From positions 2,542,001 through 2,606,000 of the forward strand of contig NZ_JAGIOK010000001.1 in assembly GCF_017876655.1 (NCBI RefSeq): DNA of 64,000 nt, read 5' to 3'. Shown piece after piece: positions 1-64,000 of the stretch; the stretch's first letter is position 1; each line of letters starts with the position of its first letter. A program made the position numbers and the translations under genes. The stretch comes from Microbacterium imperiale (GTDB lineage Bacteria; Actinomycetota; Actinomycetes; Actinomycetales; Microbacteriaceae). The notes under the pieces are model-generated. The model made no database searches and was not told the DNA's origin. It saw only the letters and a program-made list of their open reading frames with translations.

Positions 1-570
1 GCCCCCGTGCCGTGGCGCGACGCGGAGATCGCCCGCAGCGGCACCGTGCACGTCGGCGGCACCCGTGCCGAGATCGCGGCATCCGAGAACGCCGTCCGGG
101 CCGGACAGCTGCCGGACGCGCCCTACGTGCTGGTCGCGCAGCCGTCGCTGTTCGACGGCAGCCGGGCGCCGGGCGACCATCACACGCTCTGGGCGTACAC
201 CCACGTGCCCGCGGGAAGCGACGTCGATCGCACCGAGACGATCGTCCGGCAGATCGAGCGATTCGCCCCGGGCTTCCGCGACACGATCCTGGCCACCCGG
301 TCCGAGACCGCGCAGCAGGTCGCTGCCCGCAACCTCAACTACCCGGAGGGCGACATCTCTGCCGGGGTGCCTTCGCTCGATCAGCTCATCGCACGGCCGC
401 TGCTCGCCCGCGACCCGTGGCGCACGCCCATGGACGGCGTATACCTGTGCTCGTCGTCGACGAGCCCCGGGCCGGGCGTGCACGGACTCGGCGGCTGGTG
501 GGCGGCGCTGAGTGCCCTGCGCCACGAGTTCGGCGTCCGCGAGCGGCCGGACCTCTCAGCGCGGGTTTAG
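1..570 (+). CDS. NAD(P)/FAD-dependent oxidoreductase, CrtI-like (3' part)
   Basis: The window opens inside this gene, so only the last 189 residues are visible and the N-terminal FAD-binding Rossmann fold is off the left edge. The visible part resembles the C-terminal half of phytoene-desaturase/retinol-saturase-like amine oxidoreductases: a substrate-domain strand (LWAYTHVPAGSD), a helix rich in charged residues, and a terminal segment (CSSSTSPGPGVHGLGG) of the kind that closes over the FAD in this family. The real substrate cannot be told from this fragment. A MarR-type regulator follows 91 nt downstream on the same strand. Confidence 0.7.
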   Translation, partial: APVPWRDAEIARSGTVHVGGTRAEIAASENAVRAGQLPDAPYVLVAQPSLFDGSRAPGDHHTLWAYTHVPAGSDVDRTETIVRQIERFAPGFRDTILATRSETAQQVAARNLNYPEGDISAGVPSLDQLIARPLLARDPWRTPMDGVYLCSSSTSPGPGVHGLGGWWAALSALRHEFGVRERPDLSARV

Positions 571-661
571 CGGGACTCGGCGGCCTCCGTCAAGCTGGCG
601 GGGGAGGGTCGCGACGCCTTCTACAGTGGACGGGTCGTCGCTGCTCGCGGGAGGTCTCAGC

Positions 662-1108
662 GTGTCCGATCCGTCCCACTCCGAGTCCGTCGCGCGCGCC
701 GTCGAGCGGCTGCGCCTCGCCGAGGCCAGCCTGTCGCGGCGCCGGCAGACCGATTGCGGTCCGAGCGAGACCGCTCGCGCGGCGATGCGGCTGGTCTACG
801 ACAGTGCGGACGCCGGCAGGCGCGTCACCCCGACCGACATCGCGGCGTCGCTCGGCATCTCGACGCCGACGGCCACGACCATCCTCAAGCGTCTGCACGA
901 CGGCGGGCTCGTATCGTTCGAGCGGAACCCGGACGACGGCCGCAGCAAGTACGTCGTCCCGACCGACCGGACCGCGGATGCCGAGGGGGTCGACCCGCTC
1001 GCCGAACGCGTGCGCACCCTCACTCGCGGTCTCGACGCCGAGACGGCGGCGACGGTGTCGGCGCTGCTCGACGCGATCACCGAAGCAGTCGACGCGGAGT
1101 GCCGCTGA
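662..1108 (+). CDS. MarR-family transcriptional regulator
   Basis: A 148-residue protein with a winged helix-turn-helix in its middle third: a helix followed by VTPTDIAASLGISTPTATT (recognition region) and a wing ending in DGRSKYVVPT, as in MarR proteins. The frame is open far upstream, but the GTG at 662 is chosen because a GGGAGG ribosome site lies 7-12 nt before it and the upstream residues are low-quality Arg/Ser sequence. The C-terminal helix (LAERVRTLTRGLDAETAATVSALLDAI in pieces) fits the MarR dimerisation helices. Its target is unknown; the flanking oxidoreductase is one possibility. Confidence 0.75.
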   Translation: MSDPSHSESVARAVERLRLAEASLSRRRQTDCGPSETARAAMRLVYDSADAGRRVTPTDIAASLGISTPTATTILKRLHDGGLVSFERNPDDGRSKYVVPTDRTADAEGVDPLAERVRTLTRGLDAETAATVSALLDAITEAVDAECR

Positions 1109-1111
1109 GGC

Positions 1112-1447
1112 TCAGGCCTCGGGTGCCCCGGCGGGCTCGGGCACGACGCGCAGACCGTTCGCGCCGCCGGCCTCGATCATCAGCGTCTCGACCCAGTTGC
1201 GGTTGATCGTCGGGGGGCGGCTGCCGCTGAACTGGAACATCATCGGCACAGCCGGGTGAACCCACACCGAGAACATCCCACTATCGGACGAGCGGTGGAA
1301 CATGAACGGCTCGTTTCGGCGCAGTTTGTTCATGAACACCACGCGCAGATGAGCCAGCAAGCGGTCTTCGATGTCGAACGTCCGCCCCTGGCTTCCGTAA
1401 ACGAGTAAACCCACGGACGCGAGGGTACGCGGGGGGTCGAGGCTCAT
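1112..1447 (-). CDS. DUF7882-type small conserved protein
   Basis: A 111-residue protein with the pattern seen in a small family common in Microbacteriaceae: an early VYGSQG motif, then DIEDRLLAHLRVVFMNKLRR, a FMFHRSSD segment and a late INRNWVETLM motif. Homologues are sometimes auto-annotated as ATP-dependent DNA ligase, but no ligase nucleotidyl-transferase motif is visible, so that name is not used. Function is unknown. No ribosome site precedes the ATG; the upstream region is unusually AT-rich and carries a repeated TAGTTAG heptamer. Confidence 0.65.
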   Translation of the reverse strand: MSLDPPRTLASVGLLVYGSQGRTFDIEDRLLAHLRVVFMNKLRRNEPFMFHRSSDSGMFSVWVHPAVPMMFQFSGSRPPTINRNWVETLMIEAGGANGLRVVPEPAGAPEA

Positions 1448-1457
1448 TAATTCCGGT

Positions 1458-1477
1458 TAGTTAGACGAACTAGTTAG
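1458..1477. promoter_or_regulatory. Direct repeat TAGTTAG upstream of the DUF7882-type gene
   Basis: TAGTTAG occurs at 1458-1464 and 1471-1477, 13 bp apart, and the stretch also contains the 8-bp palindrome AACTAGTT (1468-1475). It is one of the few AT-rich patches in the window and sits 11-30 bp upstream of the minus-strand start at 1447, so it probably holds that gene's promoter or a regulator site (inference). Confidence 0.35.
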
Positions 1478-1575
1478 CGGCGGCCGGTCGCGTAGAGGGG
1501 TGCGGCGCCCGTGTCAAGGAGGTATGCCGGCGAGGGGGGCTGCAGCACACTCGGATGTCTACGAGGGGAGACGCC

Positions 1576-1884
1576 ATGGTTCTGGACATGTCGCCGATCG
1601 CGCGGAAGCCGAGTGCGGTCCGCCTGGCCACGTCCGACGCCCTGCGTCAGCTGCCCCCGCGCCGACCCGAGCCGGCCCGCGTGGAGGGCGACGTCCGGTG
1701 GGAGCTCGTGGACGTGGACCGCTACGAGGTGCGCGAGGGCGAGGTCGTCCTCGGGTACGTCGACGTCGTCGGTGCCGTCTTCGTCGCTCTGGGTGGCCCG
1801 TGGTATTCCGCCGCCGTCGAACTGCGCCAGACGCTGCGGTTCGATGAGGCGATCCAGACGCTGCGCTCGACGCGCCGGCACTGA
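1576..1884 (+). CDS. Hypothetical protein
   Basis: A 102-residue protein of unknown function. The ATG at 1576 is chosen because GAGGGGAG (1563-1570) is correctly placed as a ribosome site. The N-terminal third is rich in Arg and Pro. The rest alternates acidic and hydrophobic stretches (WELVDVDRYEVREGEVVLGY, then VVGAVFVALGGPWYSAAVEL), suggesting a small mixed alpha/beta domain. It is divergent from the DUF7882-type gene and both precede the Gfo/Idh/MocA gene. I recognise no motif that gives a role. Confidence 0.55.
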   Translation: MVLDMSPIARKPSAVRLATSDALRQLPPRRPEPARVEGDVRWELVDVDRYEVREGEVVLGYVDVVGAVFVALGGPWYSAAVELRQTLRFDEAIQTLRSTRRH

Positions 1885-1938
1885 CGTCGCGGCAGCCGCG
1901 CTCCGCACGCCGGCCGCTGTCTCCGTAGGCTGGAGACC

Positions 1939-2901
1939 ATGATCCGCATCGCGACCGTCGGCACCAGCGTCATCACCGAATCATTCATCGGGGCGGTCAG
2001 CCGCACGCCGGGCATCGAGGTGGCGGCCGTCACGTCACGCGACATCGACCGGGCGCGGGCGTACGCCGACCGGATGGGAGTAGCGGGCGCCTTCGGGGAC
2101 CTCGCATCGATGCTCGCCGACCCCGCGGTCGACGCCGTCTACGTCGGCTCGCCGAACTCGGTCCACCGCGACCAGGTCGCCGCCGCGATCGACGCGGGCA
2201 AGCACGTGCTCGTCGAGAAGCCCGCCGTCGCGTCCGCTGCGGAATGGGACGACCTCGTCGCGCGCGCCCGCGCTGTCGGCGTCGTGCTGATCGAGGCGAT
2301 GCGCACCGCCTACGATCCGGGACTCACCGCCGTGCGAGAGCTCGTCCCCTCCCTCGGCACCCTGCGTCGCGCGTCGTTCCACTACTCCAAGCGCTCGTCG
2401 CGCTACGACGCTGTGCTCGCCGGCGAGGTCCCGAACATCTTCGACCCCGCCATGGGCGGCGGTGCTCTCGCCGACCTCGGCGTCTACGGCCTCCACGCCG
2501 CCATCCTGCTCTTCGGCGAGCCGACGCGGGTCGCCGCCGCGGCCTCGCCGATCCGCACCGGCGTCGAGGGTGCCGGCATCGCTCTGCTGGACTACTCCGG
2601 GCTCGTGGTCGACGTCGCGTACTCGAAGATCACGACGTCCACGCGCCCGAGCGAGATCCAGGGTGAGAAGGCGACGCTCGTCATCGACCACCTCGCGAGC
2701 CCGCGTCACCTGACCCGCATCGACAACGGCGGCGAGGTGACCGAGCACGTGATCGACGGCCCCGTCGACGTCCTCGACGGCGAAGTCGCTCGGTTCGTCG
2801 AGCTCGTCGCGGGCGGGGAATCACCCGATGCCGACCAGGAGCGGACGGCGGCGACGCTGCGCACGATCGAGCGCGTCCGCGCGGCGTCGGTCGCCCCCTG
2901 A
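1939..2901 (+). CDS. Gfo/Idh/MocA-family oxidoreductase
   Basis: A 320-residue NAD(P)-dependent sugar or polyol dehydrogenase-like enzyme. The N-terminal Rossmann fold begins RIATVGTSVITESFIGAV, and the family EKP motif is present (HVLVEKPAVAS, near residue 95), whose Lys normally binds the cofactor and substrate. The C-terminal half has the alpha/beta domain with GGALADLGVYGLHAAILLFG, typical of the trans-dihydrobenzenediol dehydrogenase/Gfo branch. A TAGGCT hexamer (1926-1931) lies 7 nt before the ATG, so the message is probably leaderless. Substrate cannot be assigned. Confidence 0.85.
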   Translation: MIRIATVGTSVITESFIGAVSRTPGIEVAAVTSRDIDRARAYADRMGVAGAFGDLASMLADPAVDAVYVGSPNSVHRDQVAAAIDAGKHVLVEKPAVASAAEWDDLVARARAVGVVLIEAMRTAYDPGLTAVRELVPSLGTLRRASFHYSKRSSRYDAVLAGEVPNIFDPAMGGGALADLGVYGLHAAILLFGEPTRVAAAASPIRTGVEGAGIALLDYSGLVVDVAYSKITTSTRPSEIQGEKATLVIDHLASPRHLTRIDNGGEVTEHVIDGPVDVLDGEVARFVELVAGGESPDADQERTAATLRTIERVRAASVAP

Positions 2902-2991
2902 AGCCCGCACCGCGGCGAGGCGGCGCAGGCACTTCGGCGTCGGCCTGTCAAGGCCCTGGGGTTCCCGCGTACGCCGCCGCAAGCTCGGAGC

Positions 2992-3285
2992 ATGCAACAC
3001 GCAGGGCTGCGCTGGGACGAGATCGCCGAGGATGCGTGGCGGGTCTGCGACCCCGCCCGCTCGGCGTCCGACGCCGAGGCGGTCATCGCGTACGTCGAGC
3101 GGGGCGCGGACGGCACGATCGAGGTCGTGTGGCTGTGCGGCACCGCCGGCACCCAGATCTTCGTGTCCATCGGCGATGCGCGGCGGGCGGTCGCGGAGCG
3201 TTACGCCGCGTCGCGTCGCGAGGGGTCGCCCATGTCGACCAAGCCGGTTCCGATCGCGCACCGTCCGCCGCTGTCGACCGCCTGA
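2992..3285 (+). CDS. Hypothetical protein
   Basis: A 97-residue protein with no recognised domain. It starts at an ATG 6 nt after CAAGCT (2980-2985), the same -10-to-start spacing seen at many genes here. The central part (VIAYVERGADGTIEVVWLCG) looks like two beta strands and is followed by a helix (GDARRAVAERYAAS). The tail is Pro/Ser-rich and probably disordered. It converges on the CinA-like gene, leaving only 19 bp between them. Confidence 0.5.
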   Translation: MQHAGLRWDEIAEDAWRVCDPARSASDAEAVIAYVERGADGTIEVVWLCGTAGTQIFVSIGDARRAVAERYAASRREGSPMSTKPVPIAHRPPLSTA

Positions 3286-3304
3286 CCCGGGCAGACGCGA
3301 CGGA

Positions 3305-3763
3305 TCAGCCGCGCGGCATCCGGCTCAGGAGCAGGTCGACCGCCGCCGTGGCGCTCGCGTCGATGACCTCTTCGGGATGGCCGTCGTACTGCAGCAGCAC
3401 GTGGCCCGTGCCGCGCTCGTCGCTCCAGCCGAGGTAGACGGTGCCAGGGGCGTGACCGTCCTGAGCGTCGGGGCCGCCGACGCCCGTGACCGAGACGGCG
3501 ATGTCGGCGCCGATCAGCTCGCGCGTGGCCGACGCCATCTGCTCCGCGCATTCCGCCGAGCACGGGTCGACCCCCTCACGCAGGCCGAGCACGCGCTGCT
3601 TCGTGGGAACGCGATACGCCACGACTCCGCCGGCGAACCAGTCGCTGGCGCCTTCGGCGGCTCCGATCCTCGCGGACAGATTGCCCGAGGTGAGTGATTC
3701 GGCCACAGCCACCACGGTGTTCGTGGCCTGGGCCCGTTGGGCCAGGTCGTCGATGTCGGTCAT
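3305..3763 (-). CDS. CinA-family protein (nicotinamide-nucleotide amidohydrolase type)
   Basis: A 152-residue single-domain protein matching the C-terminal CinA/PncC domain, which deamidates NMN to nicotinate mononucleotide in pyridine nucleotide recycling. Visible family blocks are VAVAESLTSGNLSARIG near the N terminus, GGVVAYRVPTKQRVLGL in the middle and VSVTGVGGPD followed by GTVYLGW. The N-terminal MoCF-like domain of full-length CinA is absent, as is usual for stand-alone PncC proteins. Activity is inferred from family only. Confidence 0.85.
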   Translation of the reverse strand: MTDIDDLAQRAQATNTVVAVAESLTSGNLSARIGAAEGASDWFAGGVVAYRVPTKQRVLGLREGVDPCSAECAEQMASATRELIGADIAVSVTGVGGPDAQDGHAPGTVYLGWSDERGTGHVLLQYDGHPEEVIDASATAAVDLLLSRMPRG

Positions 3764-3864
3764 TCGTCCTCCTGAGCGGCGACCCTAAGCGCGGCTCAGC
3801 GGCCACGCCACCGGTATTGCCCGCGACGGGGCGCGATGCTACGGGCGCTGGATACGGTGGAGGG

Positions 3865-4419
3865 ATGGACGAGCACCGGGCCGGACCGCGACGCAGCGAG
3901 CACGCGCGCCTCGCCGTGCTCTCCGCGGCCGCGGAGCTTCTCGCCGAACGGGGCTACGAGCATCTGACGATCGAGGCGATCGCGCGCCGCGCCGGGGTCG
4001 GCAAGCAGACGATCTACCGCTGGTGGTCGTCGCGGGCCGGGATCCTCGCGGAGGCGCTGCTCGAGGGGCTGATCTTCCGCCACGAGCTGGCCGTGCGCGA
4101 CACCGGCGATCTGCGACACGACCTCGCCGAGTGGATGACGCGCGTCGCCGAGGTCCTCGGCGCGCCCGACGGGCGGGTGCTGTTCCGCTCGCTGCTCGCC
4201 GCGGCGACGGAGGACGCCGCGGTGGGGGAGCTGATGCACCAGCAGCTCAGCGCCGACGGCGGCGTCCGCGCGCGGGTCGTGGCCCATGGCGACCCGCGGC
4301 TGCCCGCCGACGAGATCGGCGACGCGATCGCGGGCTGGCTCGTGCTGCGCGCATTGACCGGCACCGCGTCGACCCCGGAGGGCATCCGGGCGCTCGTCGG
4401 CACCCTCGTCCCGGGCTAG
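3865..4419 (+). CDS. TetR-family transcriptional regulator
   Basis: A 184-residue repressor with the TetR N-terminal DNA-binding domain (LTIEAIARRAGVGKQTIYRWW, residues about 34-54) and an all-helical C-terminal ligand domain. The ATG at 3865 sits 6 nt after TACGGT (3853-3858), so the start is probably leaderless. It is followed after 55 nt by an MMPL exporter gene on the same strand, with a perfect 25-bp palindrome between them. The simplest reading is a local repressor of the exporter that responds to the exported compound (inference). Confidence 0.88.
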   Translation: MDEHRAGPRRSEHARLAVLSAAAELLAERGYEHLTIEAIARRAGVGKQTIYRWWSSRAGILAEALLEGLIFRHELAVRDTGDLRHDLAEWMTRVAEVLGAPDGRVLFRSLLAAATEDAAVGELMHQQLSADGGVRARVVAHGDPRLPADEIGDAIAGWLVLRALTGTASTPEGIRALVGTLVPG

Positions 4420-4421
4420 AG

Positions 4422-4446
4422 TTGACGAGACGCAGCGTCTCGTCAA
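4422..4446. promoter_or_regulatory. 25-bp perfect palindrome, probable TetR operator
   Basis: TTGACGAGACGC (4422-4433) is followed by a single A and its exact reverse complement (4435-4446). It starts 3 nt after the tetR stop and ends 28 nt before the exporter ATG. The one-base loop and the lack of a T-run argue against a terminator. Length, symmetry and position fit an operator for the adjacent TetR protein. No second copy was found before tetR itself, so autoregulation is not evident. Confidence 0.75.
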
Positions 4447-4474
4447 GGCGCACCGCCCCCGAAGGAGAACTCCG

Positions 4475-6955
4475 ATGGCCGAGCTGCTGTACCGCCTGAG
4501 CAAGGGAGCGGCGCGACGCGCGTGGCTCGTCATCGTCGCGTGGATCGCCGTGCTCGGGGTGGCCGGCGCAGCCTTCGCCCTCGGCTTCGGCGGGTTGTCG
4601 TCGAGCTTCGACATCCCGGGAACGGCCTCGTCGAAGGTCACCGACGAGCTCGCCGACGAACTGCCCGACTTCGCCGGCGCCTCGGGCACCGTCGTCTTCC
4701 ACGCCGAGGACGGTGCGCTCACCGACGCCCAGCGCCGGGCGATCTCCGACCTCGTGGCTTCAGCCACCGACCTCCCGGATGTCGCCACGGTCAACGACCC
4801 GTTCGTCTCCGAGCAGCAGCGGCAGGGCCAGGCGCAGCAGGTCGCGGACGGTCGCGCGCAGATCGACGCCGCGCGCGGGCAGCTCGACGCCGGTCAGGCG
4901 CAGCTCGACGAGGGCCGGGCGCAGCTCGATGCCGGCCAGGCCCAGCTCGACGCCGCGCGCGCCCAGGCCGCAGGCGCTCCGCCCGCCGTGCAGGCCCAGC
5001 TCGACGCGCAGCAGGCGCAGCTCGATGCCGGGCGTGCCGAGCTCGAGTCGCAGCAGGAGCAGCTGGATGCCGGTCGGGTCGAGCTCGAGGCGCAGGCCGA
5101 GACCGCCCAGCTCGGCGCGCGCCTGCTGGAACTCGCCGACGGTATCGCGCTGGTGTCGGCGGACGGAGCGACCGCGACCGTCAACATCGCCTTCACGGAG
5201 CCCCGCCTCGAACTGGCCGAGGCGTCGAAGCAGGCGGTCGTCGAGCACTTCACCGCCGAGCCGATCGAGGGCGTCGAGGTCGGCTTCTCGACGGAGATCT
5301 CGCAGGGCGTGCCGAAGATCCTCGGCGTCGGCGAGGCCGTCGGTGTGGGCGTCGCCGCCATCGTCCTGCTCGTGATGCTCGGCAGCCTCATCGCGGCGGC
5401 GCTGCCGCTCGTGACGGCGCTGGTCGGCGTCGGCGTCGGCGTGCTCGGTGTGCTGTCGCTCTCGGGCGTCGTGCAGATGGCCTCGGTGACGCCCGTCCTC
5501 GGCGTCATGCTCGGACTCGCGGTCGGCATCGACTACGCGCTGTTCGTGCTGAACCGGCACCGCAAGCAGCTGCTGCGCGGCATCGAGCTGCACGAATCGA
5601 TCGGCCTGGCCGGCGGCACGGCGGGCAACGCCGTCGTCTTCGCCGGCTCGACGGTCGTCGTGGCGCTCCTCGCGCTCAACATCACCGGCATCCCGTTCCT
5701 CGGTCTCATGGGAACCGCCGGCGCGGTGTGCGTCGCGATCGCGGTGCTCATCGCCATCACGCTGCTGCCGGCGCTCCTCGGCCTGCTCGGCACGCGGGTG
5801 CTGGGCCGCCGCGCTCGCGCCCGCATCGGACAGCCCGACGCCGTCGCGACGCCGACGCGCGCGATGCCGACGTGGCGAGCCGTCACGACGGCAGTCGTGT
5901 CGGTCGGGCTGCTCCTGGTCCTCGCGGTCCCCGCCCTGTCGATGCGGGTGGGGCTGCCCGACGGTGCCTCCGAGCCCGAAGGATCCTACGGCCAGCGCGC
6001 GTTCGAGCTCACCAAGGACGCCTTCGGCGCCGGGGCGAACTCACCGCTGCTGGTGACGGCGAGCCTGCCGGACGGCCTCGACGAGACCGAGCAGCTGCGC
6101 GCGCAGGTGGCGGTGGCCGAGGCGATCAGCGAGCGCGAACACGTCAGCGCCGTCGCGCCGATCGCGGTGTCGGACAGCGGCGCGATCGCCGCCTTCCAGG
6201 TCATCCCGACCGAGGGGCCGAGCAGCGTCGCCACCGAGGATCTCGTGCGCGACCTGCGCTCGCTGCCCCCGGTCGACGGCGAGTACGCCCTCGGGGTGGC
6301 CGGTCAGGCCGCCATCAACATCGACATCTCGGAGGGACTTGTCGGCATCCTGCCGATCTACCTCGCCGTCGTGGTCGGGCTGTCGCTGGTCATCATGATC
6401 GTCGTGTTCCGCTCGCTCGTCGTGCCGCTGATCGCGACCGGCGGCTTCATCCTGTCGCTGTTCGCCACCTACGGCGCCGTCGTCGCGGTGTTCCAGTGGG
6501 GCTGGGGCGCCGAGCTGATCGGGCTGCACACGACGGGGCCGATCCTGAACTTCCTGCCGGTGATCCTCGTCGGCATCCTGTTCGGGCTCGCGATGGACTA
6601 CCAGCTGTTCCTCGCATCGGGCATGCGCGAAGCGTACGTCCACGGGTCGGATGCGCGCTTGGCGGTGATGCAGGGCTTCCGCGCCGGCCGGTCGGTCGTG
6701 ATCGCGGCGGCGCTGATCATGGTGTCGGTGTTCGGCGGATTCATCTTCGCCGAGGCGACGATCATCCGCTCGATGGGATTCGGCCTGGCCTTCGGCATCC
6801 TCGTCGACGCCCTCGTCGTGCGGATGCTGCTGATGCCGGCGCTCATGCACCTGATCGGGCGCGGTGCGTGGTGGCTGCCGCGCTGGCTCGACCGCATCCT
6901 GCCGGATGTCGACGTCGAGGGCGCCAAGCTCGAGCGCACTCACCCGCACGTCTGA
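4475..6955 (+). CDS. MMPL/RND-type membrane transporter with Leu-Gly heptad repeats
   Basis: An 826-residue exporter with two MMPL halves. TM1 lies near residues 14-36, the first helix bundle covers about 285-455 with the family motif GIDYALFVLNRHRKQL (about 352), and the second bundle covers about 620-800 with AMDYQLFLASGMREAY. The first extracytoplasmic loop carries an insertion of seven-residue repeats (QLDAGQA, QLDEGRA and variants, residues about 125-210) matching the xxxLxxG heptads of YhgE/Pip-like and some MMPL proteins, probably a long coiled coil. AAGGAGAA (4461-4468) is the ribosome site. Substrate is unknown. Confidence 0.9.
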   Translation: MAELLYRLSKGAARRAWLVIVAWIAVLGVAGAAFALGFGGLSSSFDIPGTASSKVTDELADELPDFAGASGTVVFHAEDGALTDAQRRAISDLVASATDLPDVATVNDPFVSEQQRQGQAQQVADGRAQIDAARGQLDAGQAQLDEGRAQLDAGQAQLDAARAQAAGAPPAVQAQLDAQQAQLDAGRAELESQQEQLDAGRVELEAQAETAQLGARLLELADGIALVSADGATATVNIAFTEPRLELAEASKQAVVEHFTAEPIEGVEVGFSTEISQGVPKILGVGEAVGVGVAAIVLLVMLGSLIAAALPLVTALVGVGVGVLGVLSLSGVVQMASVTPVLGVMLGLAVGIDYALFVLNRHRKQLLRGIELHESIGLAGGTAGNAVVFAGSTVVVALLALNITGIPFLGLMGTAGAVCVAIAVLIAITLLPALLGLLGTRVLGRRARARIGQPDAVATPTRAMPTWRAVTTAVVSVGLLLVLAVPALSMRVGLPDGASEPEGSYGQRAFELTKDAFGAGANSPLLVTASLPDGLDETEQLRAQVAVAEAISEREHVSAVAPIAVSDSGAIAAFQVIPTEGPSSVATEDLVRDLRSLPPVDGEYALGVAGQAAINIDISEGLVGILPIYLAVVVGLSLVIMIVVFRSLVVPLIATGGFILSLFATYGAVVAVFQWGWGAELIGLHTTGPILNFLPVILVGILFGLAMDYQLFLASGMREAYVHGSDARLAVMQGFRAGRSVVIAAALIMVSVFGGFIFAEATIIRSMGFGLAFGILVDALVVRMLLMPALMHLIGRGAWWLPRWLDRILPDVDVEGAKLERTHPHV

Positions 6956-6974
6956 GTGCGGCGGCCGGGGCCGG

Positions 6975-8300
6975 TCAGAACGCGTCGAGGTCGGCGCGCA
7001 GGCCCCGGCCGGTGTACTCCGACCGCAGGATGCCGCGCCGGCGCAGCACCGGGACGAGCTCGTCGAGCGCGCGGTGCAGGGTCACGGGGTGCAGGTCGCC
7101 CGAGAAGATCAATCCGTCGTTGTCGGCGTCGTCGCCGAGCGCCTGGATGACGTCGGCGATCTCCTCGGCTGTGCCGACCGTTCCGCCGGCGCCGTCCGTC
7201 ACGCGGCCCAGCCGCGCCTTGCCGGCGAGGATGTCGCGCAGCGGTGCCTCCGAGAAGTCAGAGAAGCGACCGAGCAGCCCCCGGATGGTGCCCTTCGAGA
7301 CGTGATCGCCGAAGATCGCCGGATCGAGCGGACGGTCGAGGTGGAGCGACGTCAGATCGGTCTCGAGGTCGCTCGACCACGCCTCGGCGACCTCGCGCAG
7401 CGTGGCCTCGTCGGGATGACGCGAGGCCGCGACGAGGCGATCGGCCTCGTCCGTCGAGCTCGCGACGATCGGCTTGAAGACGAAGAAGGTCTTGATCGCG
7501 TCGGCGTCGCGTCCCGCCGCCAGCGCCGCCTCGCGCACGCGGGCGCGGTAGGCGCGGATGCTCGCGGGGTCGAGGTTCGACAGGGCGAGCTGGATCTCGG
7601 AGTTCGCGCCGGCGAACCCGATGCCACGGGGCGAGCCTCCCGGTGAGGCGACGACGGGGTCGCCGGCTGGCAGCGGCTCGGCGTTGAGCGGCCCATCGAA
7701 CGAGAAGTACTCGCCGCGATGCTGCACGGCGCGGATCTTGGAGCCGTCCGCGTAGATCTCCGTCTCACGGTCGGCGATGAGGGCGCCCTCGTCCCAGCTG
7801 TGCCAGAGCAGTCGCAGCGCGTTGAGCCATTCCTGCGCGCGGTCGTAGGCGGCGTCGTGACCGAGGCGCTCGGTGCCGAAGTGGTGCGCCGAGCCGACGT
7901 CGGTGACGACGTTCAACCCGAGCCGGCTGCCGCTGAGGTGCTGCAGCGACGCGAACTGGCGCGCGGCGAGGTACGGCGGCCAGGCGGCCGGATTCACCGT
8001 GGGGATGACGCCGAGGTGCTGCGTCGCCGCGAACAGATACGGGGCGAGCGTCCACGGGTCGTGCTTGGGACCGCCGTACGCCTTGCGCACGCGCAGGTTC
8101 AGCGTCTCGGGCGTGATGCCGATCGAGAGGGCGTCCTCGATCAGCACGAAGTCGAACCCCGCGCGCTCGAGCTCGCGGGCCGACTGCTGGTACAGGTCGG
8201 GCCGCTGCCACGCCCAGTCCCACCGCTGGTAGGGGCGCGCCCAGCCGTGCGGGCCGAACCCGCGCGAAAGGAACCATCCGAAGTGCTGCGCCCGCGTCAT
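6975..8300 (-). CDS. Luciferase-like flavin monooxygenase (NtaA/SnaA/DszA type)
   Basis: A 441-residue class C flavin monooxygenase. Family marks are the WAWQRPDLYQQSARELERAGFD opening (in two parts), LNVVTDVGSAHHFG followed by YDRAQEWLNALRLLW, and a late GTAEEIADVIQAL segment. Relatives use FMNH2 from a separate reductase to oxidise sulfur- or nitrogen-bearing organics such as dibenzothiophene sulfone, alkanesulfonates or NTA. The ATG at 8300 overlaps the stop of the upstream sulfhydrylase gene by 4 nt (ATGA), so the two are translationally coupled. A flavin reductase gene lies 2.4 kb away. An organosulfur substrate is inferred from this context. Confidence 0.85.
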   Translation of the reverse strand: MTRAQHFGWFLSRGFGPHGWARPYQRWDWAWQRPDLYQQSARELERAGFDFVLIEDALSIGITPETLNLRVRKAYGGPKHDPWTLAPYLFAATQHLGVIPTVNPAAWPPYLAARQFASLQHLSGSRLGLNVVTDVGSAHHFGTERLGHDAAYDRAQEWLNALRLLWHSWDEGALIADRETEIYADGSKIRAVQHRGEYFSFDGPLNAEPLPAGDPVVASPGGSPRGIGFAGANSEIQLALSNLDPASIRAYRARVREAALAAGRDADAIKTFFVFKPIVASSTDEADRLVAASRHPDEATLREVAEAWSSDLETDLTSLHLDRPLDPAIFGDHVSKGTIRGLLGRFSDFSEAPLRDILAGKARLGRVTDGAGGTVGTAEEIADVIQALGDDADNDGLIFSGDLHPVTLHRALDELVPVLRRRGILRSEYTGRGLRADLDAF

Positions 8301-9655
8301 GCCGGCACCGCCTCGAGCTGGCGAGTCGGCGCGGCCGGTGCGGCCGGCGCGGCCGTTGCGGCGGCGGCGAGGCCGCGCTGCAGGTCCGCGATGAGGTCCG
8401 CGGCGTCCTCCAGTCCGACCGACAGCCGCAGGAGCCCCGGGCCGATACCGATGCGCTCCAGCTCGTCGTCGGCGCGCTGGGCGTGGGTCGTGGACGCCGG
8501 ATGCAGCACGAGCGAGCGCACGTCCCCGAGGTGCGTCATGGGGGTGAACAGGCGCACGGCGTCGGTGAAGGCCGCGGCGGCGGCGCGCCCGCCGGCCAGG
8601 GTGAACGAGAACAGCGCACCCTGACCGCGGGGCAGCAAGCGGACGGCGACGTCGTGATCGGGGTGCGAGGGCAGACCGCTGTAATCCACGCCGACGACTT
8701 GGGGGCGGCCCTCGAGCCACGCAGCCAGCTGCGCCGCCGTCGCCGACTGGCGCTCGACGCGCAGCGACAGCGTCTCGATGCCCTGCAGCAGCAGGAAGGC
8801 GTTGAGGGGCGACGGCGCGGGACCGAAGCGCATCGCGACGCGACGGGCGGCGCTGAGGAAAGCCCGCTCACCGGAGCGCTCGACGAAGGTGCGCCCGTCG
8901 GCGCCGCGCTCGCCGGCGATCTGGCGGAACCGTCCGGGCACCGCATCCCAGGGGAAGCGCCCGCCGTCGACGACGACACCGCCGAGGGCCGTGCCGTGCC
9001 CAGCGAGGAACTTCGACGCCGAGTGCACGACGATGTCGGCCCCCAGCTCGAGCGGTCGCAGCAGGTACGGCGTCGCGAGCGTCGAGTCGACGATGAGGGG
9101 GATGCCGTGGCGGTGGGCGATCGCCGCGACGGCGGGCACATCGAGCACGCCGCCCCGCGGATTCGCGATGGACTCCGCGACGAGGGCCCGGGTGCGCGGT
9201 CCGATCGCCGCTTCCCAGGCGTCGGGATCGCGCGGGTCGGCCACGAAGTCCGTCGTGATGCCGAGACGGCCGAGGTCGGAGCGCAGGAGCTCGCGCGTGC
9301 CCTCGTAGATGCCCGACGCCGCGACGACGTGGTCGCCCGCCTCGAGGATCGTCAGCAGCGCCGTCGTGGTCGCGGCCTGGCCGCTGCCCACCAGCAGCGC
9401 GCCGACGCCGCCCTCGAGGTCGGCGATGCGGCGCTCCGCCGCGGCGGCGGTCGGGTTGCCGACGCGGGTGTAGCTGTAGCCGGTCTCGGGGTCGGCGAAG
9501 CGCGCCTCGCCGTCGCCGAGGTCGTCGAACTCGAAGCCCGCGGTCAGGTAGATGGGCGTCGCGCGGGCGCCGTGCGCGTCGAAGCCGCGGGCGCCGGCGT
9601 GCAGCTGACGCGTCGCGAAGGCGAGGGGCGCGTCGGGGGTCTCGGGTGCGGACAT
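8297..9655 (-). CDS. O-acetylhomoserine/O-acetylserine sulfhydrylase-family PLP enzyme
   Basis: A 452-residue member of the Cys/Met-metabolism PLP family. The motif HSASKFLAGHGTALGGVVV carries the PLP lysine, and YTRVGNPTAAAAERRIADLE and ESIANPRGGVLDVPAV are the conserved phosphate and cofactor blocks. The length fits MetY-type sulfhydrylases, longer than the 380-400 of MetB/MetC. The start at 9655 is preferred to an in-frame GTG at 9688 because the extra residues are unlike the family. The gene is upstream of and overlaps the flavin monooxygenase gene, suggesting direct reuse of released sulfide. It is a paralogue of the gene at 11362-12714. Confidence 0.85.
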   Translation of the reverse strand: MSAPETPDAPLAFATRQLHAGARGFDAHGARATPIYLTAGFEFDDLGDGEARFADPETGYSYTRVGNPTAAAAERRIADLEGGVGALLVGSGQAATTTALLTILEAGDHVVAASGIYEGTRELLRSDLGRLGITTDFVADPRDPDAWEAAIGPRTRALVAESIANPRGGVLDVPAVAAIAHRHGIPLIVDSTLATPYLLRPLELGADIVVHSASKFLAGHGTALGGVVVDGGRFPWDAVPGRFRQIAGERGADGRTFVERSGERAFLSAARRVAMRFGPAPSPLNAFLLLQGIETLSLRVERQSATAAQLAAWLEGRPQVVGVDYSGLPSHPDHDVAVRLLPRGQGALFSFTLAGGRAAAAAFTDAVRLFTPMTHLGDVRSLVLHPASTTHAQRADDELERIGIGPGLLRLSVGLEDAADLIADLQRGLAAAATAAPAAPAAPTRQLEAVPA

Positions 9656-9828
9656 GGCCGAAACTGTACGGCTCAAGCCGCGCGACACGGGGCGTCGTCG
9701 TCACGGAGGGTCACGCGGGCCGGGGCCCCGCGGCATCCGTGTGTCGTCGTGTGTCGTGATGTGTGCTCGCGTTTCCGCGTGTTTCGCCGGGGGAGGACGC
9801 CTGCGCGGGCGCTGATGACCATGGGAGC

Positions 9829-10686
9829 ATGTCCCCCCTGGTGAGCGTCGACGACCTCGCCGCCGAGCTGGCGGCCGGGCTGCCGGTGCGTCTGCTCGAC
9901 GTGCGTTGGCGGCTCGACCGCACCGAGGGGCGGCCCGATTACCTCTCGGGTCACCTGCCGGGCGCGGTCTACGTCGACCTCGAGCGCGAGCTCGCCCGCC
10001 CGGGCCGACCGGAACAGGGCCGGCATCCGCTGCCCGTGCGCGCCGACCTCGAAGCCGCGGTCCGTCGCTGGGGTGTGCAGCCGGGCGACCGGCTCGTCGC
10101 GTACGACGACAACGACGGCGTCGCCGCCGCGCGGGCCTGGTGGCTGCTGCGGCGGCACGGCCTCGATGTCCGCGTGCTCGACGGCGGTTTCCGTGCGTGG
10201 ATCGCCTCGGGACGGCGTCTCGAGCGCAGCGACCGAGCCGCGACGAGCGGGCTCATCCGGCTCGGCGAGGCGCGCGGCGGCTGGGCCGACATCGACGAGG
10301 CCGCAGTGGCTCCGCGTCGCGGAGTGCTGCTCGACGTCCGTGCGCCGCAGCACTACCGCGGTCAGGTGGCCGGGCTCGACCCCGTGGCGGGCCACATCCC
10401 CGGCGCGATCAACCTGCCGACCGTCACGCACATCGGCCCGAACGGGCTGCTCCGCGGCGCGGAGGAGATCCGCGCCGCTCTCGCGACGGTGGGCATCGGG
10501 CGCGACACCGAGGTCGTCGTGACGTGCAGCTCGGGCATTGCCTCGGCACACACCGCGCTGGCATTCGCCGTCGCGGACTATCCCCGGGTGCGGGTGTTCG
10601 CCGGATCGTGGAGCCAGTGGTCGCGGGACCGGGGCCGCCCCGTCGCGACGGGACCCGCCCCGGCGGCGGCGATCGGGGTGGTCTGA
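9829..10686 (+). CDS. Sulfurtransferase (two-domain rhodanese)
   Basis: A 285-residue protein with tandem rhodanese domains, like thiosulfate or 3-mercaptopyruvate sulfurtransferases. Domain 1 has VRLLDVRWRLDRTEGRPDYL and GHLPGAVYVDLE. Domain 2 has LLDVRAPQHYRG, GHIPGAINLPT and the active-site loop VVTCSSGIASAHTALAFA with Cys at residue 233. CSSG-IAS is closer to the MST-like loop than to CRKGVT of thiosulfate enzymes. The start at 9829 lies 6 nt after GACCAT (9817-9822); an earlier in-frame ATG exists but adds atypical residues. It is divergent from the sulfhydrylase-monooxygenase pair. Confidence 0.85.
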   Translation: MSPLVSVDDLAAELAAGLPVRLLDVRWRLDRTEGRPDYLSGHLPGAVYVDLERELARPGRPEQGRHPLPVRADLEAAVRRWGVQPGDRLVAYDDNDGVAAARAWWLLRRHGLDVRVLDGGFRAWIASGRRLERSDRAATSGLIRLGEARGGWADIDEAAVAPRRGVLLDVRAPQHYRGQVAGLDPVAGHIPGAINLPTVTHIGPNGLLRGAEEIRAALATVGIGRDTEVVVTCSSGIASAHTALAFAVADYPRVRVFAGSWSQWSRDRGRPVATGPAPAAAIGVV

Positions 10687-10694
10687 GCGGTCGC

Positions 10695-11264
10695 TCAGGC
10701 CTCGATGGCGGACCGCTCGCTGAGGCGGTGCCAGGTGCGGTTGTGGTAGACGAGGGCGTCGCCGTGGCCGCCCGGCTCGACGTCGCGCTCGACGTGGGAC
10801 TGCAGCGCGTGGCCGGCGATCACGATCGAGCCGCCCGCGTCCATGCGGGAGACGACGGCGCAGCGCACCCATGCCCGCACGCCCCGGTAGACGGGCTCGC
10901 CGGTGGTCAGCCGCGACCAGGCCGTCGTGTCGGCGAAGCGGTCGACGCCGCTCGTAGCCCCGAGCTTGGCGAGCGGCAGGTCTTCGGCATCGAGGAGGTG
11001 GACGACGACCGTCTCGGCGTTCGACAGCACGGCCGAGGCCGACGACTGCGCCGACACCGAGAACACGAGCAGGGGCGGGTCGGCGCTCACCGACGACACC
11101 GACGTCGCCGTGAGGGCGACGGGACCGTCGCCGGCATCCGCCGTGATGACGGCCACCCCGCCGGGGTGTCCGCGGAACAGGGTCTTGAACTCGTCGGCGG
11201 ACAGCGAGGCGCCCAGGTGACGAGAGGGGTGCTCTGCGGAGGGGTCGAGGTTCGGCTGCGACAT
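10695..11264 (-). CDS. Flavin reductase-like domain protein
   Basis: A 189-residue FMN-binding split-barrel protein of the flavin reductase (HpaC/DszD-like) family. Visible marks are FRGHPGGVAVITADAG, VALTATSVSSVSADPPLLVF and a late DALVYHNRTWHRL, the usual terminal GxxxxYxxRxxxxL pattern. These enzymes supply reduced FMN to two-component monooxygenases, so the monooxygenase at 6975-8300 is a natural partner (inference from neighbourhood). The ATG at 11264 is chosen because TAACGT lies 7 nt upstream of it on the minus strand; the longer open frame would add 42 Arg-rich residues. Confidence 0.85.
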   Translation of the reverse strand: MSQPNLDPSAEHPSRHLGASLSADEFKTLFRGHPGGVAVITADAGDGPVALTATSVSSVSADPPLLVFSVSAQSSASAVLSNAETVVVHLLDAEDLPLAKLGATSGVDRFADTTAWSRLTTGEPVYRGVRAWVRCAVVSRMDAGGSIVIAGHALQSHVERDVEPGGHGDALVYHNRTWHRLSERSAIEA

Positions 11265-11361
11265 GATCACGACGTTAGTAACCCGCGAGGGCCGCGACAT
11301 GTTCCGTGACCGCTCGAGACGGCCGATGACGGCATGTGACGGCCGCCTCGAGCGCGAGGTC

Positions 11362-12714
11362 TCAACCGCCGACGCGGCGCGTCGCGGCATCCAGGCCCTG
11401 CGACAGATCGGCGATGAGGTCGGCGACCGTCTCGATGCCGATCGACAGGCGGATGAGGCCGTCGCCGATGCCGAGGCGCTCGCGTTCTTCGGCGGGGAAC
11501 GACACGTGCGTCGTGGTCGCGGGATGCAGCGCCATCGAGCGGACGTCGCCGATGTTGGTCATGCGGCTGAAGACCTGCAGGGCGTCGACGAACGCCTCGG
11601 CGGCGTCGCGGCCGCCCCGCACGGTGAAGGCGAAGACCGAGCCGGCGTGGCCGCCGAAGCGTGCCCGCGCGATGTCGTGGAACGGGTTGTCCGGCAAGCC
11701 GGCGAAGTCGACGCTCTCGACCGCCGGGTGCGCGTCCAGCCACTCCGCCACCGCCGCCGCGTTGGCGAGGTGGCGCTCCATGCGCAGCGACAGCGTCTCG
11801 ATGCCCTGCTGCAGCAGGAACGAGTTCATCGGAGACAGTGCGGCGCCGAGGTCGTTGACGATCCCGAACCGCAGGTACGCCTCGAGCGCGCGCTCGCCGT
11901 ACGCCTCGACGTACGACGGCTTGCCGCCCGCCCCCGGGTCGGTGAGCCCCGGGAACGCGCGCGACGAGCCCGCCCAGTCGAAGCGGCCGCCGTCGACGAT
12001 CGCGCCCGACAGTGCGGCGCCGTGACCGGAGAGGAACTTCGTCGACGAGTGGATGACGACGTCGGCGCCGAGCTCGAGCGGACGGATGAGGTACGGGGTC
12101 GCGACGGTGTTGTCGACGATCAACGGGATGCCGTGGCGTCGCGCGATCCGTCCGACGGCGACGACGTCGACGAGGTCGTTCTTCGGGTTCGGGATCGTCT
12201 CGATGAAGATGGCCTTCGTGTCGGGACCGATCGCCGCGTCCCACTCGGCCTCGTCGCGGGCATCGCGCACGTAGTCGCTCGAGACCCCCAGGCGCGCGAA
12301 GGTCCGGTCGAAGAGGATGCGCGTGCCGCTGTAGATGCTCGCGGTCGAGACGATGCGCTCGCCGGCCCCGGCGAGGCCGAGGAGCACCGCGGTGATGGCG
12401 GCCTGCCCCGAGCCGACGACGATGGCGCCGGCGCCGCCCTCGAGCGAGGCGATCCTCCGCTCGGCGACCTGGTGGGTCGGGTTGAGGTTGCGCGAGTACA
12501 GCTGTCCGTCGTCGGCTCCGGTGAAGCGCGCCTCGGCCTGCGCGAACGAATCGAAGCGGTAGGCCGCGGTGAGGTACACCGGCGTGATCCGGGCCCCGTG
12601 GCCCGGCTCGTCGATCTCGCCCGCGTGGACCTGGCGCGTGTCGAATCCGAACCCCTGCCAGTCGTAGCGCGGCGGCAGGATCTCGTGCGTCGGATCGTCG
12701 AGCGGCGGGGTCAC
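11362..12714 (-). CDS. metY: O-acetylhomoserine aminocarboxypropyltransferase (sulfhydrylase)
   Basis: A 450-residue MetY-type enzyme that would make homocysteine from O-acetylhomoserine and sulfide. The PLP-lysine segment reads IHSSTKFLSGHGAALSGAIV, with GFDTRQVHAGE near the start and YSRNLNPTHQVAERRIASLEG as the conserved N-terminal block. The GTG start at 12714 is exactly 6 nt after a TAGCCT hexamer (minus strand, 12726-12721), so translation is probably leaderless. It diverges from the cbs-like gene across a short regulatory region. With the paralogue at 8297-9655 the locus has two sulfhydrylases. Confidence 0.9.
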   Translation of the reverse strand: MTPPLDDPTHEILPPRYDWQGFGFDTRQVHAGEIDEPGHGARITPVYLTAAYRFDSFAQAEARFTGADDGQLYSRNLNPTHQVAERRIASLEGGAGAIVVGSGQAAITAVLLGLAGAGERIVSTASIYSGTRILFDRTFARLGVSSDYVRDARDEAEWDAAIGPDTKAIFIETIPNPKNDLVDVVAVGRIARRHGIPLIVDNTVATPYLIRPLELGADVVIHSSTKFLSGHGAALSGAIVDGGRFDWAGSSRAFPGLTDPGAGGKPSYVEAYGERALEAYLRFGIVNDLGAALSPMNSFLLQQGIETLSLRMERHLANAAAVAEWLDAHPAVESVDFAGLPDNPFHDIARARFGGHAGSVFAFTVRGGRDAAEAFVDALQVFSRMTNIGDVRSMALHPATTTHVSFPAEERERLGIGDGLIRLSIGIETVADLIADLSQGLDAATRRVGG

Positions 12715-12781
12715 TCCCTCAGGCTAGGGCGCTGCGGGGGTGGCATCCGATCGGGGCGTCACACGACGACAAACGCCGTGC

Positions 12782-12810
12782 TCGACACCCGCCGCCGCGT
12801 CGCTTAGGGT
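12782..12810 (+). promoter_or_regulatory. Promoter of the cysteine-leader / cbs-like operon
   Basis: TCGACA (12782-12787) matches the -35 consensus at five of six positions and is followed after 17 nt by TAGGGT (12805-12810). Seven nucleotides beyond the -10 lies the G of GTG at 12817, so transcription is predicted to begin on the first base of the leader ORF. Confidence 0.6.
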
Positions 12811-12816
12811 GGTCGC

Positions 12817-12843
12817 GTGCGAACCTGTCGCTGTTGCCGCTGA
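12817..12843 (+). CDS. Cysteine-rich leaderless leader peptide (VRTCRCCR)
   Basis: This eight-codon ORF encodes Val/Met-Arg-Thr-Cys-Arg-Cys-Cys-Arg, with three Cys codons (12826, 12832, 12835) followed by TGA at 12841. It starts where the promoter predicts the transcript to begin. It stands 78 nt upstream of the cbs-like gene, whose pathway makes cysteine. Leaderless short ORFs rich in Cys codons are known in mycobacteria as cysteine-responsive attenuators of downstream sulfur genes (recalled, not looked up). The same role is inferred here. The peptide itself is unlikely to have a function. Confidence 0.65.
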   Translation: MRTCRCCR

Positions 12844-12860
12844 GTGCCCGTCCCGGGCAC
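12844..12860 (+). promoter_or_regulatory. Hairpin directly after the cysteine leader ORF
   Basis: GTGCCCG (12844-12850) and CGGGCAC (12854-12860) form a perfect 7-bp stem with a 3-nt loop, starting on the base after the leader stop codon. A second pairing, CTGTCG (12825-12830, inside the Cys codons) with CGACAG (12875-12880), would enclose it. A third stem (CCGCGC 12883-12888 with GCGCGG 12897-12902) precedes the ribosome site TGAGGA (12909-12914). No T-run follows, so control would act on translation or Rho access, not on an intrinsic terminator. Confidence 0.5.
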
Positions 12861-12921
12861 CCCTCCGACGACCCCGACAGCACCGCGCCTCTGAGCGCGC
12901 GGACATCCTGAGGACACCCTC

Positions 12922-13932
12922 GTGCGTTACGCAGACAACATCGCCGAACTCGTCGGCAACACTCCGCTCGTCCGCCTGAACCGCGTGACCGGCGACATCG
13001 CCGCGACCGTGCTGGCGAAGATCGAATACTTCAATCCCGGCAGCTCCTCGAAGGATCGGATCGCGTCGCGCATCATCGACGCCGCCGAACGCGACGGCCT
13101 GCTGCGCGCCGGCGGCACGATCGTCGAGCCGACGAGCGGCAACACCGGTGTCGGGCTCGCCCTCGTCGCGCAGCAGCGCGGCTACCGCATGGTGTTCGTC
13201 GTGCCCGACAAGTTCGCCGGCGAGAAGGTCGCGGTGCTCAAGGCATACGGCGCCGAGATCGTCATGACGCCGACTAGCGTGCCCCCGGAGCACCCGGACT
13301 CGTACTACAGCGTCTCGGATCGCCTGGCGCGCGAGATCCCGGGCGCCTTCAAGCCGAACCAGTTCGACAACGCGAACGGTCCGCGCGCGCACTACGAGAC
13401 GACGGGCCCTGAGATCTGGCGCGACACCGACGGGCGGGTCACCCACTTCGTCGCGGGCGTCGGCACCGGCGGCACCATCACCGGCACCGGCCGGTACCTG
13501 CGCGAGGCTTCGGGCGGAGCGGTGACGATCGTCGGCGCCGACCCGGAGGGGTCGATCTACAGCGGCGACGTCGGCCCCTACCTCGTCGAGGGCGTCGGCG
13601 AGGACTTCTGGCCCGGGACCTTCGACCCCGCGGTCGTCGACCGCTACGAGCGCGTCGGCGACCGCGAGTCCTTCGCGATGGCGCGCCGACTCGCTCGCGA
13701 GGAGGGGCTGTTCGTCGGCGGATCGTCGGGCATGGCCGTCGTCGCGGCGCTGCGCACGGCTCGCGGGCTCGGCCCCGACGACGTCGTGGTGGTGCTGCTG
13801 CCCGATCACGGCCGCGGTTACCTGTCGAAGATCTTCGACGACGACTGGATGCGCGCCCGCGGCTTCGCCGACCTCCTGACCGATCCGTCCGCCACCGACC
13901 TGCCCGTCACCGACCCGAGGAACGACGCATGA
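12922..13932 (+). CDS. cbs: Cystathionine beta-synthase / cysteine synthase-type PLP enzyme
   Basis: A 336-residue fold-type II PLP enzyme that condenses serine (or O-acetylserine) with homocysteine or sulfide. PLP lysine is K44 in NPGSSSKDRIASR, the substrate loop is TSGNTG (residues 71-76) and the phosphate loop is GTGGTITGTG. The ending RGYLSKIFDDDWM is the CBS-type ending, yet the protein stops soon after it, so the C-terminal pair of CBS (Bateman) domains of full-length actinobacterial CBS (about 460 residues) is missing. GTG start at 12922 with TGAGGA 8 nt upstream. It overlaps the next gene by 4 nt. Confidence 0.85.
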   Translation: MRYADNIAELVGNTPLVRLNRVTGDIAATVLAKIEYFNPGSSSKDRIASRIIDAAERDGLLRAGGTIVEPTSGNTGVGLALVAQQRGYRMVFVVPDKFAGEKVAVLKAYGAEIVMTPTSVPPEHPDSYYSVSDRLAREIPGAFKPNQFDNANGPRAHYETTGPEIWRDTDGRVTHFVAGVGTGGTITGTGRYLREASGGAVTIVGADPEGSIYSGDVGPYLVEGVGEDFWPGTFDPAVVDRYERVGDRESFAMARRLAREEGLFVGGSSGMAVVAALRTARGLGPDDVVVVLLPDHGRGYLSKIFDDDWMRARGFADLLTDPSATDLPVTDPRNDA

Positions 13933-15083
13933 GCACCCACGATGCCGCCCACGGACTCGCGAGCCTCGCGGTCCACGCCGGCCAGCAGTTCGACCCCACG
14001 ACCGGCGCCGTCATCCCGCCCGTCCACTTCTCGACCACGTTCGCACAGGACGGCATCGGCGGTCTGCGCGGCGGCTACGAGTACGGCCGGTCGGGCAACC
14101 CGACGCGCACGGCCCTGCAGCAGCAGCTCGCGGCGCTCGAGGGTGGGGCCCACGGCTTCTCGTTCGCGTCCGGGCTCGCCGCCGAGGACGTGCTGCTGCG
14201 CGTAGCGCTGCAGCCGGGCGACGAGGTGCTGCTCGGCAACGACGTCTACGGCGGCACGCACCGGCTGATCGCCCGCGTGCTCGCCCCGTGGGGCATCGGG
14301 CTCCGCGTCGTCGACATGAGCGACCTCGACGCCGTGCGGGCAGCCGTGAACGAGCGCGCGCCCAAGGTGCTGTGGGTCGAGACCCCGTCGAACCCCCTGC
14401 TGCGCATCACCGACATCGCGGGCCTCGCCGCGATCGGTCACGAGGCGGGGTCGCTCGTCGTGGTCGACAACACCTTCGCCACGCCCGCCCTGCAGCGACC
14501 GCTCGCCCTCGGCGCCGACGTCGTCGTGCACTCGACGACGAAGTATCTCGGCGGGCACTCCGACGTCGTCGGCGGCGCGCTCATCCTCGACGACGACGCG
14601 CTGGCCGAGCAGATCGGGTTCCTGCAGTACGCCGCCGGCGCGGTCTCGGGTCCCATGGACGCGTGGCTCACGACGCGCGGCATCAAGACGCTCGACGTGC
14701 GGATGCAGCGCCACAGCGAGAACGCCGGGGCCATCGCGGCGTTCCTCGAGGGGCACGACCGCGTTGCCCGGGTGTACTACCCGGGTCTGGCCGCGCACCC
14801 GGGGCACGAGCTCGCCGCGCGGCAGATGACGCGCTTCGGCGGCATGCTCTCGCTCGCGCTGGAGTCGGGTGAGGCGGCCCGCCGCTTCGCCGAGTCGACC
14901 CACCTGTTCCAGCTCGCCGAGTCGCTGGGCGGCGTCGAGTCGCTCGTGAACTATCCCGACGCCATGACGCACGCGTCGGTCCGCGGCACCGAGGCCGCGG
15001 TGCCCGTCGAGGTCGTGCGGCTGTCGGTGGGCATCGAGGACGTCGACGACCTGCTCGCCGACGTCGAGCAGGCGCTGCGCTGA
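13929..15083 (+). CDS. Cystathionine gamma-synthase/gamma-lyase
   Basis: A 384-residue trans-sulfuration PLP enzyme. The active lysine is K205 in HSTTKYLGGHSDVVGG, with YGRSGNPTRTALQQQLAALEGG and VETPSNPLLRITDI as other family blocks. Synthase (MetB) and lyase (CGL) activities cannot be separated by eye. Its coupling to the cbs-like gene through an ATGA overlap favours the cystathionine-to-cysteine direction (gamma-lyase), making cysteine from homocysteine. Both genes lie behind the cysteine-rich leader and would be controlled together. Confidence 0.9.
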   Translation: MSTHDAAHGLASLAVHAGQQFDPTTGAVIPPVHFSTTFAQDGIGGLRGGYEYGRSGNPTRTALQQQLAALEGGAHGFSFASGLAAEDVLLRVALQPGDEVLLGNDVYGGTHRLIARVLAPWGIGLRVVDMSDLDAVRAAVNERAPKVLWVETPSNPLLRITDIAGLAAIGHEAGSLVVVDNTFATPALQRPLALGADVVVHSTTKYLGGHSDVVGGALILDDDALAEQIGFLQYAAGAVSGPMDAWLTTRGIKTLDVRMQRHSENAGAIAAFLEGHDRVARVYYPGLAAHPGHELAARQMTRFGGMLSLALESGEAARRFAESTHLFQLAESLGGVESLVNYPDAMTHASVRGTEAAVPVEVVRLSVGIEDVDDLLADVEQALR

Positions 15084-15106
15084 CGCGACCCGCTCCGTCG
15101 GTCGCG
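15084..15106. terminator. Possible terminator between convergent genes
   Basis: CGCGACC (15084-15090) pairs with GGTCGCG (15100-15106) around a 9-nt loop, directly after the cystathionine-lyase stop and just before the 3' end of the minus-strand DUF1992 gene. There is no T-run, so it may act with Rho or only as a 3' stabiliser. Confidence 0.4.
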
Positions 15107-15117
15107 CCCTCGCCCGC

Positions 15118-15603
15118 TCAGCCGCGTCGGAAGAGGCGACGGCGGCGGGGCGGGTCGGCGCGGGAGTCGGATGCCGCGGCCGCGGCGGCATCCGCTCGTC
15201 TCGCCCGCCACGCAGCGATCTCGGCCTCGACGTCGCGCGTCGGGGTGACGACCGGAGGCCCGCCGAGGAGCTGACGCCGCGCCTCGATCACGCGACGGTT
15301 GAAGTCCGAGACGTACTCGCGGACGTCCTCCTCGCGCGTGAACGCGTCGGCGCGCTCGGCGAACTCGGCGTGCTCGGTACGCAGCATGAGCGCGGGCGGT
15401 CCCAGGCCGGTGAGCTGTTCGGTGCGGATCTTGCGCCGGATCCACCAGTCGGGATCGTGCTCGTCGCCCAGCCCCTCGATGGGCTTGCCGGCGCCGGGCA
15501 GGTTGTCGAAGTCGCCCCGTCGGATCGCCTGCTGGATGGACGTCTCGATGTAGGCCGCGCGTTCGCGCGGACCGGGCGGGGTGGCGGGGGCGTCGTCGCT
15601 CAT
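15118..15603 (-). CDS. DUF1992 (DnaJ-homologue subfamily C member 28-like) protein
   Basis: A 161-residue protein carrying DUF1992: IETSIQQAIRRGDFDNLPGAGKPI (in parts), then DPDWWIRRKIRTEQLTGLGPPALMLR. It has no J domain or HPD motif despite the family name. The ATG at 15603 is fixed by a strong AGGAGGAGAA ribosome site. The C terminus is Ala- and Arg-rich and ends RRRRLFRRG. Function is unknown. It is divergent from the FUSC-like gene across 72 bp. Confidence 0.8.
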   Translation of the reverse strand: MSDDAPATPPGPRERAAYIETSIQQAIRRGDFDNLPGAGKPIEGLGDEHDPDWWIRRKIRTEQLTGLGPPALMLRTEHAEFAERADAFTREEDVREYVSDFNRRVIEARRQLLGGPPVVTPTRDVEAEIAAWRARRADAAAAAASDSRADPPRRRRLFRRG

Positions 15604-15675
15604 GTCGTTCTCCTCCTCCAGGTTACGGTCGGACGCGGACGACGGCGCCGCTGTGCGACGCGAGAGAATGGAGCA

Positions 15676-16761
15676 ATGCCCGCCGCCGATGCCGCTCCCG
15701 AGTCGTGGTGGCGGCGCGAGGCGGGCGAGCTCGGGCGCAGCCTGACCCGGTTCGGCCCCGCACCGGGCCCGCGCTGGCATCTGGGGCTGCAGGCCGCGAC
15801 CGCGATGGCGGTGCCCGTCGTCGTCCTGTCGGCGTTGGGGCGGGAGAGCGTCGCCCTCCTGGCCGCGACGGGAGCCTTCGCGACGCTCTACGGCGGACGC
15901 CTCGCGCCGCGCGAGCGGATCGTCGTGGTCCCGATCGTCGCCGCCGTGCTGTGGGTGTGCGCGGCAGCGGGGGTGCTCGCGGGCGTGCTCGGGCCGGTCG
16001 TGGTGGCGGCAGGTCTCGTGGTGGTCGCCGTCGCGGCATCCGTCCTCGTCTTCGCGCTCTCGGTGGGGCCGCCGGGGCCGCTGTTCCCGGTCCTCATCTA
16101 CGGGCTGTCGGCCCACGTGACGGCGCCGTCGGGGTCGCACCGCGGCGTCGATCCGGTGCTGTACCTCGGTGTCGTCGCGGCGTCGCTCGTGTTCGCCTGG
16201 GTCGTGACGGCGGTTCCGGCGCTGCGGCCGGGCCATCGCCGCACGCCGCCGCGCCGGCTCTCGGCACTCTTCCCGCGCGTGCACCGTGACGCCGCGACCC
16301 GCACGCTCGTCGTGCGGGCTGCCGTCGTCGCGATCGCCGGGACGGCGGCGTCGGTCGTCGTCGATCCCGAGCGCGCGTACTGGATCGTCGGTGCCGCGAT
16401 CGCCGTGCTGGGGGTGAGTGTGAGTCGCCGCGTGGCGCTCTCGCGCGGCATCCACCGGGCCGTCGGGACCGCCGCGGGCGCGGGCGCCTACCTCGCGGTG
16501 GCGTTCGTGCCGCTGCCGGGGATCGTGCTGGGCCTGGTCCTCGGAGCGCTGCAGTTCGTCATCGAGCTCGTCGTCGTGCGGCACTACGCGCTCGCGCTGG
16601 TGTTCATCACCCCGCTCGTGCTGCTCATCCTGGGGGCGGCGGGCGGGAGCGGTCCCGAGCTGGCGGTCGAGCGCGTCGTCGACACCGCGGTCGGCGCCGC
16701 CCTCGGAACGCTCAGCAGTCTGATCGTGGTCCCGGGCAGGACGCCGCGCGCCGTGCAGTGA
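15676..16761 (+). CDS. FUSC-family membrane protein
   Basis: A 361-residue membrane protein with two blocks of about four to six membrane segments: residues about 36-160 (including AMAVPVVVLSALG and VVVPIVAAVLWVCAAAGVLAG) and about 215-350 (including YWIVGAAIAVLGVSVSRR and a GTAAGAGAYLAV segment). The RGIHRAVGTAAGAG motif in the second half is typical of FUSC/aromatic-acid-exporter-like proteins. The ATG at 15676 follows GAGAAT by 6 nt. It is followed by a PadR regulator on the same strand, with a clear operator between them. A transport role is inferred. Confidence 0.75.
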   Translation: MPAADAAPESWWRREAGELGRSLTRFGPAPGPRWHLGLQAATAMAVPVVVLSALGRESVALLAATGAFATLYGGRLAPRERIVVVPIVAAVLWVCAAAGVLAGVLGPVVVAAGLVVVAVAASVLVFALSVGPPGPLFPVLIYGLSAHVTAPSGSHRGVDPVLYLGVVAASLVFAWVVTAVPALRPGHRRTPPRRLSALFPRVHRDAATRTLVVRAAVVAIAGTAASVVVDPERAYWIVGAAIAVLGVSVSRRVALSRGIHRAVGTAAGAGAYLAVAFVPLPGIVLGLVLGALQFVIELVVVRHYALALVFITPLVLLILGAAGGSGPELAVERVVDTAVGAALGTLSSLIVVPGRTPRAVQ

Positions 16762-16772
16762 GCCGGTGGAGA

Positions 16773-16811
16773 TACCGGGTATGTATATACTCGCGAATTG
16801 CATACCCGGTA
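16773..16811. promoter_or_regulatory. PadR operator and promoter
   Basis: TACCGGGTATG (16773-16783) and CATACCCGGTA (16801-16811) form a perfect 11-bp inverted repeat with a 17-bp spacer. The spacer holds TATACT (16786-16791), a near-ideal -10 box, so a bound dimer would cover the promoter of the regulator gene starting at 16826. The arrangement suggests negative autoregulation by the PadR protein (inference). Confidence 0.7.
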
Positions 16812-16825
16812 GGGGAAAGGACAAC

Positions 16826-17419
16826 ATGTCGGTGCGATTGAGCCTGCTGGCGATCCTGGATCAGGGCCCGTGCTACGGGTATCAGCTGCGGGCGGAGTTC
16901 GACCGTCGCACCGGATCGACGTGGCCGCTCAATGTCGGGCAGATCTACAACACCCTCGATCGCCTGGAGCGCGACGGCCTCGTCGAGAAGGGCGCGGTCG
17001 ACGAGCAGGGGCACGTGTACTGGCAGATCACGGATGCCGGTCGTGCCGAGGTGTCGTCGTGGCTGCGCTCACCCGTCGAGCGCCCCGCGGGCACGCGCGA
17101 CGAGCTGGCCATCAAGCTCGCGGTGGCCGCGACGCTGCCGGGGGTCGACGTCGCCGACGTGATCCAGGCGCAGCGTCGCGCCTCGCTCGCCCAGGTGGCG
17201 GAGCTGCGCGCCGCGGTCTACCCGGGCGCGGATGCCGACGGCCCCGAGCAGCTCGCCTGGTCACTCGTCGTCGACTCGATGGTCTTCGCGGTCGAGGCGG
17301 AACTGCGGTGGCTCGAGCACGTCGAGCGGCGGCTGGAGCAGCGCCCCGAGCGCGCCCTGGGGCTCGAGCTGTCGACCGTCCGGCCCAAGCGCGGCCGGCC
17401 TGCTCGCAGCGCTGCGTGA
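16826..17419 (+). CDS. PadR-family transcriptional regulator
   Basis: A 197-residue regulator with the PadR winged helix at the N terminus: LSLLAILDQGPCYGYQLRAEF, then WPLNVGQIYNTLDRLERDGLVEK (in parts) and the wing YWQITDAGR. The C-terminal half is helical and matches the PadR/Vir dimerisation region. The ATG at 16826 is used since it follows the operator-promoter and an AGGGGAAAGG ribosome site. Ligand and further targets are unknown. The FUSC-like gene upstream is on the same strand but ends before the operator. Confidence 0.88.
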   Translation: MSVRLSLLAILDQGPCYGYQLRAEFDRRTGSTWPLNVGQIYNTLDRLERDGLVEKGAVDEQGHVYWQITDAGRAEVSSWLRSPVERPAGTRDELAIKLAVAATLPGVDVADVIQAQRRASLAQVAELRAAVYPGADADGPEQLAWSLVVDSMVFAVEAELRWLEHVERRLEQRPERALGLELSTVRPKRGRPARSAA

Positions 17420-17596
17420 GAGCCGTTCTCAGGCGACTGCCAGGAAACCGCCGCGATCCGCATGAGGGCGCGGATCGCCGCTTCGGGAATCGGGGCTTTT
17501 CCGCCCTTTTCGCGGTCATCGTCCAATCCGCATCCGGGGGGCGTCCCGGATAGTCCCACGTGCCGCAACCCTGCGGACGTGATGGAAGGAAGAGAC

Positions 17597-18259
17597 ATGC
17601 GTACGAACCTGAAGCGAGCAACGTTCTTCGGCACGGCGGGCCTCGGCGTCGCCGCGATCGCCACCGCCGGATTCGCTCTGCCCGCGTCGGCCGACGACAG
17701 CACGACCGTCGACTCGTCCACCACCGACACGAACACCTCGACCGACGTGTCGTCGTCGTTCGACGCGCTGTCGACGTTCATCGACGGCGTCCTCGACGCC
17801 AACGGCAACGCGGTCGGCGAGAACGCCGCCATCGGCAACCTCGGTCTCGACGGCGGCCTCGTCAACGGCCCGCTCATCAGCGACGTCGGCAACGGCGCGC
17901 TCCTGTCGGGCAACGACACCCCGATCGCCTCGGGCAACGAGACGAACGCCCCGATCGGCTCGGGCAACGACACCGCCGTGGACGCTCCGATCGGCTCGGG
18001 CAACGAGGTCGGCAACGGCAGCGGCAACGGCAACGAGGTCGGCTCGGGCAACGAGGCCGGCAACGGCAACGAGGCGGGCACCGGCAACCAGGCCGACACC
18101 GACCTCGGCAACGGCACCGACGTGGGCACGGGCGACGTCAGCACCGGCGACCTCACGAGCGGCATCGAGAACACCGTCGACAACACGGTCGACAACCTCG
18201 TCGGCGACGTCACGTCCGACGTCGACGACCTCGTGGGCGGCATCCTCGGCGACCGCTGA
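17597..18259 (+). CDS. Secreted Asn/Gly-repeat protein
   Basis: A 220-residue exported protein. A signal peptide (RTNLKRATFFGTAGLGVAA, then ATAGFALPASA) precedes an Asp/Ser/Thr-rich stretch and a repetitive region (residues about 98-175) built from SGNE, SGND and GNGNE units. The tail (about 180-220) has NTVDNTVDNLVGDVTSD, a possible amphipathic helix. It has no cysteine, LPXTG or lipobox. GGAAGGAAG (17584-17592) is the ribosome site. The 177 bp before it hold no gene. Function is unknown; the composition suggests a flexible wall or extracellular protein. Confidence 0.7.
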   Translation: MRTNLKRATFFGTAGLGVAAIATAGFALPASADDSTTVDSSTTDTNTSTDVSSSFDALSTFIDGVLDANGNAVGENAAIGNLGLDGGLVNGPLISDVGNGALLSGNDTPIASGNETNAPIGSGNDTAVDAPIGSGNEVGNGSGNGNEVGSGNEAGNGNEAGTGNQADTDLGNGTDVGTGDVSTGDLTSGIENTVDNTVDNLVGDVTSDVDDLVGGILGDR

Positions 18260-18377
18260 TCCACGTCGCGGCGCTCGTCTCCGAGCGTCGCTCCGACTCC
18301 GCACGGGCGGCATCGACTACGGTCGGTGCCGCCCGTCGGCGTGCCAGGGGGCGGAGGTCGCCCGCTAGCCTGGCGAG

Positions 18378-19382
18378 ATGAGCGAAGAGGCGCACGGCCG
18401 GATGCGCGTGGGCGTGCGGGATGTCGCTGCGGCGGCCGGCGTGTCGACGCAAACCGTCTCGCGCGTGCTCAACGATCATCCGCACATCCGCCCCGAGACG
18501 CGTGAGCGCGTCGTCGCCGCGATGGCCGAACTCGGATACCGCGTCAACAACGCCGCCCGCAGTCTCGGGACGGCGACGACGCGCACCATCGGGGTGCTGG
18601 CCTCTGACACCGACCTGTTCGGCCCCGCCGCGGGCATCGCCGCGCTCGAGCGCGCGGCCCGATCGGCGGGGAGGTGGATCGCCACGGCGTACGCCGACGG
18701 CGTCGACGCCGCGAGCGTCACCGAGGCCGCGGAGCACCTGCTGGCCCAGGGCGTCGACGGCATCGTCCTCGTCGCGCCGCACACCACCGCGATCGAGGCG
18801 CTGGGCGTCGCGCGCCCGGGCGTGCCGATCGTGTCGCTCCACGGCGCCGCAACAGTGGCCGGCGGCGCGCAGCGGCAAGCCGAGGGTGCCGCGCTGGCCG
18901 TCGAGCACCTCGTCGCGCTCGGACACCGTCGTATCGGGCGGGTGTCGGGTCCGTCGGAATGGCTCGAGGCGATCGCCCGCGACCGCGGCACGGCCGACGC
19001 TCTCGCGCGTCACGGCCTGAGCGCAGCGGGCCGGTGGGCGGGGGACTGGTCCGCCGGGTCGGGCGCGGCTCTCGCGGCCCCGGTCGCCGACGCGCTGCGA
19101 GGCACCGACCCGCCGACGGCTTTCGTCGTCGCGAACGACCAGATGGCCCTCGGCCTGATGTCGGGTCTCGACGCGCTCGGGGTGTCGGTGCCGGGCGACG
19201 TCAGCGTGGTGGGATTCGACGACCACCCGGATGCCGCCTTCTACCGGCCTGCGCTGACGACCGTGCGCCTCGACATCGCGGGCGAGGCGCGGCGATGCGT
19301 CGCGGTATTGCTGGGCGAGCCCCGTCCCGCAGACCCGGAGGCGCCGCGCCTCGTGGTCCGATCGTCGACCCGATCGCACTGA
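18378..19382 (+). CDS. LacI-family transcriptional regulator (likely arabinose repressor)
   Basis: A 334-residue LacI-type regulator: the helix-turn-helix is VRDVAAAAGVSTQTVSRVLN (residues about 13-32), followed by the hinge helix NNAARSLGTATTRTIGVLAS and a periplasmic-binding-protein-like sugar domain. The ATG lies exactly 6 nt after TAGCCT (18366-18371). The next gene is a carbohydrate kinase preceded by a 14-bp palindrome of LacI-operator type, and araA follows. It is therefore inferred to repress this operon in response to arabinose or a derivative. Confidence 0.88.
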   Translation: MSEEAHGRMRVGVRDVAAAAGVSTQTVSRVLNDHPHIRPETRERVVAAMAELGYRVNNAARSLGTATTRTIGVLASDTDLFGPAAGIAALERAARSAGRWIATAYADGVDAASVTEAAEHLLAQGVDGIVLVAPHTTAIEALGVARPGVPIVSLHGAATVAGGAQRQAEGAALAVEHLVALGHRRIGRVSGPSEWLEAIARDRGTADALARHGLSAAGRWAGDWSAGSGAALAAPVADALRGTDPPTAFVVANDQMALGLMSGLDALGVSVPGDVSVVGFDDHPDAAFYRPALTTVRLDIAGEARRCVAVLLGEPRPADPEAPRLVVRSSTRSH

Positions 19383-19421
19383 GCCGGAGTGCGTCGAGCG
19401 GAGGAGTGGTGCTCGACCGGG

Positions 19422-19435
19422 TGTTACCGGTAACA
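19422..19435. promoter_or_regulatory. LacI-family operator TGTTACCGGTAACA
   Basis: TGTTACCGGTAACA is a perfect 14-bp palindrome with the central CG typical of LacI-family sites. It overlaps a possible -10 box (TAACAT, 19431-19436) about 34 bp before the kinase start. It is the only copy seen in the ara region. Confidence 0.8.
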
Positions 19436-19469
19436 TGATCGCACCGCGGCTCGACCAATGGAGGCATCC

Positions 19470-21065
19470 GTGACCAACAGCGCCACTCGCGACGACATCG
19501 TCGCCGGTCGCACCAGTCTGGGCATCGAGTTCGGCTCGACGCGTATCAAGGCGTGCCTCATCGGGCCCGACCCGACCGACGTCATCGCGACGGGATCTCA
19601 CGCGTGGGAGAACCGCTTCGAAGACCGGCGGTGGACATACTCCCTCGACGACGTGTGGTCGGGGCTGCAGGCGGCCTACGCCGATCTCGTCGCCGAGGTG
19701 CGAGCACGCTACGACGTGACGCCCGAGACCTTCGGGGCGATCGGCGTCTCGGCGATGATGCACGGCTACCTCGCTTTCGACGAGGCCGATGATCTGCTGG
19801 TGCCGTTCCGTACGTGGCGCAACACGAGCACGGGTCCGGCCGCGGCCGAGCTCAGCACGCTGCTGGGCATCAACATCCCCCTGCGCTGGTCGATCGCGCA
19901 CCTGCACCAGGCGGTGCTCGATGCCGAGCCGCACGTCGGCGACATCCGATTCGTCACGACCCTCGCCGGCTACGTCCACAGCCGCCTGACGGGCGAGAAG
20001 GTGCTCGGTGTCGGCGACGCGTCGGGCATGTTCCCCATCGACCCCGCGACGCGCGACTACGACCAGCGCCGCGTCGACCTCTTCGACGCCCACGCGGCGG
20101 GCCGGCTGCCCGCCGACCTGCGCTCGCTGCTGCCGGCCGTGCGCGTGGCCGGAGAAGCCGCCGGGACGCTGACGTCCGCGGGCGCGGCCCTGCTCGATCC
20201 GTCCGGTGTGCTGCGTCCCGGCGTCCCGTTCTGCCCGCCCGAGGGCGATGCGGGAACCGGCATGGTCGCGACCGCCGCGGTCGCCCCGCGCACCGGCAAC
20301 GTCAGCGCCGGCACGAGCATCTTCGCGATGGTCGTGCTCGAGCGTCCGCTGCAGAGCATGCACCACGAGATCGACGTCGTCACGACCCCCGCGGGCGACC
20401 TCGTCGCGATGGTGCACTGCAACAACGGCGCCAGTGAGCTGGCCGCGTGGGCGGGTATGTTCGAGCGGTTCTCGGCCGCCGCGGGCTTCCCGCTCGAGCC
20501 CGACGCCGTCTACGAGGCGCTCTTCCGCGAGGCTCTCGCCGCCGAGGCGGACGCCGGCGGGCTGCTGGCCTACAACCACCTGGCCGGTGAACCGATCGCC
20601 GGCACCGACGAGGGGCGTCCGCTCTTCGTGCGCACGCCCGACAGTCGCTTCACCCTCGGCAATGCGATCCGCGCGCAGCTGTACGGGGTCTTCGGCACGC
20701 TCGCCCTGGGCATGCGCGTGCTCGACGCCGAGGGCGTCGCGCTCGACCGCATGTTCGCGCACGGCGGGATGTTCCGCACCGCCGGCGTCGCGCAGCGATT
20801 CCTCGCCGCAGCCCTGGGTGCACCCGTCGCGGTCGGTGAGACCGCCTCGGAGGGCGGGGCCTGGGGCATCGCCGTCCTCGCCGCCTACCTCGGCCACAGC
20901 GCCGAGCTCGACCTCGACGCCTACCTGCAGCAGCGCGTGTTCGCTGCGGCATCCGTCGACGTCGCCGAACCCGACGCAGCGGATGCCGCCGGCTTCGCCG
21001 CCTACCTCGACCGATACGACGCCGGCCTCGCGATCGAACGCGCCGCCGTCGCCGCCCTCTCGTAA
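19470..21065 (+). CDS. FGGY-family carbohydrate kinase (probable L-ribulokinase)
   Basis: A 531-residue FGGY kinase. The N-terminal phosphate-binding motif is [16 protein letters not shown], the substrate loop is [14 protein letters not shown], and the C-terminal ATP-binding part contains [22 protein letters not shown] and [19 protein letters not shown]. The sequence is unlike classical E. coli AraB. It belongs to a branch often found beside araA, so L-ribulose is the likely substrate (inference from context). GTG at 19470 is preferred to ATG at 19458, because GGAGG (19460-19464) then serves as its ribosome site. It lies 16 nt before araA. Confidence 0.8.
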
Positions 21066-21081
21066 CCCGGAAGAAGAAATC

Positions 21082-22584
21082 ATGACCCTCTCCACCTCGC
21101 TCGAGCAGTACACCGTCTGGTTCGTCACCGGCAGTCAGAACCTCTACGGCGATGAGACCCTCCGTCAGGTCGCCGAGCAGTCCCAGCAGGTCGTCGCCGG
21201 TCTCGCGGGCCTGCCCGTCCGCGTCGAGTGGAAGCCGGTGCTCAAGGACTCCGAGTCGATCCGCCGCCTGGCGCTCGACGCCAACGCCGACGACTCGGTC
21301 ATCGGCGTCATCGCGTGGATGCACACCTTCAGCCCGGCGAAGATGTGGATCACCGGCCTGGACGCGCTGCGCAAGCCGCTGCTGCACCTGCACACGCAGG
21401 CGAACGTCGAGCTGCCCTGGGCCGACATCGACTTCGACTTCATGAACCTCAATCAGGCCGCCCACGGCGACCGCGAGTTCGGCTACATCCAGACGCGTCT
21501 CGGCGTTCCCCGCAAGACCGTCGTGGGCCACGTGTCGAACCCCGCCGTGGTGCAGCAGATCGAAGACTGGGAGCGGGCGGCCGCGGGCTGGCAGGCCGTC
21601 CGCACCCTCAAGCTCGCCCGGTTCGGTGACAACATGCGCTACGTCGCGGTCACCGAGGGCGACAAGACCGAGGCCGAGCTCCAGTTCGGCGTGCAGGTCA
21701 ACACCTGGGGCGTCAACGAGCTGGCGGATGCCGTCGCCGCAGCGACCGAGGAACAGATCGACGCCCTCGTGGCCGAATACCTCGACGCGTACGACGTCGC
21801 CGACGAGCTGCGGCCCGGGGGCGAGCGCCACCAGTCCCTGCGCGACGGCGCGGCGATCGAGGTCGGCCTGCGCTCGTTCCTCGAGGAGGGCGGCTTCGGT
21901 GCCTTCACGACCTCGTTCGAAGACCTCGGTGCACTCACGCAGCTGCCGGGCCTCGCGGTCCAGCGCCTCATGGCCGAGGGTTACGGCTTCGGCGCGGAAG
22001 GTGACTGGAAGACGGCCATCCTCGTGCGCGTCGCCAACGTCATGGGCGCGGGTCTCCCCGGCGGCGCGAGCCTCATGGAGGACTACACGTACGACCTCGT
22101 TCCCGGCTCCGAGCGCATCCTCGGCGCCCACATGCTCGAGGTCTCGCCGTCGCTGACGACCGCGAAGCCGCGCCTGGAGATCCACCCGCTCGGTATCGGC
22201 GGAAAGGACGACCCGGTCCGCCTCGTCTTCACGGCCGACCCCGGACCGGCACTCGTGGTCGCCCTCAGCGACATGCGCGACCGCTTCCGCCTGACGGCGA
22301 ACGTCGTCGAGAACGTCGAGGCGCCCGACCTGCCCAAGCTGCCGGTCGGCCGCGCGATCTGGAAGCCGGCCCCGGACTTCGCGACGTCGGCCGCGTGCTG
22401 GCTCGCCGCCGGCGCTGCGCACCACACCGTCATGACCACCGCGGTCGGCATCGAGGTGTTCCGCGATTTCGCCGAGATCGCCGGCACCGAGCTCGTCGTC
22501 ATCGACGAGGACACGACGGTGCGAGGATTCCAGAAGGAGCTCCGCTGGAACCAGGCCTATTACCGCCTCGCGCGGGGCCTGTGA
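21082..22584 (+). CDS. araA: L-arabinose isomerase
   Basis: A 500-residue enzyme converting L-arabinose to L-ribulose. It opens with [18 protein letters not shown], the family signature, and contains [51 protein letters not shown] and [11 protein letters not shown], which carry the Glu and His metal ligands. Length equals the usual 500. GGAAGAAG precedes the ATG. It lies in one operon with the kinase and mutarotase. The usual third gene, araD (L-ribulose-5-phosphate 4-epimerase), is not in the window. Confidence 0.97.
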
Positions 22585-22616
22585 GCTCCATCCACCAGAA
22601 CCGAGAGGGGACGCCC

Positions 22617-23552
22617 GTGGCGGCATCCGGAACGTCGTACGTGCTGCGCGCGGGCGAGGCAGAGGCGATCATCGCCAGTGTGGGGGCGTCGCTGCGCTCG
22701 TATCGGGTCGGCGGACGCGACCTCACCGTGCCCTACGGTGAGGACGAGGTGCGGCCCGGCTACCGCGGGGCGACCCTCGCGCCCTGGCCGAACCGCGTCG
22801 TCGACGGCGAGTACGAGGTGGCGGGCACCCGCTACAAGCTGGCGCTCACCGAGCCCCAGCGGCACCACGCTCTGCACGGACTCGTCGCCTGGCTCGACTT
22901 CGAGGCGGTGGTCGTGGCCGCCGACCACGTGACCCTCGCGGCGACCGTGGTCGCGCAGACCGCGTACCCCTGGACGCTGCGCGTCGAGACGACTTATCGC
23001 CTCGGGGCGGACGGGCTGACCCAGACGGTGCGGGCCACCAACGAGAGCGCGGATGCCGCCCCCTTCGGCACCGGCCCGCATCCGTACCTCGTGGCGGGTT
23101 CGTCGCCGCTGGACGAATGGTCGCTCGAGCTGCCCGCCGAGCGCGTCCTCGAGGTCACGCCCGACCGGCTCTCGCCGATCGCGCTGGCCGACGTCGCGGG
23201 GTCGGAGCGGTTCGACTTCCGCCGGCCGCGGACGCTCGGCGCCGTCGAGATCGACCACGCGTTCACCGACGTGTCGCGATCGGACTCCGGTGAGGCGACG
23301 GTGCGGGTGACCGACCCGAGCGGCACGGGCGTGGCGATCTCGTGGGGCGAGGCGTGCGGCTGGGTGCAGGTGCACACCGCCGACCTGCCGGGAGGTCCCG
23401 AGCAGCCGGGTCACCGTGCCGGGCTGGCGGTCGAGCCGATGACGTGCGCTCCGGATGCGTTCAACGCGAGCCGTTACGACTACGACGCGGGGCTGATCTT
23501 CATCGAGCCGGGAGGCTCGAGCGAGGCCTCCTGGCGAATCAGCCCGCTGTAA
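22617..23552 (+). CDS. Aldose 1-epimerase-family protein
   Basis: A 311-residue galactose-mutarotase-like beta-sandwich protein. Family marks are LAPWPNRVVDGEYEVAG, HHALHGLVAWLDFEAV (catalytic His), GPHPYLVAG (second His) and a late EPMTCAPDAFN (general-base Glu). GTG at 22617 is preferred because GAGAGGGG (22603-22610) precedes it; an alternative GTG at 22581 overlaps the araA stop. It would interconvert alpha and beta arabinose or related aldoses and completes the ara operon. Confidence 0.88.
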   Translation: MAASGTSYVLRAGEAEAIIASVGASLRSYRVGGRDLTVPYGEDEVRPGYRGATLAPWPNRVVDGEYEVAGTRYKLALTEPQRHHALHGLVAWLDFEAVVVAADHVTLAATVVAQTAYPWTLRVETTYRLGADGLTQTVRATNESADAAPFGTGPHPYLVAGSSPLDEWSLELPAERVLEVTPDRLSPIALADVAGSERFDFRRPRTLGAVEIDHAFTDVSRSDSGEATVRVTDPSGTGVAISWGEACGWVQVHTADLPGGPEQPGHRAGLAVEPMTCAPDAFNASRYDYDAGLIFIEPGGSSEASWRISPL

Positions 23553-23567
23553 GGCGGGAGCCGGGCG

Positions 23568-24125
23568 TCAGTGCCCGTGCTCGGTCGAGAAGAGCGGGTG
23601 GTCCGAGTGGTCGGGCGCGGCACGCCCGGCCTCGGTAGCGCCCAGGGCGGGCGTGACGAGCCCGGCGACGATGACGCAGCCGGCGATCATGCCGAGGACG
23701 CTGGTGCGTTGGACGGTGCGGCCCTCGGCTGAGCCGGCCGGGTGGGCGGCGTCGTCCGCGCCGGAGCGCGCGCGCCGGACGACGAACGCCGAGGCGACGC
23801 CGTACGCGAGGTGGAGCAGCACGGCCACGCCGACAGCGTGGACGCTGATGCGCACCGGGTCGACCGCGAGAGCGAGACCCGACGCGACGGTTCCGATCAC
23901 GGCGATCGCCATGCCGGTGCGCGGAGCGACGAGGCGGCCGCGGGTCAGGGCGGCGACGCCCCAACCCAGGGCGGCCGCCCCGACGACTGCCGCGAGGACA
24001 CCGACGCCGCGATCAGCGACGCCGGTGCCCTGCGTGATCATGCCCGCGCCCACGCCGAGCTGAAGCAGGCCAGCCCCCCACGCGGCGAGCGTGGGCCAGG
24101 AGCGGGTGAGCGCGGCGGTGTTCAT
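23568..24125 (-). CDS. Hypothetical membrane protein (DUF4383-linked)
   Basis: A 185-residue protein with about four to five membrane segments: WPTLAAWGAGLLQLGVGAGM, VGVLAAVVGAAALGWGVAAL, GMAIAVIGTVASGLALAV, VGVAVLLHLAYGVASAFVV and MIAGCVIVAGLVTPALGAT. The C-terminal tail is His/Asp-rich (DHSDHPLFSTEHGH) and could bind a metal. Its ATG shares one base with the stop of the upstream DUF4383 gene (TGATG), so the two are translated together. Function is unknown. Confidence 0.7.
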   Translation of the reverse strand: MNTAALTRSWPTLAAWGAGLLQLGVGAGMITQGTGVADRGVGVLAAVVGAAALGWGVAALTRGRLVAPRTGMAIAVIGTVASGLALAVDPVRISVHAVGVAVLLHLAYGVASAFVVRRARSGADDAAHPAGSAEGRTVQRTSVLGMIAGCVIVAGLVTPALGATEAGRAAPDHSDHPLFSTEHGH

Positions 24126-24541
24126 CAGGCGACGGCGTGGCGACGGTTGTCGACGGCGCGGTCGGTGCCGAGGCCGACACCCAGCAGCACGAGGGCGCTG
24201 GCGAGGTGCAGGAAGTGGTCGGCGGTGTTCAGGGCCAGCACGTTGGCGGCGCTGTCCTGGATGAAGAAGCCGACGATGCCGAGCAGCAGGTAGGCGGCGC
24301 CGACCGTGATGTTGACGCTCTTCGCGGCGCGGACGCCCGACAGGCCGCCGATGAGCAGCGCGGCACCGATCAGGAGGTGCGCGATGTTGTGCAGCGGGTT
24401 GACCTCGAAGATGCCGAGCAGCAGGCCACCCTCGGTGGCGATGAACTCGACGCCGGCGGTCACGGTGAAGCCGAGGAGGCCGACGAGGATGTAGACGGCG
24501 CCGAAGATGATGGCGACGAGGCGGTTCGGTGATGTACGCAT
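24125..24541 (-). CDS. DUF4383 membrane protein
   Basis: A 138-residue four-helix membrane protein: RLVAIIFGAVYILVGLLGF, NIAHLLIGAALLIGG, ITVGAAYLLLGIVGFFI and LASALVLLGVGLG. The NPLHNIAHLLIG and TADHFLHLASA motifs, with paired His, are typical of DUF4383. A strong ribosome site (GGGAGGGAA on the minus strand) precedes the ATG. It is the first gene of a two-gene unit. Function is unknown. Confidence 0.8.
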   Translation of the reverse strand: MRTSPNRLVAIIFGAVYILVGLLGFTVTAGVEFIATEGGLLLGIFEVNPLHNIAHLLIGAALLIGGLSGVRAAKSVNITVGAAYLLLGIVGFFIQDSAANVLALNTADHFLHLASALVLLGVGLGTDRAVDNRRHAVA

Positions 24542-24756
24542 GAGGATTCCCTCCCATTGGGCGACGGGTGTCGCGGTGCTGCGGTTGTTCGGTGGAGATC
24601 GCAGATCGGTTTGCCCTGCGGCATCCGGTCTGAGGTGTTCGATTTCGGTCGCTCTCTCGGGAGGCTACGGTCAGCGAGTTCACGGCTCACAGGCGTTGTG
24701 CTGCGCATGCTGGGGTGGTATGGGAAGTCGCCCTGCTGTGCGGAGAGGGTGCCCCA

Positions 24757-24762
24757 TAGGAT
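24757..24762 (+). promoter_or_regulatory. Probable -10 box for the gene at 24788
   Basis: TAGGAT lies 25 nt before the GTG at 24788 and is followed by a purine-rich ribosome site (GGTGAGGAGGGG). The rest of the 246-bp divergent region between this gene and DUF4383 shows no other gene or repeat. Confidence 0.4.
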
Positions 24763-24787
24763 TGAGGGGAGGTGAGGAGGGGCAGCG

Positions 24788-25402
24788 GTGGCCAGCCGTC
24801 AAGCGCGCATCAAGAGCTCGGAGATCGTCGCCGAAGGGCTCTACATCGCCTCCGCCGCGACGCGCCTCGCGTTGAAGAACGCGATCCTCGTGCACATCCT
24901 CGCCGAGGGGCAGGACTTCGACGCCGACCACTTCCTCGACGACGCCCGGCGTGCGCTCATCGCGCTCGCGGAAGAGGCTGAAGCCGACGCGGAACGCACG
25001 AATCGCGAGCGCAAGGCCGCGAGCGGACGCTACAGCGATTCGGGCGGCACGCACGACTACCGCAGCCGCGACGTGGCGAATCTGCGTCGCCGCCGCCGGC
25101 AGTCGCTGCGGATCGCGAAGGAGCTGCGCGAGCGCGCCGACGACGAGGGCGAACTCCGCAAGCTCATCGCCGACGCCCGCGAAGCGGCGTGGAGCGAGGT
25201 CGCCGGGAACATCGATCGCACCCTGCGCATCGAGGCGGCGCGCCCCGACCTCGAGCCGGACTACGAGCGCATGCGCACAGCGCGGATGCAGGCGCTGCGG
25301 ATGGTCGATCTGCCGCGTCTGCGGTCGCAGCGGCGCGGGGCCCAGCGGCGCGTCCGCGCCGAAAGAGCATCCGAAACGGATGCCGTCGACGTGATCGATT
25401 GA
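24788..25402 (+). CDS. Conserved hypothetical, helical charged protein
   Basis: A 204-residue soluble protein with no recognised domain. Roughly residues 5-75 (IVAEGLYIASAATRLALKNAIL, then FLDDARRALIALAEEAEADAERTN in parts) and 95-175 are predicted helical and very rich in Arg and Glu, suggesting a helical bundle or nucleic-acid-binding protein. The GTG start has a strong ribosome site. It precedes tRNA-Arg by 77 bp. I recognise no family with known function. Confidence 0.65.
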   Translation: MASRQARIKSSEIVAEGLYIASAATRLALKNAILVHILAEGQDFDADHFLDDARRALIALAEEAEADAERTNRERKAASGRYSDSGGTHDYRSRDVANLRRRRRQSLRIAKELRERADDEGELRKLIADAREAAWSEVAGNIDRTLRIEAARPDLEPDYERMRTARMQALRMVDLPRLRSQRRGAQRRVRAERASETDAVDVID

Positions 25403-25442
25403 CCGGTTGAGGCCTCGATTCGCGCTTCCTGCGGGAGTGGGC

Positions 25443-25448
25443 TATTCT
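25443..25448 (+). promoter_or_regulatory. Probable -10 box of tRNA-Arg
   Basis: TATTCT lies 31 bp before the mature 5' end of the tRNA, leaving room for a short 5' leader that RNase P would remove. No convincing -35 box was found at the expected distance. Confidence 0.4.
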
Positions 25449-25479
25449 TGACGACGGCCCACGAGAGATCGCAGGCCCT

Positions 25480-25552
25480 GCGCCCGTAGCTCAATGGATA
25501 GAGCATCTGACTACGGATCAGAAGGTTAGGGGTTCGAGTCCCTTCGGGCGCA
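25480..25552 (+). tRNA. tRNA-Arg (anticodon ACG)
   Basis: The 73-nt cloverleaf is complete. Acceptor arms GCGCCCG (25480-25486) and CGGGCGC (25545-25551) pair fully, with A as discriminator. The D arm is GCTC/GAGC, the anticodon stem TCTGA/TCAGA encloses loop CTACGGA with anticodon ACG (25513-25515), and the T arm AGGGG/CCCT with TTCGAGT is standard. CCA is not encoded. It would decode CGU, CGC and CGA after wobble deamination. Confidence 0.97.
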
Positions 25553-25570
25553 CACTGTGTTGAGACAGTG

Positions 25571-25606
25571 AAAAGAAGCCTCCGCTCTGCGGGGGCTTCT
25601 TTGTTT
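25571..25606 (+). terminator. Intrinsic terminator after tRNA-Arg
   Basis: GAAGCCTCCGC (25575-25585) pairs with GCGGGGGCTTC (25589-25599), with one G-T pair and a TCT loop. It is preceded by AAAA and followed by a T-rich tail (TTTGTTT). This is the clearest Rho-independent terminator in the window. Confidence 0.9.
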
Positions 25607-25669
25607 CTCCGTCGTACTTGCATCGACTTTGTCGTGGAGGTGCGCTCGGCCGTCGCGTAGCGTGACGAT

Positions 25670-26914
25670 GTGACCGAACGAACCTGGGCCGGAACGCACA
25701 CCTTCGCCGCTGAAGCGGTGCTCGAGCCCTCAACCATCGTCGAGGCGCAGGAGCTCGTCGCGGGCCATCGCCGCATCCGCTCCTTGGGGACGCGGCACTC
25801 CTTCAACGATCTCGCCGACACCGACGGGGTGCTGCTCGCCCTCACCGCGATCGAGCCGGCGATCGAGATCGACGAGGCGGCGCGCACCGTCACCGTCGGT
25901 GCCGGCACCCGCTACGCCGTCGTGGCGCGTCACCTCGCCGACCGTGGTTGGGCACTGCACAACATGGGGTCGCTGCCGCACATCTCTGTCGGCGGAGCGA
26001 CGGCCACGTCGACGCACGGCTCGGGTGACCGCAACGGCTCGCTCGCGACGGCCGTGCGCGCGCTCGAGTTCATCGCGCCGGACGGCTCGCTGCGGCGCGT
26101 CGCCGCGGGCGACCCGGACTTCGCGGGCAGCGTCGTGCACCTCGGGGCGCTCGGGCCGGTCACGCGCATCACGCTCGCGATCGAACCGACCTACCGTGTG
26201 CGCCAGGACACCTACGTCGGTCTGGCGTGGGACGACCTCTTCGAGCGGTTCGACGAGCTGACGGCATCCGGCTACAGCGTCAGCGTGTTCACGCGGTGGA
26301 ACACGCCGGACGTCGGCGAGGTCTGGGTCAAGGAGCGCCTCGACGAGTCGTCAGCGCCCGAGATGGCGCCGACGGTGCTCGGCGCACGCCGGGTGTCGGA
26401 GAAGGCCGACTCGCCCGCGGCGGACGGGCTCGACAACACGACGGAGCAGGGCGGTGTGCCGGGGGAGTGGTGCGAGCGGCTGCCGCACTTCCGTATCGAC
26501 GCCACGCCATCGAACGGCGACGAGATCCAGACCGAGTACTGGGTCGCGCGAGAGGTGGCGGTCGAGGCGATCGCGGCCGTGCGGGCGATCGCGGATCGGG
26601 TGGAGCCCGCGCTTCTCGTGAGCGAGCTGCGCACGGTGGCTGCCGACGAGCTCTGGCTGTCGCCGGGGTACGGCCGCGACAGCGTGTGCATCCACTTCAC
26701 ATGGAAGAACCGGCCGGATGCCGTCGCCACCGCGATCGGCCACGTCGAACGAGCCCTCGCGCCGTTCGATCCCCGCCCGCACTGGGGCAAGGTCTTCGCG
26801 ATGCCGGTGGGCGAGTCGCTGCCGCGACTGCACGCCTTCCGCGATCTCGTCGCGCGCATGGACCCCGACCGGAAGTTCTGGGGCCCGTACCTCGGGCGCG
26901 TGCTGGGGATCTGA
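25670..26914 (+). CDS. Alditol oxidase-like FAD-binding oxidoreductase
   Basis: A 414-residue VAO-family flavoenzyme close in layout to Streptomyces AldO (about 418 residues). The FAD-linking segment is LGTRHSFNDLADTDG with His43 at the position of the covalent-FAD histidine, and GSLPHISVGGATATSTHGSG is the second cofactor loop. The C-terminal D-arabinono-lactone-oxidase domain has VSELRTVAADELWLSPGYGR and HWGKVFAMP. Such enzymes oxidise sugar alcohols (xylitol, sorbitol) with release of H2O2. GTG start exactly 6 nt after TAGCGT (25658-25663). Substrate is inferred from the family. Confidence 0.85.
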   Translation: MTERTWAGTHTFAAEAVLEPSTIVEAQELVAGHRRIRSLGTRHSFNDLADTDGVLLALTAIEPAIEIDEAARTVTVGAGTRYAVVARHLADRGWALHNMGSLPHISVGGATATSTHGSGDRNGSLATAVRALEFIAPDGSLRRVAAGDPDFAGSVVHLGALGPVTRITLAIEPTYRVRQDTYVGLAWDDLFERFDELTASGYSVSVFTRWNTPDVGEVWVKERLDESSAPEMAPTVLGARRVSEKADSPAADGLDNTTEQGGVPGEWCERLPHFRIDATPSNGDEIQTEYWVAREVAVEAIAAVRAIADRVEPALLVSELRTVAADELWLSPGYGRDSVCIHFTWKNRPDAVATAIGHVERALAPFDPRPHWGKVFAMPVGESLPRLHAFRDLVARMDPDRKFWGPYLGRVLGI

Positions 26915-26921
26915 GCGCGGC

Positions 26922-27992
26922 TCAGGTGAAGGGGCGCGACGCCTCGATGATGCGCGCGACGTCCACGGCGGTGCGCGTCCACGGCGAGATGCGCCCGTCG
27001 TGGCGCGGCGGCACGCTCTCGACCACGCGCGCCAGGGCGCGTTCGGCTTCGTCGACCGCCGTCGCGGCGTCGGGGTCTCCGATGGGCCGTGCGACGGCAC
27101 GGCCGGTCGCGCGCACCGCCTCGGCGAGCTGAGCGCGGCGCGGGGCGGCTTCGTCGCTGAGGGGCAGCGCCGCAACGCCACCGGCCAACTCGAGCGTCTG
27201 GCGCACGGTGTTCTCGAGGGCGCGCATCCGTCGGTCGTTCTCCTCTTCGACGCCCCGGCGGCGCCGAGCGAGGGGGTGCGCCTTGCGGCTGCGCGCGGCC
27301 TCCCGGACGTCCGCCGAGACCGCGTCGAGGATCTCGGTGAGATAGCGCTGACCCTCGGGGTCGGGCGCTGACCCGTCGGCGATGGCCGTCGCCAGCATGT
27401 CGAGCCGGTCGGCGACGGCATCCCGCAGCTGCGAGAGCCGCGTGGACGCTCGCCGCAGGTACAGCGGCGGGACGACCGCGAGGTTCACGGCGATCCCGAC
27501 GACGACCCCGAACGCCATCGTGACGAGGTACGACACCGAGAACCCGCCGGCATCGTTGGCCCCGAGCAGCAGGACGAAGAGCGCTGCGATCGCGATCCAG
27601 TCACGACCGGTGCCGAGCGCGCGGATGCCGCCGATTGCGACGCCCACAGCGACGACGATCGCGACGCCGAGGATGCGCGGGCTCGGCCCGGTGACGATCC
27701 ACAGGCCACCCAACCCGATCGCGATGCCGATCGCGAGTCCCGCGACGGCCTGTAGGCCGGCCTTCGCGGAGTCGGCGATCGTCGGGTACATGCTGACGAG
27801 AACGCCGAGCGGCGCGTAGTAGGAGTACTCGTCGTGGGCGAAGGGTACGAGCGGCGCGAGATACCAGGCGATGGCGGCGGCGAAGGCCGCCTTCGCCGCC
27901 AGCAGCAGCCGTGACACGGCGAATGCTTCGCCGCCCGCGGTGCGTGCCGCGATGGCCAGGGAGGCGACTCGAGGATGGGGCGCGTGATTCAT
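26922..27992 (-). CDS. FUSC-like aromatic-acid-exporter-type membrane protein
   Basis: A 356-residue protein with about six membrane segments in residues 20-180 (AAKAAFAAAIAWYLAPL, VAGLAIGIAIGLGGLWIV, VAIVVAVGVAIGGI, WIAIAALFVLLLGAN, LVTMAFGVVVGIAVNLAVV) followed by a long cytoplasmic helical domain rich in Arg and Glu. This is the ArAE/FUSC layout. The ATG at 27992 is chosen since it begins the family-like part and a TATCGT hexamer lies 8 nt before it. It diverges from sdaA. It is a distant partner of the FUSC protein at 15676; function is inferred. Confidence 0.75.
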   Translation of the reverse strand: MNHAPHPRVASLAIAARTAGGEAFAVSRLLLAAKAAFAAAIAWYLAPLVPFAHDEYSYYAPLGVLVSMYPTIADSAKAGLQAVAGLAIGIAIGLGGLWIVTGPSPRILGVAIVVAVGVAIGGIRALGTGRDWIAIAALFVLLLGANDAGGFSVSYLVTMAFGVVVGIAVNLAVVPPLYLRRASTRLSQLRDAVADRLDMLATAIADGSAPDPEGQRYLTEILDAVSADVREAARSRKAHPLARRRRGVEEENDRRMRALENTVRQTLELAGGVAALPLSDEAAPRRAQLAEAVRATGRAVARPIGDPDAATAVDEAERALARVVESVPPRHDGRISPWTRTAVDVARIIEASRPFT

Positions 27993-28083
27993 CTCGGGCG
28001 ACGATAGGCGTCGCGTCGGCGCAGGGCACTGCCCTTGACGTCCGCGCTCGGCGTGTTCCCGGGGCGAGACGTAGCCTGACAGG

Positions 28084-29478
28084 GTGAGCGCATACGTTTC
28101 GGCGTTCGAGCTGTTCTCCATCGGAGTAGGACCCTCGAGCTCCCATACCGTCGGACCGCTGCGTGCGGCCCGAGCCTTCGTCGAGCGCCTGAGCGCGTCC
28201 GGCCGTCTCGAGGACGTGGCGCGGGTGACGTGCGTGCTCTACGGCTCGCTCGGCGCGACCGGGATCGGGCACGGCACCCCCGACGCGATCGTGGCCGGGC
28301 TGCAGGGTCACGCGCCCGAGACCGTCGACCCGGATGCCGTCCGCGCGGCCTGGTCGGCGTGGGTCGATGGCGCGCCGCTGCTGCTGGGCGGACGGCACGC
28401 GGTGGCGTTCTCGCGCGCCGATGTCTCGTTCGAGCCCCGTACGCGGCTGCCCCAGCATCCGAACGCGATGACCCTCACCGCCTGGGACAGCATCGGGGCG
28501 CCGGTGGCCCGCGAGACGTACTTCTCGGTCGGCGGCGGGTTCATCCGTCGCGAGGGTGAGGTCGAGGGTGAGGGGCTTCGCGCGGCCGCCTGGCCGTTCG
28601 CGTTCGGTAGCGCGGCCGAGCTGCTCGAGCTGTGCGAGCGGGAGGAGCTGTCGATTGCGGGGCTCGCGCGGCGCAACGAAGAGGCGCTGCGTCCCGAAAG
28701 CGAGGTAGCGGCGGGGCTCGATGCCATCTGGGATGCGATGGCGGGATGCATCGACGCGGGGCTGCACGCCGACGGCACGCTGCCGGGCATGTTGCGCGTG
28801 CGGCGCCGAGCCGGCGCGATGCGCGAGCAGCTCGAGGCCGCCGAGTCCGCGGGAGGGCGGGAGCTGCCCGGCGAGTGGCTGGGCGCGTTCGCGCTCGCCG
28901 TCAACGAGGAGAACGCCGCGGGCGGGCGCGTCGTCACGGCTCCGACGAACGGGGCTGCCGGCATCCTTCCGGCCGTCGCGATGTACTGGTGGCGGTTCGC
29001 GGCGGAGTCGATGCTCGCGCCCGAGGATCTCGACCGTCGGCGCGGAATCCGCAGGTTCCTGCTCACGGCGACCGCGCTCGGCTCGCTGTTCAAGGCGAAC
29101 GCGTCGATCTCGGGCGCCGAGGGCGGGTGCCAGGCCGAGGTGGGCTCGGCGTGCGCGATGGCGGCGGGGGGATTGACCGCTGTCATGGGCGGCGACAACG
29201 CGCAGATCGAGAACGCCGCCGAGATCGCGATGGAGCATCACCTCGGCCTCACGTGCGACCCCGTGGGCGGTCTCGTGCAGATCCCCTGCATCGAGCGGAA
29301 CGCCATCGCGGCATCCACGGCGGTGACCGCGGCGCGGCTCGCTCTGCGGGGTGACGGACGCCATTACGTGTCGCTGGATGCCGTCGTCGAGACGATGCGG
29401 CAGACCGGGATCGACATGTCGCACAAGTACAAGGAGACGAGCGAAGGCGGGCTCGCGGTCAACGTCGTCGAGTGCTGA
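28084..29478 (+). CDS. sdaA: L-serine ammonia-lyase (serine deaminase), single chain
   Basis: A 464-residue iron-sulfur serine dehydratase converting L-serine to pyruvate and ammonia. The N-terminal beta domain begins SAYVSAFELFSIGVGPSSSHT and the catalytic alpha domain has the cluster cysteines in SGAEGGCQAEVGSACAMAAGG and LTCDPVGGLVQIPCIERNA. The GTG start lies exactly 6 nt after TAGCCT (28072-28077), so the message should be leaderless. It is a metabolic link to the serine used by the cbs-like enzyme, though not co-located with it. Confidence 0.96.
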   Translation: MSAYVSAFELFSIGVGPSSSHTVGPLRAARAFVERLSASGRLEDVARVTCVLYGSLGATGIGHGTPDAIVAGLQGHAPETVDPDAVRAAWSAWVDGAPLLLGGRHAVAFSRADVSFEPRTRLPQHPNAMTLTAWDSIGAPVARETYFSVGGGFIRREGEVEGEGLRAAAWPFAFGSAAELLELCEREELSIAGLARRNEEALRPESEVAAGLDAIWDAMAGCIDAGLHADGTLPGMLRVRRRAGAMREQLEAAESAGGRELPGEWLGAFALAVNEENAAGGRVVTAPTNGAAGILPAVAMYWWRFAAESMLAPEDLDRRRGIRRFLLTATALGSLFKANASISGAEGGCQAEVGSACAMAAGGLTAVMGGDNAQIENAAEIAMEHHLGLTCDPVGGLVQIPCIERNAIAASTAVTAARLALRGDGRHYVSLDAVVETMRQTGIDMSHKYKETSEGGLAVNVVEC

Positions 29479-29517
29479 ACGCCGGTGGTGGGTGGAGTGT
29501 TCGCCGTGCGAGAACCG

Positions 29518-29544
29518 TTGGCACTCTCAGGGGTCGAGTGCTAA
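29518..29544. promoter_or_regulatory. CIRCE element (HrcA operator) over the hsp20 promoter
   Basis: TTGGCACTC (29518-29526) and GAGTGCTAA (29536-29544) are separated by 9 bp, differing from the consensus TTAGCACTC-N9-GAGTGCTAA at one base. The left arm contains TTGGCA, a good -35, and the right arm runs into TAATCT (29542-29547), the -10, with an 18-bp spacer. HrcA bound here would block RNA polymerase directly. Confidence 0.85.
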
Positions 29545-29553
29545 TCTGGATGC

Positions 29554-29576
29554 AGTTGAGCCGCTAAGGCTCAACT
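29554..29576. promoter_or_regulatory. HAIR-like inverted repeat (HspR-type site) at the hsp20 start site
   Basis: AGTTGAGCC (29554-29562) and GGCTCAACT (29568-29576) are perfect 9-bp arms with a 5-bp spacer. The core TTGAG-N9-CTCAA has the geometry of the HspR HAIR box (CTTGAGT-N7-ACTCAAG). It starts about where transcription should begin, so it may act as operator and also form a hairpin at the 5' end of the mRNA. Confidence 0.65.
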
Positions 29577-29617
29577 TTCGAGATCTCAACACAGACATTC
29601 AGAGAAGGGAAGAACCG

Positions 29618-30043
29618 ATGGCTACGTACGACCCGTTCCGCGACCTCGACCGCATCGCCTCGAGCCTCTTCGACGCGCGCCGCGGTCCGCGCCGCATGCC
29701 GATGGACCTCTACCGTGATGGCGACCACTACGTCATGACGGCCGACCTGCCGGGCATCGACCCGGGTTCGGTCGACATCGACGTCGACGGCCAGCTGCTG
29801 ACGATCCGCGCCGAGCGCACCCTGGCGAGCGGCGACGGGGTGAAGTGGATCACCCGTGAGCGTGAGGCGGCGAGCTTCCTGCGCCAGCTGAACCTCGGCC
29901 AGGGTGTCGACACCGAGGGCATCGCCGCGACCTACAACAACGGCGTGCTGACCGTGACGATCCCCGTCAGCGAGAAGGCCAAGCCGCGCAAGGTCGCGGT
30001 CACGACCGACTCCGCCGCGCCGGTGGTGCCGATCGAGAACTGA
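29618..30043 (+). CDS. Hsp20/alpha-crystallin small heat-shock protein
   Basis: A 141-residue small heat-shock chaperone. The alpha-crystallin domain runs from about residue 35 to 125, with YVMTADLPGIDPGSVDIDVD, a LTIRAER strand and the typical late GVLTVTIPVSEKAKPRK. The IPV near the C terminus fits the I-x-I/V anchor used in oligomer assembly. AGAAGGGAAG is the ribosome site. CIRCE and a HAIR-like element both lie upstream, so it should be induced by heat through HrcA and possibly HspR. Confidence 0.95.
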   Translation: MATYDPFRDLDRIASSLFDARRGPRRMPMDLYRDGDHYVMTADLPGIDPGSVDIDVDGQLLTIRAERTLASGDGVKWITREREAASFLRQLNLGQGVDTEGIAATYNNGVLTVTIPVSEKAKPRKVAVTTDSAAPVVPIEN

Positions 30044-30109
30044 GCGCAGCGCCGACCGCAGCGCAGCCGGTGAACCTGGCGGCGTGACCGACCGGATCGA
30101 CCGCGCACC

Positions 30110-30144
30110 GATGGCCGCAGCTCCTCCTCGGGGCTGCGGCCATC
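30110..30144 (+). terminator. Terminator-like hairpin after hsp20
   Basis: GATGGCCGCAGC (30110-30121) pairs perfectly with GCTGCGGCCATC (30133-30144) around an 11-nt loop. It lies 66 bp after the hsp20 stop. The tail is only moderately T-rich, so efficiency is uncertain. Confidence 0.6.
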
Positions 30145-30209
30145 GTCGTTCGTGCGGGCTCTGATCCGGCGCGGTCACCGCAGGGTGGGGTATCGGGCCG
30201 CGGGGCCAC

Positions 30210-30255
30210 GTCGGGCCGCGCTGACGCGTCGGGCCGCGCTGACGCGTCGGGCCGC
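30210..30255. repeat. 18-bp tandem repeat, about 2.6 copies
   Basis: The unit GTCGGGCCGCGCTGACGC occurs at 30210-30227 and 30228-30245, and a third partial copy follows. It lies in the non-coding stretch between hsp20 and the DUF222/HNH gene and has no obvious role. Confidence 0.8.
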
Positions 30256-30269
30256 CTGGCGCAGACCGA

Positions 30270-30323
30270 TCAGAAGGGTGGCGGATCGTCGGGCGGCGAG
30301 CTCAGAAGGGTGGCGGCTCGTCG
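30270..30323. repeat. Duplicated 3' end of the HNH gene
   Basis: TCAGAAGGGTGGCGG followed by A or C and TCGTCG occurs at 30270-30291 and again at 30302-30323. On the minus strand both copies read as a Pro-Pro-Pro-Phe-stop ending, but they are 32 bp apart and so in different frames. It looks like a small local duplication of the gene end. Confidence 0.65.
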
Positions 30324-31675
30324 ACGAGGTGGCCGGTTCGCGCGCCCGGTGGTGGGTCGGGTTCGGGTGTGAAGCAGACGGCAGGGATCGGCACGTCTTC
30401 GCGGTAGATCCGCCCGCCGGGGGAGGTCCATTCCAGGAGCCCGCCGCCGAGCTGTCTGACTTTCCAGTCGGTGAATTGCTTCATCGAGTGGTGTCTCTGG
30501 CAGAGGTGGGCGAGGTTGTAAATGTGGGTATGTCCGCCGAGGGCGTGGTCGATGGTGTGGTCGATCTCGCAGCGGATCGCAGCGCGACGGCATCCGGGGA
30601 ACCGGCAGTGCTGGTCGCGCGCTTGCAGCAGGCGCCGCATCGAGGCGGTGGACCGATAGGTATCGATCTCGGCCGGGGTGCGGGTGACGGGGTCGATGAA
30701 GAGCCGATCCCAGGAGGCGGTCTGCCCGGCGAGTTCGCGGGCCGTGTCGGCGTCGACCAGCCCGGCCCCGACGGCTCCGGCGGGACCGTGGTCGGTTCCG
30801 GTGAGGGTGTCTGCGGTGACGACGACCTGCACGCGCGCCCGGATCGCGCCCAGTGGTCCCGGGCCGTCGGTGCCGTAGGTGGGATCGACCACCGGGGCGC
30901 CCCCGAGCACCAGATCAGCGAGAGCGTCGGCGCGGAGCTGATCCATGGTCCGCGCATCCGGCTCCTCAGGCTGCCCGGGCGCCGCTGCGTCGCCGAACGC
31001 GGCCCCCGCGGCATCCGTCCCGGCGGCTCGGGCGTCCTTCACGGACTGGCCCATCTGCGTGAGCCGGTCGAGCATCCCCGCGGCGATCACGGTCGGCAAG
31101 GTCGCGATGAGATCCGACATCCCGTCCGCCCCGGGGAGCACCCGCACGCACCGCCCGGCGGCGGCGTCCCGGTGTCGCTCGGTGAACTCCCGCGGATGCA
31201 TCCGCTGCGCTAGAGCTCTCAGCGGCTCACGCACCCGCACCGCGATGTCACGCTCGCAGATCTCGATCGCAGCTTCCTCGAACGCCGGTCGAACCTCCGC
31301 CGGCACCACGCACCCCGCTTTGACGATCACCTCGACGTGATCCCGGGTGATCCGTCGGGTCTCCCACGCCGTGAACACGGCGGGGTAGTCGTCGACGATG
31401 GCCATTGCATGGTCGATGTCGTGCTGCAATCGCCGGTCCGACCGCCCCGCCAGCCCGGCCGCTTCCGCAGCGACCGAGCGCAACTCCATGTCCGAGGCCA
31501 TGCCCCGCACACCGTCGACGTGCGCAACCCGCAACGCCGACCGGCCGACCTCAGCCAAGGCTCGCACCAGTGCGACATCCCCGGCGTGAGCAGCATCCAA
31601 CGCCTCAGCGAACGCCCCGAGCGCACCGGCATGAGGACTCAGCCCCACACCGTCACTGCCACCCATCGTTGCCAT
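30302..31675 (-). CDS. DUF222 and HNH endonuclease-domain protein
   Basis: A 457-residue protein with an N-terminal DUF222 helical domain (including MELRSVAAEAAGLAGRSD and ITRDHVEVIVKAGCVVP) and a C-terminal HNH motif: CRFPGCRRAAIRCEIDHT (zinc Cys and catalytic His region) and NLAHLCQRHHSMKQFTDW. Such proteins occur in many copies in actinobacterial genomes; their biological role is not settled and they are often linked to mobile DNA. ATG at 31675 is used; another in-frame ATG at 31666 is possible. The end PPPF is duplicated just downstream. Confidence 0.88.
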   Translation of the reverse strand: MATMGGSDGVGLSPHAGALGAFAEALDAAHAGDVALVRALAEVGRSALRVAHVDGVRGMASDMELRSVAAEAAGLAGRSDRRLQHDIDHAMAIVDDYPAVFTAWETRRITRDHVEVIVKAGCVVPAEVRPAFEEAAIEICERDIAVRVREPLRALAQRMHPREFTERHRDAAAGRCVRVLPGADGMSDLIATLPTVIAAGMLDRLTQMGQSVKDARAAGTDAAGAAFGDAAAPGQPEEPDARTMDQLRADALADLVLGGAPVVDPTYGTDGPGPLGAIRARVQVVVTADTLTGTDHGPAGAVGAGLVDADTARELAGQTASWDRLFIDPVTRTPAEIDTYRSTASMRRLLQARDQHCRFPGCRRAAIRCEIDHTIDHALGGHTHIYNLAHLCQRHHSMKQFTDWKVRQLGGGLLEWTSPGGRIYREDVPIPAVCFTPEPDPPPGARTGHLVDEPPPF

Positions 31676-31770
31676 ATGTCGATGATCCCATCGGCCACCG
31701 ACATCCGAACCGCGATCGAGCGCGTTCGTGCACAACTCGGCACGGCCCGCTGATGGGGAGGAGGCCCTCG

Positions 31771-32202
31771 TCAGGACGTGCGGCGCAGTTTCGTGGTGAG
31801 CTGCTCGAGCTGTTCCAGCTCTTCGGTGCTCAGGACCGACATGCGCTCGGCGATCGACCGCCCGTGCGCCGCGGCGAGTCGGCGGAAAGCCGCCACCCCG
31901 TCGGGAGTCGCGGTGATCATCGCACCGCGCCCGTCGGTCGGATCGCCGCACTTGGTGATCAGGCCCCGCGCGACCATGCGGTCCACGAGGCGCGAGACGC
32001 TCGGCTGGCTGATCAGCATGTTGGCCGTGACATCGCGCAGTCGTGCCCGGTTGCCGGGTCCACGCGTGACGGTCAGCAGCACGTCGTACTCGGCCTGGCT
32101 GAGCTCATCGCTGGCGAAGTCGTTGCTGATGTCGTCGAAGATCTCGTGCTGCGCGCGGAAGAGGCTCTCCCATGCGGCCACGGCACGACGACGATCGCTC
32201 AT
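31771..32202 (-). CDS. MarR-family transcriptional regulator
   Basis: A 143-residue MarR protein: winged helix in RDVTANMLISQPSVSRLVDRM with wing DGRGAMITATPDG, flanked by dimerisation helices. TAAAGT on the minus strand (32215-32210) lies 7 nt before the ATG at 32202. It is divergent from the DUF2207 gene with only 35 bp between the two starts, so both core promoters overlap and a MarR dimer bound here would affect both genes (inference). Confidence 0.88.
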   Translation of the reverse strand: MSDRRRAVAAWESLFRAQHEIFDDISNDFASDELSQAEYDVLLTVTRGPGNRARLRDVTANMLISQPSVSRLVDRMVARGLITKCGDPTDGRGAMITATPDGVAAFRRLAAAHGRSIAERMSVLSTEELEQLEQLTTKLRRTS

Positions 32203-32237
32203 GGCCACAACTTTAACGCCCGCCTAAGCTGGGCGGC
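32203..32237. promoter_or_regulatory. 35-bp divergent overlapping leaderless promoters
   Basis: The gap carries TAAGCT (32225-32230), 7 nt before the plus-strand ATG at 32238, and on the minus strand TAAAGT (32215-32210), 7 nt before the ATG at 32202. The -35 regions must therefore lie inside the opposite genes. Confidence 0.5.
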
Positions 32238-34067
32238 ATGATGCGGCGCACGCGAAGGGCGCTTGCGAGCGCCACGGCGGTCCTGATGGCGAGCCTTCTG
32301 GGGGCGGCTCTGCCCGCGGCGGCATCCGCGGCTCCGCCGGTGCTCTCGTCCGTCTCGGGCGAGACGTCCGACGACCTCGACGCCTTCGAGTTCGACTCGC
32401 TGACGGTCGACTACTACCTGGAGCGCGATGCCGACGGCACGGCGCGCATGCGGGTGGTCGAGCGGTTCGTCGCCGATTTCCCCGAGGCGGACCAGAACCG
32501 CGGGATGCGCCGCCTGCTCCCCGAGTCGTACAACGGCCAGCCGCTGCACCCGACCCTCGTGTCGGTCACCGACGAGAACGGCGATGCCCGCCCCGTCGAG
32601 ACCGACAACGACGACGGCACGCTCGGCATCCTCACGCGCGGCGCCGAGTACCTTCACGGCCGCAACACCTTCGTCTTCACCTACGACCTCGAGAACGTCG
32701 TGTGGGACTTCGACGACACGGGGCTCGAGTTCTACTGGGACGTCAACGGCACGGACTGGGCGCAGCCCTTCCGGCAGGTCACGGCGACCCTGCACCTCGA
32801 CCCGCCCTTGGTCGAGAGCCTGTCGGGAAGCCAGTCCTGCTATGTCGGGGCATCGGGTGAGACGCGACGCTGCGCCGACCTGACGGTGTCGGCGGACGGC
32901 GCCACCGTCTCCGCATCCAGTCGCGATCTCGCGCCGCACGAGACCCTGACCCTCTCGGTCGGCTTCGACGCGGGTGCGTTCGAGACGTTCGACACCGGGT
33001 ATCTCGCCTCGCCGTTCGGGTGGCTGCAGGCGGGCTCCCTCGCGGCTCTGGTGGGGGCGACCGGATGGGCGTTGCGCAGCCGCCGGCGCTCGCTCGGCGA
33101 CGAACCCGGGCGCCCGACGGTCATCGCCGAGTACGAGCCTCCCCATGACATCGATGCGCTCGAGTCGGCCGTGCTGCTCGGCAAAACCTCGGCGGCGATC
33201 CCCGCCGAGGTGCTCGAACAGGCGATCCTCGGCTCGATCCGCATCCTCGACGGCGATCCCGGTCGGTGGGGAAAGGGCAAGCTCCGGGCGGAACTCGTCG
33301 ACCCCGATCGGGCCGACGAGAATGGACGGATGCTGCTGCGCGCCCTCTTCCCGCAGCTGCGGCCGGGCGAGGTCTACAGCTTCGGCTCGTCCGACACGCG
33401 GTTGTCGTCGACGGCGCAGGGCATCCTGAAGTCGGCGGGAGAGCGCCTGACGAGCCTCGGCATGTACCGTCCGGTGCGACCCGGCACGCGGGGCTGGCCC
33501 ATCGCGATCTGGGCCGTCGCGGCGGTGCTCACGATCCTCTTCGGCATCCTCGCGCTCCTCGGCTTCGTCCATCCGGCGCTCCCCGTCATCGGGATCGTCG
33601 TGGCGGCATCGTCGTTCTTCGTGGTGCTGATCGCCCTGGCCCGCACCCCGCTCTCGGCGACGGGGGCCGAGACGCGCGATCATCTGCGCGGCGTGGAGCA
33701 GTTCATCCGCTGGGCGGAGGCCGACCGCATCCGCGCACTGCAGTCCCCGTCCGGTGCGGAGCGCGTCGCGATCGATACGGATGACCCGCGCCAGATGCTG
33801 CGCCTCTACGAACGGCTTCTCCCGTACGCCGTCGTGTTCGGGCAGGAGAAGCAGTGGGCGCAGCACCTCACCGCGCTGTACGCCGCCGCGGGCGTCACCG
33901 CGCCGGTCTGGTACGCCGGGACGGGAGGGTTCGACGCGTCGTCGTTCGCTGCCGGGATCGGAACGCTCTCGTCGAGCGCCGCGTCGTCGTCATCGACCTC
34001 GGGTGGCTCGAGCGGCGGAGGCGCCGCGGGCGGCGGCGGAGGCGGCGGCGGAGGAGGCGGAGCCTGA
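32238..34067 (+). CDS. DUF2207 membrane protein
   Basis: A 609-residue exported membrane protein. A signal peptide (residues 1-35) precedes the N-terminal DUF2207 domain (ERDADGTARMRVVERFVADF, RGMRRLLPESYNGQPL), one membrane segment (about 260-280), a cytoplasmic region, and a hydrophobic pair near residues 420-475 (WPIAIWAVAAVLTILFGILA). The C terminus is Ser-rich and then nearly pure Gly, a common end in this family. Function is unknown. A 14-bp hairpin follows. Confidence 0.85.
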   Translation: MMRRTRRALASATAVLMASLLGAALPAAASAAPPVLSSVSGETSDDLDAFEFDSLTVDYYLERDADGTARMRVVERFVADFPEADQNRGMRRLLPESYNGQPLHPTLVSVTDENGDARPVETDNDDGTLGILTRGAEYLHGRNTFVFTYDLENVVWDFDDTGLEFYWDVNGTDWAQPFRQVTATLHLDPPLVESLSGSQSCYVGASGETRRCADLTVSADGATVSASSRDLAPHETLTLSVGFDAGAFETFDTGYLASPFGWLQAGSLAALVGATGWALRSRRRSLGDEPGRPTVIAEYEPPHDIDALESAVLLGKTSAAIPAEVLEQAILGSIRILDGDPGRWGKGKLRAELVDPDRADENGRMLLRALFPQLRPGEVYSFGSSDTRLSSTAQGILKSAGERLTSLGMYRPVRPGTRGWPIAIWAVAAVLTILFGILALLGFVHPALPVIGIVVAASSFFVVLIALARTPLSATGAETRDHLRGVEQFIRWAEADRIRALQSPSGAERVAIDTDDPRQMLRLYERLLPYAVVFGQEKQWAQHLTALYAAAGVTAPVWYAGTGGFDASSFAAGIGTLSSSAASSSSTSGGSSGGGAAGGGGGGGGGGGA

Positions 34068-34091
34068 TCGTCGCAGCGCCCGGGCGCAGTT

Positions 34092-34127
34092 GAGGGTCCG
34101 ACCGAGAGGCATTTCGGTCGGACCCTC
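34092..34127 (+). terminator. Terminator-like hairpin after DUF2207
   Basis: GAGGGTCCGACCGA (34092-34105) pairs perfectly with TCGGTCGGACCCTC (34114-34127) around an 8-nt loop, followed by a short pyrimidine tail (GTCCCTTTG). It begins 24 bp after the DUF2207 stop. Confidence 0.7.
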
Positions 34128-34204
34128 GTCCCTTTGCACCAAGAGTTTCCTGCAATCACATGCCGGTGGCCGCCACAGCAAAACAGCTACCGTGCGAGCA
34201 CTCT

Positions 34205-34246
34205 ATAACGACGAGATAACGACGAGCAAGGGTTTTCCGTTATCTC
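34205..34246. promoter_or_regulatory. Direct repeat ATAACG-N5-ATAACG with inverted third copy
   Basis: ATAACG occurs at 34205-34210 and 34216-34221, exactly 11 bp apart, and its complement CGTTAT at 34238-34243. GAGATAACG (34213-34221) and CGTTATCTC (34238-34246) form a perfect 9-bp inverted repeat. An 11-bp direct repeat is the usual geometry for OmpR-family response regulators such as MtrA. The same direct repeat occurs at 55944-55960. It lies 58 bp before the DUF5996 gene. Confidence 0.55.
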
Positions 34247-34303
34247 TTCGTGATCATCGGATATCGGTGTCCGCTAGGGGGACGAAGCAGCGATGATGAT
34301 GGA

Positions 34304-35227
34304 ATGACCACCGAATCAGCCCCCGCCGTCCCGGTTCGCGCGGATCGGCCCGCGCTGCGCGTCGACGCCTGGGAGCCGACGAGGCAGACGCTGCACATGT
34401 GGCTGCAGATCGTCGGCAAGACGCGCATGGTCAACGCGGCGCCGCTGAACCACTACTGGCACGTCACGCTGCTGCCGTCGTCGCGGGGTCTGACGACCGG
34501 CGTCGTCCCGGCTCCGACCGGGCCGTTCGAGATCGAGTTCGACTTCTGCGACCACGTGCTGAAGCTGCGCACCGTCGATGGCCGGCACCGGACGATCGCC
34601 CTCGAGAGCATGACCGTCGCGGACTTCTACGCGCGGTTCATCGCGGCGGCGTCCGAGCTCGGCATCCCCGTCGACATCCACGCCGCCCCGAACGAGGTCG
34701 ACCCGGCCATCCCGTTCGCCGACGACGTCGAGCACGCCACCTACGTCGGTGAGCACGCCAACGCCTTCTGGCGGCAGCTGAACGACGCGCACACCGAGCT
34801 GCAGCACCACCGGGCCGGCTTCACCGGCAAGTCCAGCCCCGTGCACTTCTTCTGGGGTGCACTCGATCTCGCCGTGACGCGCTTCTCGGGCCGCGATGCG
34901 CCGACCCACCCCGGCGGCGTTCCGAACTGCCCGGACTACGTCATGGCCGAGAGCTACCGCGCCGAGCTGTGCAGCGCGGGCTTCTGGCCCGGCGGGGGCA
35001 TCGAGGGCGCGTACTACACCTACGCCTATCCCGCCCCCGACGGGTACCGCGAGGCGCCCGTGCCCGAGGGGGCGCGGTACGACGACGCCCTCGGCGAGTT
35101 CCTCCTCCCGTACGAGGTGGTGCGCACCGCCGACGACCCGCACGCCCTCGTGCAGGCCTTCCTCGACGCGACGTTCCGCGCCGCGCGGCATCCGGGCGAC
35201 GGGTGGGGGAGCGGTGTCGCGGAATGA
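34304..35227 (+). CDS. DUF5996-family protein
   Basis: A 307-residue soluble protein of a family of unknown function. Visible features are RQTLHMWLQIVGKTRMVNAA, LNHYWHVTLLPSSRGLTTG, KSSPVHFFWGALDLAVTRFSG and many His, Trp and Tyr residues clustered around VHFFWG and NAFWRQLNDAHTELQHH. The ATG at 34304 is chosen for family fit; no strong ribosome site is visible. It overlaps the next small gene by 14 nt. The ATAACG repeats lie just upstream and may control it. Confidence 0.75.
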   Translation: MTTESAPAVPVRADRPALRVDAWEPTRQTLHMWLQIVGKTRMVNAAPLNHYWHVTLLPSSRGLTTGVVPAPTGPFEIEFDFCDHVLKLRTVDGRHRTIALESMTVADFYARFIAAASELGIPVDIHAAPNEVDPAIPFADDVEHATYVGEHANAFWRQLNDAHTELQHHRAGFTGKSSPVHFFWGALDLAVTRFSGRDAPTHPGGVPNCPDYVMAESYRAELCSAGFWPGGGIEGAYYTYAYPAPDGYREAPVPEGARYDDALGEFLLPYEVVRTADDPHALVQAFLDATFRAARHPGDGWGSGVAE

Positions 35228-35561
35228 CGCCGTGAACGCTCCTCGAGACCGGGGACCCGGTCCCTTCGTCGTCACGCTCGTCGTCGACCTGCCCATCGCT
35301 AAGCCCGACGCCCTCGACGTCATCGCGTTCGTCTCTGACGGGGCGATCGAGAACGCCGGCACGGCCGATCCGCGGGTCGGGCTGGGGCGCGGCACGTGGG
35401 CCGAGGTGCAGATCCCGAAGTTCGCCGACCCCCCGCCGCTCGCGGTCGACGTCTGGTCGGAGGTGTCGTGGGATGCCGCCGCGACCGAGGCTGCGCGTCT
35501 GGCCGACGCTCTGCGCCGCGTGGGGTGGACGGTGCGCAGTCCGCGCGCCGACGAGGTCTGA
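35214..35561 (+). CDS. Hypothetical protein
   Basis: A 115-residue protein with no recognised domain. The GTG at 35214 overlaps the DUF5996 gene end by 14 nt and has GGTGGGGGAG just before it; GTG at 35232 is an alternative. The middle reads as alternating strands (FVVTLVVDLP, VIAFVSDGAIENAG) and the end as a helix (TEAARLADALRRVGW). It is probably co-transcribed with DUF5996. Function is unknown. Confidence 0.5.
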   Translation: MSRNDAVNAPRDRGPGPFVVTLVVDLPIAKPDALDVIAFVSDGAIENAGTADPRVGLGRGTWAEVQIPKFADPPPLAVDVWSEVSWDAAATEAARLADALRRVGWTVRSPRADEV

Positions 35562-35584
35562 CGTGGGCGCCGTCCCGCCGCGAC

Positions 35585-36649
35585 TCAGGCCGCGACGGCG
35601 AAGAGCCCGGCGATCCCGAGGCCGTAGAGGACGAGCACCGTCAACGAGTCGACGCCCATGCCGATGACCTTCTTCGCGGGCCGGAAGATGAGCCCGACGA
35701 TGTAGACCAGGGTGAGCAGCGCGCCGAGAGCGGTGAGGTAGATGTCGGCGCCGTTCGCCTGCGGCAGCACCGCCTGGCCCGAGATCAGCGTCGCGACGAG
35801 GAACAGCACCGGCAGGAAGGCGTTGCCGCCGAAGATGTCGCTCATCGCGAGGTTGTCGTCGCCCTGGCGGATGGCCTGCAGTCCCGTCGAGATCTCGGGC
35901 AGCGCGGTCGCGAGGGCGAGGATGGTCGCTCCGAACAGCACACCCGACAGGCCGATCTCGTCGGCGATGGCATCGCCGGCCCGCTCGAGCACGACGCCCG
36001 CGCCGAGGGTAGCGAGGGCTGAGACGACGAAGACGGTGACCACCGCCGCCGTCGACATCGTGTGGTGCGGCGGTCGCGGCTTCGCGCGTCGGTGCCCGGT
36101 GGCGTGCGGGGCGCCGTCGGGCGCGACGCCGTTCTCGTGCCACGGCAGGTGGTGGCCGGCCCGCTGCACGAGGAACAGCCCGGCGAGCCACAGAGCCGCG
36201 ATCAGGACCACGTCGGGGCTCAGCCGCGCGACGATCAGGTCGCCCGGCAGCTGGCTTCCGGCCATCACCACGGTGAGCACGGCGACGACGACGGCCGCCT
36301 CGAGGACGAGCACGAGCGACGCCGCCCGATACGTCAGCGGGCGCACGCCCCGTCCGCGCCTGCCGAACGCGTCGAGGATCACCAGCACGACGGTCTGCAG
36401 GGCGATGCCACCGAGGATGTTGCCGACGGCGACCTCGAGATTGCCGGATGCCGCCGCGCTCACGGTGATCGCGATCTCGGGCAGGTTGGTGGCGACGGCG
36501 AGGATGATGAGGCCGCCGAACGCACTGCCGATGTGCCAGCGCGCGTCGAGCACGTCCGTGGTCTTGGACAGCTGGATGCCGGCGACCCAGACCACCGCCG
36601 CGGCAGCGGCGAAGATCAGGACGAGCACGCCGAACGGAAGAGCGGACAT
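35585..36649 (-). CDS. CaCA-family Na+/Ca2+ (or H+) antiporter-like protein
   Basis: A 354-residue membrane protein with two inverted halves typical of cation/Ca2+ exchangers. Each half has an alpha-repeat: ATNLPEIAITVSAAASGNLE with VGNILGG in the first (about residues 55-85), and ATALPEISTGLQAIRQGD with MSDIFGGNA in the second. The Glu of each LPEI is the expected ion ligand. The halves are joined by a His-rich loop (ENGVAPDGAPHATGHRR). The ATG is 4 nt after the upstream amidohydrolase stop, so the pair is an operon. Confidence 0.87.
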   Translation of the reverse strand: MSALPFGVLVLIFAAAAAVVWVAGIQLSKTTDVLDARWHIGSAFGGLIILAVATNLPEIAITVSAAASGNLEVAVGNILGGIALQTVVLVILDAFGRRGRGVRPLTYRAASLVLVLEAAVVVAVLTVVMAGSQLPGDLIVARLSPDVVLIAALWLAGLFLVQRAGHHLPWHENGVAPDGAPHATGHRRAKPRPPHHTMSTAAVVTVFVVSALATLGAGVVLERAGDAIADEIGLSGVLFGATILALATALPEISTGLQAIRQGDDNLAMSDIFGGNAFLPVLFLVATLISGQAVLPQANGADIYLTALGALLTLVYIVGLIFRPAKKVIGMGVDSLTVLVLYGLGIAGLFAVAA

Positions 36650-36653
36650 CGGG

Positions 36654-37889
36654 TCAGCGCAGCCAGCTGGAGCGCCCGAAGCGCTCCCACCGCTCGACGA
36701 CGCGCACGTCGCCATCGGGTGCGGGCTCGAGCACCGTCGTGCCGCCGATGATCACGTGCTCCACACGCGACTCGACCGCGAGCGGGTCGCCCGACCAGAT
36801 GACGATGTCGCCGTCACGGCCCGGCTCGAGTGCACCGACGCGCTCGTCGAGACGCAGGATCGAGGCCGGGTTCGTCGTGAGCGCTTCGAGGGCGACGGTC
36901 GCCGGCAGCCCCTCGCGCACCGCGAGAATGGCCTGCAGGCGGATCTGGTCGATCGGCACGACCGGGTGGTCCGTCGTGATGGCCACCGTGACGCCGGCCT
37001 CGGCGATGAGGGCGAGGGCCCCGATCGCCCGGTCGCGCAGCTCGACCTTCGAACGGGACGTCAGCATCGGCCCGAAGATGACGGGGATGTTCTTCTCGGC
37101 GAGCACGTCGGCGATCTTGTGACCCTCGGTGCCGTGGTTGACGACCAGGCGATAGCCGAACTCCTCGGCCAGTCGGATGGCCGTGACGATGTCGTCGTGG
37201 CGGTGGCTGTGCTGGTCCCACAGCAGCGTGCCGTCGAGCACCTGCGCGAGCGTCTCTTTGCCGAGGTCGCGCTCGAACGGCTCGCCCTTCGCGGCGGCGG
37301 CATCCCGTTTCGCCACGTAGTTCTGCGCGGCCACGAACGCTTCGCGCAGGACGGACGCGACGCCCAAGCGCGTCGACGGCGTCTGCTTCTTGTCGCCGTA
37401 GACCCGCTTGGGGTTCTCGCCGAGAGCGGACTTGACCGACACGTTCTCGGCGATGACCTGTTCGTCGACGGTCCGGCCGCCCCACGTCTTGATCGCCACC
37501 GTGCGGCCGCCGATCGGGTTTCCCGACCCCGGCTTGATGACGACGGAGGTGACCCCGCCGCGCAACGCATCGCGGAATCCGACCTCGTCGATGTCGATGC
37601 CGTCCAGGGCGCGGAAGCGCGCACCGTTGGGGTCGGTCATCTCGTTGGTGTCGTTGCCCGACCAGCCCTCGCCGTCCTCGTGGACACCGAGGTGCCCGTG
37701 GGCCTCGACGAAGCCGGGCAGCACCCAGCGACCGCCGGCGTCGACGATCTCGGCGCCGTCGGGAACGGCGATGTCACTGTCGCCGACGGCGGTGATGACA
37801 CCGTCCTCGACGATCACGGTGCCCTGCTCGATGACGGGTGCGGACACGGGAACGATGCGGCCGTTCACGACGGCGAGGATGCGGGCCAT
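36654..37889 (-). CDS. Amidohydrolase-family protein (imidazolonepropionase-like)
   Basis: A 411-residue metal-dependent hydrolase. After the N-terminal beta sandwich, GFVEAHGHLGVHEDG gives the HxH metal pair, later blocks are LVVNHGTEGHKIADVL and VTVAITTDHPVVPIDQIRL (metal Asp), and the C terminus returns to the sandwich with GDIVIWSGDPL. The family hydrolyses amide or ring C-N bonds; the substrate is unknown. TAGGGT on the minus strand lies 7 nt before the ATG at 37889, so the start is probably leaderless. Confidence 0.87.
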   Translation of the reverse strand: MARILAVVNGRIVPVSAPVIEQGTVIVEDGVITAVGDSDIAVPDGAEIVDAGGRWVLPGFVEAHGHLGVHEDGEGWSGNDTNEMTDPNGARFRALDGIDIDEVGFRDALRGGVTSVVIKPGSGNPIGGRTVAIKTWGGRTVDEQVIAENVSVKSALGENPKRVYGDKKQTPSTRLGVASVLREAFVAAQNYVAKRDAAAAKGEPFERDLGKETLAQVLDGTLLWDQHSHRHDDIVTAIRLAEEFGYRLVVNHGTEGHKIADVLAEKNIPVIFGPMLTSRSKVELRDRAIGALALIAEAGVTVAITTDHPVVPIDQIRLQAILAVREGLPATVALEALTTNPASILRLDERVGALEPGRDGDIVIWSGDPLAVESRVEHVIIGGTTVLEPAPDGDVRVVERWERFGRSSWLR

Positions 37890-38018
37890 GCTTTCGACCC
37901 TACGTCGGCGTCGTCGGAGGACGGCGATACACCGGCGGGAATGACGGAGCAACCGTGAAGACAGACGGAGCGTCGGCTGCGTACCGTGACGACACCAGCG
38001 AAACAGGAAGGGGAAACC

Positions 38019-38195
38019 ATGAGCCTCAACAACAACATGCCCATCGTCCCGCCGGGAACCGTGGCCGGGGCAGCCGATGACGCCACGCCGACCAAGCAGG
38101 TCGACGGCGAAGAGGTCCTCGACGACGACATGGACGACGCGCAGGTCTCGAGCATCAACGCCGACCGCGCCGCGACGCAGACCGACGGGGACTGA
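38019..38195 (+). CDS. Small acidic hypothetical protein
   Basis: A 58-residue protein, strongly acidic (EEVLDDDMDDAQ) and without cysteine or hydrophobic segment, so probably cytoplasmic and partly disordered. AGGAAGGGGAAACC directly precedes the ATG at 38019 and marks the start over an upstream in-frame ATG at 37986. It stands alone and ends at a strong hairpin. Function is unknown. Confidence 0.65.
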   Translation: MSLNNNMPIVPPGTVAGAADDATPTKQVDGEEVLDDDMDDAQVSSINADRAATQTDGD

Positions 38196-38199
38196 ACGC

Positions 38200-38251
38200 C
38201 GAGACGCCCGGCCCCGACTCCGCGGAAGCGGAACGGGTGCCGGGCGTCTCG
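38200..38251. terminator. Bidirectional terminator-like hairpin
   Basis: CGAGACGCCCGGC (38200-38212) pairs perfectly with GCCGGGCGTCTCG (38239-38251); the 26-nt loop holds a smaller CCGC-GGAA-GCGG hairpin. It separates the small acidic gene (+) from the APF-type gene (-), so it can serve both strands. Confidence 0.65.
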
Positions 38252-38273
38252 AGCTCGGTCGGCCGGAGCCGGA

Positions 38274-39293
38274 TCAGTACCAGCCCACCGACTGCGAGTG
38301 ACCCCAGGCGCCGCACGGCGACCCGTAGCGGCCCGAGATGTAACCGAGGCCCCAGCGCACCTGCGTGACCGCGCTGGTCTGCCAGTCGCCGCCGGCCGAT
38401 GCCATCTTGCTGCCGGGGAGCGCCTGCGGGATGCCGAAAGCGCCGCTGCCGCTGTTGTAGGCCTGGTAGTTCCAGCCCGACTCCTTGTTCCACAGCGAGA
38501 CGAGGCACGAGAACTGGTCCTGGCCCCAGCCGTAGTCGCCGAGCATGTTGCTGGCGGCCTGCTGCGCGGCACCCGGCGAGTTGTCGCCGGTCGAGGCGAC
38601 AGCGGAACCGGATGCTGCCGGCGCGGACGACCGCGCGCTGCTCGAGCTCGACGTGGCGGCTGCTTCGGCCTCAGCCTCGGCCTCGGCGGCGGCGGCCGCT
38701 TCTGCCTCGGCGCGGGCCGCGGCCTCGGCGGCGGCGGCCTCTTCCGCGGCGATGCGGGCGGCTTCCTCCTCGGCGGCCTTCTGCGCCTTCGCGGCGTCGA
38801 GACGGCCGCGCAGATCGGCGGTCTCGGCCTGGACGTCAGCGGTCGCCTCGGTGAGCTTGTCGGTGAGGTCGGGCAGGAGCAGCGTCGGGATCACGTCGGC
38901 GTCCTGCAGGCCGGCGATGCGGTCGCGCAGCTGCGCCGTGTCGACGGTGGTGTCGCCGTCGACCGGCAGTGCGGCAGCCGACACATCGGCCGTCACGGTG
39001 GCCGCCTCGAGAACCGAGGCCTCCGCCGCGGCGACGGCGTCGGTCGTCGCCTGCTCGATCGCGCTGAGGGGCTTCGCGGGCGAAGCCACGGTGGCGGTCA
39101 CGAGCGCCGCGCGCTGCATGACGGGCGCGGACGAGGCGGCGATGGGAACCGTCGCGGATGCCGTCGTGCCGACCATCGCGGTGACCCCGAGCGCGACGCC
39201 CAGGGTCAGGGCGGCGGGCCGGATGACACGGCGTGCGTTGCGGGGCGTGCGCCGCAGGTCGCGGCGGGTGGGCTGGCTCGACGAAGAAGTCAT
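38274..39293 (-). CDS. Secreted aggregation-promoting-factor-type (lytic transglycosylase-like) protein
   Basis: A 339-residue secreted wall protein. A signal segment ([18 protein letters not shown], then [10 protein letters not shown]) is followed by an Asp/Ala-rich region, a long Ala/Glu coiled coil (residues about 160-235, [20 protein letters not shown]) and a Ser-rich linker. The C-terminal APF-like domain has [35 protein letters not shown] and [19 protein letters not shown]. The Glu in NKESGW is the likely catalytic residue by analogy with lysozyme-like folds. It is expected to act on peptidoglycan outside the cell. Confidence 0.85.
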
Positions 39294-39461
39294 ACGAACA
39301 GGGGCAGTCCTTCGATGTTGCGGGCACCGTGGAACAACGGCGGGCGTCGCGGGCAGACGCACAAAACTCCCCGAGTCTGCGCCCCGAGCCTGGACGAGTC
39401 CCGGGCGGCACCTGAACGTAACCTGGGAGCCGCGGCGGTCCAGACCCTCGGTGCAGGGCGT

Positions 39462-39467
39462 TAATCT
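39462..39467 (+). promoter_or_regulatory. Probable -10 box of luxS
   Basis: TAATCT lies 55 bp before the luxS ATG. The 229-bp divergent region between luxS and the APF-type gene otherwise contains a GCAGAC/GTCTGC hairpin within the APF leader but no recognisable riboswitch. Confidence 0.4.
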
Positions 39468-39522
39468 GGCCCAGAACGCGGGAGTCCGGACGCTGCCCGC
39501 ACCGCTGCGCCGAGGAGGATCC

Positions 39523-39996
39523 ATGGCCGAGATCGAGAGCTTCACGCTGGACCACACCGCCGTGATCGCGCCCTACGTGCGCCGCATCGGCGTCGAGCAC
39601 GGCCCCGGCGGCGGCACCATCACCAACTTCGACGTGCGTCTCGTGCAGCCGAACGCGGGGGAGATCCCGACCGCCGGCATCCACACGATCGAGCACATGC
39701 TCGCCGGCCTGCTGCGCGACCGCATCGACGGCGTCATCGACATCTCGCCCTTCGGCTGCCGCACCGGCTTCCACCTGCTGATGTGGGGCGAGCCCGAGAT
39801 CGCCGACGTCGTCGCCGCGATGACCGGCAGCCTGCGGTTCATCGCCGAAGAGGCGGTCGAAGCCGACATTCCCGGCGTCTCGGCTCTCGAGTGCGGCAAC
39901 TATCGCGACCACTCCCTGCACTCGGCACGCGAGTGGTCGCGGACCGTGCTCGATCAGGGCATCAGCCTCGACGCCTTCGCGCGCGTCGGCGTCTGA
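39523..39996 (+). CDS. luxS: S-ribosylhomocysteine lyase
   Basis: A 157-residue LuxS enzyme that splits S-ribosylhomocysteine to homocysteine and DPD, the autoinducer-2 precursor. The metal and catalytic residues are present: H54, E57 and H58 in [13 protein letters not shown]79 in FGCRTGF and C124 in [20 protein letters not shown] (39513-39518) is the ribosome site. Homocysteine from this step can enter the transsulfuration genes at 12.9-15.1 kb. Whether the cell uses AI-2 as a signal cannot be told. Confidence 0.97.
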
Positions 39997-40012
39997 GTCC
40001 GACCTCGTTCCC

Positions 40013-40645
40013 GTGGTCTCCGTCCGGCAGCAGCGTGCGGTCCGTGCGACCGCTTCGGCGTCTCTCGCGACGTTCGTCGCGCTGCTGTCGCACGTCGCGG
40101 CCGGCGGTCCGCCGCCGTCCGTACTCGGGATCGCCCTGCCCTGGGCGCTTTCGCTGATCGTCTGCCTGGGCCTCGCGGGACGCCGCCTGTCGGTCGTGCG
40201 GGTGGGTGCCGCCGTCGCCGCGGCGCAGGCCGTCTTCCACGTGCTCTTCGTGCTCGGTGTCGTGCCGCTCGCGTCGGCGGGGCCGGCCTCCGGGGGCGCG
40301 GGACTCGCGGCGCACGCCGGACATATGCCCGTGGCGGCATCCTCTCTCGCGTCGGTTCCCACCTCAGCGGTGGTCGTCCCGGATGCCTCGATGCTCGGCG
40401 CGCACGTCATCGCCGCCGTCGTGACCACTCTCGTGCTCCATCGCGGGGAGCTGCTGCTCGTCGGTCTCGGCGAACTCGCCCGACGCGTGGCACGGCGGTT
40501 GCGCGCTGCCGGCCGCGACGTCGTGCCGCCGACCGCCGTCTCACCGCGCCGGCGCGGCTTCGCGTCGAGCACCAGTGCGCCGCGACCGCGGCCTCTCATC
40601 GCGTCACCGGCGCGCCGCGGCCCGCCCTCACTCCTCGCTCTCTGA
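40013..40645 (+). CDS. Hypothetical membrane protein
   Basis: A 210-residue membrane protein with about four segments: ATASASLATFVALLSHVAA, SVLGIALPWALSLIVCLGLAG, VGAAVAAAQAVFHVLFVLGVVPL and AHVIAAVVTTLVLHRGELL. A His/Met stretch (AAHAGHMPVA) in the extracytoplasmic loop could bind copper, which would fit the PepSY protein that follows (inference only). The C terminus is Arg/Pro-rich. GTG start at 40013, 16 nt after luxS. Confidence 0.65.
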   Translation: MVSVRQQRAVRATASASLATFVALLSHVAAGGPPPSVLGIALPWALSLIVCLGLAGRRLSVVRVGAAVAAAQAVFHVLFVLGVVPLASAGPASGGAGLAAHAGHMPVAASSLASVPTSAVVVPDASMLGAHVIAAVVTTLVLHRGELLLVGLGELARRVARRLRAAGRDVVPPTAVSPRRRGFASSTSAPRPRPLIASPARRGPPSLLAL

Positions 40646-40718
40646 CGCCCCGGCGCCCGTCGGGGCGTTCCGTCGTGCGCGCATCATACCCGCCGGCACC
40701 CCGACACCGAGGAGTCCC

Positions 40719-42200
40719 ATGTCCATCACCGATGCGCGCCCGACGGGCGACGCCGTACCCGACCCCGCCGGAGATGCCGGCGGCACGCCGTCCCACGAGC
40801 ACGCGCCGCCGCGGCCGAGGCGCCCCTGGCTGATGCCGCTGCTGCTGCGCGTCCACTTCTATGCCGGCATCCTCGTCGGTCCGTTCATCCTCATCGCCGC
40901 CGTGAGCGGTGCACTGTACGTCGTCACGCCGCAGATCGAGCGCGTCGTCTACGCCCACGAGCTGCGGGCTCCGGTTTCGGAGACATCGCTCACGCTGGGC
41001 GAGCAGGTGCGGATCGCCCAGGACCATATCGGCGATGCCGCGACGCTCGCCGCCGTCCGCCCCGCACCGGGACCCGGCGACACGACGCGGGTGATGTTCG
41101 CCCAGGAGGGTCTCGGTCCCAGCGAGACGCGCGCCGTCTTCATCGACCCGGGAACGGGTGAGATCCGCGGCGATCAGACCGTGTACGGCACCAGTGGCGC
41201 GCTGCCCCTGCGCACGTGGGTCGATCAGCTGCACCGCAGCCTCAACCTCGGCGAGCCCGGGCGCCTGTACAGCGAACTCGCCGCCTCGTGGCTCGGCGTC
41301 GTGGTGCTGGCGGGGCTCGGCCTCTGGATCGCCCGGTTCCGCACCACCCGAGCCAAGCGCGACCTCCTGCGTCCGCGACGCGGCGCGACGGGATACCGCC
41401 GGCTCTTCGGCTGGCACGCCTCACTGGGCGTGTGGCTCGTGATCGGTGCCGTGTTCCTGTCGGCCTCGGGTATCACGTGGTCGACGTACGGCGGCGCGAA
41501 CGTCTCGAGCCTGCGAGCCGCGCTGTCGTGGCAGGCGCCCGCGCTCGAGACCGCCCTGGGGGGCGATGCTGCCGCAGGCGACCCGCATGCCGATCATGGC
41601 GTGGTCGCGGCCCCCACTGCCGCGGTCGCGCCCGAGGCGTTCGACGACGTGCTCGCAGTGGCCCGCACCGAGAACGTCGACGTCGGCCTGGTGGAGATCC
41701 GTCCCCCCTCGGCCGCCGGGCAGGCCTGGGTCGTGCAGGAGATCCAGCGCAGCTTCCCGACCCAGGTGGACGCGGTGTCGATCGACGGCGAGACGCTCGC
41801 GGTGGTCGATCGCGTCGACTTCGCGGACTACCCCGTCATGGCGAAGCTGGCGCGCTGGGCCGTGGACCTCCACATGGGGACGATGTTCGGCCTCGTCAAT
41901 CAGATCGTGCTGTTCATCGTGGCCTCCGGCATCGCCGCCATGGTGGTGCTGGGCTATGCGATGTGGTGGAAGCGCCGCCCGACCCGCGACGCCGCTCGCG
42001 GTGCCGGATCAGCGCCCGCGGAAGCGCTGCCGCAGGCGCCGCTCTGGGGGATCGCGCTGGTGGTCGCCGTCGCGATCGGGGTCGGATTCCTGCTGCCGCT
42101 GCTGGGCATCACTCTCGCCGCGTTCGTGATCGGCGACGCCGTCGTTCAGGCCGTGCGCCACCGTCGGCACTCGGTTACGAGACCGCGTCCGACGCGCTAA
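40719..42200 (+). CDS. PepSY-associated transmembrane protein
   Basis: A 493-residue protein with the PepSY_TM layout: first membrane helix (LLRVHFYAGILVGPFILIAA), an extracytoplasmic PepSY domain (LGEQVRIAQDHIGDAATLAA), helix pair with LHRSLNLGEPGRLYSELAA and GWHASLGVWLVIGAVFLSASG, a second PepSY-like domain, and final helices with MGTMFGLVNQIVLFIVASGI. A His-rich stretch (GDPHADHG) is present. GAGGAG precedes the ATG at 40719. Such proteins often accompany iron or copper uptake and reduction; the exact role is unknown. Confidence 0.85.
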   Translation: MSITDARPTGDAVPDPAGDAGGTPSHEHAPPRPRRPWLMPLLLRVHFYAGILVGPFILIAAVSGALYVVTPQIERVVYAHELRAPVSETSLTLGEQVRIAQDHIGDAATLAAVRPAPGPGDTTRVMFAQEGLGPSETRAVFIDPGTGEIRGDQTVYGTSGALPLRTWVDQLHRSLNLGEPGRLYSELAASWLGVVVLAGLGLWIARFRTTRAKRDLLRPRRGATGYRRLFGWHASLGVWLVIGAVFLSASGITWSTYGGANVSSLRAALSWQAPALETALGGDAAAGDPHADHGVVAAPTAAVAPEAFDDVLAVARTENVDVGLVEIRPPSAAGQAWVVQEIQRSFPTQVDAVSIDGETLAVVDRVDFADYPVMAKLARWAVDLHMGTMFGLVNQIVLFIVASGIAAMVVLGYAMWWKRRPTRDAARGAGSAPAEALPQAPLWGIALVVAVAIGVGFLLPLLGITLAAFVIGDAVVQAVRHRRHSVTRPRPTR

Positions 42201-42202
42201 AC

Positions 42203-42217
42203 TGTGGTCAGACCACA
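42203..42217. promoter_or_regulatory. GntR-type operator TGTGGTC-A-GACCACA before the PTS gene
   Basis: A perfect 15-bp palindrome whose core TGGT-CAG-ACCA matches the TGGTnnnACCA pattern of GntR-family sites. It begins in the last base of a possible -10 box (TAAACT, 42198-42203) that itself overlaps the end of the PepSY gene, 89 bp before the PTS start. No GntR gene lies in the window, so the regulator would act in trans. Confidence 0.6.
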
Positions 42218-42305
42218 TCGGCGGTGGGCTTCGTTCTCGGGGAACTCCCAGAGTAAAGTCGTCGTCGAGTACTTCGGCCACGAACCCGGGGAACAGGAGA
42301 TCACC

Positions 42306-44396
42306 ATGGCGACCAGCCCCGCCGAGAAGATCGTCGACGCAGTCGGCGGCCCAGGAAACATCGAGAGTCTGACGCACTGCGCGACGCGTCTGCGATTCCA
42401 ACTGCGCGATTCTTCGAACGTCGATCAGTCGACCGTCGAAGCGATCCCCGGCGTCATGGGCGCCGTCCCGCAGGCCGGGAACCGCTATCAGGTCGTCATC
42501 GGCGGCGCGGTGCAGAACGTCTACAACGACATCAACGCCCTGCCCGCGATGAGCGGAGCCGGTGGCGGCGCGGTCGACGAGGACGACGTCGACTCGGTCA
42601 AGGCGCGCGAGCGCGCGAAGGGCCCGCGCGGCAAGGTCGCCTGGCTCGACTCGCTCTTCGAGTTCCTCTCCGACTCGTTCCGCCCGATCCTCGGGGCGCT
42701 GCTGGGGGCGTCGCTGTTCATCACCTTCATGGCGCTGATGGCGACCCTCGGCGTCATCCCCGCCTGGAACGCCCCCGGCGTGACGCTCGAGCCCTCGTGG
42801 CAGTTCGTCAACCTGATGTGGCAGTGCGTCTTCATCTTCCTGCCGCTGATGGTCGCCTACAACGCCGCGAAGAAGGTCGGCGCCGACCCGTGGGTCGGCT
42901 TCGCCATCATGGCCGTCGTGATGCTGCCGGGCTTCACCGGCCTCGCCGACCAGGAGGGCGCTCGGCAGCTGACCTTCCTCGGCTCGGACATCACCACGAT
43001 CCCGGTGTTCGGCCTTCCGCTGACGATCTTCAGCTACGACTCGCAGGTGTTCCCGCCGCTGCTCATGGCGGGCGTGCTCGGCCTGCTCTGGAAGGGTCTG
43101 CGCAAGGTCATCCCCGAGAACATCCAGCTGATCTTCGTCCCGTTCCTCGCGATGCTGATCATGATCCCGCTCACCGCGTTCCTGATCGGACCCATCGGCG
43201 TCTACGCCGGTGCAGCGCTGGCCAACCTGCTGAGCTCGATCAACACCTTCTCGCCGTTCATCTTCGCGATCGTGATCCCGCTGGCCTACCCGTTCATGGT
43301 GCCGCTCGGCCTGCACTGGCCGATCAATGCCATCATGCTGCTGAACATCCAGACCCTCGGCTACGACTTCATCCAGGGCCCCATGGGCGCGTGGAACTTC
43401 GCGTGCTTCGGCGCGACCGCCGGTGTGCTCTGGATCGCCTGGCGCGCCCGTGACAAGCAGATGCGCCAGACCGCGACGGGCGCCCTGGCGGCCGGTCTGC
43501 TCGGCGGTATCTCCGAGCCCTCGCTGTACGGCATCCACCTGCGGTTCAAGCGCATCTACCCGCGGATGCTGGTCGGCTGCCTCGTCGGCGGTCTCATCAT
43601 CGGCATCGGCGGTGGCGTGAAGACGCAGGCGTTCGTGTTCACCTCGCTGCTGACGATCCCCGCCTTCGACTCGGTGATCCTCTACGGCATCGCCGTCCTG
43701 TCGTCGTTCGTCGTGGCGATGGTCCTCGTCATCATCAGCGACTACCGCACCCCCGAGCAGCGCGCCGAGTTCGAGGCCCAGCGCGACAAGGCCGAGGCGA
43801 AGCTCCAGGCTGCGGGCGCTCCGGCCGCCGCCGCGACGTCCGCTGCCGCCGCCGGCTCGGCGACGGAGACTCCGGCCGCGACCTCGCAGGGCACCGCGAC
43901 CGCGACGCTCGAGAAGCCCGGGGCGACCGATGAGGTCTCGACGGCGATCGAGATCGCCTCGCCGCTCGACGGCACGGCGGTGGCGCTGTCGGAGGTCCCC
44001 GACCCCGTCTTCGGCGGCGGTGTGATGGGCCCCGGCGTCGCGATCGAGCCGACCGGCAACACCGTGGTCTCGCCCGGTGCCGGCACGGTCGCCGCGGCGC
44101 AGCCCACCGGCCACGCGTTCGGGCTCGAGCTCGACAACGGCGTGGAGCTGCTGATCCACGTCGGCATCGACACCGTCAACCTGAAGGGCGAGGGCTTCGA
44201 GGTCCACGTCAAGGCCGGAGACCGCGTCGAGCAGGGCACCCCGCTCGTCACCTTCGACCGCTCGGTCATCGAGAAGGCGGGCTACCCGCTGATCACCCCG
44301 GTGATCGTCCTCAACGGCGACGCGTTCGCCACGGTCGACCCGGTGGGCCTGGGCGCCACCACCGCGGGCTCGCCCCTGCTGGTCGTCGAGAAGTAA
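42306..44396 (+). CDS. PTS sugar transporter, fused IIBCA (beta-glucoside/sucrose/glucose-type)
   Basis: A 696-residue phosphotransferase permease. The IIB domain comes first with phospho-Cys C25 in LTHCATRLRF. The IIC domain spans about residues 110-480 with ten or so helices and the GGISEPSLYGIHLRFKR motif. An Ala/Thr-rich linker leads to IIA (about 545-696) with H603 in GHAFGLEL and the phospho-His H618 in LLIHVGIDTV. Domain order B-C-A is that of the Bgl-type family. CAGGAGAT is the ribosome site. Sugar specificity is not certain. A GntR-type operator lies upstream. Confidence 0.92.
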   Translation: MATSPAEKIVDAVGGPGNIESLTHCATRLRFQLRDSSNVDQSTVEAIPGVMGAVPQAGNRYQVVIGGAVQNVYNDINALPAMSGAGGGAVDEDDVDSVKARERAKGPRGKVAWLDSLFEFLSDSFRPILGALLGASLFITFMALMATLGVIPAWNAPGVTLEPSWQFVNLMWQCVFIFLPLMVAYNAAKKVGADPWVGFAIMAVVMLPGFTGLADQEGARQLTFLGSDITTIPVFGLPLTIFSYDSQVFPPLLMAGVLGLLWKGLRKVIPENIQLIFVPFLAMLIMIPLTAFLIGPIGVYAGAALANLLSSINTFSPFIFAIVIPLAYPFMVPLGLHWPINAIMLLNIQTLGYDFIQGPMGAWNFACFGATAGVLWIAWRARDKQMRQTATGALAAGLLGGISEPSLYGIHLRFKRIYPRMLVGCLVGGLIIGIGGGVKTQAFVFTSLLTIPAFDSVILYGIAVLSSFVVAMVLVIISDYRTPEQRAEFEAQRDKAEAKLQAAGAPAAAATSAAAAGSATETPAATSQGTATATLEKPGATDEVSTAIEIASPLDGTAVALSEVPDPVFGGGVMGPGVAIEPTGNTVVSPGAGTVAAAQPTGHAFGLELDNGVELLIHVGIDTVNLKGEGFEVHVKAGDRVEQGTPLVTFDRSVIEKAGYPLITPVIVLNGDAFATVDPVGLGATTAGSPLLVVEK

Positions 44397-44403
44397 CCCG
44401 CTG

Positions 44404-44465
44404 ACGCCGACGCGCCGGCGCCCGCCCCCGAGGTCCTCGGGGTGACGGGCCCGGCGCGTCGGCGT
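44404..44465. terminator. Bidirectional terminator-like hairpin
   Basis: ACGCCGACGCGCCGG (44404-44418) pairs perfectly with CCGGCGCGTCGGCGT (44451-44465); an inner CCCCGAG/CTCGGGG hairpin sits in the loop. It separates the PTS gene (+) from the oxidoreductase-methyltransferase gene (-). Confidence 0.65.
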
Positions 44466-44489
44466 TTCGGCGTGCGGAGGCAGACGGCT

Positions 44490-46043
44490 TCAGTCGCGTC
44501 GGCGCAGCAGCAGGATGCCGTCGGTGCGGTGCGCCGGTTCGGCGTCGGCTGTCGCAGCGGAGCTGCGCTCGCGGATCTCCTCGCGCTCGACCTCCCACAC
44601 CTGCGGGTCGAGCTCGAGCGCCGCCCGCTCCTGCGCCGGGGTCGCGAAGGGCGGGTGCTCGTGGCCGCCGGGCGCGGTGCCCAGGTGCGACACGACGAGC
44701 AGGCGACCCCCGGGCGCGACGTGACGCATCGCGGCCCGCAGCAGGGTGATCCGCGAGAACTCCGGGTCCCAGGAGTGCAGGAAGCTGGCCGTGACGAGGT
44801 CGAACGCGCCGAGATCGGCGTCGTCGAGCTCTCCGGCGATGAAGGTCGCCTCGACGGCCGTGTTCCGGGCGGCATCGCGCGCCCGGGCGATCGCCGTCGC
44901 CGAGAGATCGACGCCCGTGACCGACCACCCGCATGCCGCGAGCCACAGCGCGTCGCCGCCCTCGCCGCAGCCGAGATCGAGAGCGGTGCCCGCGCGCAGG
45001 GCACGGCTCTCCTCCAGCTCGGTGATGACGGACGCGGTGGTCTCGTTCACGCGCCCCGACCACACCCGATCGGTCTCGGCGTACCGCGCCTCCCAGTCGG
45101 CGGCATGCCCGCGCCGACGCTCGACCGCGGCGGCCGCGTCAGCCCCCACGAGTGCGCCGTTCACGGCGGCCCCGGCCATCGAGCCGGCCCCCATCGACAG
45201 CGGGACGTTGCCCATTGGGGTGACGACGTTGCCCGCGGCCCACACGCGCGGGTGGCTCGTCGCGCCGACGGCGTCGGCGGCGATGAAGGACCCGACCGGC
45301 CCCTCCGCGCGAGCGAGGCCGAGGTCGGCGAGGAAGCCGTCGTGGGGCTCGAGGGTGCCGCCGGTGAAGATCGCGTCGATCGCGATCCGCTCGCCATCAG
45401 CGGTCACGACGGCGTCGATCTCCGCGCCGTCACCCACGACCTCGACGACGGGCTCGGTCACGATCCGGATGCCGCGCGCGTGCAGGCGCTCGCGCACCTC
45501 GTCACCCGGATCGCCGAGCGCGGCCGTGAAGGCGACGATCTCGGGGCTCCACTGCCGCACCAGTTCGATCTGGTGCAGGCTCAGCGGCGAGGTCGCCAGC
45601 ACGCCGATCCGACGGTCGCGGACCTCCCAGCCGTGGCAGTAGGGGCAGTGCAGCACCGTGCGGCCCCACCGCTCGGCGAGGCCGGGGATCGGTGGCAGGC
45701 GGTCCGTCACGCCGGTCGCCGCGATGAGGGCGCGCGTGGTGATGCTCGTGCCGTCCGCGAGGAAGACCTCGAGGCCGCCGTCCACCTCGGCGACGCGGTC
45801 GACGTGCGCCGCGCGGAACGCGACGCCGTACGCCTCGGCCTCTTGGCGTCCCCGGCGGCGCAGGTCGGCGGGTGAGAGGCCGTCGAAGCCGACGACGGCG
45901 TGCATGTGCTCGGCGAAGCGGTTGCGCGGGCTCGCGGAGTCGAGCACGAGGGTGCGGCGGCGGGCGCGCCCGAGCATCTGGGCGGCGCTCAGGCCCGCGG
46001 GCCCGCCACCGACGATGACGACGTCTTGATCGAAGGTCTGCAT
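44490..46043 (-). CDS. Thioredoxin-reductase-like oxidoreductase fused to SAM methyltransferase
   Basis: A 517-residue two-domain protein. Residues 1-310 form a FAD/NADPH fold: VVIVGGGPAGLSAAQMLG, the redox pair C133-C136 in HCPYCHGWE, and a late AAGNVVTPMGN. Residues about 318-517 are a class I methyltransferase with motif I at ALDLGCGEGGDALWLA (355-370) and LVTASFLHSWDPEF. The ATG at 46043 fits the family start. It is divergent from an XRE-cupin gene. Substrates are unknown; thiol or metalloid/xenobiotic modification is possible but unproven. Confidence 0.88.
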   Translation of the reverse strand: MQTFDQDVVIVGGGPAGLSAAQMLGRARRRTLVLDSASPRNRFAEHMHAVVGFDGLSPADLRRRGRQEAEAYGVAFRAAHVDRVAEVDGGLEVFLADGTSITTRALIAATGVTDRLPPIPGLAERWGRTVLHCPYCHGWEVRDRRIGVLATSPLSLHQIELVRQWSPEIVAFTAALGDPGDEVRERLHARGIRIVTEPVVEVVGDGAEIDAVVTADGERIAIDAIFTGGTLEPHDGFLADLGLARAEGPVGSFIAADAVGATSHPRVWAAGNVVTPMGNVPLSMGAGSMAGAAVNGALVGADAAAAVERRRGHAADWEARYAETDRVWSGRVNETTASVITELEESRALRAGTALDLGCGEGGDALWLAACGWSVTGVDLSATAIARARDAARNTAVEATFIAGELDDADLGAFDLVTASFLHSWDPEFSRITLLRAAMRHVAPGGRLLVVSHLGTAPGGHEHPPFATPAQERAALELDPQVWEVEREEIRERSSAATADAEPAHRTDGILLLRRRD

Positions 46044-46075
46044 GGGAACAGCATCCGTGCCGGCGTGCAGGAGTA

Positions 46076-46089
46076 GCAAACCAGTTTGC
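46076..46089. promoter_or_regulatory. Inverted repeat GCAAAC-CA-GTTTGC, probable XRE operator
   Basis: Perfect 6-bp arms (46076-46081 and 46084-46089) with a 2-bp spacer lie between the divergent starts at 46043 and 46110. A second weaker repeat TTGC-N7-GCAA (46086-46100) overlaps its right side. The site is placed to control both genes. Confidence 0.6.
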
Positions 46090-46109
46090 GGAAATGGCAA
46101 GATGGGGTC

Positions 46110-46664
46110 ATGACAGGTCTCGAACAGATCGGCCCGCGCCTGCGCGCGGCACGGCAGGAGCGCGGTCTCACCCTCGACGAGCTCGCGACGCGCGCGGGCA
46201 TGTCGGCGAGCACCCTGTCACGGCTCGAATCGGGCAAGCGGCAAGCGAGCCTCGAGCTGCTGCTGCCGCTCACCCGGCAGCTCGGCATCCGCATCGACGA
46301 CCTCGTCCCCGACGAGCGCCCCGACCCGCGGGTGCGGCGGCCATCGGTCACGCGGCACGGCCACATCGTGGCGCCGCTCACGCGCGAGAGCTCGCCCGTG
46401 CAGACCTACAAGGTGACCTTTCCGCCGCTCGACGCGGCCCCGGCCCCGCGGGTGCACGAGGGATTCGAGTGGTTCTACGTGCTGAGCGGCCGGGTGCGGC
46501 TGGTGCTCGGCGAGCAGGAGCTCGAGCTCGGGGCGGGCGAGGCGGCGGAGTTCGACACCCGCGTCCCGCACTCCATCAGCGCCCTGGGCTCGCGCCCGGC
46601 CGAGCTCATCAGCATCTTCAACTCCGCCGGCGAGCGGATGCACACCCGCGTCGCCGCCGACTGA
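46110..46664 (+). CDS. XRE-family regulator with C-terminal cupin
   Basis: A 184-residue regulator. The N-terminal HTH is LRAARQERGLTLDELATRAG followed by MSASTLSRLESGKRQASLELL (in parts, residues 10-50). The C-terminal cupin (about 100-180) has HEGFEWFYVLSGRVRLVLG and LGAGEAAEFDTRVPHSISA, with His and Glu at metal or ligand positions. The ATG is 6 nt after CAAGAT (46098-46103). It is divergent from the flavoenzyme-methyltransferase gene, so it is inferred to control it in response to a small ligand. Confidence 0.9.
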   Translation: MTGLEQIGPRLRAARQERGLTLDELATRAGMSASTLSRLESGKRQASLELLLPLTRQLGIRIDDLVPDERPDPRVRRPSVTRHGHIVAPLTRESSPVQTYKVTFPPLDAAPAPRVHEGFEWFYVLSGRVRLVLGEQELELGAGEAAEFDTRVPHSISALGSRPAELISIFNSAGERMHTRVAAD

Positions 46665-46690
46665 CCCCGCCGCCGCGTCGACTCGACGGA

Positions 46691-46724
46691 AAGGGCGGAT
46701 GCCGGAACTCCGACATCCGCCCTT
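46691..46724. terminator. Bidirectional terminator-like hairpin
   Basis: AAGGGCGGATG (46691-46701) pairs perfectly with CATCCGCCCTT (46714-46724) around a 12-nt loop between the XRE-cupin gene (+) and the 3' end of pgi (-). Confidence 0.65.
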
Positions 46725-46737
46725 CTCGGCGACTCGA

Positions 46738-48432
46738 TCAGACGCGCCAGGCCTGGCGGTGCGCCTGGTAGTAGGCCAGGAGGGACCGGGTCGAGGCGTC
46801 CTGCGCCGCGAGCGCGTCGTCGTCGCCCTCGATCGCCGGGGCGATCTGCAGGGCCAGCTGCTTGCCCAGCTCGACGCCCCACTGGTCGAAGGAGTTGATG
46901 CCCCAGATCGTGCCCTGCGTGAACGTGATGTGCTCGTACAGCGCGATCAGCTCGCCGAGCACCGTCGGCGTGAGCGCGGGCGCGAAGATCGACGTCGTGG
47001 GCCGGTTGCCGGGGAAGGTCCGCGCGGCGACGAGCGCCCCGGTGGTGCCCTCGGCCTCGACCTCGGCGGCGGTCTTGCCGAAGGCGAGCGCCTTGGTCTG
47101 CGCGAGGAAGTTCGCCAGGAACAGGCCGTGCACATCGCGGCCGCCGTCGGTGAGCGGATAGGCCGGGTTGACGAAGGCGATGAAGTCGGCGGGGATCAGC
47201 CGCGTGCCCTGGTGGATGAGCTGGTAGAAGGCGTGCTGGCCGTTGGTGCCGGGCTCGCCCCAGAAGACCTCGCCGGTGTCGGAGGTCACGGGGGTGCCGT
47301 CCCAGCGGACCGACTTGCCGTTCGACTCCATGGTCAGCTGCTGCAGGTAGGCCGCGAAGCGGTGCAGCTGCTGCGCATAGGGCAGGACGGCGTGCGTCTG
47401 GGCGCCGAGGAAGTTCGTGTACCAGACGTTGAGCAGACCCATGAGGACGGGCACGTTCTTCTCGAGCGGGGTGGATGCCACGTGCTCGTCGACCGCGTGG
47501 AAACCCGCCAGCAGCTCGCGGAACGCGTCGGGTCCGAGCTCGATGGCCAGCGACAGGCCGATCGCCGAGTCGACGGAATAGCGGCCGCCCACCCAGTCCC
47601 AGAAGCCGAACGCGTTGGCGGGGTCGATGCCGAACGCCTCGACCTTGTCGAGGGCCGTCGAGACGGCGACGAAGTGGTGCGCGACGGCATCCGTCTTCTT
47701 CGCCTCGCTGTCGTCGATCGCACCGGCCTGCTGCAGGCCCGCCCACAGCCAGTCGCGGGCGAGGCGCGCGTTGGTCAGGGTCTCGAGGGTCGTGAAGGTC
47801 TTCGACGCGACGATGAACAGCGTCGTCTCGGGGTCGAGGTCGGCGGTCTTGTTCGCGATGTCGAACGGGTCGATGTTCGAGACGAACCGCGCCTGGATGC
47901 CGGCGGTGGCGTAGGGGCGCAGCGCCTCGGAGATCATGACCGGTCCGAGGTCGGAGCCGCCGATGCCGATGTTCACGACGTGCGTGACCTTCTTGCCGGT
48001 GACGCCGGTCCACTCGCCGGAGCGCACGCGGTCGGCGAAGGCCGACATCTTCTCGAGCACCTGCTGGACGTCGGCGTCGACCTGCTGGCCGTCCACCACG
48101 AGCGCGGGCGTGGCACCGGCCGGGCGGCGCAGCGCGGTGTGCAGCACGGCGCGGTCCTCGGTGGTGTTGATGTGCTCGCCCGCGAGCATCGCGGCGTAGC
48201 GCTCGGCGACGCCCGTCTGCTCGGCCAGGCGCACGAGGGCGGCGACGATCTCGTCCGTGACGAGGTTCTTCGACAGGTCGACGTGCAGGTCGGCCAGCGG
48301 CAGGCTGAGGCGGTCGACCCGGCCCGGGTCGGCGTCGAACCAGCCGCGCAGGTCGGGGGTGAATCCGTTCTTCAGCGACTCGAGGTCGGCCCAGGCGGCG
48401 GTGGAGGTGGCATCGATGGGAGCAGCGGTCAC
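46738..48432 (-). CDS. pgi: Glucose-6-phosphate isomerase
   Basis: A 564-residue enzyme interconverting glucose-6-P and fructose-6-P. Signature segments are [45 protein letters not shown] (PGI signature 1 region) and [18 protein letters not shown] with catalytic Glu and His. The GTG start at 48432 is exactly 6 nt after TAGCGT (minus strand 48444-48439) and at the same time overlaps the aztA stop by 4 nt. It can therefore be made both from its own leaderless transcript and by read-through from aztA. Confidence 0.96.
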
Positions 48433-49184
48433 GCTCTCACGCTAGCCGCGGAGCCGTGCCCCCGTCCACGCGACGCGGCGGGAGAAGTCTCGAGCGGCGC
48501 CTCGGTCGACTCCTGCGCCGGTTCGGCGGCGATCCGGCCGTCGGCGAGGCGGCAGACGGCGTCGACCGCGCCCAGCTCGGCGAGGTCGTGGGTCACGACG
48601 ATCACGGCGACGCCCGCGCGCGCCACGGTCGACAGAGCGGATGCCGCCGCTTCGCGCGACGCGGCGTCGAGACCGCTCATCGGCTCGTCGAGCAGCAGCA
48701 GGTCGGCGTCCTGCGCGAGTGCCTGTGCCAGGTAGGCCCGCTGACGCTGCCCGCCCGACAGGACTCCGAGCGGGCGGCGGGCGAGGGCGCTGAGTCCGAC
48801 GGTCTCGATGGCTTCGGCGACGCGGGCGCGGTCACTGCGGCGCAGCGGCAGGAAGGGGCCGCGGTCTCGCCACCGTCCCATCGAGACGAGATCGGTGACC
48901 GTGAGCGGCAGCCGCGCGCCGTCGTTCGTCGACTGGGGCACGAGGCCCACGCGTGTGCCCGCGGGTCGCCGCACGGTGCCGGAGGTCGGAGGAAGGAGCC
49001 CCGCCGAGACCGCGAGCAGCGTCGACTTCCCCGAGCCGTTGGCCCCGACGACGGCGAGGATCTCGCCGCGAACGGCATCCAGGTCCACGCCGCGCAACGC
49101 CTCATGGCCCTCGAACGAGACGCGGATGTCGCGGAGTTCGAGCACGCGGTCATGCGGCGAGGAGGTGGCGGTGGGGGAGGGCAT
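48429..49184 (-). CDS. aztA: Zinc ABC transporter ATP-binding protein (AztA-like)
   Basis: A 251-residue ABC ATPase: Walker [10 protein letters not shown] (47-55), Q-loop in [10 protein letters not shown], signature [12 protein letters not shown] and Walker B LLLLDEP followed by VVTHD. The ATG at 49184 is preferred; the open frame extends far upstream but in Arg-rich, non-family sequence. It diverges from the permease gene across a Zur-like box, and overlaps pgi downstream by GTGA. It would power Zn2+ import with the permease and AztC. Confidence 0.88.
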
Positions 49185-49201
49185 CCCTCGATTATTGCAA
49201 A

Positions 49202-49216
49202 TGAAAACGGTTCTCA
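49202..49216. promoter_or_regulatory. Zur-like box between aztA and aztB
   Basis: TGAAAAC (49202-49208), a central G, and GTTCTCA (49210-49216) form an inverted repeat with one mismatch, in an AT-rich patch (TTGCAAATGAAAACGG) that stands out from the surroundings. It matches the TGAAAA-N-TTTTCA style of Fur/Zur-family zinc boxes and lies 17 bp from the aztA start and 22 bp from the aztB start, so it can control both directions. Confidence 0.7.
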
Positions 49217-49238
49217 AAGTCATGTACAGTCGTCGATC

Positions 49239-50111
49239 GTGTCCCTCCTGCTCGATCCGTTCTCCGTCGCGTTCGTCCAGCGTGCCCTGCTCGGCGGCGC
49301 CCTCGTGGCGATCGTCTGCGGCATCGTCGGCACCTGGGTCGTCCTGCGCGGGATGGCGTTCCTCGGCGAGGCGATGGCCCACGGCATGCTGCCCGGCGTC
49401 GCCGTGGCGACGCTCACGGGCTTCCCGCCGATGGTCGGGGCAGCGCTGAGCGCGGCCGTCATGTCCGTCGGTGTCGGCGCCCTGCAACGGCGCGGCCGGC
49501 TCTCGGCCGACACCAGCATCGGGCTGCTCTTCGTGGCCAGCCTGTCGCTCGGCGTCATCGTCATCTCGGCATCGAGGAGCTTCGCCACCGATGCCTCCGC
49601 CATCCTCTTCGGCGAGATCCTCGCCATCGGGACGGGTGATCTCGCGGCCCTCGCTGTGGCGCTGCTCGTCACCGTCGTCGTCGCCACGCTCGGTCACCGC
49701 TCGTTCGTCGCGCTCACCGTCGACCCGCGTCAGGCGCAGCTGCTCGGCCTCCGCCCGCGAGCGGCCCATTTCGTGCTGGTCGGGCTCGTGACGCTCGCCG
49801 TCGTCTCCGCCTACCAGGCCGTCGGATCGCTCCTGGTCGTCGGGATGCTGCTCGGGCCCGCCGTGGCCGCCGGACGCTGGACCCGCCGGATCGTGCCCAC
49901 GATGGCGCTCGCCGCCGTCATCGGCACGCTTTCGGTCGCCGTCGGCCTGCTGCTGTCGTGGCATCTGGCGACCGCGGCCGGCGCCACCGTCGCCTTCACC
50001 GCAATCTGCTCGGGCGCCCTCTCGACCGGCCTGCACGCCCTGGTCTTCGCCGTGCGCCGTCGCGTCGCCCCCGTCTCCGTCATCCCGAACACCCCGGAAA
50101 GGACCGCATGA
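49239..50111 (+). CDS. aztB: Zinc ABC transporter permease (AztB-like)
   Basis: A 290-residue ZnuB/MntB-type permease with about eight membrane segments, starting LLDPFSVAFVQRALLGGALV. Family marks are VVLRGMAFLGEAMAHGMLPG, RRGRLSADTSIGLLFVASLS and AYQAVGSLLVVGMLLGPAVA. The GTG start at 49239 follows TACAGT (49225-49230) by 8 nt and has no ribosome site, so it may be nearly leaderless. Its stop overlaps the next gene by ATGA. It sits downstream of the Zur-like box. Confidence 0.9.
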   Translation: MSLLLDPFSVAFVQRALLGGALVAIVCGIVGTWVVLRGMAFLGEAMAHGMLPGVAVATLTGFPPMVGAALSAAVMSVGVGALQRRGRLSADTSIGLLFVASLSLGVIVISASRSFATDASAILFGEILAIGTGDLAALAVALLVTVVVATLGHRSFVALTVDPRQAQLLGLRPRAAHFVLVGLVTLAVVSAYQAVGSLLVVGMLLGPAVAAGRWTRRIVPTMALAAVIGTLSVAVGLLLSWHLATAAGATVAFTAICSGALSTGLHALVFAVRRRVAPVSVIPNTPERTA

Positions 50112-51343
50112 CCCCCCGTGCACCTCTCGCCCTCATCGCCGTGACCGCCGGCGCCCTGCTGCTGGCCGGTTGCCAGGCCACCCCCGCCGCCGACGCCGGC
50201 GCGACCCCGGACCCCGACTCGACGGCGCTCGGCGACGGCCACGGCGCGATCGCCGGTGCCCGCGAGCTCGCCGAGCCTGCGCTGCACCTGACGAGCATCG
50301 CGGCCGACGGCACCGTTCACCACCTCGACCTGATCGACGAGCAGTCCGAGACGCTCGGGCAGATCGCCCCGGCCGACGCGCTCGACAGCGAGGGGCGCTT
50401 CCTCTTCGCCGGTCGCGAGGGCGAGGTGTCGATCGTCGACAGCGGCGTGTGGACGTGGAATCACATCGACCACTTCCACTACTACGAGGCGCCCGCGCGT
50501 CTGCTCGGCGAGCTGGAGGGCTCCGGCACGCCGCGCACGGTGACGAGCGACCTGGGTGCCGGCGTCTTCTTCGACGACGGCGAGAGCGGCGGCGAGGCCG
50601 TGCTGCTCGACTTCGAGGCGTTGAAGCAGGGCGAGATCGTCGAGAGCTTCCGACTCGAGCTCGACGCGCCCGGGGCATTCGTCGTGCCGCTGCCGCAGGG
50701 CGCTCTCGTCGCCGATCCCGTCGCCGGCGAGCTGCGCCACGTCGATGCCGTCGGCGAGGAGCAGGAGACGGTGGCCTGCGTGGAGCCGTCCGGATCGATC
50801 GCGACGAACGTCGGCGTCGTCGTCGGGTGCGCCGACGGTGCCGTGCTCGCCCTGACCGACGGCGAGGGCACGACGTTCGAGCGCATCGCCTACCCGGCCG
50901 ACGCGCCTACTCGCGCGGTGACCTTCTCGGCTCGTGAGGGGCGCCCCACCGTCGCCGGTCGCACCGACGGTTCGCACTTCTGGCTGCTCGACACGCGCAA
51001 CCGGTCATGGGCCGTGCACGACGCCGGTGAGCCCATCGTCCGTGTCACCGCGGTCGACGACGCCGACGAGACGGTGGTGGCGCTCGCCGCCGACGGCTCC
51101 GTCCTCGTCCTCTCGGGCGCGTCCGGCGAGGTCATCGCCCGTAGCGCGCCCCTCGTGGCCGCCTCCCTCGCCGACCCGGCCCTCGCCGGGGGCGTCGACC
51201 TGGTCGCCGACCAGCGCCGCACCTACCTCAACGGCCCCGCGGAGCGGACGCTGTTCGAGCTCGATCCGGCCGACGGCGCACGCGTGGCCCGCACGTTCAC
51301 GACCGAGCACGAGCCGGTCCTGTTCACGGAGACGGGCCGATGA
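50108..51343 (+). CDS. Zinc-locus lipoprotein, AztD-like beta-propeller
   Basis: A 411-residue lipoprotein: signal with lipobox LLLAGC (Cys 22), then a WD/propeller-like series of strands (for example VHHLDLIDEQSETLGQIAP, RTVTSDLGAGVFFDDG, DETVVALAADGSVLVLSG). A His-rich segment WNHIDHFHYYEAPARLLG near residue 125 is a likely metal site. It lies between permease and binding-protein genes with ATGA overlaps on both sides. It resembles AztD-type zinc chaperones, but less clearly than the gene at 52272, so the name is tentative. Confidence 0.7.
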   Translation: MTPRAPLALIAVTAGALLLAGCQATPAADAGATPDPDSTALGDGHGAIAGARELAEPALHLTSIAADGTVHHLDLIDEQSETLGQIAPADALDSEGRFLFAGREGEVSIVDSGVWTWNHIDHFHYYEAPARLLGELEGSGTPRTVTSDLGAGVFFDDGESGGEAVLLDFEALKQGEIVESFRLELDAPGAFVVPLPQGALVADPVAGELRHVDAVGEEQETVACVEPSGSIATNVGVVVGCADGAVLALTDGEGTTFERIAYPADAPTRAVTFSAREGRPTVAGRTDGSHFWLLDTRNRSWAVHDAGEPIVRVTAVDDADETVVALAADGSVLVLSGASGEVIARSAPLVAASLADPALAGGVDLVADQRRTYLNGPAERTLFELDPADGARVARTFTTEHEPVLFTETGR

Positions 51344-52242
51344 GGCGCGCCGCATCCGTCGTCGCCGTCCTCGTCGCCGGTGTGCTGTCGCTCGCCGCGT
51401 GCAGCGGACCCGGCGACGATCGCCCCACCGTCGTCGTGACGACGAACATCCTCGGTGACATCGTCGAGACGCTCGCCGGGGACGAGCTCGAGGTCGTCAC
51501 CTTCATGCCCCGCGACGCCGATCCGCACTCGTTCGAGCTGTCGGCGCGGGATGCCGCGACGATGCGCGCCGCCGATCTCGTGGTCTCGAACGGTCTCGGC
51601 CTCGAGGAGGGGGTGCAGCACCACGTCGACGCGTCGGACGCTGACGGCGTCGCCCAGTTCGTCGCCGGCGACCACGTCGAGGAACTCGGCTACCTCGATT
51701 CGGATGCCGTCGACCCGCACTTCTGGACCGACCCCACGCAGACGGCGCGCGTCGTCGAGGCGCTCGCGCCCGTGCTCGCCGAGCTGGCCGGTGGCGACGC
51801 GGCCTCGGTGACGGATGCCGCTGCCGCGTACCTCGACGGGCTCGAGGCCGTCGATGCGGACTTCGCCGCGGGACTCGGGGCGATCCCCGCCGAGCACCGG
51901 GCTCTCGTGACGAACCATCACGTGTTCGGTTACCTGGCCCGCCGGTACGACGTCCGCATCCTCGGTGCCGCGGTCCCCGGCGGCACGACGCTCGCCGCGC
52001 CCAGCGCTTCGGACCTGCAAGAGCTCGTCGATGCGATCGACGCCGCGGGGGTTCAGACGATCTTCGCCGACTCGTCTCAGCCCGACCGGCTCATGCGCGT
52101 GCTCGCCGACGAGGCGGGTCGCGATGTGGCGGTCGTCCCGCTGCTGACGGAGTCGCTGGCGCCGATCGGACAACCCGGCGACACCTACCTCGACATGATG
52201 CGCGAGAACCTGCAGCGCATCTCCGACGGCCTCACCCGATGA
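51340..52242 (+). CDS. aztC: Zinc ABC transporter substrate-binding lipoprotein (AztC-like)
   Basis: A 300-residue cluster A-I metal-binding protein. The lipobox is SLAAC (Cys 21). The likely metal ligands are H63 in DADPHSFEL, H127 in VDPHFWTDP, H193 or H194 in TNHHVFGYLA and D244 in IFADSSQPD, the usual His3-Asp pattern. The short, non-His-rich loop after the first ligand is the AztC type, unlike ZnuA. ATGA overlap with the previous gene. It delivers zinc to the AztB permease and probably receives it from AztD. Confidence 0.9.
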   Translation: MRRAASVVAVLVAGVLSLAACSGPGDDRPTVVVTTNILGDIVETLAGDELEVVTFMPRDADPHSFELSARDAATMRAADLVVSNGLGLEEGVQHHVDASDADGVAQFVAGDHVEELGYLDSDAVDPHFWTDPTQTARVVEALAPVLAELAGGDAASVTDAAAAYLDGLEAVDADFAAGLGAIPAEHRALVTNHHVFGYLARRYDVRILGAAVPGGTTLAAPSASDLQELVDAIDAAGVQTIFADSSQPDRLMRVLADEAGRDVAVVPLLTESLAPIGQPGDTYLDMMRENLQRISDGLTR

Positions 52243-52271
52243 GGCATTTCCCTGGAAAGGAACAACACCCC

Positions 52272-53447
52272 ATGAAGAGAACCCTGCAGATCGGTGCCCT
52301 CGTCGGCGCCGCGGCCCTGGTGCTGGCGGGATGCTCGTCGTCGCCGGCGCCGGCATCGAGCCCGTCCGCCGAGGCCACCGCGGCCGCCGAGGGCCCCCGC
52401 GTGGCACTCGGCTACGAAGGCGGCGTGCTCGTGCTCGGCGGCGAAGAGCTCGAGGTGCTCGGCGACTTCGAGTCCGAGGACTTCATCCGCCTCAACTCCG
52501 CCGGTGACGGTCGTCACGTGATGGTCACGACCTCCGAGGGCTTCCAGCTGCTCGACGTCCAGAAGCCCGAGCTCACCGACCTGCTCGTTCCCGCCGCGAC
52601 CGCCGGCCACGTGGTCGTCCACGGCGGCAAGACGGTGCTGTACGACGACGCGACGAGCGACACGACGATCTTCGACACGGCCGACCTCGCCGCGCTCGAC
52701 GGCTCGCTGCCCGACGCGGAGGTGCTGCCGGGCGTGGAGGCGCACCACGGCGTCTCGGTCGAGCTCGAGGACGGCACCCTGCTGACCACGGTCGGCGGCG
52801 AGAGCGGCCGTACCGGCATCCGCGTCCTCGACGCCGAGCGCAACGAGATCGGCGTCAACGCCGAGTGCCCCGGTGTGCACGGTGAGGGCACCGCCGAGGG
52901 CGAGCGCGTCGTCTTCGGCTGCGAGAACGGTGTCCTCATCTACGCGGACGGCGAGATCACCAAGGTCAGCTCGCCCGACACGTACGGACGCATCGGCAAC
53001 GCCTACGTCGCCGAGAACAGCCCGCTCGTCGTGATGGACTACAAGGACGACCCCGACGCCGAGGGCTACCTGCTGCGCAACATCGCCCTGGTCGACACCG
53101 AGGCCGAGACGCTGACGAAGGTCGCGCTGCCCGACGGCGTCGAGTACACCTTCCGCGGCGTCGCTCGCGGCCCCGCCGGCGAAGCGGTGCTCATCGGCAC
53201 CGACGGCTCGCTGCACTGGATCGACCCGGCCTCGGGCGAGATCACGAAGTCGCTTCCCGTCATCGACGCGTGGGAGGGTCCGGCCGAGTGGCAGGCTCCG
53301 CACCCCGCGGTGAAGGTCGCGGGCGACATCGCCTACGTCACCGACCCGGCCAACAGCCAGCTCGTGGCCGTCGACCTCACCTCGGGCGAGGTCGTCCAGA
53401 CCGTCGAGCTGCCGCAGGTCCCGAACGAGATCGCCGCGGTCTCCTGA
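52272..53447 (+). CDS. aztD: Zinc metallochaperone AztD
   Basis: A 391-residue lipoprotein (lipobox LVLAGC, Cys 21) folding as a beta-propeller. His-containing loops typical of AztD are visible: ATAGHVVVHGGKTVLYDD, GVEAHHGVSVELEDG, CPGVHGEGTAEGERVVFGC and WQAPHPAVKVAGD. AztD binds zinc outside the membrane and passes it to AztC. GGAAAGGA precedes the ATG. It is the last gene of the azt operon and ends at a strong hairpin. Confidence 0.88.
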   Translation: MKRTLQIGALVGAAALVLAGCSSSPAPASSPSAEATAAAEGPRVALGYEGGVLVLGGEELEVLGDFESEDFIRLNSAGDGRHVMVTTSEGFQLLDVQKPELTDLLVPAATAGHVVVHGGKTVLYDDATSDTTIFDTADLAALDGSLPDAEVLPGVEAHHGVSVELEDGTLLTTVGGESGRTGIRVLDAERNEIGVNAECPGVHGEGTAEGERVVFGCENGVLIYADGEITKVSSPDTYGRIGNAYVAENSPLVVMDYKDDPDAEGYLLRNIALVDTEAETLTKVALPDGVEYTFRGVARGPAGEAVLIGTDGSLHWIDPASGEITKSLPVIDAWEGPAEWQAPHPAVKVAGDIAYVTDPANSQLVAVDLTSGEVVQTVELPQVPNEIAAVS

Positions 53448-53452
53448 CCCCC

Positions 53453-53514
53453 GCCGCCGCATCCGTCCTCCGCGATCCCGCTTCCCTGCGGATCCCGGAG
53501 ACGGATGCGGCGGC
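53453..53514 (+). terminator. Terminator-like hairpin after aztD
   Basis: GCCGCCGCATCCGTC (53453-53467) pairs perfectly with GACGGATGCGGCGGC (53500-53514); the loop is 32 nt. It starts 6 nt after the aztD stop. Confidence 0.65.
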
Positions 53515-53579
53515 CTCGCCGTTCCCGGCGCGAGCATGGCCGCATCGCCCGCGTCGGGACCGGCGGCTAGCCTGAACCC

Positions 53580-54410
53580 GTGCCGGCCGTCACCACTCCG
53601 CAGCGGACGTACCGCTACCTGCGGCTGACTCTCGCCGGCGCCCCCGTCGCCCTGCTGCTGGCGGTCGCGTTCGCGATACCGGATGTCGGGGTGCTGCCCA
53701 CAGTCAGCCATTACTTCTACACCCCCGCCCGCACCGTCTTCTCGGCCTCGCTCGTCGCCGCGGCCGCCTGTCTGCTCGCGCTGTCGGGCCGCGGCCCGGC
53801 ACGCGTGCTGCTCGACCTCGCTGCGCTGCTCGCCCCGCTCGTCGCCATCGTCCCGACACCGGTCGCGGCGGGCGAGGTGCCCGGGCTCATCGTCGAGTGC
53901 GCCGCGCCGTGCGTTCCGTCGCCCTTCGCCGACGACCTCGGCAACGCCCTGCTCACCTACCTCGTCATGGCCGCGATCGTCGTCGTCGTCGGGGTGGTCC
54001 TCGCGCTGCGCGGCGACGTGGCGCTGCGGGCGGTCGCTCCCACTCTCGCCATCGCGGTCGTCGTCCTCGCGGCGGTGTCGGGGGTGTGGGCACTGGCTCC
54101 CGGGGCCCTCGTCGCGTATGTGCACCTCGTCGCCGCATTCGCCTTCTTCGGACTCATCGCGGCCGTCGCCCTGGTCGAGGCGCTGCGCCCGTCGCCCGAG
54201 CATCCGCCGCGCCCGGCGGTGCGTCGCGCCTACCTCGTCATCGCCGTCGCCCTCCCGGTCGACCTGATCGCGACCGTCGCGCTCGGCGCGGGCACCGACG
54301 CACCGGTCGTGTTCGTCGGCGAGGTCATCGCCCTGCTGCTGTTCGTCGCGTTCTGGCTGCTGCAGACGGTGCAGAAGTGGTCGGTGCCCGATCCGTCGCT
54401 GCGGGGCTGA
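53580..54410 (+). CDS. Hypothetical multi-pass membrane protein
   Basis: A 276-residue protein with about seven to eight membrane segments (for example PVALLLAVAFAIPDVGVLPT, LLDLAALLAPLVAIVPTPVA, LLTYLVMAAIVVVVGVVLAL, LAIAVVVLAAVSGVWALAPG, AFAFFGLIAAVALVEAL). The first external loop (SHYFYTPARTVFSAS) and layout recall DUF998/Frag1-like proteins. The GTG start is exactly 6 nt after TAGCCT (53568-53573). Function is unknown. Confidence 0.65.
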   Translation: MPAVTTPQRTYRYLRLTLAGAPVALLLAVAFAIPDVGVLPTVSHYFYTPARTVFSASLVAAAACLLALSGRGPARVLLDLAALLAPLVAIVPTPVAAGEVPGLIVECAAPCVPSPFADDLGNALLTYLVMAAIVVVVGVVLALRGDVALRAVAPTLAIAVVVLAAVSGVWALAPGALVAYVHLVAAFAFFGLIAAVALVEALRPSPEHPPRPAVRRAYLVIAVALPVDLIATVALGAGTDAPVVFVGEVIALLLFVAFWLLQTVQKWSVPDPSLRG

Positions 54411-54464
54411 CGGTGTTCCCGACCGGTCTTCTGAGTGTCGGCGGCGAGGTCTAATCTTCGCTGC

Positions 54465-55934
54465 ATGACCGGTGAACCGCTCAGCGCGACGGAGCGAACG
54501 CGCATGCGTGCCTTCTTCCAGGTGCTGGGCAACACCCTCGTGGCGAACGTGACCTCGAGCTTCCTGTGGTTCGCCCTCACGTTCTGGGCCTATCTCGAAA
54601 CCGAGAACGTGCTGGCGACCTCGATCATCGGCGGCTCGTACATGCTGCTGGTCGCCGCCTTCGGCGTCGTGTTCGGCGCGCTCGTGGATCACATGAAGAA
54701 GAAGGCCGTGATGGTGCTCTCGAGCGCCATCACCCTCGGCACCTACCTCGGAGCGGGGGCGGTATACCTCGCGTTCCCCGAGTCGCAGCTGATCGATTGG
54801 GGCCGGCCCTGGTTCTGGTGCTTCGCCGGGCTGATCCTCATCGGCGGCGTGGTGGAGAACCTCCGCAACATTGCGCTGTCGACGACGGTCACCCTCCTTG
54901 TCCCGGCCGATCGTCGCGACCGGGCGAACGGGCTCGTCGGCACCGTGCAGGGCGTCGCCTTCATGGTGACGAGCGTCTTCTCCGGCCTCTCGGTCGGCCT
55001 GCTCGGGATGGGATGGACGGTGGTCATCGCCGTCGTGGCGACGGCGGTCGCCCTGACCCACCTGCTGTTCGTGACCATCCCCGAGCGCGGGATCGTGTCG
55101 AGCGGCGACACGGCCACACCGGCGCTGACCTTCCGAGGCGTGATCCCCGCCGTGCGGCGGGTGCCAGGGCTGCTCGCCCTCATCCTGTTCACGACCATCA
55201 ACAATCTGGTCGGCGGCGTCTTCATGGCGCTCATGGACCCCTACGGGCTGACCCTGTTCAGCGTCGAGATCTGGGGCGTCGTCCTGGCGGTGACCGGGAC
55301 GGGCTTCATCGTGGGCGGCGCGCTCGTCGCGGCGCGCGGTCTGGGTCCCAACCCGGTGCGGACGCTGCTGCTGGTCAACGTCGGTGTCGCAGTGCTCGGC
55401 ATGACCTTCGCGATTCGCGAGTGGTGGTGGCTGTACGCGCTCGGCATCTTCGTCTTCATGATGATCATGCCGATCGCCGAGGCGGCCGAGCAGACGATCA
55501 TCCAGCGCGTGGTCCCCTTCCACACGCAAGGACGCGTGTTCGGTTTCGCCGCGTCCGTCGAGTCCGCCGCATCACCGATCTCGGCGTACCTGATCGGCCC
55601 CATCGCGCAGTTCGGTCTGATCCCGTTCATGCGCACGGACGCCGGCGAGCGCAGCTTCGGCTGGCTTCTCGGCGGGGGAGAGGCCCGCGGCATCGCGCTC
55701 GCGTTCGTCGCCGCGAGCGCCGTGCTGCTCGTTCTCGTCCTCGTGGCGTTCGCGTCGCCGCAGTACCGCCGCCTCTCGCGCGCTTACGCGGAAGCGACAC
55801 CGCCCGAGCCGGACCGCGACGATGCCGGCGGAGCTGCCCAGACGCAAGAAGGGCCGGCCGACTCAGAATCGTCGACCGGCCCTGTCATCCCTTGCACCAG
55901 AGATCACACCGCGCAGTTGGGGGGAACTGCGTGA
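54465..55934 (+). CDS. MFS transporter with unusual C-terminal tail
   Basis: A 489-residue MFS protein with about twelve membrane segments, the family loop GALVDHMKKKAVMV between TM2 and TM3, and GRVFGFAASVESAASPISAYL in the second half, as in macrolide-efflux-like MFS proteins. The last 45 or so residues after the final helix are hydrophilic and are encoded by DNA that forms a terminator-like hairpin (55850-55883), so the tail may be a read-through extension after loss of an earlier stop. TAATCT lies 7 nt before the ATG. Substrate unknown. Confidence 0.85.
   Translation: MTGEPLSATERTRMRAFFQVLGNTLVANVTSSFLWFALTFWAYLETENVLATSIIGGSYMLLVAAFGVVFGALVDHMKKKAVMVLSSAITLGTYLGAGAVYLAFPESQLIDWGRPWFWCFAGLILIGGVVENLRNIALSTTVTLLVPADRRDRANGLVGTVQGVAFMVTSVFSGLSVGLLGMGWTVVIAVVATAVALTHLLFVTIPERGIVSSGDTATPALTFRGVIPAVRRVPGLLALILFTTINNLVGGVFMALMDPYGLTLFSVEIWGVVLAVTGTGFIVGGALVAARGLGPNPVRTLLLVNVGVAVLGMTFAIREWWWLYALGIFVFMMIMPIAEAAEQTIIQRVVPFHTQGRVFGFAASVESAASPISAYLIGPIAQFGLIPFMRTDAGERSFGWLLGGGEARGIALAFVAASAVLLVLVLVAFASPQYRRLSRAYAEATPPEPDRDDAGGAAQTQEGPADSESSTGPVIPCTRDHTAQLGGTA
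55850..55883. terminator. Hairpin inside the 3' end of the MFS gene
   Basis: AGGGCCGG (55850-55857) and CCGGCCCT (55876-55883) pair, with an inner CGAC/GTCG extension after one mismatch. Like the hairpin at 34092-34127 it is followed within 6 nt or less by CCCTTGCACCA (55889-55899; CCCTTTGCACCA at 34130-34141). It looks like a terminator that now lies within the coding region. Confidence 0.5.
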
Positions 55935-55943
55935 AACGAAGTT

Positions 55944-55960
55944 ATAACGGACAGATAACG
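55944..55960. promoter_or_regulatory. Direct repeat ATAACG-N5-ATAACG
   Basis: ATAACG at 55944-55949 and 55955-55960, 11 bp apart, matches the repeat at 34205-34221 including the flanking T before the first copy and G before the second. It lies in the 89-bp gap between the convergent MFS and DUF4097 genes, where no protein gene starts, so it may mark a promoter of an unrecognised small RNA or a distant-acting site. Confidence 0.5.
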
Positions 55961-56023
55961 CCCCGCAATCGGAACGGGGTTCTCATCGAACCCGCATAGG
56001 GATCTTCCAGCATCAGCGTGAGC

Positions 56024-56887
56024 TCAGCCGATGCCGGGGCGCAGGCTCACGGAGCCCGCGGACACCCGCACATCGACGCGGTGGGAAGACGTGGAGTCCT
56101 CGGTCAGCCCGCTCGTGAAGCTGCCGGCATCCCGCCGCGCTTCGACCGCGTAGCTACCGCGCGGCAGCGTCAGATCGACGGCGCCCGCCTCGGCGTCGAC
56201 GGTGACGGATGCCGGCGGGGTTCCCGTCAGCGAACCCGACACCCGTCCCGCGCTGAGCGAGACCGCGGCATCCGTCACTCCGTCGAGCTCGATCGACGCC
56301 CGTCCGGCCGACACCGTGGTCTCGAGCGTCGTCGCCGAGCCGACCGCGTCGAGCGATCCCGCGTCGACGCGCAGGTCGAGCGCACCGAAGTCGCCCTCGA
56401 CCCGCATCTGCCCGGCACCGACCTGCAGCTGGGCGTCGACACCGGCGAGGTCCTGGGGCAGCACGAGCGTGGCCCGCGAGGTGTCGCCCCACGTGTTCCA
56501 GCCGTTCCACCAGTCGCGGTCGGAGTCCACGACGAGCACGTCGTCGTTGCGGCCGAGCTCCCAGGCCTCGGCGCCCCGTACTCCGGTGACCGTCAGCGTC
56601 GCCTCGTCGACGTCGCCGAACGAGATCTCGACGTCGGCGGCCGACGTGTCGACCTCGAGCGCCGTCACGCCGCTCGTCGGGGCGGTCAGCGTCGACGTCT
56701 CGACGGCGCCGCTCGAGACGGTGGAGAGGACGCTCGTGCCCATCGCTCCCAGGATCAGCGCTCCGCCGCCCACCGCGGTGAGGATCGCGATGGCCCGTGC
56801 GCCGGGGGCGGGTCGCCGTCCGCCGGCGAGGGGTCGGTCGGTCGGCGGCGCGGGCGGGGTCGTCGGCGGGGTGAGTGTCGTGCTCAT
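56024..56887 (-). CDS. DUF4097-family membrane-anchored beta-helix protein
   Basis: A 287-residue protein: Pro-rich cytoplasmic N terminus, one membrane anchor (AIAILTAVGGGALILGAMG, residues about 32-50), then repeated short strands typical of DUF4097/DUF2154 adhesin-like domains (VTALEVDTSAADVEISFGDV, LDLRVDAGSLDAVGSA, TTVSAGRASIELDG, TVDAEAGAVDLTLPRGSY). Its ATG overlaps the response-regulator stop by ATGA, so it is the third gene of a two-component operon. It may be the output or an envelope-stress sensor of that system (inference). Confidence 0.82.
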   Translation of the reverse strand: MSTTLTPPTTPPAPPTDRPLAGGRRPAPGARAIAILTAVGGGALILGAMGTSVLSTVSSGAVETSTLTAPTSGVTALEVDTSAADVEISFGDVDEATLTVTGVRGAEAWELGRNDDVLVVDSDRDWWNGWNTWGDTSRATLVLPQDLAGVDAQLQVGAGQMRVEGDFGALDLRVDAGSLDAVGSATTLETTVSAGRASIELDGVTDAAVSLSAGRVSGSLTGTPPASVTVDAEAGAVDLTLPRGSYAVEARRDAGSFTSGLTEDSTSSHRVDVRVSAGSVSLRPGIG

Positions 56888-57561
56888 CGCACTGCTCCGT
56901 TCTGCGGCTGCGAGCCGCCGTGTTCGAGGTGGACGAGCGCGGCGAGCACGCGGCGGTTGCCGTGCTCGTCCTGCTCGAGGTCGAGCTTCTGGAAGAGCGA
57001 GGTGATGTACTTCTCGACGCTCGCTTCGCTGAGGAACATCGCGGCGGCGATCGCCTGGTTGCTGCGGCCCTCCGCGATCAGCGCGAGCACGGTGCGCTCG
57101 CGCTCGGTCAGGCGGGCGAGGCGCTCGTCGCGCGAACGCCGCGTCAGCAGCTGCGCGACGACCTCCGGGTCGAGGACGGTCGCGCCCTGCCCGATGCGCT
57201 CGACGGTGGCGACGAACTCCGCGACGTCGGCGACCCGGTCCTTCAGCAGGTACCCGAGCGCCGCCCCGTGCGAGGTGATGAGCTCGCTCGCGTAGCGCTC
57301 CTCGACGTACTGGCTGAGCACGAGGATGGGCAGCTCGGGATTCTCGGCGCGCAGGGCGAGCGCGGCGCGGATGCCCTCGTCGGTGAAGGTGGGCGGCAGT
57401 CGCACGTCGAGGATGCACAGGTCGGGCCGGCTGTCGGCGACGACCGTTCCCAGGCCGTCGGCGTGCGCGACCGCCGCGACGATGTCGTGACCGGAGTCGG
57501 CCAGCAGGCGCACAAGGCCCTCGCGCAGCAGCGCGGAGTCTTCGCAGATCAGGATGCGCAC
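56884..57561 (-). CDS. NarL/LuxR-type response regulator
   Basis: A 225-residue response regulator. The receiver has D8 in CEDSALLREG and the phospho-acceptor D52 in CILDVRLPP, with K in YLLKDRV. The C-terminal LuxR HTH is LTERERTVLALIAEGRSNQAIA, then MFLSEASVEKYITSLFQKL. The GTG start at 57561 lies 13 nt inside the kinase gene and has GGAGGTGA as ribosome site. It is translationally coupled to the kinase and to DUF4097. Confidence 0.93.
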   Translation of the reverse strand: MRILICEDSALLREGLVRLLADSGHDIVAAVAHADGLGTVVADSRPDLCILDVRLPPTFTDEGIRAALALRAENPELPILVLSQYVEERYASELITSHGAALGYLLKDRVADVAEFVATVERIGQGATVLDPEVVAQLLTRRSRDERLARLTERERTVLALIAEGRSNQAIAAAMFLSEASVEKYITSLFQKLDLEQDEHGNRRVLAALVHLEHGGSQPQNGAVR

Positions 57562-58817
57562 GGGACGCTCACCTCCAGGGCGGTGGGGCCGCCGGCGGGG
57601 CTGTCGAGGCGCGTCGTGCCTCCCGCGGCGGTGATGCGGTTGATGATGCCGTCGAGGCCGCCGCCGGCGATGACGCGAGCCCCGCCGACGCCGTTGTCCT
57701 CGACGCGCGCCCACAGGGTGTGGTCGTCGCGGTGGCGGACCACGACGCGGCATTCGGCGGCACGCGAGTGCTTCGCGGCGTTGGTCAGCGACTCGGCGAT
57801 CGCGAAGTAGACGGCGGCCTCGGCGGTGCGGCTGCACCGCTCGTCGACGCGGACGTCGATGCTCACCGGCACGTGAGACCGGGCGGCGAGGGCCGACAAC
57901 GCCGCATCCAGCCCCCGGTCGTCGAGCACCGAGGCGTGGATGCCGCGGGCGAGCTGGCGCAGCTCGGTGATGGCCGCCTTCGTCGAGGTGTGCGCCTCGG
58001 CGAGCAGCTGCTTGGCGGCATCCGGGTCATCGTCGATCTTCTGCTGTGCGAGCCCCAGGGTCATGCCCACCGAGACCAGGCGGGGCTGGACGCCGTCGTG
58101 CAGATCGCGCTCGATGCGCGTGCGCTCGACCTCGCTCGCGCGGACGGCGCCCTCGCGCTGCACACCGGCGGTGCGCGCCTCTTCGGCCAGCTGCGCCTCG
58201 CGCGAGGGCACGAGGACGGCCCGGACGAGGATGCCGTGCAGCAGGGCGATGCCCACGAGCAGGGCGGCCGAGATCACCACGGTCAGGGCGCCGGCGAGGA
58301 CCGTTCCCTCGACCGGCACGCGCACCCACGTGTTCGCGATCGTCACGGGGCCGTTGGCGTAGAGCGGGCCGAACAGCAGCGCGACGCCCGCGGCGAGGAA
58401 CGAGAAGAGCGTGACGGCGATGAGGCCGAGCACGGTCGAGATGGCCGCATGGGCGACACCGCGCCACATCTGTCCGTCGATGAACTGCAGCCAGACGGTG
58501 CGCAACCAGCCGCCGAAGCCGGGTCGGCCGCTGCTGCGCAGCGGGAGCGCCGGCAGGCCGAGGTCGTACAGTCCGTCGACGCGGGCGTACTCGAGCCAGC
58601 CCAGCAGCCACAGCCCGTAGACGAAGCCCAGCAGCAGCGGCAGGCCGATCCCGATCACGGGCACGAGCCCGAGGCCGGTGGCCATCAGGGTGAGAAGCAC
58701 GGTGAACGCCGCGACACCGGCGAACCCGACGGCGACGAGTTGGGCCAGCGCGGCGAGTGGACGCAGCAGGCGCACGGAGCGCGAAGGCGGGGCTGGGGAA
58801 TCGACGGCGGTGGTCAT
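57549..58817 (-). CDS. Sensor histidine kinase (NarL-type, HisKA_3)
   Basis: A 422-residue kinase with an N-terminal membrane domain (about six segments in residues 15-205), then the dimerisation helix with the phospho-His in ERTRIERDLHDGVQPRLVSVG (near residue 231) and a HATPase_c domain with AIAESLTNAAKHSRA and ARVEDNGVGGARVIAGGGLD. The ATG at 58817 is exactly 6 nt after TAGCGT (minus strand 58829-58824). It heads the operon kinase-regulator-DUF4097. The signal is not evident; the membrane domain suggests an envelope or membrane cue. Confidence 0.92.
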   Translation of the reverse strand: MTTAVDSPAPPSRSVRLLRPLAALAQLVAVGFAGVAAFTVLLTLMATGLGLVPVIGIGLPLLLGFVYGLWLLGWLEYARVDGLYDLGLPALPLRSSGRPGFGGWLRTVWLQFIDGQMWRGVAHAAISTVLGLIAVTLFSFLAAGVALLFGPLYANGPVTIANTWVRVPVEGTVLAGALTVVISAALLVGIALLHGILVRAVLVPSREAQLAEEARTAGVQREGAVRASEVERTRIERDLHDGVQPRLVSVGMTLGLAQQKIDDDPDAAKQLLAEAHTSTKAAITELRQLARGIHASVLDDRGLDAALSALAARSHVPVSIDVRVDERCSRTAEAAVYFAIAESLTNAAKHSRAAECRVVVRHRDDHTLWARVEDNGVGGARVIAGGGLDGIINRITAAGGTTRLDSPAGGPTALEVSVPCAS

Positions 58818-58936
58818 GCCTCCACGCTAGGACCGCCGCCCCTCGACCACAGGCGAGCCGGCCCGAGACTCGCGTTCGGGTTAACCCCCGGCCGGGCGCG
58901 CGGGCGGCGTCGAGCGCCGTCGGCCAGGATGGAACG

Positions 58937-59740
58937 ATGAGTTCCCCCGACATCCGCCTCATCGCCGTCGACATGGACGGCACGCTCCTCGACGCGTCGG
59001 GACGCATTCCCGACGGCCTGTGGCGCCTGCTGCCGCGGCTGCGCGAACGGGGCATCGCCTTCGCTCCCGCCAGCGGTCGACAGCTCGCGACCCTGCAGCG
59101 ACAGTTCGCGACGGCACCGGTCGAACTCGACTACATCGCCGAGAACGGGGCCTACGTCGTCCGGGACGGTGTCGAGGTCAGCTCGGATGCCGTCGCGCCC
59201 GAGTTCGCGTCGATCGTCATCGACCGGGTTCGCCGACTCGACCACCTCGACGTCGGGCTCGTGGTGTGCGGCAAGCGCTCCGCGTACATCGAGCGCGCCG
59301 ACGACGCGTTTCACGCCGAGGCCGACAAGTACTACGCCCAGCTCGAGGTCGTCGACGACCTGACAGCGGTCGACGACCAGATCCTCAAGCTCGCGATCTT
59401 CGACTTCGCGGTCGCCGAGCACTCGGTGGCGCCCGAGATGCTGGATCTGCGGCAGACGCACCAGGTCGTGGTGTCGGGCCAGCACTGGGTCGACATCATG
59501 AACAGCGGCGTGAACAAGGGCCGTGCCCTGGCACGGCTGCAGGATGCGATGGGGATCGGGTCCGAGCAGACGATGGCGTTCGGCGATTACCTCAACGACC
59601 TCGAGCTGCTGCAGCAGGCCCGCTGGTCGTACGCCATGGCCGAGGCGCATCCGGATGTCGCCGCCGTCGCGCGCTACCGGGCGCCCTCGCACACCGAGGC
59701 CGGGGTGCTGACGGTGATCGAGGAGTTCCTCGCGCGCTGA
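58937..59740 (+). CDS. Cof-type HAD-superfamily phosphatase
   Basis: A 267-residue HAD hydrolase of the Cof/YidA group. Motif I is AVDMDGTLLD with nucleophile D12 and acid D14, motif II lies in FAPASGRQ, and motifs III/IV are NKGRALARLQDA and MAFGDYLNDLELL. The large C2 cap between them (about residues 80-190) is typical of sugar-phosphate and flavin-phosphate phosphatases. The ATG is 6 nt after CAGGAT. The substrate is unknown. Confidence 0.9.
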   Translation: MSSPDIRLIAVDMDGTLLDASGRIPDGLWRLLPRLRERGIAFAPASGRQLATLQRQFATAPVELDYIAENGAYVVRDGVEVSSDAVAPEFASIVIDRVRRLDHLDVGLVVCGKRSAYIERADDAFHAEADKYYAQLEVVDDLTAVDDQILKLAIFDFAVAEHSVAPEMLDLRQTHQVVVSGQHWVDIMNSGVNKGRALARLQDAMGIGSEQTMAFGDYLNDLELLQQARWSYAMAEAHPDVAAVARYRAPSHTEAGVLTVIEEFLAR

Positions 59741-59794
59741 GCGAGCTCGCGCAACCCCTGCCCGCCCGCATCCCGAGCGGCGTAGCGTGTGGGC

Positions 59795-60625
59795 ATGGTC
59801 ACGATCCCCACGGTCACGCTCAACGACGGCACCGATTTCCCCGAGCTCGGGCTCGGCACGTACAACCTGCGCGGCGCCGAGGGCGTCGATGCGATGGTCG
59901 CCGCGATCGACGCCGGCTACCGGCTGCTCGATTCGGCGGTCACCTACCAGAACGAGACCGAGGTCGGCGAGGCCGTGCGGCGCAGCGGCATCCGGGACGA
60001 GCTGATCATCACCACGAAGGTGCCCGGGCGCGACCACGGATTCGACGAGACGATCCGCAGCGCCGAGGGGTCGCTGTCGCGACTGGGCGTGGACCGCATC
60101 GACCTGTACCTGGTCCACTGGCCCAACCCCGCGCAGGGAAAGTACGTCGACACCTACCGGGCCATGCTCGCGCTGCGCGACGAGGGTCAGGTGTGCTCGG
60201 TGGGCGTGTCGAACTTCACCGAGCCGATGCTCGCGCGCCTGATCGACGAGACCGGGGTCGCGCCCGCGGTGAACCAGGTCGAGATGCACCCCTACTTCCC
60301 GCAGGCCGGTCTGCGGGCCTTCCACGCGGCGAACGGCATCCGCACCGAGAGCTGGAGCCCGCTCGCCCGCCGCAGCGAGCTGCTGGCCGAGCCGGTGATC
60401 GCCGACATCGCCGCAGCTCACGGCGTCACGGGCACGCAGGTGGTGCTGCGCTGGCACACCCTGCTGTCGTCGACGCCGATCCCGAAGTCCGCCGACCCCG
60501 CGCGCCAGCGCCAGAACGCCGACGTGTTCGATTTCGTGCTGACCGGCGAAGAGATCGCCGCCATCTCGGCGCTCGAGCGCGGCCGCCTGTGGGACGGTGA
60601 CCCCGACACCCACGAGGAGATGTGA
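59795..60625 (+). CDS. Aldo/keto reductase
   Basis: A 276-residue NADPH-dependent reductase. The catalytic residues are in DAGYRLLDSAVTYQNE (Asp, Tyr), IITTKVPG (Lys) and LYLVHWP (His). The cofactor loop is SSTPIPKSADPARQRQN near the C terminus. The ATG lies exactly 6 nt after TAGCGT (59783-59788), which decides the start over an upstream in-frame ATG at 59789. It probably reduces small aldehydes or ketones such as diketogluconate-like compounds; the exact substrate is unknown. Confidence 0.92.
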   Translation: MVTIPTVTLNDGTDFPELGLGTYNLRGAEGVDAMVAAIDAGYRLLDSAVTYQNETEVGEAVRRSGIRDELIITTKVPGRDHGFDETIRSAEGSLSRLGVDRIDLYLVHWPNPAQGKYVDTYRAMLALRDEGQVCSVGVSNFTEPMLARLIDETGVAPAVNQVEMHPYFPQAGLRAFHAANGIRTESWSPLARRSELLAEPVIADIAAAHGVTGTQVVLRWHTLLSSTPIPKSADPARQRQNADVFDFVLTGEEIAAISALERGRLWDGDPDTHEEM

Positions 60626-60650
60626 TCGGAGCGGCCGATAGCGTGGAGGC

Positions 60651-62714
60651 ATGACGACGACGCCGTTCGCATCCCTCGACGACTACTACGCTCTTCCCCG
60701 CATCGACGCGGCGGTCACCTCGCCCGATGGTGCGCGGGTCGTGCTGACGGTCGCGACCCTGACGAAGGACCGCACCGGATACGAGCGCTCGCTGTGGGTC
60801 GTCCCCGCCGACGGCACCGGAGCGCCGCGGCGTCTCACGCGGTCGACGACCGGCGAATCGGGAGCGGTGTTCACGTCGACCGGCGACCTGCTGTTCGTCT
60901 CGGCCCGCCCCGACAACGCCGCCGACGACGACGCCCCCGCGCAGCTGTGGCTGCTTCCCGCGGCCGGCGGCGAGGCCCGCCCGGTGACCCGGCTGGCCGG
61001 GGGAGTCGCCGGCGTGGCGACCGCCGCGGACTCCGACCGCATCGTCGTCGCGTCGTCGCTGCTGCCCGAGGCCACGACGATCGAGGCCGACGCCCGGCTG
61101 CGCGCCGAGCGGAAGAAGCTGAAGGTCACGGCGATCGTCCACGACACCTACCCGGTGCGGTACTGGGACCACGACCTCGGCCCGCACGAGCCGGCGCTGC
61201 TGTCGCTGGACCTGCGCGACCTCGCCGAGGCGCCCGCGGTCGTCGCCACCGCCGATGAAGCCGTCGAGGCCGTGTCGACGGGAGAGTCGGATGTCGCCGA
61301 CGAGCCGTACCCGGCCGGTCTGCCGCGCCCCCGCATCCTGGTGCGCGGACGGGCGGCGTCCGCGGCGGGCATGGCGCTCACCCCCGACGGCGCGACCCTC
61401 GTCGTCGCGCTGCGCGAGCCGCAGGGACGCGACGCCCGCTTCCGTCTCGTCGCGATCGACACCGCCACGGCCGCCCAGCGCATCGTGCGCGACGAGGTCG
61501 ATGTCGACCTCGAGACGCCCGTCGTCAGCCACGACGGCGCCCACGTCGCCTATGTCCGCACCGAGAAGTCGACTCCCGCGGGACCGGCCGACCAGGAGCT
61601 GTGGATCGACGCCCTCGACGGCTCCGACCCGCGACGCCTCGCCGCAGGCTGGGACCGCTGGCCCAGCAGCATCCGCTTCGCCCACGACGACGCGTCGCTC
61701 ATCGTGACGGCCGATCACGACGGTCGCGGGCCGGTGTTCCGGGTGCCGGTGAACGGCGACCCGGTCGAGCAGCTCACGACCGACGACTTCGCGTACACGA
61801 ATGTCGAGACGATCGCCGGGTCGAGCGATCTGACCGCGCTGCGCTCGAACTGGATGACGCCGCCGCATCCGGTGCGCGTCTCCGCGTCGGGCGTGACGCC
61901 CCTCGCGAGCCCCGCGCCGCTGCCCGCCACCGCGGCCGACATGGTCGAGGTCGAGACCACCGCCGACGACGGCGCTCGGGTGCGCGGCTGGCTCGTCCTG
62001 CCCGAGGGAGCGGATGCCGCCGCCCCCGCGCCGCTGCTGCTGTGGGTCCATGGTGGTCCGCTCAACAGCTGGAACGCCTGGAGCTGGCGGTGGAGCCCGC
62101 AGCTGGCCGCCGCCCGCGGCTACGCCGTGCTGCTGCCGGACCCCGCCCTGTCGACCGGCTACGGCCTCGACTTCATCGCTCGGGGATGGAACGCCTGGGG
62201 CGGCGCGCCGTACACCGATCTCATGGCGCTGACGGATGCCGTCGTCGCTCGCGACGACATCGACCAGACCCGCACGGCGGCGATGGGCGGCTCGTTCGGC
62301 GGCTACATGGCCAACTGGATCGCCGGGCACACCGACCGGTTCGACGCCATCGTGACCCACGCGAGCCTGTGGGCGTTCGACCAGTTCGCCGGAACGACCG
62401 ACTTCGCGCCGTACTGGCAGAGCATCTTCACGCCCGAGGGTGCGATCGAGAACTCGCCGCACCGGTTCGTCCGCGACATCCGCACGCCCATGCTCGTGAT
62501 CCACGGCGATCGCGACTACCGCGTGCCGATCGGCGAAGGCCTGCGCCTGTGGGCCGACCTCAACGAGCACCACGCCGCCGCGGACGGCACGAGCCCGCAC
62601 CGGTTCCTGTACTACCCCGACGAGAACCACTGGATCCTCTCGCCCCAGAACGCCCGCGTCTGGTACGAGACGGTGTTCACGTTCCTCGAGGAGAACCTGC
62701 CCGCGAACCCGTAG
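60651..62714 (+). CDS. S9-family prolyl oligopeptidase-like peptidase
   Basis: A 687-residue serine peptidase. Residues about 1-410 form an irregular beta-propeller (for example SLDLRDLAEAPAVVATADEA, HDGAHVAYVRTEKS, and SIRFAHDDASLIVTADHDG). The C-terminal alpha/beta hydrolase has HGGPLNSWNAWSWRW (oxyanion region), nucleophile Ser548 in MGGSFGGYMANW, Asp near 620 in HGDRDYRVP and His near 660 in PDENHWI. The layout is that of acylaminoacyl or dipeptidyl peptidases. The ATG is exactly 6 nt after TAGCGT (60639-60644), 25 nt after the aldo/keto reductase. No signal peptide. Confidence 0.93.
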   Translation: MTTTPFASLDDYYALPRIDAAVTSPDGARVVLTVATLTKDRTGYERSLWVVPADGTGAPRRLTRSTTGESGAVFTSTGDLLFVSARPDNAADDDAPAQLWLLPAAGGEARPVTRLAGGVAGVATAADSDRIVVASSLLPEATTIEADARLRAERKKLKVTAIVHDTYPVRYWDHDLGPHEPALLSLDLRDLAEAPAVVATADEAVEAVSTGESDVADEPYPAGLPRPRILVRGRAASAAGMALTPDGATLVVALREPQGRDARFRLVAIDTATAAQRIVRDEVDVDLETPVVSHDGAHVAYVRTEKSTPAGPADQELWIDALDGSDPRRLAAGWDRWPSSIRFAHDDASLIVTADHDGRGPVFRVPVNGDPVEQLTTDDFAYTNVETIAGSSDLTALRSNWMTPPHPVRVSASGVTPLASPAPLPATAADMVEVETTADDGARVRGWLVLPEGADAAAPAPLLLWVHGGPLNSWNAWSWRWSPQLAAARGYAVLLPDPALSTGYGLDFIARGWNAWGGAPYTDLMALTDAVVARDDIDQTRTAAMGGSFGGYMANWIAGHTDRFDAIVTHASLWAFDQFAGTTDFAPYWQSIFTPEGAIENSPHRFVRDIRTPMLVIHGDRDYRVPIGEGLRLWADLNEHHAAADGTSPHRFLYYPDENHWILSPQNARVWYETVFTFLEENLPANP

Positions 62715-62742
62715 CCGGGCGGCGTCGGAGCTGCGCGGCGTC

Positions 62743-62776
62743 GGAGGCGGGGTTGCGGGGGAGGCGGGGTTGCGGG
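62743..62776. repeat. 17-bp tandem duplication
   Basis: GGAGGCGGGGTTGCGGG occurs twice without a gap (62743-62759 and 62760-62776) in the intergenic space just before the iron box. It is probably a replication slippage product. Confidence 0.8.
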
Positions 62777-62788
62777 GAAGCCTGGTAG

Positions 62789-62807
62789 GAAGGTTAGGCT
62801 TACCTAT
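62789..62807. promoter_or_regulatory. DtxR/IdeR-type iron box
   Basis: The 19-bp stretch at 62789-62807, with core AGGTTAGGCTTACCTA, matches the DtxR/IdeR consensus (TTAGGTTAGGC-TAACCTAA style) at 15 of 19 positions. It also contains TAGGCT (62795-62800), a possible -10 box. Iron-loaded repressor bound here would shut off the following siderophore-uptake genes. Confidence 0.8.
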
Positions 62808-62865
62808 GCAGGATGCCCCCGCGTCGGCATCCGCTCCACTCGCACCGCACCAGGAGATACGTCAC

Positions 62866-63855
62866 GTGACCCACCCGCTCGCCCGCACCCGTCGTCCCGC
62901 CCTCGTCTCGATCGCCCTCGTGGCAGCCCTCGGGCTGGCCGGATGCGCCTCGACCCCGAGCCCCGCCGCGGAGCAGGCCGCGGCCGCACCCACGACCGTC
63001 ACCGTGACCGACAACCACGGTGAGATCGAGGTGCCGGTCGCGCCCGAGCGCGTCGTCGCCCTCGACAACACCACCTTCCAGACGCTGAGCGACTGGGACA
63101 TCGAGCTCGTGGCCGCCCCCAAGCCGCTGATGTACGACCTCTGGCCCAACCTCTCGGGGGGCGACGACGTGCTGGATGTGGGACTGCACCGCGAGCCCGA
63201 CCTCGAGGCGGTCATCTCGGCGCAGCCCGACCTCATCGTCGGCGGATACCGGTTCCGCGAGATCTACGACGACCTGAAGTCCATCCAGCCCGCGACCATC
63301 GAGACGAGCCCGCGCGACGGCGAGGAGCAGATCGCCGAGCTCAAGCGGCAGGTCGAGATCCTGGGTCAGGTCTTCGACCGCGAAGAGGATGCCGCCGAGC
63401 TGGCCGACGCGCTCGACCGGGCCGTCGCCGACGCGAAGGCCGCGTACAACGGCACCGACACCGTCGTGGGTCTCATCACCTCGGGCGGGAAGATCGCCTT
63501 CGCAGCCCCCGGTGAGGGCCGCGGCGTCGGGGCGGTGTTCCCGACCCTGGGTCTGGTTCCCGGCATCGATCGCGGTGCGGAGAACGCGTCGCACGGCGAC
63601 GACATCAGCGTCGAGGCCATCGCCGCAGCCAACCCCGAGTGGCTCATCGTGCTCGACCGCGACGCGATGTTCGGCGAGGACGGCTACGTCGCGGCGAAGG
63701 AGCTCGTCGAAGGCTCCGAGGCGCTGAAGAACGTGCCCGCCGTTCAGAAGGGTCAGGTCGTCTACCTCGACCCGAGCTTCTACCTCGACGAGGGCATCCA
63801 GGCTTACACCCAGCTGTACACCGACATCGCGACGGCCTTCGCCGCCGCCGACTGA
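62866..63855 (+). CDS. Iron-siderophore ABC transporter substrate-binding lipoprotein
   Basis: A 329-residue FepB/FhuD-type binding protein. The signal (SIALVAALGLAGC) ends with a lipobox Cys near residue 25. The Fe-B12 periplasmic-binding domain follows with VAPERVVALDNTTFQTLSDW, LEAVISAQPDLIVGGYRF, and EAIAAANPEWLIVLDRDAMF. The GTG at 62866 is chosen because AGGAGA (62852-62857) is a proper ribosome site; an in-frame ATG at 62806 lies within the iron box. The message would carry a leader of about 60 nt. It precedes a permease gene. Confidence 0.9.
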   Translation: MTHPLARTRRPALVSIALVAALGLAGCASTPSPAAEQAAAAPTTVTVTDNHGEIEVPVAPERVVALDNTTFQTLSDWDIELVAAPKPLMYDLWPNLSGGDDVLDVGLHREPDLEAVISAQPDLIVGGYRFREIYDDLKSIQPATIETSPRDGEEQIAELKRQVEILGQVFDREEDAAELADALDRAVADAKAAYNGTDTVVGLITSGGKIAFAAPGEGRGVGAVFPTLGLVPGIDRGAENASHGDDISVEAIAAANPEWLIVLDRDAMFGEDGYVAAKELVEGSEALKNVPAVQKGQVVYLDPSFYLDEGIQAYTQLYTDIATAFAAAD

Positions 63856-63861
63856 TCACCC

Positions 63862-63894
63862 GCGGTGCCCCGGCCGCTAGCGCCGGGGCACCGC
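63862..63894 (+). terminator. Intercistronic hairpin between binding protein and permease
   Basis: GCGGTGCCCCGG (63862-63873) pairs perfectly with CCGGGGCACCGC (63883-63894). It lies 7 nt after the binding-protein stop and 8 nt before the permease start. Such hairpins often stabilise the binding-protein mRNA or cut read-through into the permease, giving more binding protein than permease. Confidence 0.6.
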
Positions 63895-63902
63895 GCCGCG
63901 TC

Positions 63903-64000
63903 ATGACGACCCTCACCGCTCCTTCCCGCCTTCGGCAGCGCCTCGCGCTTCCGGCCGCGGCGCTCGCCGTCGTCGCTCTCGTCGTGTGCTCGCTCTTCGT
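63903..64000 (+). CDS. FecCD-type iron ABC permease (5' part)
   Basis: Only the first 32 codons are inside the window. The sequence begins with a short basic N terminus (TTLTAPSRLRQRL) followed by a hydrophobic first membrane segment (ALPAAALAVVALVVCSLF). Its place directly after an iron-siderophore binding protein makes a BtuC/FecCD permease the best reading. The rest lies beyond the right edge, so the family assignment rests on context. Confidence 0.6.
   Translation, partial: MTTLTAPSRLRQRLALPAAALAVVALVVCSLF

Follow-up and report, generated by a model that had tools for sequence, protein, structure and literature searches.

Attenuators of the trp type combine a leader ORF carrying codons for the pathway product with competing RNA pairings and intrinsic terminators, and tnaC of E. 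coli exemplifies Rho-dependent attenuation with a ribosome stalled next to the stop codon of a short ORF that is followed by a C-rich, G-poor stretch. For cysteine, leader peptides with Cys runs were predicted ahead of the cys operons of Mycobacterium and P. acnes as well as ahead of cbs of Bifidobacterium longum (Seliverstov et al. 2005, PMC1262725), and the section of that paper on these leaders reports no conserved terminator hairpins in Mycobacterium and suggests an involvement of Rho. As far as the accessible parts of the sources go, mycobacteria have conserved Cys-rich leaderless ORFs and, in M. smegmatis, ribosomes occupy the cysA2 locus (PMC4633059); in addition, mycobacterial polycysteine leaderless short ORFs have been studied in experiments with M. 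smegmatis (Canestrari et al. 2020, Mol Microbiol 114:93, as cited in PMC9094748, PMC13236596, and PMC9031893). Six such ORFs are predicted in M. tuberculosis in the available part of PMC9094748, and that of PMC13236596 describes translation attenuation as a stalled ribosome unmasking the downstream ribosome-binding site (RBS).

The locus studied here lies in a window of 64,000 nt (the whole stretch of DNA that was analysed) in the 3,167,543-base genome of Microbacterium imperiale (G000), where a mini-ORF with three Cys codons heads a cysteine-metabolism operon of cbs and an overlapping gene for a cystathionine gamma-synthase/lyase. We consider it likely that this mini-ORF is a Cys-tRNA-sensing attenuator of the cbs operon, since a 5'-terminal ORF that has Cys codons close to its stop and leads into the gene for a cysteine-making enzyme points to a ribosome that senses Cys-tRNA. 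The original prediction had proposed a candidate cysteine attenuator, and this is still the best reading of a locus whose Cys codons and stop-codon hairpin are kept in relatives.

A cysteine-rich mini-ORF with promoter-like elements ahead of cbs

The mini-ORF, its promoter-like elements, and the genes that it precedes are arranged as follows:

12782..12787, + strand: -35-like hexamer TCGACA, read in the sequence, with a 17-nt spacer to TAGGGT
12805..12810, + strand: -10 element TAGGGT, 6 nt ahead of the mini-ORF GTG at 12817
12817..12843, + strand: leaderless-type mini-ORF V-R-T-C-R-C-C-R-stop with Cys codons at 12826-12828, 12832-12834, and 12835-12837
12910..12914, + strand: Shine-Dalgarno GAGGA of cbs, read in the sequence
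12922..13932, + strand: cbs, encoding a 336-aa protein of the cystathionine beta-synthase type that lacks CBS domains (PF00291 only)
13929..15083, + strand: cystathionine gamma-synthase/gamma-lyase type gene (PF01053; NF005871 629.6 bits, cut-off 513)

The codons of the mini-ORF read GTG-CGA-ACC-TGT-CGC-TGT-TGC-CGC-TGA (12817-12843), and 78 nt separate its stop from the GTG of cbs at 12922. All elements that had been noted at this locus, i.e., TCGACA-N17-TAGGGT, the GTG at 12817, the eight-codon ORF, and a cbs-like gene 78 nt downstream, are found there upon reading the sequence, and the TANNNT spacing is conserved in relatives. A sigma-70 consensus scan of 12600-13100 returned no promoter and also missed TCGACA, and TAGGGT agrees with TATAAT at three of six positions, so the promoter assignment rests on the conserved TANNNT at a fixed distance. 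Among 102 distinct Microbacterium leaders (from the named loci, the genus loci, and the window, with five later-added genomes outside the set), which had been picked by clustered Cys codons plus either TANNNT or the peptide TCRCCR, TANNNT precedes the mini-ORF start by 6 nt (81 leaders) or 7 nt (19 leaders) in 100, and two are without it. Further upstream, agreement with TTGACA, measured with spacers of 16-18 nt, averages 3.04 of 6 positions vs 2.01 at control spacers across 25 leader clusters and is above the control in 20 of these 25 (p = 4e-4). As a sequence proxy, this TANNNT spacing would fit a mini-ORF start at the 5' end of the transcript.

The mini-ORF is real and far above chance. When both strands of the window and of 80 loci were counted (611,814 bases), TANNNT was found 6 or 7 nt before the ATG or GTG of 75 ORFs no longer than 20 codons; 63 of them contain at least three Cys codons and seven contain two, and every one of the 63 is a cbs leader, which bears out the earlier statement that three Cys in eight codons exceed chance expectation. 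The window alone has two such short leaderless-type ORFs, and the cbs mini-ORF is the sole one with at least two Cys.

The downstream genes make cysteine synthesis by transsulfuration the likely target (PF00291, PF01053, and NCBIfam matches), which speaks for a cysteine sensor. The cbs product matches TIGR01137 (cystathionine beta-synthase) best among NCBIfam models with 493.7 bits, under the cut-off of 510.25, and covers positions 2-322 of 457, leaving the C-terminal 323-457 unmatched. The start of the cystathionine gamma-synthase/lyase gene overlaps the cbs stop by 4 nt, and the two genes are predicted to form the same operon. An SD-like core (AGGA, GGAC, or similar) lies 6-11 nt before the cbs start in all 102 distinct leaders. 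The PAPS/APS reductase family (PF01507) was not found in the whole genome of M. imperiale, so sulfate reduction by the PAPS/APS route seems absent, and the transsulfuration operon may be a main internal cysteine source of this organism. Two O-acetylhomoserine sulfhydrylase-like genes lie near the operon (8297-9688 and 11362-12714, both on the - strand), of which the latter diverges from it.

Distribution and variation of the leader

The mini-ORF is present in 71 of 80 named cbs loci and absent from nine (titled Schumannella, Herbiconiux, Mycetocola (three loci), Amnibacterium, Plantactinospora, Terrabacter, and an actinomycete MAG). By reading of the match list, 75 of 99 genus genomes, the window's own included, have a cbs ortholog, and the other 24 show matches only at the level of CysK-type paralogues. 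All 75 upstream regions were read, and 56 contain a version of the mini-ORF. The original prediction had made its case depend on conservation of the Cys codons in relatives, and these counts, together with variants across the family, support it; since at least two Cys codons were a selection rule for the conserved-ORF sets, conservation shows in the number of loci compared with the background rate. Several Cys codons in a very short ORF are thus conserved in the genus. The 19 cbs-bearing genus genomes without the mini-ORF comprise 18 with a longer Cbs (454-488 aa; the CBS domain was verified by Pfam in the two that were scanned) and one (G030) in which cbs is cut at its 3' side by the contig end. 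In all 19, TANNNT sits 6 or 7 nt before the start codon of cbs itself, so that cbs looks leaderless in these genomes.

The 102 distinct leaders start with GTG in 101 cases and end with TGA in 100. Their commonest peptides are VLTCRCCR (35), VLTCRCCRPCC (12), VSLTCRCCR (9), and VQTCRCCR (7), with variable N-terminal residues and a nearly constant C-R-C-C-R part, and there are variants with two Cys (VLTLRCCRR, VLTCRCRR, and VALTCRCPR). The leader Cys codons are mostly TGT, contrary to the habit of the genome: 292 TGT and 4 TGC in the core of the leaders vs 11 TGT and 69 TGC in 37 well-coding ORFs of the window and 3 TGT and 43 TGC in cbs genes. We count this TGT bias in favor of the sensor. The extension of one clade (PCC and similar) has no such bias (11 TGT, 18 TGC), which speaks against it.

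This variation bears on the idea that the peptide acts by its sequence, as an arrest peptide of the C-C-R-stop type answering a ligand, and not by Cys codon supply. An Arg does follow the Cys cluster in most leaders, but in some it gives way to Leu (VALTCRCCL) or Glu (VTLTCRCCE), there is free variation in length and in the N-terminal residues, and the arrangement of the Cys is variable too. Moreover, eight residues fall short of filling the exit tunnel. We therefore regard an arrest peptide as very improbable and favor sensing of Cys-tRNA by the codons.

Across 101 measured leader loci, Cbs is 316-404 aa long or part of a fused product of 742-771 aa, with a single exception (G085), whereas loci without the leader (18 genus genomes and the nine named loci) encode a Cbs of 453-488 aa. 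The exception combines the leader with a 460-aa Cbs and a remnant CBS domain scoring 20.3 bits vs a cut-off of 24. In a midpoint-rooted tree of 66 Cbs proteins chosen from those retrieved, which does not include the proteins behind the 17 leaders of other genera described below, a branch with support 100/90 sets the leader-bearing proteins apart, G085 adjoins the long-Cbs side, and the association of short Cbs and leader amounts to one change. One genus thus holds two kinds of Cbs, a short one with the leader and one of 454-488 aa without it and with an apparently leaderless cbs, with G085 as an intermediate. A causal tie between the leader and the loss of the regulatory (CBS) domain was considered and rejected: it would be a single change on the tree, and the leader is not tied to this loss because all 17 family leaders in other genera precede cbs open frames of at least 461 aa. 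A tie to a lack of sulfate assimilation was likewise dropped, as there is no association across 80 genus genomes: the PAPS/APS reductase family occurs in 32 of them, i.e., in 24 of 56 that bear the leader (23 strong matches and a weak one in G013), five of 18 with a long Cbs, and three of six without cbs.

Beyond Microbacterium, cbs was detected at E <= 1e-90 in 68 of 90 family genomes (about one per genus), and 340 nt were scanned in each of the 67 besides the window's own. In 17 of these 67, we found an ORF of the leaderless type, 8-12 codons long and preceded by TANNNT at 5-8 nt, in which Cys codons lie close to the stop, compared with one such ORF under the same rules in 229,638 nt of other sequence; different Cys-rich mini-ORFs at the same place argue for a sensor. 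Their peptides (e.g., VFALNLCCCR, VPVYSSCCCCR, VSTVKSCCCCR, MFAGFRCCRR, VNISRSCCRR, and MRCIRCCR) have little in common beyond a leaderless start, a Cys cluster, and a stop, and their Cys codons are again mostly TGT (37 TGT, 6 TGC). In another 24 of the 67 genomes, it is the start codon of cbs that TANNNT precedes by 5-8 nt; no genome has both features, and 26 have neither by the rules of the scan (G142 was re-read), one of which carries VITRLCCCCR without a clear -10. It counts against the sensor that a Cys mini-ORF is absent, by the rules used, in 19 of 75 genus genomes and in a total of 50 of the 67 other family genomes. A survey of the class added one case of 14 codons (VLLTCCCCRRSDRP, in G239).

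An RNA model built from 37 leaders (R1) and run on 299 family genomes matched below E 1e-4 in three Microbacterium genomes and in one genome of another genus (G197), where the same leader lies ahead of a short cbs, and in no others. At E <= 0.01 it matched 16 of the 299 genomes; of the 12 weaker matches, the one examined (G256, 6.7e-4) has no such ORF. The pattern TGYCGNTGYTGYCG was not clearly commoner than its control (23 vs 18), and CTGTCGNTGTTGYCG matched 82 of 299 family genomes, with only one leader (L175, in G197) among 30 loci examined. Additional leader copies in the genome of M. imperiale, where R1 finds one, or before other genes of the family were set aside, as R1 (below E 1e-4) and the 30 loci examined for CTGTCGNTGTTGYCG yielded only the G197 leader outside Microbacterium. 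No Cys-rich leaderless mini-ORF was seen upstream of the sulfite-reductase operons of six relatives, another point against the sensor. Outside the family, 24 cbs loci (of 155 class genomes with cbs) were scanned for leaderless ORFs, 22 for at least two Cys and the other two for at least three, and none with clustered Cys was found; TANNNT precedes the cbs start in ten of the 22. Differently shaped Cys leaders led by an SD may occur there.

Several observations were made along the way. In three strains, Microbacterium sp. 8M (L062, 3001-5238), M. azadirachtae DSM 23848 (L066), and Microbacterium sp. USTB-Y (L069), cbs and the downstream cystathionine enzyme are joined in one frame of 742-771 aa with the leader retained, and Pfam verified both domains in the one scanned (L062). 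Four genomes (G137, G150, G152, and G153) encode a second, more distant Cbs/CysK-like protein (49-52% identity) beside cbs. A contig titled Planococcus sp. APC 4015 (JASDDH010000003.1, L055) carries a typical Microbacterium cbs with the leader and is probably a mislabelled or contaminated assembly.

Leader RNA structure and candidate output steps

From the Cys codons to the cbs start, the following elements can be distinguished:

12825..12839, + strand: 5' arm of P2, formed by the Cys and Arg codons, CUGUCG-CU-GUUGCCG (complementarity and fold)
12844..12860, + strand: hairpin P1 at the mini-ORF stop codon, 7 bp with a loop of 3 (fold; its arms covary)
12844..12921, + strand: untranslated part of the leader, rich in C (0.47) and poor in G (0.27), a possible Rho-loading region by base composition
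12866..12880, + strand: 3' arm of P2, CGACGAC-CC-CGACAG, a noncoding block that is conserved and complements the Cys codons
12883..12902, + strand: G+C-rich hairpin P3 before the cbs Shine-Dalgarno (fold; similar hairpins seen by inspection in relatives)

The minimum-energy fold of 12817-12921 (-41.6 kcal/mol, z -2.56, one of 200 shuffles as stable) has the Cys and Arg codons paired with the block CGACGACCCCGACAG in P2, which encloses P1, and P3 as a separate hairpin. It includes both pairings that had been predicted, the 7-bp hairpin directly 3' of the stop (12844-12860) and CTGTCG (12825-12830) with CGACAG (12875-12880). In 27 of 27 clusters, leaders are more stable than their shuffles (mean z -3.5, up to four leaders per cluster), and the Cys codons pair with the downstream part more than in shuffles in 25 of 27 (p = 1.4e-7).

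How far these pairings are kept in relatives differs between the two. The stop-codon hairpin P1 covaries: it shifts along with the stop codon where the ORF is longer, its own arms beat arms swapped between clusters in 20 of 27 (p = 0.002), and arms are altered on both sides (GAGCGC/GCGCTC, GAACGC/GCGTTC, GAGTGC/GCACTC, and GAGAGC/GCTCTC), with 69 of 102 leaders scoring at least 4 of 6 in a fixed 6-nt test. For P2, by contrast, it is complementarity and not covariation which suggests that the Cys codons pair with the block downstream. Its 5' arm is nearly invariant, and 80.8% of cells in the alignment pair vs 19.5-46.6% when slid, but no covariation above shuffles was seen in alignment A1 (MAFFT, 37 of 43 non-redundant leaders, 3' ends clipped, six left out), own arms beat swapped arms in 15 of 27 clusters (p = 0.23), and consensus folding of A1 gave five pairs with no compensatory change. 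The 17 family leaders are more mildly stable (z -1.57, negative in 15 of 17), and their pairing of Cys codons with the downstream part is not significant (10 of 17, p = 0.12). GACAACA in the cbs start was also considered as a partner of the Cys codons but discarded because only one of 102 leader-bearing cbs starts has it, and Rfam covariance models gave no match on 12700-13000 up to E 1.

A strong fold in all clusters could also mean that the conserved element is a structured 5' leader serving stability or insulation, in which the Cys reading is incidental, and the RBS being kept open would fit this. The leaders of other genera, however, share mainly a leaderless start, the Cys cluster, and the stop, and the target enzyme makes cysteine, so that we consider a merely structural leader improbable compared with the Cys-tRNA sensor.

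If the leader is such a sensor, its output could be translational, with a resting fold that hides the cbs Shine-Dalgarno and a stalled ribosome that opens it, as described for M. smegmatis in the accessible sources; such unmasking is what PMC13236596, which cites the mycobacterial case, gives as the mechanism of translation attenuation. This is a serious candidate that we would rate slightly below an even chance. Pairing between the first codons (CCUGA and variants) and the SD region (UCAGG) is possible in many relatives, and own pairs are slightly above swapped ones (18 of 27 clusters, p = 0.037; by duplex energy 16 of 27, p = 0.039), but these helices are mostly 4-5 bp (4 bp in the window) and the comparison with shuffled leaders gave no support. 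When the partition function was computed in four ribosome positions and compared with shuffled leaders, a ribosome on the last Cys codon increased RBS accessibility by 0.059 vs 0.082 in shuffled leaders, and the resting RBS was more open than in shuffled leaders (0.531 vs 0.476). The check that had been put forward, folding with and without a stalled ribosome, thus shows no greater opening of the cbs RBS than shuffled leaders do and lends no support to unmasking as a general mechanism.

Alternatively, the same sensor could have a transcriptional output, in which the C-rich leader would be a Rho-loading site and a stalled ribosome would hinder Rho so that RNA polymerase reaches cbs. The segment from the stop to cbs has a mean C/G ratio of 1.98, compared with 1.02 for the 120 nt upstream of the promoter (p = 1.5e-8), with C above G in 27 of 27 clusters, and a cruder measure gives 1.73 for 52 cbs genes with the leader vs 1.10 upstream of 187 other predicted genes. 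No intrinsic terminator was found in 12600-13100, at most a few codons separate the Cys codons from the stop, RBS unmasking is unsupported by folding, and Rho had been suggested for Cys leaders in the relevant section of PMC1262725. On the other hand, this C-rich, G-poor stretch is strongly folded in the same clusters, about 70 nt would be uncovered either way, and stalling at the Cys codons would disrupt P2 as well, leaving the C-rich block exposed, which would argue for an effect of opposite sign. Given the C-rich leader, the lack of an intrinsic terminator in the region scanned, and the Cys codons close to the stop, the Rho-dependent version seems as likely as the translational one, and we see the output of the sensor as split about evenly between them.

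Proposed mechanism and comparison with known systems

We propose that transcription of the cbs operon would begin on the G of the mini-ORF GTG, so that a ribosome could initiate at once on the eight-codon leaderless ORF, whose Cys codons would measure charged Cys-tRNA. With enough cysteine, the ribosome would reach the stop and leave, P2 would form around P1 between the Cys codons and the block downstream, and both cbs and the gene after it would be expressed at a low level. With little cysteine, it would stall on the Cys codons just before the stop, preventing the resting fold of the leader and perhaps covering the beginning of the C-rich segment, and the output of Cbs and the cystathionine enzyme would rise; the last step would act on cbs translation or on Rho-dependent termination. 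The mini-ORF with its promoter spacing, its conserved and mostly TGT Cys codons, the hairpin, the complementary block, and the C-rich leader are observed features, and translation of the mini-ORF, stalling, and the direction of control are inferred.

A more specific version is that many cbs genes of the Microbacteriaceae have two mutually exclusive starts, either a leaderless cbs or a leaderless Cys mini-ORF before a leadered cbs, with the mini-ORF working by Rho-dependent transcription attenuation on a conserved fold that pairs the Cys codons with a downstream C-rich block. We hold this version only tentatively and on balance find it doubtful; if true, its Rho-dependent output would differ from the translational output described in mycobacteria.

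With this leader, cysteine attenuation through leaderless ORFs would reach beyond mycobacteria into a large actinobacterial family of soils and plants, where transsulfuration (cbs) is the target. About a hundred natural variants of one leader and 17 dissimilar ones in other genera form a resource for direct tests of how stalling on a leaderless ORF of eight codons is converted into an output, and ORFs far below annotation limits can evidently be found via promoter spacing and codon content. The original prediction knew of no description of such a target in a Microbacteriaceae-like genome, and we found no description of such a leader in Microbacterium or its family in the open literature (subscription journals being mostly outside the search). 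As a target, cbs is not wholly new because the available text of PMC1262725 predicted the B. longum leader peptide in 2005.

Compared with the mycobacterial polycysteine ORFs, as far as their published descriptions are accessible, the leader shares the putative leaderless start, Cys codons in a short ORF, the first position in a cysteine-metabolism operon, and conservation. It differs in its 8-12 codons with Cys mixed with Arg (C-R-C-C-R), in its target of cbs plus a cystathionine enzyme, in the single copy found by R1 in this genome vs six predicted in M. tuberculosis (PMC9094748), and in RBS unmasking being unsupported by folding. Like the leader peptides of PMC1262725, it has Cys codons near the stop, cbs as a target, and a proposed role of Rho; the section on Cys leaders in that paper does not raise leaderless initiation, and the Mycobacterium leaders described there differ from ours, which have a covarying stop-codon hairpin and a conserved complementary block. 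With trp-type attenuators it has in common the codons of the pathway product in a leader ORF and potentially competing RNA pairings, but it has no U-run terminator (in 12600-13100) and appears to start leaderless. Similar to tnaC, a short ORF is directly followed by a C-rich, G-poor stretch and the proposed stall adjoins the stop; unlike there, the proposed cue is Cys-tRNA supply and not a free ligand, and a role of Rho is suggested here from sequence. Taken together, the cbs mini-ORF is probably a cysteine sensor of the kind already known from mycobacteria, with a fold of its own and dissimilar sister leaders across the family.
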